Shown here piece after piece: positions 1 to 6,929 of a stretch of DNA of 6,929 bases. A program made the translations under genes and the position numbers. The stretch comes from Oscillospiraceae bacterium (GTDB lineage: Bacteria; Bacillota_A; Clostridia; Oscillospirales; Oscillospiraceae): assembly GCA_017408725.1 (NCBI GenBank), contig JAFQUA010000070.1:1-6929 (forward strand), in the 5' to 3' direction. Numbering within the stretch: position 1 is the first letter of the stretch; every line of letters begins with the position of its first letter. The notes beneath the pieces are model-generated. The model did no database searches. It was not told the origin of the DNA and worked only from the letters and a program-made list of their open reading frames with translations.

Positions 1-175
1 CAGTCAGTCTGGGAGAATGGTTATTCTTGTTCCACTGGCTGATGCCTTTCACTGCAATTACAATGAACATACCGATTACTACCACAAATATGAGGGTTAC
101 AAAAATGCCCATGATATTGAAGCCGGTACTGAAACCGGAAAAACCGAAATCGTTAAAGCCAAATCCCATACCCAT
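1..175 (-). CDS. DUF2500-type membrane protein, N-terminal part
   Basis: Only the first 58 residues are inside the window; the gene continues past the left edge. A Gly/Phe-rich N-terminus (residues 1-20) leads into one strongly hydrophobic segment at about 21-43 (IMGIFVTLIFVVVIG...), followed by a basic/polar stretch ending WNKNNHSPRLT. A single N-terminal helix followed by this NNxSPRLT-like motif is what I recall of the DUF2500 family of small anchored proteins, whose function is unknown. Three in-frame ATGs are possible (181, 175, 169). I chose 175 because AAGGAG lies 8 nt upstream; the ATG at 181 overlaps the previous stop (ATGA) but sits too close to that RBS. It is translationally close-coupled to the 45-aa gene before it. 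The family call comes from recall of the motif and is not proven. Confidence 0.68.
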   Translation of the reverse strand, partial: MGMGFGFNDFGFSGFSTGFNIMGIFVTLIFVVVIGMFIVIAVKGISQWNKNNHSPRLT

Positions 176-177
176 TT

Positions 178-315
178 TCATTTCTCCTTCTTATCTGCAG
201 CACCCAGGGGCGCCATTTCGCCGCGTACTTCAACGCCTAATGCCTTTGCAAAATCCGGACGGCTTTGAAGCTTTTCCAAAAGCCGAATTGTCAGGATCCT
301 TTCTCTTGCACTCAT
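178..315 (-). CDS. Small 45-aa protein of unknown function (MSARERILTIRLLEKL...)
   Basis: This is a complete 45-codon gene with ATG at 315 and TGA at 178-180. A very good ribosome binding site, AGGAGG, lies about 6 nt upstream (322-327 on the plus strand). The product is charged and helical: MSARERILTIRLLEKL is amphipathic and is followed by DFAKALGVE, with a Lys-rich tail (DKKEK). There is no signal peptide or membrane segment. The end of the gene carries the RBS of the downstream DUF2500-type gene, so the two form a translational unit. The N-terminal phrase resembles short hypothetical proteins I have seen in Clostridia; no function is known to me. The strong RBS, tight spacing and plausible codons support it as real rather than a random open stretch. 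Confidence 0.7.
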   Translation of the reverse strand: MSARERILTIRLLEKLQSRPDFAKALGVEVRGEMAPLGAADKKEK

Positions 316-330
316 ATGATCCCTCCTCTG

Positions 331-362
331 GATACAATGGTTTATCATACTCCTATTGTATC
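331..362. promoter_or_regulatory. 8-bp inverted repeat upstream of the small gene, candidate operator
   Basis: GATACAAT (331-338) and ATTGTATC (355-362) are perfect inverted arms 16 bp apart. On the minus strand a -10-like TATGAT (344-349) lies between the arms, and the RBS of the 45-aa gene lies immediately downstream. No good -35 is visible. It could be a repressor operator over a start site, or an 8-bp RNA stem just before the RBS. The assignment is inference from position and symmetry. Confidence 0.4.
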
Positions 363-431
363 GGGGGTAATGATGGAAATATAGGAAAGAATCAGCAAAT
401 TAAGGACGGTATTTTCTCTGCGCGCAGCAAA

Positions 432-959
432 TTAACCTTGGTCTGCCCGCATGGCATCCCGGTATGCCTGATAGGCTTCCGGATCAATAGCGCCTGTGGC
501 AAGCATGCGCTCGCACCAAAGCTGCAGAGTTTCTACTGCCACGGAGATCTTCTCCAGTTGTTCCTGGATGGCAACAAAGTCTGCCAGCTCATCCCCAGAG
601 ACTTTTCCATCTACCGTGATCTCGATCAGCCGATCCTTTTCTTTCTGCATGCTGTTCAGAGAAGCCAGCATCTCCAGAATGATCTGAGATAGATCCTTGA
701 CCTTGATTTCCGGCACATACTGCGCACCGATAGGACACTGGTTGGCGCAGTAGTAGTTACACAGGCTGGGCTGCTTGTATTTTTGAGCCATTACCAGCAC
801 TTCATCGGGATGGGGCATTGTCCGTTCATTCTCGATTTTCTCAATCCGCTCCGGAGCAATGGTCTCCAACAGCTCACTGGCAGCTTCCCGGGTCAACTTC
901 AAGCCTTCCCGGGTAGTTTGATATATGTTCTTGTTCTCTTTCGTAGATACTCTTGCCAT
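432..959 (-). CDS. XRE-like helix-turn-helix regulator with Cys cluster
   Basis: The 175-aa product has an N-terminal helix-turn-helix of the lambda-repressor/XRE kind at about residues 12-62. The segment LTREAASELLETIAPERIEKIENERTMP has the usual pattern of two helices, a recognition helix and a closing helix (PHPDEVLVMAQKYK). Directly after it comes LCNYYCANQCPIG, with Cys67, Cys71 and Cys75 in a C-x3-C-x3-C arrangement. The rest (about 85-175) is mostly alpha-helical, with a charged, probably coiled-coil stretch at 89-150. A metal or redox role for the cysteines is my inference. ATG at 959 is supported by GAGAGGT 7-8 nt upstream. The gene begins 40 bp after the stop of the preceding gene and may regulate its own operon. 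No terminator with a T-run is visible after its stop. Confidence 0.75.
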   Translation of the reverse strand: MARVSTKENKNIYQTTREGLKLTREAASELLETIAPERIEKIENERTMPHPDEVLVMAQKYKQPSLCNYYCANQCPIGAQYVPEIKVKDLSQIILEMLASLNSMQKEKDRLIEITVDGKVSGDELADFVAIQEQLEKISVAVETLQLWCERMLATGAIDPEAYQAYRDAMRADQG

Positions 960-999
960 GTTGTTACCTCTCTATGTTTATCACGCAATAAGGATGGGT

Positions 1000-1989
1000 T
1001 CAGATGACCTGAACAGTAATATCGTCGTGGAGTTTCTCCAAAAAGACAATACGCCACTCCACTTCGTCCACATGTTCAAAACACATAGACGAGGATGCCA
1101 TACGAAGCTGACTGGTCTTGCCGGCAGGGCGGCCCACAAAGACCGCAGTGGGACCGTCGGCACCACCGATGATACCGATGGCAGCGGCTTCTCCGTTAAT
1201 CTGCACCTCTGCGGGTCCTTCTGCGCGAGTGATTTTCATAGGTCTCGGTTCATCGCTCTGCTTGCAGTCCATAACGCGGTATTGGCGAGATGCCAACTCC
1301 GGCTCAATCCTATACTCCATCTGGGTGTACTTCGCAGGAAACTCCAGACCCATACTCTGCACATGCCGCATATCGGCTTCCTCATGCTTGAGATTTTCAA
1401 TGGTCAGTGTATAGATTTTACCACACAGCGGATGCTGCACCTTCACTGTGTTTCCATCCACAGGGGTTTTGAAATGGGTTCCGGAGAGAGATACCGGCCT
1501 CTGGGTGATTGTGACTTCAAGAGAATTCAGTTTGGATCTAGTGCCACCCGGCCAACGGTAAGTGTCCCGGTTGATGATCCACGCGTAATTGGTATCAAAG
1601 CCGTAGTGTTCCAGTACCCATCTTGCATCATCATATCCGTTGCCCTCGCCGGGCATGGGCGGCATCCAAACCATACCGCTACCACCACAGTACACACCAT
1701 TGGAACCGTTAATCTTTGCAGCACATCTAAGATGGATGTTCAAGGGGCACTCCGCATCCATACGCTCGATTTCTTCCTGGGTCTTAGGCTCTCCGGTCAT
1801 GTACTTGCGAACCTTGGCCGGATCGATCTTACCCAAAGTGAGTACTACAATACCTTCTTCGCAGGCATAGACCTCCGGAATGACCCAGTCAATACCGGCC
1901 CAACGGAATTCCTTGTTCGTCTGAATTGGAATGCCGGGTGTGCCTTGCTGATCTACAGAGTGAAAGTCCCCCGGAAGGTTACTTTCCAC
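1000..1989 (-). CDS. Large protein of unknown function with an IIGGADGPTA motif; probably the C-terminal part of a split gene
   Basis: This open frame of 329 codons starts with GTG at 1989, which immediately follows an in-frame TGA. It has no recognisable ribosome binding site and overlaps the preceding gene by 37 bp. The product has no membrane helices or signal peptide. It has an N-terminal half rich in Trp/Gly/Pro (WVIPEVYACEEGIVVL at 35-50; CGGSGMVWMPPMPGEG at 101-116). A beta-rich middle region (157-200) follows, and then the striking IGIIGGADGPTAVFVG at 271-286. That signature is typical of the Na+-pumping oxaloacetate decarboxylase beta subunit, but nothing else here resembles that membrane protein, so annotation as a decarboxylase would be wrong. 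The missing RBS and the reading frame suggest this is the C-terminal domain of one protein with the upstream SUKH-like gene, separated by a frameshift at 1968-1972. Confidence 0.65.
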   Translation of the reverse strand: MESNLPGDFHSVDQQGTPGIPIQTNKEFRWAGIDWVIPEVYACEEGIVVLTLGKIDPAKVRKYMTGEPKTQEEIERMDAECPLNIHLRCAAKINGSNGVYCGGSGMVWMPPMPGEGNGYDDARWVLEHYGFDTNYAWIINRDTYRWPGGTRSKLNSLEVTITQRPVSLSGTHFKTPVDGNTVKVQHPLCGKIYTLTIENLKHEEADMRHVQSMGLEFPAKYTQMEYRIEPELASRQYRVMDCKQSDEPRPMKITRAEGPAEVQINGEAAAIGIIGGADGPTAVFVGRPAGKTSQLRMASSSMCFEHVDEVEWRIVFLEKLHDDITVQVI

Positions 1990-2507
1990 TCAGGAGCAGG
2001 CTTTGGGGCAGCTGGATTCATGTCGATGTCATAGAAATCCTCGGTATAGGGAATCTTGGAAAGATCGAATTCTGCCTGCAGCTGTTTCACATACGCAAAA
2101 GCATCTTCCATCGGCTCCAAGCCGAATTCTGCCTGAATTGCTGCCAGAGCTTGGGTCTGTTCTTTCGTGGCAGGGCAGTCAATCAGCCACGCCTTGTATT
2201 CTTCTTCGTCCCAGGCATAGCACTGCTCCAGAACCGCCATATCCGCGCAGGACAGCAAAAGCCGCAGAAGATCTTCAAAGTTTTTGGCGATGGGATGAAC
2301 ACAGTCGCCAAAATCCATAGGGTTGACAGCAAAGATGATCTCACCAAATCCGGGTATGGTGCAGTAATGAATGCCATCCACACCTGCAGAGCCAATGATT
2401 ACCGCATCCTTGGGTGTGCAGTAGTAGTTCTCATAATGCTCCAGCTGCTGAATGCCAAGGCAGGCAAAGTTGATATCTAGCTTCTTAAATTGCTCATATG
2501 TATTCAT
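1953..2507 (-). CDS. SUKH (SMI1/KNR4)-like protein; N-terminal part of a split gene
   Basis: The 184-aa product starts at ATG 2507, with AGGAG about 10 nt upstream. A longer version from 2576 would run into the preceding phosphatase gene and has no RBS. Residues 30-110 carry features I associate with SUKH-like folds: IIGSAGVDGIHYCTIPGFGEIIFAV (38-61), then HPIAKNFEDLLRLLL (71-85) and a Trp-Asp motif (AWDEEEY, 98-104). SUKH proteins are often immunity proteins against contact-dependent toxins, but many housekeeping members exist and no toxin gene is seen here. The last residues EWKVTFRG are followed by only TFTL and TAG. Re-reading one G of the GGGGG run after TTCC continues directly into the next frame as WKVTFRGDFHSV, giving a predicted product of about 502 aa. 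The SUKH assignment rests on recall of motifs. Confidence 0.65.
   Translation of the reverse strand: MNTYEQFKKLDINFACLGIQQLEHYENYYCTPKDAVIIGSAGVDGIHYCTIPGFGEIIFAVNPMDFGDCVHPIAKNFEDLLRLLLSCADMAVLEQCYAWDEEEYKAWLIDCPATKEQTQALAAIQAEFGLEPMEDAFAYVKQLQAEFDLSKIPYTEDFYDIDMNPAAPKPAPEWKVTFRGTFTL
1968..1972 (-). other. Probable frameshift site (run of five Gs)
   Basis: On the minus strand the SUKH-like frame reads TTC CGG GGG ACT and stops ten nt later. The downstream frame uses the last G again (CGG GGG GAC). One missing G, or a -1 slip on GGG, would join the two reading frames. The segment is not a classic X-XXY-YYZ heptamer, so a mutation or a sequencing error in the homopolymer is more likely than programmed frameshifting. 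Confidence 0.55.
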
Positions 2508-2550
2508 AGCGACTCCGCTCCTATTGTCTGTCAAAAGGTCAAGATTCGGT

Positions 2551-3153
2551 TTATATCGATTGGGCTGTGATTTCAATATCTTGTTCTCTCCATTTCCCGC
2601 TTTGATATTTCAGTGCAATCAGTTCTGCGTTTCTGATTTTACGAGGACTTGCCTGATTGGAATAGATTTCCCCTTTCACGATGGACAGTATCACATGCAT
2701 CACACCACCGTGGGTCACAAGCATAACATTCTCATTTCTTTCCAGGATATCTTTTTGAAGCACATCCCATGCACAGCGAATTCTTTCATAGAATTCTTTG
2801 GGGCTTTCTCCGCCAGGATACTGCTGTTCCCAAGCAAGAGTGTTCCAATACAATCCGGGATATTGCTCTGCCACCAGTTCATTTTTCATGCCGGCAAGAT
2901 CTCCATTATTAACCTCCCGGAACTCCGGCTTCGGTGCAATTGGTAATCGGAGGCTGTCTGCTACGATCTGAGCGGTTTGCATTGCACGCAACAAGTCGCT
3001 GGAATATAGCTGCTGAATACCCAGGCCACTTTTCTGTACAAAGTCTGCCAGCTCTGCCGCCTGCACTTCCCCCTCATCCGTCAGTGGCTGCTGACTCCAG
3101 CCGCCTCGCACAGTATCATCGTCTTTTCCATGTCTGACTAAATAGCAGATCAT
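2551..3153 (-). CDS. Histidine phosphatase family protein (phosphoglycerate mutase-like)
   Basis: This is a complete 200-aa member of the histidine phosphatase superfamily, the usual length for small cytosolic members. The catalytic set is intact. The phospho-accepting His8 lies in the RHG motif (residues 7-9, YLVRHGK), Arg56 in SSDLLRAMQTA, Glu80 in FREVNNGDLAG, and His148 in VTHGGVMH. The substrate cannot be told: members include cofactor-dependent phosphoglycerate mutases, alpha-ribazole phosphatase and broad-range phosphatases, and no cobalamin genes are nearby. The ATG at 3153 is preceded by GAGGTGAG about 5 nt upstream and by a near-consensus promoter. It is the first gene of the leftward cluster; the next gene starts 43 bp downstream. 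Confidence 0.92.
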   Translation of the reverse strand: MICYLVRHGKDDDTVRGGWSQQPLTDEGEVQAAELADFVQKSGLGIQQLYSSDLLRAMQTAQIVADSLRLPIAPKPEFREVNNGDLAGMKNELVAEQYPGLYWNTLAWEQQYPGGESPKEFYERIRCAWDVLQKDILERNENVMLVTHGGVMHVILSIVKGEIYSNQASPRKIRNAELIALKYQSGKWREQDIEITAQSI

Positions 3154-3158
3154 CCTAT

Positions 3159-3166
3159 CTCACCTC
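3159..3166 (-). promoter_or_regulatory. Ribosome binding site of the phosphatase gene
   Basis: The minus strand reads GAGGTGAG, followed by ATAGG and then the ATG at 3153. This decides the start codon of the phosphatase. Confidence 0.8.
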
Positions 3167-3176
3167 ATTTGATGAT

Positions 3177-3205
3177 ATTATACCACACAGATTTCCCATT
3201 GTAAA
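3177..3205 (-). promoter_or_regulatory. Sigma-A type promoter of the leftward operon
   Basis: On the minus strand, TTTACA (3200-3205) is the -35 and a perfect TATAAT (3177-3182) is the -10, with exactly 17 bp between them. The -10 lies 23 bp upstream of the phosphatase start codon. This near-consensus promoter likely drives the phosphatase and the genes after it at a constitutive level. No operator-like symmetry is obvious over it. Confidence 0.87.
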
Positions 3206-3232
3206 CTCTGCATATTACCGCTCGGTCTGTAG

Positions 3233-3382
3233 CCACCATACAGTAAATATGGCAAAGCAACGGGAAACGTCGGTGTCGGCTTCGCCCACCGGGGCGATAC
3301 AGAGTACTTAAAATCCATCCTCGATAGCAACGAAAACATCAACCTTGGTAACCTATCCTCCGTTTCTCCCGATACTCAATGA
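3233..3382 (+). pseudogene. 3' fragment of an unidentified plus-strand gene
   Basis: An open frame of 49 codons without a start codon runs from just after a TAG (3230-3232) to TGA at 3380-3382. It reads as a protein-like C-terminus (SKYGKATGNVGVGFAHRG, then DTEYLKSILDSNENINLGN), with GC-rich third positions and no rare-codon clustering. A rightward intrinsic terminator begins 9 bases after the stop, as expected behind a real gene end. I do not recognise the family. It overlaps the upstream region of the phosphatase promoter, so the 5' part of the gene is gone. It could be debris at a mobile-element border, or a chance open stretch. Confidence 0.38.
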
Positions 3383-3391
3383 TAATAGTTT

Positions 3392-3432
3392 GACCGTCAC
3401 ATCCCATTCAGAATGCTGACGGTCTTTTCTTT
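3392..3432 (+). terminator. Intrinsic terminator, rightward
   Basis: GACCGTCA (3392-3399) and TGACGGTC (3417-3424) form a perfect 8-bp stem around a 17-nt loop, which may itself form a small stem. TTTTCTTTG follows. The T-run is on the plus strand only, so it stops rightward transcripts, such as one from the gene fragment before it. It also protects the 3' end of the integrase at 3445 from antisense transcription. Confidence 0.75.
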
Positions 3433-3444
3433 GTTTATAGCGGC

Positions 3445-4866
3445 TCATTTTATGGCCATAAGCTTTTCCTTATCCGCAGTGATTTCCTTCTTCACTTCCT
3501 CGATCATTACCGCCAGCTTTTCTTCGCATTCTTCACGGGTTTTGGCGTAGACATTGCGGGAGATTCGCTTGCCGTGGGCGTCTCTGGGAGAGTATTTGCC
3601 CTCCCAGAGGTGGTCGTTAAGCTGGTAGATGCCGCCTGTTCCTGCCTTGCGGTATTTGGATTTATACGGCTGGAAGCCGCTTTGATCGGTGTGCTGTTTC
3701 TGTTCGTCCGGCGGCATGGGAGCATCGGTCTTACCGATCTGATGGTCGATCTTCACTGCCGCCTGCTTCTGCATGGTGTCAGTCACATGGGAGTAGATGT
3801 CCAGCGTCGTTGCCGAGGAGATGTGACCGATGATGGTGGAGAGCGTTTTCACATCCATGCCATGCTCCAGCGCCATGGTTGCGAAGGTGTGCCGCAGGTC
3901 ATGGAAACGAACCTTTTTACACTGCGCCCGCTCCAAAGTCTGCTGCATCCGGCGGCGGACGAAGTTGGGCGTCAGAGGACAATCCTCTTTCACAGGCGAC
4001 GGGAACATCCACCGGGATGTCACCGTCGCTTTGTAGTTTTTCAGGATTTCCAGCAGCGAACCGGGCAGAACGATCACTCGAACCGAAGATTTGGTCTTGG
4101 GTTCCGTGATGTGAAGCTCGCCCTTGATGAAGGTTGCGGACTTGGTGATCCGCAACTCGCCAGTCTCCATATTCAGATCATCCCACTGCAAGGCAAGGAT
4201 TTCACCCAGCCGCAGGCCGGTTCCAAGCTCCAGCAGGAAGAGTTCATAGTAGCCGTCCTGCTTCGCCTGGATGAGAAACCGTTGCATTTCCTCCTGAGTG
4301 AGGATATTCATTTCGCCGCTTTTCTTCGGCGGCAGTTTGCAGCCGATGGCAGGATTGATCCGAATCAAGCCTTCCTCCACCGCCTTTTGGAGTGCCGAGC
4401 GGCAATTGGCATGGCACACCCGCACCATCCGGTCGGACAGCCCAGGGCCATACTGTTCCACCCGAATCAGCCTGCCGCTGGTTTTCAGCTTCGCATAGAA
4501 CTGCTGAAGATCACTTTGTGTGAGCTGGTTCAGCGGGATTTTTCCGATCTCCGGGATGATGTGCTTGTAGATCCGATCCTCGTAACCGAGCTGCGTGTTC
4601 AGCCGGAGCTGTGGCTTACAGTAGTTCTGATACCAAAAATCCATCCAGTCACCGAATGGCATATCCGGCTTGCATCGGGTCACAGGCGGCGCATATTTTT
4701 CTCTCAGTTCTTCCAATTTCTTAAGGCACTCTGCCTTGGTTTTGGCAAGAACATTTTTTGTTTTGGGGTTGCCGCTGTCATCGTAGCCGATGACAACTCT
4801 GGCTTCCCAACGACCGTCCGAGCGTTTTCGGACCGTTCCGCTGCCGTATCTTCGTTTCTTCGCCAT
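3445..4866 (-). CDS. Tyrosine site-specific integrase with arm-type domains at both ends
   Basis: This 473-aa phage/ICE-type tyrosine recombinase catalyses strand exchange between attachment sites. Residues 7-55 form an AP2-like arm-DNA-binding domain (YGSGTVRKRSDGRWEARVV). A SAM-like core-binding domain spans about 70-175 and the catalytic domain about 185-370. Active-site residues are all present: Arg219 (GTGLRLGEI), Lys257/259 in the beta-hairpin (EPKTKSS), His322 and Arg325 (HDLRHTFAT), His348 (IIGH) and the nucleophile Tyr358 (LDIYSHV). The family normally ends near residue 380. Here a linker is followed at 405-460 by a second arm-like domain with the same landmarks: GTGG, WEG, AKTREECEEKL. 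ATG at 4866 has AGGAGG 8 nt upstream. It lies 123 bp after the other integrase and probably shares its transcript. Its 3' end faces the likely element border. Confidence 0.95.
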   Translation of the reverse strand: MAKKRRYGSGTVRKRSDGRWEARVVIGYDDSGNPKTKNVLAKTKAECLKKLEELREKYAPPVTRCKPDMPFGDWMDFWYQNYCKPQLRLNTQLGYEDRIYKHIIPEIGKIPLNQLTQSDLQQFYAKLKTSGRLIRVEQYGPGLSDRMVRVCHANCRSALQKAVEEGLIRINPAIGCKLPPKKSGEMNILTQEEMQRFLIQAKQDGYYELFLLELGTGLRLGEILALQWDDLNMETGELRITKSATFIKGELHITEPKTKSSVRVIVLPGSLLEILKNYKATVTSRWMFPSPVKEDCPLTPNFVRRRMQQTLERAQCKKVRFHDLRHTFATMALEHGMDVKTLSTIIGHISSATTLDIYSHVTDTMQKQAAVKIDHQIGKTDAPMPPDEQKQHTDQSGFQPYKSKYRKAGTGGIYQLNDHLWEGKYSPRDAHGKRISRNVYAKTREECEEKLAVMIEEVKKEITADKEKLMAIK

Positions 4867-4894
4867 GGACTATCCCTCCTGTTGCAACATAGTC

Positions 4895-4922
4895 GTATCG
4901 GTCGTTATTCACTTCCCGATAC
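4895..4922. repeat. Inverted repeat in the spacer between the two integrases
   Basis: GTATCGG (4895-4901) and CCGATAC (4916-4922) are perfect 7-bp arms 14 bp apart, placed 28 bp upstream of the 473-aa integrase start. The same 123-bp spacer holds the palindrome GTTGCAAC (4881-4888) and two AAGGAGT copies on the minus strand. No T-run follows, so it is not a terminator. A role as leader RNA stem or protein site is possible. Confidence 0.35.
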
Positions 4923-4989
4923 TCCTTGTTGCTGCCACTCCTTATTGCTCGCTCCTCCCGCCACCGGCGGCGCTCGCAAACGTCCCCTT

Positions 4990-6141
4990 TCACATGATCT
5001 TGTCCAGGAAATTTCCCACGATGCCGGATGCCTTTTTCTGCATCTCCGTGGTCATGTGAGTGTATGTATCCAGCGTGAAGGACGCATTCGTGTGTCCTAA
5101 GATGCCGGACAAGGTTTTCGCATCCACACCGCTGGTCAGGGCATGGGTTGCGAAAGTGTGCCGCAGATCGTGGAAGCGAATGGGCGGCAGTTCCGCGTAC
5201 CGAAGCAAGGTTTTCATGCGGCGGTAGGCTGTTTCCGGCGACAGCGGAAGCTCCGGCACCGTTGGATTGTGGAAGATCCATTCGCTGTAAGATTTCCTTT
5301 TCCGTGCTTTCATGAGTTCCACCGTGCTGGGCGGAAGCTGAATGCTGCGAGTACCTTTTTCGGTTTTCGTTTCACCAACTTTCACACCGCCGCCCTTTCG
5401 ACTTGTGACCGCACGGCGGATCTGCAGCCGCCCAGTCTTTTCATCGAAGTCCTGCCACTTGAGGCCGCAGATCTCACCCCGGCGCATACCGGTGGTCAGC
5501 TCCGTGTAGAAGAAGTCAGACCACACTGCATCCTGCCGCACCACATCCAGAAACTTTTGGAGCTGCGCTTCCGTCAATATATTCTTGGGTGCGTAATTCG
5601 CCTTAGGAATCACCGTGCCGTCGGTAGGATTTTTCACGATGATCCGCTCCTGAACCGCCGCATCCATCGCCTGGTGGAGCATCATATGGATACCCCGAAC
5701 CGAGCTGTCCGAGAGAGCATTTCCCCGCTCGTAGTGCTCGTTGATCCGTCCGTTTTCCCGGAGCCAGTTGTACATCTTCTGCACGTCCGCCGTGGTGACG
5801 GAACCGATTTTCTTATCCCCCATATGCGGCTTTATGTAATTGTTGGCGATCCTGCGGTAACCATCCAGTGTACTTTCCCGGATAGTGAACCGCATCCGCT
5901 CGTCCAGCCACTTGTCCAGCCATCCACCAAGGGTGAGGTTGGAGTTTTCTTTCAGTTCCACATCCCGGAAAGTTTCGATGCTCCTGTGGAGTTTTTCCAT
6001 CAACTCTTTTTGCGTTTTTGCGAACACGCTTCGGTAGATGGGCTTGCCATCTTCCTTGTGTCCCACTACAATTCTGCCTTCCCAGCGGCCGTCACTGCGC
6101 TTTCGCACCAGTCCGTCGCCATCGGGCCGTTTGTTTGCCAT
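4990..6141 (-). CDS. Tyrosine site-specific integrase
   Basis: This is a 383-aa integrase of the usual length for the AP2/SAM-like/catalytic layout. Residues 7-55 form the arm-type DNA-binding domain (RKRSDGRWEGRIVV), about 68-175 the core-binding domain and about 185-370 the catalytic domain. The catalytic set is complete: Arg220 (TTGMRRGEI), Lys259 (ETKTEKGTRS), His324 and Arg327 (HDLRHTFATH), His350 (ILGH) and Tyr360 (LDTYTHM). It is a clear paralogue of the 473-aa integrase but shares only moderate identity, so it is not a recent duplicate. ATG at 6141 is preceded by an excellent RBS, AAAGGAGGT. No strong promoter of its own is visible, so it may be read from upstream or from a promoter within the structured leader region. 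Confidence 0.95.
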   Translation of the reverse strand: MANKRPDGDGLVRKRSDGRWEGRIVVGHKEDGKPIYRSVFAKTQKELMEKLHRSIETFRDVELKENSNLTLGGWLDKWLDERMRFTIRESTLDGYRRIANNYIKPHMGDKKIGSVTTADVQKMYNWLRENGRINEHYERGNALSDSSVRGIHMMLHQAMDAAVQERIIVKNPTDGTVIPKANYAPKNILTEAQLQKFLDVVRQDAVWSDFFYTELTTGMRRGEICGLKWQDFDEKTGRLQIRRAVTSRKGGGVKVGETKTEKGTRSIQLPPSTVELMKARKRKSYSEWIFHNPTVPELPLSPETAYRRMKTLLRYAELPPIRFHDLRHTFATHALTSGVDAKTLSGILGHTNASFTLDTYTHMTTEMQKKASGIVGNFLDKIM

Positions 6142-6200
6142 AGGTCTGACCTCCTTTCTTAGTCACAATACATATCACAAAGCTTTTCGAATAGCTAGCG

Positions 6201-6289
6201 CCAAAGATGCCGAAATTGGGTATTTTTCCGTTAGACCCCCGCAAAGTAAGTTGCGGCTCTAAGGAAAGTCCAATTTCAGACGCCTTTGG
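6201..6289. repeat. Long interrupted hairpin upstream of the integrase gene
   Basis: Nested arms pair along nearly the whole 89 bases. CCAAAG (6201-6206) pairs with CTTTGG (6284-6289), and GAAATTGG (6212-6219) with CCAATTTC (6270-6277). TTTCC (6225-6229) pairs with GGAAA (6263-6267), and TTAGA (6231-6235) with TCTAA (6258-6262). CCGCAA (6239-6244) pairs with TTGCGG (6251-6256) around a 6-nt loop. That gives 30 Watson-Crick pairs interrupted by short internal loops and a bulged G6230. This is far more than expected by chance and no protein is encoded here. It may be part of an RNA or a folded single-strand DNA site. Confidence 0.75.
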
Positions 6290-6362
6290 GCTATTTGGGG
6301 GTCAAAATCAACCCCCACTGGCAAAACCAACAACACTTTCAAAAAGTCGTTGCGGTTCTAAG
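6250..6362 (+). repeat. Imperfect direct repeat GTTGCGGYTCTAAG
   Basis: GTTGCGGCTCTAAG (6250-6263) recurs as GTTGCGGTTCTAAG (6349-6362), 13 of 14 bases identical and 99 bp apart. The first copy is the 3' arm of the long hairpin; the second could pair with the same 5' arm instead (TTAGA and CCGCAA). Alternatives are arm-type integrase binding sites or a duplicated RNA element. Confidence 0.5.
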
Positions 6363-6431
6363 CATATTTCGGCCGGCATTGCCGGACGATGGGATTTGGG
6401 CGGGGAAAAGACGCCCGCCCTTATTCCTGCA

Positions 6432-6456
6432 CCTCGTTCGCAAAAACGAGGTTTTT
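6432..6456 (+). terminator. Intrinsic terminator, rightward, opposite to the genes
   Basis: CCTCGTT (6432-6438) and AACGAGG (6445-6451) form a 7-bp stem with a 6-nt loop, followed by TTTTT (6452-6456) and then AGGTTTT. On the minus strand the hairpin is followed by TGCAGG, so it does not serve the leftward genes. It implies a rightward transcript from the gene-free region. Confidence 0.72.
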
Positions 6457-6465
6457 AGGTTTTGT

Positions 6466-6487
6466 GCATAATCACATGGGATTATGC
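6466..6487. repeat. 8-bp inverted repeat over the stop codon of the HTH gene
   Basis: GCATAATC (6466-6473) and GATTATGC (6480-6487) are perfect arms with a 6-nt loop; the right arm covers the TAA stop (6482-6484). There is no T-run on either side, so it is not a standard terminator. It may stabilise the mRNA end or bind a protein. Confidence 0.45.
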
Positions 6488-6886
6488 CACCTGTTCTTCG
6501 AGCTTTTTTCGCTCGTTTTCCCGCATCTGCTGCTCCACATGATACCGCTTCGCTTCCTCGATGGGGCGAATGGTGAAGCAAAGGTTGCCGTTGCGCTTCA
6601 GTCCGCCCTTACCCCAGACCGTAGTCGGTTCCGTGTAGATGAGATGTTTTTCCTCAAGCCCATGGACATACTTCATGACCGTATTCTTTGTTTTACCAAT
6701 CGCTTCTCCAATGGTTTCATAGGAGGGATAGCACTGGTAGGTTTCACGATCCTCACACCGCATCAGGTAAGCATAGGTTGCGATCTCACCTGTTGACAGC
6801 CCCAGAGAGAAGATCTCGTTGGGCAGAGGAAAGTAGTTCCGCTTCGCACTGCGGGACGGATACTGTTCGTATTTCAAGATCTTCAC
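6482..6886 (-). CDS. Helix-turn-helix (winged-helix) protein of a mobile element, Rep-like
   Basis: The 134-aa product has a replication-initiator/phage-type winged helix. The N-terminal MKILKYEQYPSRSAKRNYF is followed by PLPNEIFSLGLSTGEIATYAYL (first helices). The HTH then follows: CYPSYETIGEAIGKTKNTVMKYVHGLEEKHLI at 52-83, with recognition helix about 66-78 and a wing to about 105. The C-terminus is a charged helix (EEAKRYHVEQQMRENERKKLEEQ). Such short proteins occur near integrases in clostridial integrative elements and are usually annotated as helix-turn-helix or replication initiator proteins; the exact role is not known. The start is uncertain. GTG at 6886 lies right on the RBS, whereas TTG at 6877 has AAGGGAG 8 nt upstream. 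The frame is also open to the right edge, so a still earlier start cannot be excluded. Confidence 0.78.
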   Translation of the reverse strand: MKILKYEQYPSRSAKRNYFPLPNEIFSLGLSTGEIATYAYLMRCEDRETYQCYPSYETIGEAIGKTKNTVMKYVHGLEEKHLIYTEPTTVWGKGGLKRNGNLCFTIRPIEEAKRYHVEQQMRENERKKLEEQVA

Positions 6887-6929
6887 TCCCTTACTTATTG
6901 ATTTGATTTTGAACCCAAGTCTGGAACTC

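Follow-up and report, generated by a model that had tools for sequence, protein, structure and literature searches.

The region at 6201-6456 of the window, which is the whole 6929-base stretch analyzed here, very probably holds an origin of transfer (oriT) such as MobP3-family relaxases use. It lies in a putative integrative element with no relaxase gene in its visible part (a probable iOriT). As the earlier note had stated, the flanking genes all run leftward. On the minus strand are the gene for an HTH_36 protein at 6482-6886 (Pfam HTH_36, 49.7 bits), the tyrosine integrase Int1 at 4990-6141 (Pfam Phage_integrase, 96.1 bits), and the tyrosine integrase Int2 at 3445-4866 (Pfam Phage_integrase, 90.9 bits). 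The gap between HTH_36 and Int1 is 340 bases long and contains no recognized gene. Beside Int2, at 3269-3379 on the plus strand, is what is left of the 3' part of a DUF3892 gene, which may mark an end of the element; tblastn with a query that is DUF3892 by Pfam aligned 37 residues at 76% (E 2e-13).

Related loci were collected by a profile search of a genome collection with the HTH_36 protein, from which the best 80 of 264 relatives were kept; with two further loci from viral contigs, the set comprised 82 loci. The results showed a recurrent pattern after the HTH_36 genes: GCAGGnnAAAG, a GC-rich hairpin of changing sequence, and a conserved hairpin around GGCAnnGCC. This pattern occupies 6369-6436 of the window on the minus strand, the predicted oriT core element, made up of the core, stem I, and stem II. 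Stem I, the variable hairpin beside the core, spans 6398-6420 (6398-6404 pairs with 6414-6420), and stem II, the conserved hairpin, spans 6369-6389. The window is one of the 48 sequences of the covariance model R1, and its score of 56.2 bits (E 3.4e-15) is therefore not independent. In the MAFFT alignment of the 48 loci, the covariation score was 0.343, compared with 0.114 after shuffling (reached by 0 of 500) and at most 0.106 with the pairing partner slid. Paired cells made up 81.7% of the alignment versus 66.6% when shuffled, and all four Watson-Crick pair types were seen at several positions of stem I. R1 matched 74 of the 82 related loci as well as the window at E < 1e-7; 27 of these 74 lie outside the model, some of them close to its members. 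R1 starts between -200 and +567 relative to the HTH_36 stop, with a median of 24. The covarying base pairs that the earlier note looked for in homologues are thus present, and so is the region in related elements. Judged by alignment, 6369-6436 belongs to a conserved, covarying family of DNA elements. A blastn search of 6145-6481 against plasmids and phages gave no result, and neither did scans of viral contigs with Int1 and with a DNA pattern.

The predicted nick core, CTTATTCCTG/C, lies at 6420-6430 on the plus strand. It was identified from the family core together with the MOBP consensus, and the slash marks the putative nick between 6429 and 6430. The whole plus-strand core of the window reads CTTATTCCTGC. 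On this strand, the family core is mostly CTTTnnCCTGC (75 loci); it is TATCCTGC in 11 of the 75 loci, and the rare variant of the window occurs in 2. The window departs from the family core and the MOBP consensus in having an A at the fourth base and TTCCTG in place of ATCCTG. TATCCTG was found in 20 of 38 relaxase-linked copies, 20 of 54 relaxase-less copies, and 11 of 75 HTH_36 loci, where the window has ATTCCTGC. The MOBP nick consensus is (C/T)ATCCTG(C/T), and an inverted repeat precedes it on the 5' side (PMC3772185, in the excerpt available). Because the element resembles this consensus with its 5' inverted repeat, we infer the nicked strand and place the nick between 6429 and 6430, with the HTH_36 side entering first. 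A terminator-like stem with T5 stands directly 3' of the predicted nick (6431-6456, plus strand).

The relaxase of one related locus, L020, matched NCBIfam MobP3 with 342 bits (cut-off 150) and also Pfam MobL. Across 150 genomes of one family, 34 of the 40 MobP3 genes above the cut-off were preceded on their own strand by R1, at 575-1044 bp upstream; the other 6 had no R1 match, under stricter filters with which weak matches may be missed. No R1 within 2 kb of these 40 genes was in the wrong place or orientation. In 19 genomes holding relaxase-less loci, MobP3 was found 10 times, in 5 of the genomes, with R1 605-1044 bp upstream on the same strand in 9 cases; the tenth gene starts at contig base 23. 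The two genome sets share one genome (G017), whose five MobP3 genes are counted among both the 10 and the 40. A tblastn search of a plasmid collection returned three records with a MobP3-like gene, all with an R1 match. They are a Subdoligranulum plasmid (43.9 bits), an Oscillospiraceae MB08-C2-2 plasmid (33.0 bits; here R1 and mobP3 are on opposite strands), and Exiguobacterium pEYLC1.2 of the class Bacilli (24.9 bits, directly ahead of a CopG gene, mobP3, and a virD4-like gene). The ribbon-helix-helix (RHH) partner of locus L025 is RHH_1 (21.6 bits, cut-off 20.5), and that of L020 had no significant Pfam match. The occurrence of R1 upstream of MobP3 genes across genomes and plasmids is as expected of an origin of transfer, and in layout and core the element appears to resemble MOBP origins of transfer. 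The earlier suggestion of a cis element for transfer is therefore well supported: in many genomes, MobP3 relaxase genes are preceded by these two covarying hairpins and their MOBP-like core. Counting against an oriT are the rare core of the window without an exact ATCCTG, the MobP3 genes without R1, and the plasmid copy opposite to mobP3. Our literature search, which covered sources other than subscription papers and oriTDB, returned neither an oriT for NCBIfam MobP3 relaxases nor the R1 oriT family among the matches listed.

Many copies of R1 have no relaxase gene beside them. Within the 6929 bases of the window, an integrase and an oriT-type element are both present and no relaxase gene was recognized; since the window shows 6.9 kb of the element, a relaxase gene could lie beyond 6929. 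The 75 R1-bearing sequences were sorted with tblastn queries for relaxase (from L020), RHH (two proteins), and integrases. A relaxase lay downstream in 32, and RHH without relaxase was present in 9. Only an integrase was recognized in 28, including the window, and a diverged RHH gene could hide among these 28. Six showed no relaxase, RHH, or integrase, some of them cut by contig ends. One locus (L043) had a relaxase match and no R1 match. In the 150 genomes, 54 of the 88 strong R1 matches (E up to 5e-8) had no MobP3 within 2 kb. The firm count is at least 47 of 88, which leaves out 7 with a contig end at most 2 kb away; one of these (L146) has a MobP3 fragment there. Downstream of 35 of the 54, a tyrosine integrase lay within 2.5 kb, and HTH_36 lay upstream of 22. 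No MobP3 at all was seen in 14 of the 19 genomes with relaxase-less loci, which are draft genomes, and the other 5 hold MobP3. In the 19 genomes, the PF03432 relaxases nearest to a relaxase-less oriT on the same contig were separated from it by about 44 kb in G008 and 64 kb in G017. Among the matches listed for the 150 genomes, three contigs carried such an oriT and, at a distance of 17-18 kb, a PF03432 relaxase that could be part of one larger element with it. The stems of 20 relaxase-less loci alone still covary (0.349 versus 0.147 shuffled, 0 of 500; at most 0.201 when slid). This argues against decay, and part of the variation may predate the loss of the relaxase. Relaxase-less oriTs were not generally like the relaxase-linked oriTs of the same genome (0.685 versus 0.650, 24 relaxase-less copies).

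The region could instead be chiefly a replication origin, or an operator bound by the HTH_36 protein, that is used after excision and is a mere companion of the mobility genes. We consider this unlikely. R1 stands beside HTH_36 in 74 loci and the window, though the loci were found through HTH_36; PHROGs links HTH_36 weakly to replication initiation proteins (35.4 bits at best), and direct repeats lie nearby. However, in the 150 genomes HTH_36 was detected beside only 22 of the 54 relaxase-less R1 matches, and it is not annotated beside R1 in two plasmids (L168 and L169). MobP3 genes have R1 in 34 of 40 cases, and the core resembles a nick site. It is less probable still that Int or Xis binds the hairpins and repeats to assist excision: these lie next to the integrase gene, 35 of the 54 relaxase-less R1 matches have an integrase within 2.5 kb downstream, and repeats lie between the oriT and the start of Int1, but R1 also occurs upstream of MobP3 genes and on plasmids, and the possible element end past Int2, the DUF3892 remnant, is about 3 kb off.

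The hairpins that the earlier note saw in 6201-6456 proved to be real. The plus strand folded with -105.9 kcal/mol, compared with -74.0 ± 4.9 for shuffled sequences (z -6.5; 0 of 200 shuffles as good). The predicted fold consists of a long stem at 6201-6289, more hairpins, and a final stem at 6431-6452 followed by T5. The minus strand folds equally well (z -6.3), so a rightward RNA is not favored by the fold. With DNA folding parameters, z was -4.9 for 6366-6457 on the plus strand and only -2.0 for 6369-6436 alone on the minus strand, where 10 of 200 shuffles were as good. Wobble pairs read on the HTH_36 strand comprised 39 G.T and 19 A.C cells in stem I versus 1 G.T and 9 A.C in stem II (72 distinct rows of 75). 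The two stems disagree in this asymmetry, so no strand can be named.

The same note had proposed an element-borne antisense noncoding RNA with a terminator of its own. Such an RNA would run rightward across the start of Int1, from a promoter near 6044-6072 to a terminator at 6431-6456, and control the integrase. We find this highly improbable. Its premises are the strong plus-strand fold, the T5 stem at 6431-6456, and a promoter-like site at 6044-6072 that scores 10 of 12 and is the only one placed to drive a rightward RNA. However, of 22 homologous integrase genes examined, 2 retain the promoter-like site, and by a strict rule 2 of 75 related loci have the T5 terminator; both times these are the window and its close relative L004. 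Promoter-like and terminator-like sites are no commoner than in shuffled sequences. The stem and T5 of the terminator exist as described, but this is one of 9 such sites in the window, versus 7.3 ± 3.2 in shuffles. The other strand folds equally, the comparison with Rfam gave no match for the region up to E 1, and a tRNA/tmRNA search found none. Since the two strands fold alike and conservation of promoter and terminator on one strand went no further than these 2 of 22 and 2 of 75, the antisense RNA was rejected.

Reading the region as an oriT permits comparison with known transfer origins. In the oriTs of the staphylococcal pWBG749 family, a variable IR2 lies beside the core and is accompanied by IR3, and the RHH protein SmpO is encoded between oriT and relaxase (PMC8136818, in the part available). 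SmpO sites lie in an IR2 arm and at a second place, and oriT mimics occur on relaxase-less plasmids (same excerpt of PMC8136818). As far as that excerpt describes the pWBG749 family (SmpO/SmpP), it has in common with R1 the order conserved hairpin, variable hairpin, core, an RHH gene between oriT and relaxase, and relaxase-less carriers of oriT, moved in trans in the pWBG749 case. pWBG749 also has a sequence like hairpin II, GTCTGGCAAAGCCAGAC. By analogy, the clostridial site probably works like the pWBG749 oriT. However, R1 run on pWBG749 27800-28450 with filters off reached 8.8 bits at best, on hairpin II only. The core differs, the pWBG749 relaxase is annotated as MobP2 and not MobP3, its oriT and relaxase gene stand in a different relative orientation, and it lies on plasmids, whereas R1 lies on integrative elements. 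A match in sequence and structure over core, IR2, and IR3 was not found, and membership in the pWBG749 (MobP2) oriT family was rejected. We also asked whether the stem I motif recurs downstream, as it does in pWBG749 at ossA/ossB. The mean longest shared string was 7.07, compared with 6.21 for the hairpins of other loci and 5.91 for shuffled ones (72 of 75 loci with enough sequence). Recurrence was strong in some relatives; in the window it did not reach significance (LCS 7, shuffled p 0.26).

MOBP oriTs of the RP4/VirD2 type resemble R1 in their nick core, (C/T)ATCCTG(C/T), and in the inverted repeat directly 5' of it (PMC3772185, same excerpt). Relative to what the excerpt describes, the window differs by its ATTCCTGC, its relatives have MobP3/MobL-like relaxases, and R1 has a second conserved hairpin behind the first. 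The Bacillus plasmid pLS20 (MOBL; PMC5313138, partial text) is alike in its Firmicutes relaxase group; the L020 relaxase matches Pfam MobL. In a comparison by eye with that partial text, the nick and repeat sequences of pLS20 were unlike R1 (PMC5313138).

The proposed mechanism begins with excision of the element as a circle by Int1 and Int2. A MobP3 relaxase from another element, probably with its RHH partner, would recognize stems I and II and make a plus-strand nick at CTTATTCCTG/C. With the relaxase bound to it, the 5' end would then lead into the recipient, the HTH_36 side first and the integrases last. The hairpins would work as DNA, serving for recognition and folding up the single strand that is transferred. 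We infer that the window copy functions as an oriT, depends on a helper, and is mobile, and that the repeats at 6201-6362 have a role in this. Known examples of iOriTs are mostly proteobacterial. The window differs from them in its Clostridia group, its double integrase, and its MobP3-type oriT. It shares with them an integrated element with an oriT and no relaxase of its own in view (PMC11389934, in the excerpt available). The iOriT class, in which the relaxase is supplied by another element, was already known (same excerpt of PMC11389934).

We lean towards a broader view, in which gut Clostridia would hold a large guild of relaxase-less integrative elements with the order (HTH_36)-oriT-Int1-Int2 plus cargo, some of it perhaps anti-phage. 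These elements would have one covarying oriT family in common with MobP3 relaxases, outnumber the relaxase-bearing copies, and move on borrowed MobP3. Loss of the relaxase and then of the RHH partner would be readable stepwise from living gene orders. Since their stems vary, oriT sites are difficult to detect by sequence. With a covariance model for MobP3 oriTs, genome data would show the mobilizable integrative elements of uncultured gut bacteria and their candidate helpers, which makes gene movement in these bacteria directly testable. The data suggest that many apparently immobile islands in gut bacteria are hitchhikers.

The long hairpin at 6201-6289, the first of five, is a candidate site for an accessory protein (fold z -4.6; partly alignable in 8 related loci). 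A direct repeat occurs at 6250-6263 within this hairpin (GTTGCGGCTCTAAG, plus strand) and at 6349-6362 (GTTGCGGTTCTAAG, plus strand), and both copies are putative protein-binding sites. Read on the minus strand, CTTAGARCCGCAAC, a pattern chosen after being seen, occurs twice in 6201-6362, compared with 0.07 times by chance (1 of 200 shuffles had as many). In L004, both copies read CCACAAC; such parallel change would be expected of a binding site or of gene conversion. Between oriT and integrase, direct repeats reached p <= 0.05 in 7 of 24 loci, including the window and related pairs. Upstream of Int1 (about 6145-6190, minus strand), a TTGTGATATGTATTGTG-like stretch recurs in relatives as TGTGGTA.TGTTGTG and is perhaps the integrase promoter.

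Gene order reads as if elements of the HTH_36-oriT-Int1-Int2 kind end at DUF3892 genes. A 3' piece of DUF3892 adjoins Int2 both in the window (3269-3379) and in L066 (9459-9596), and L004 has an intact DUF3892 gene 2.7 kb past Int2. The protein at 1000-1989 of the window contains a short GGADGPT stretch, whose match to oxaloacetate decarboxylase beta covers 21 residues of the latter and scores 24.1 bits, below the Pfam cut-off of 31.6. The HTH_36 gene of L003 is 97% identical to that of the window; from about 22 bases past its stop (1064-1085) the sequence is wholly different, and the oriT is absent. In a public protein of 221 aa (P0042), the start of HTH_36 is fused to an integrase, as if a deletion took out the whole oriT gap. 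One genome (G051; L116, L118, L126, L143, and L151) has nine R1 matches, of which several form pairs spaced 1.4-4.9 kb; neither MobP3 nor HTH_36 nor an integrase was detected near them. The oriT-integrase module is flanked by a HerA-like ATPase and a retron RT-Toprim in L010 (1377-3407 and 9558-11264) and by a type IV restriction enzyme in L020 (734-3883), and these flanking genes look like anti-phage cargo.
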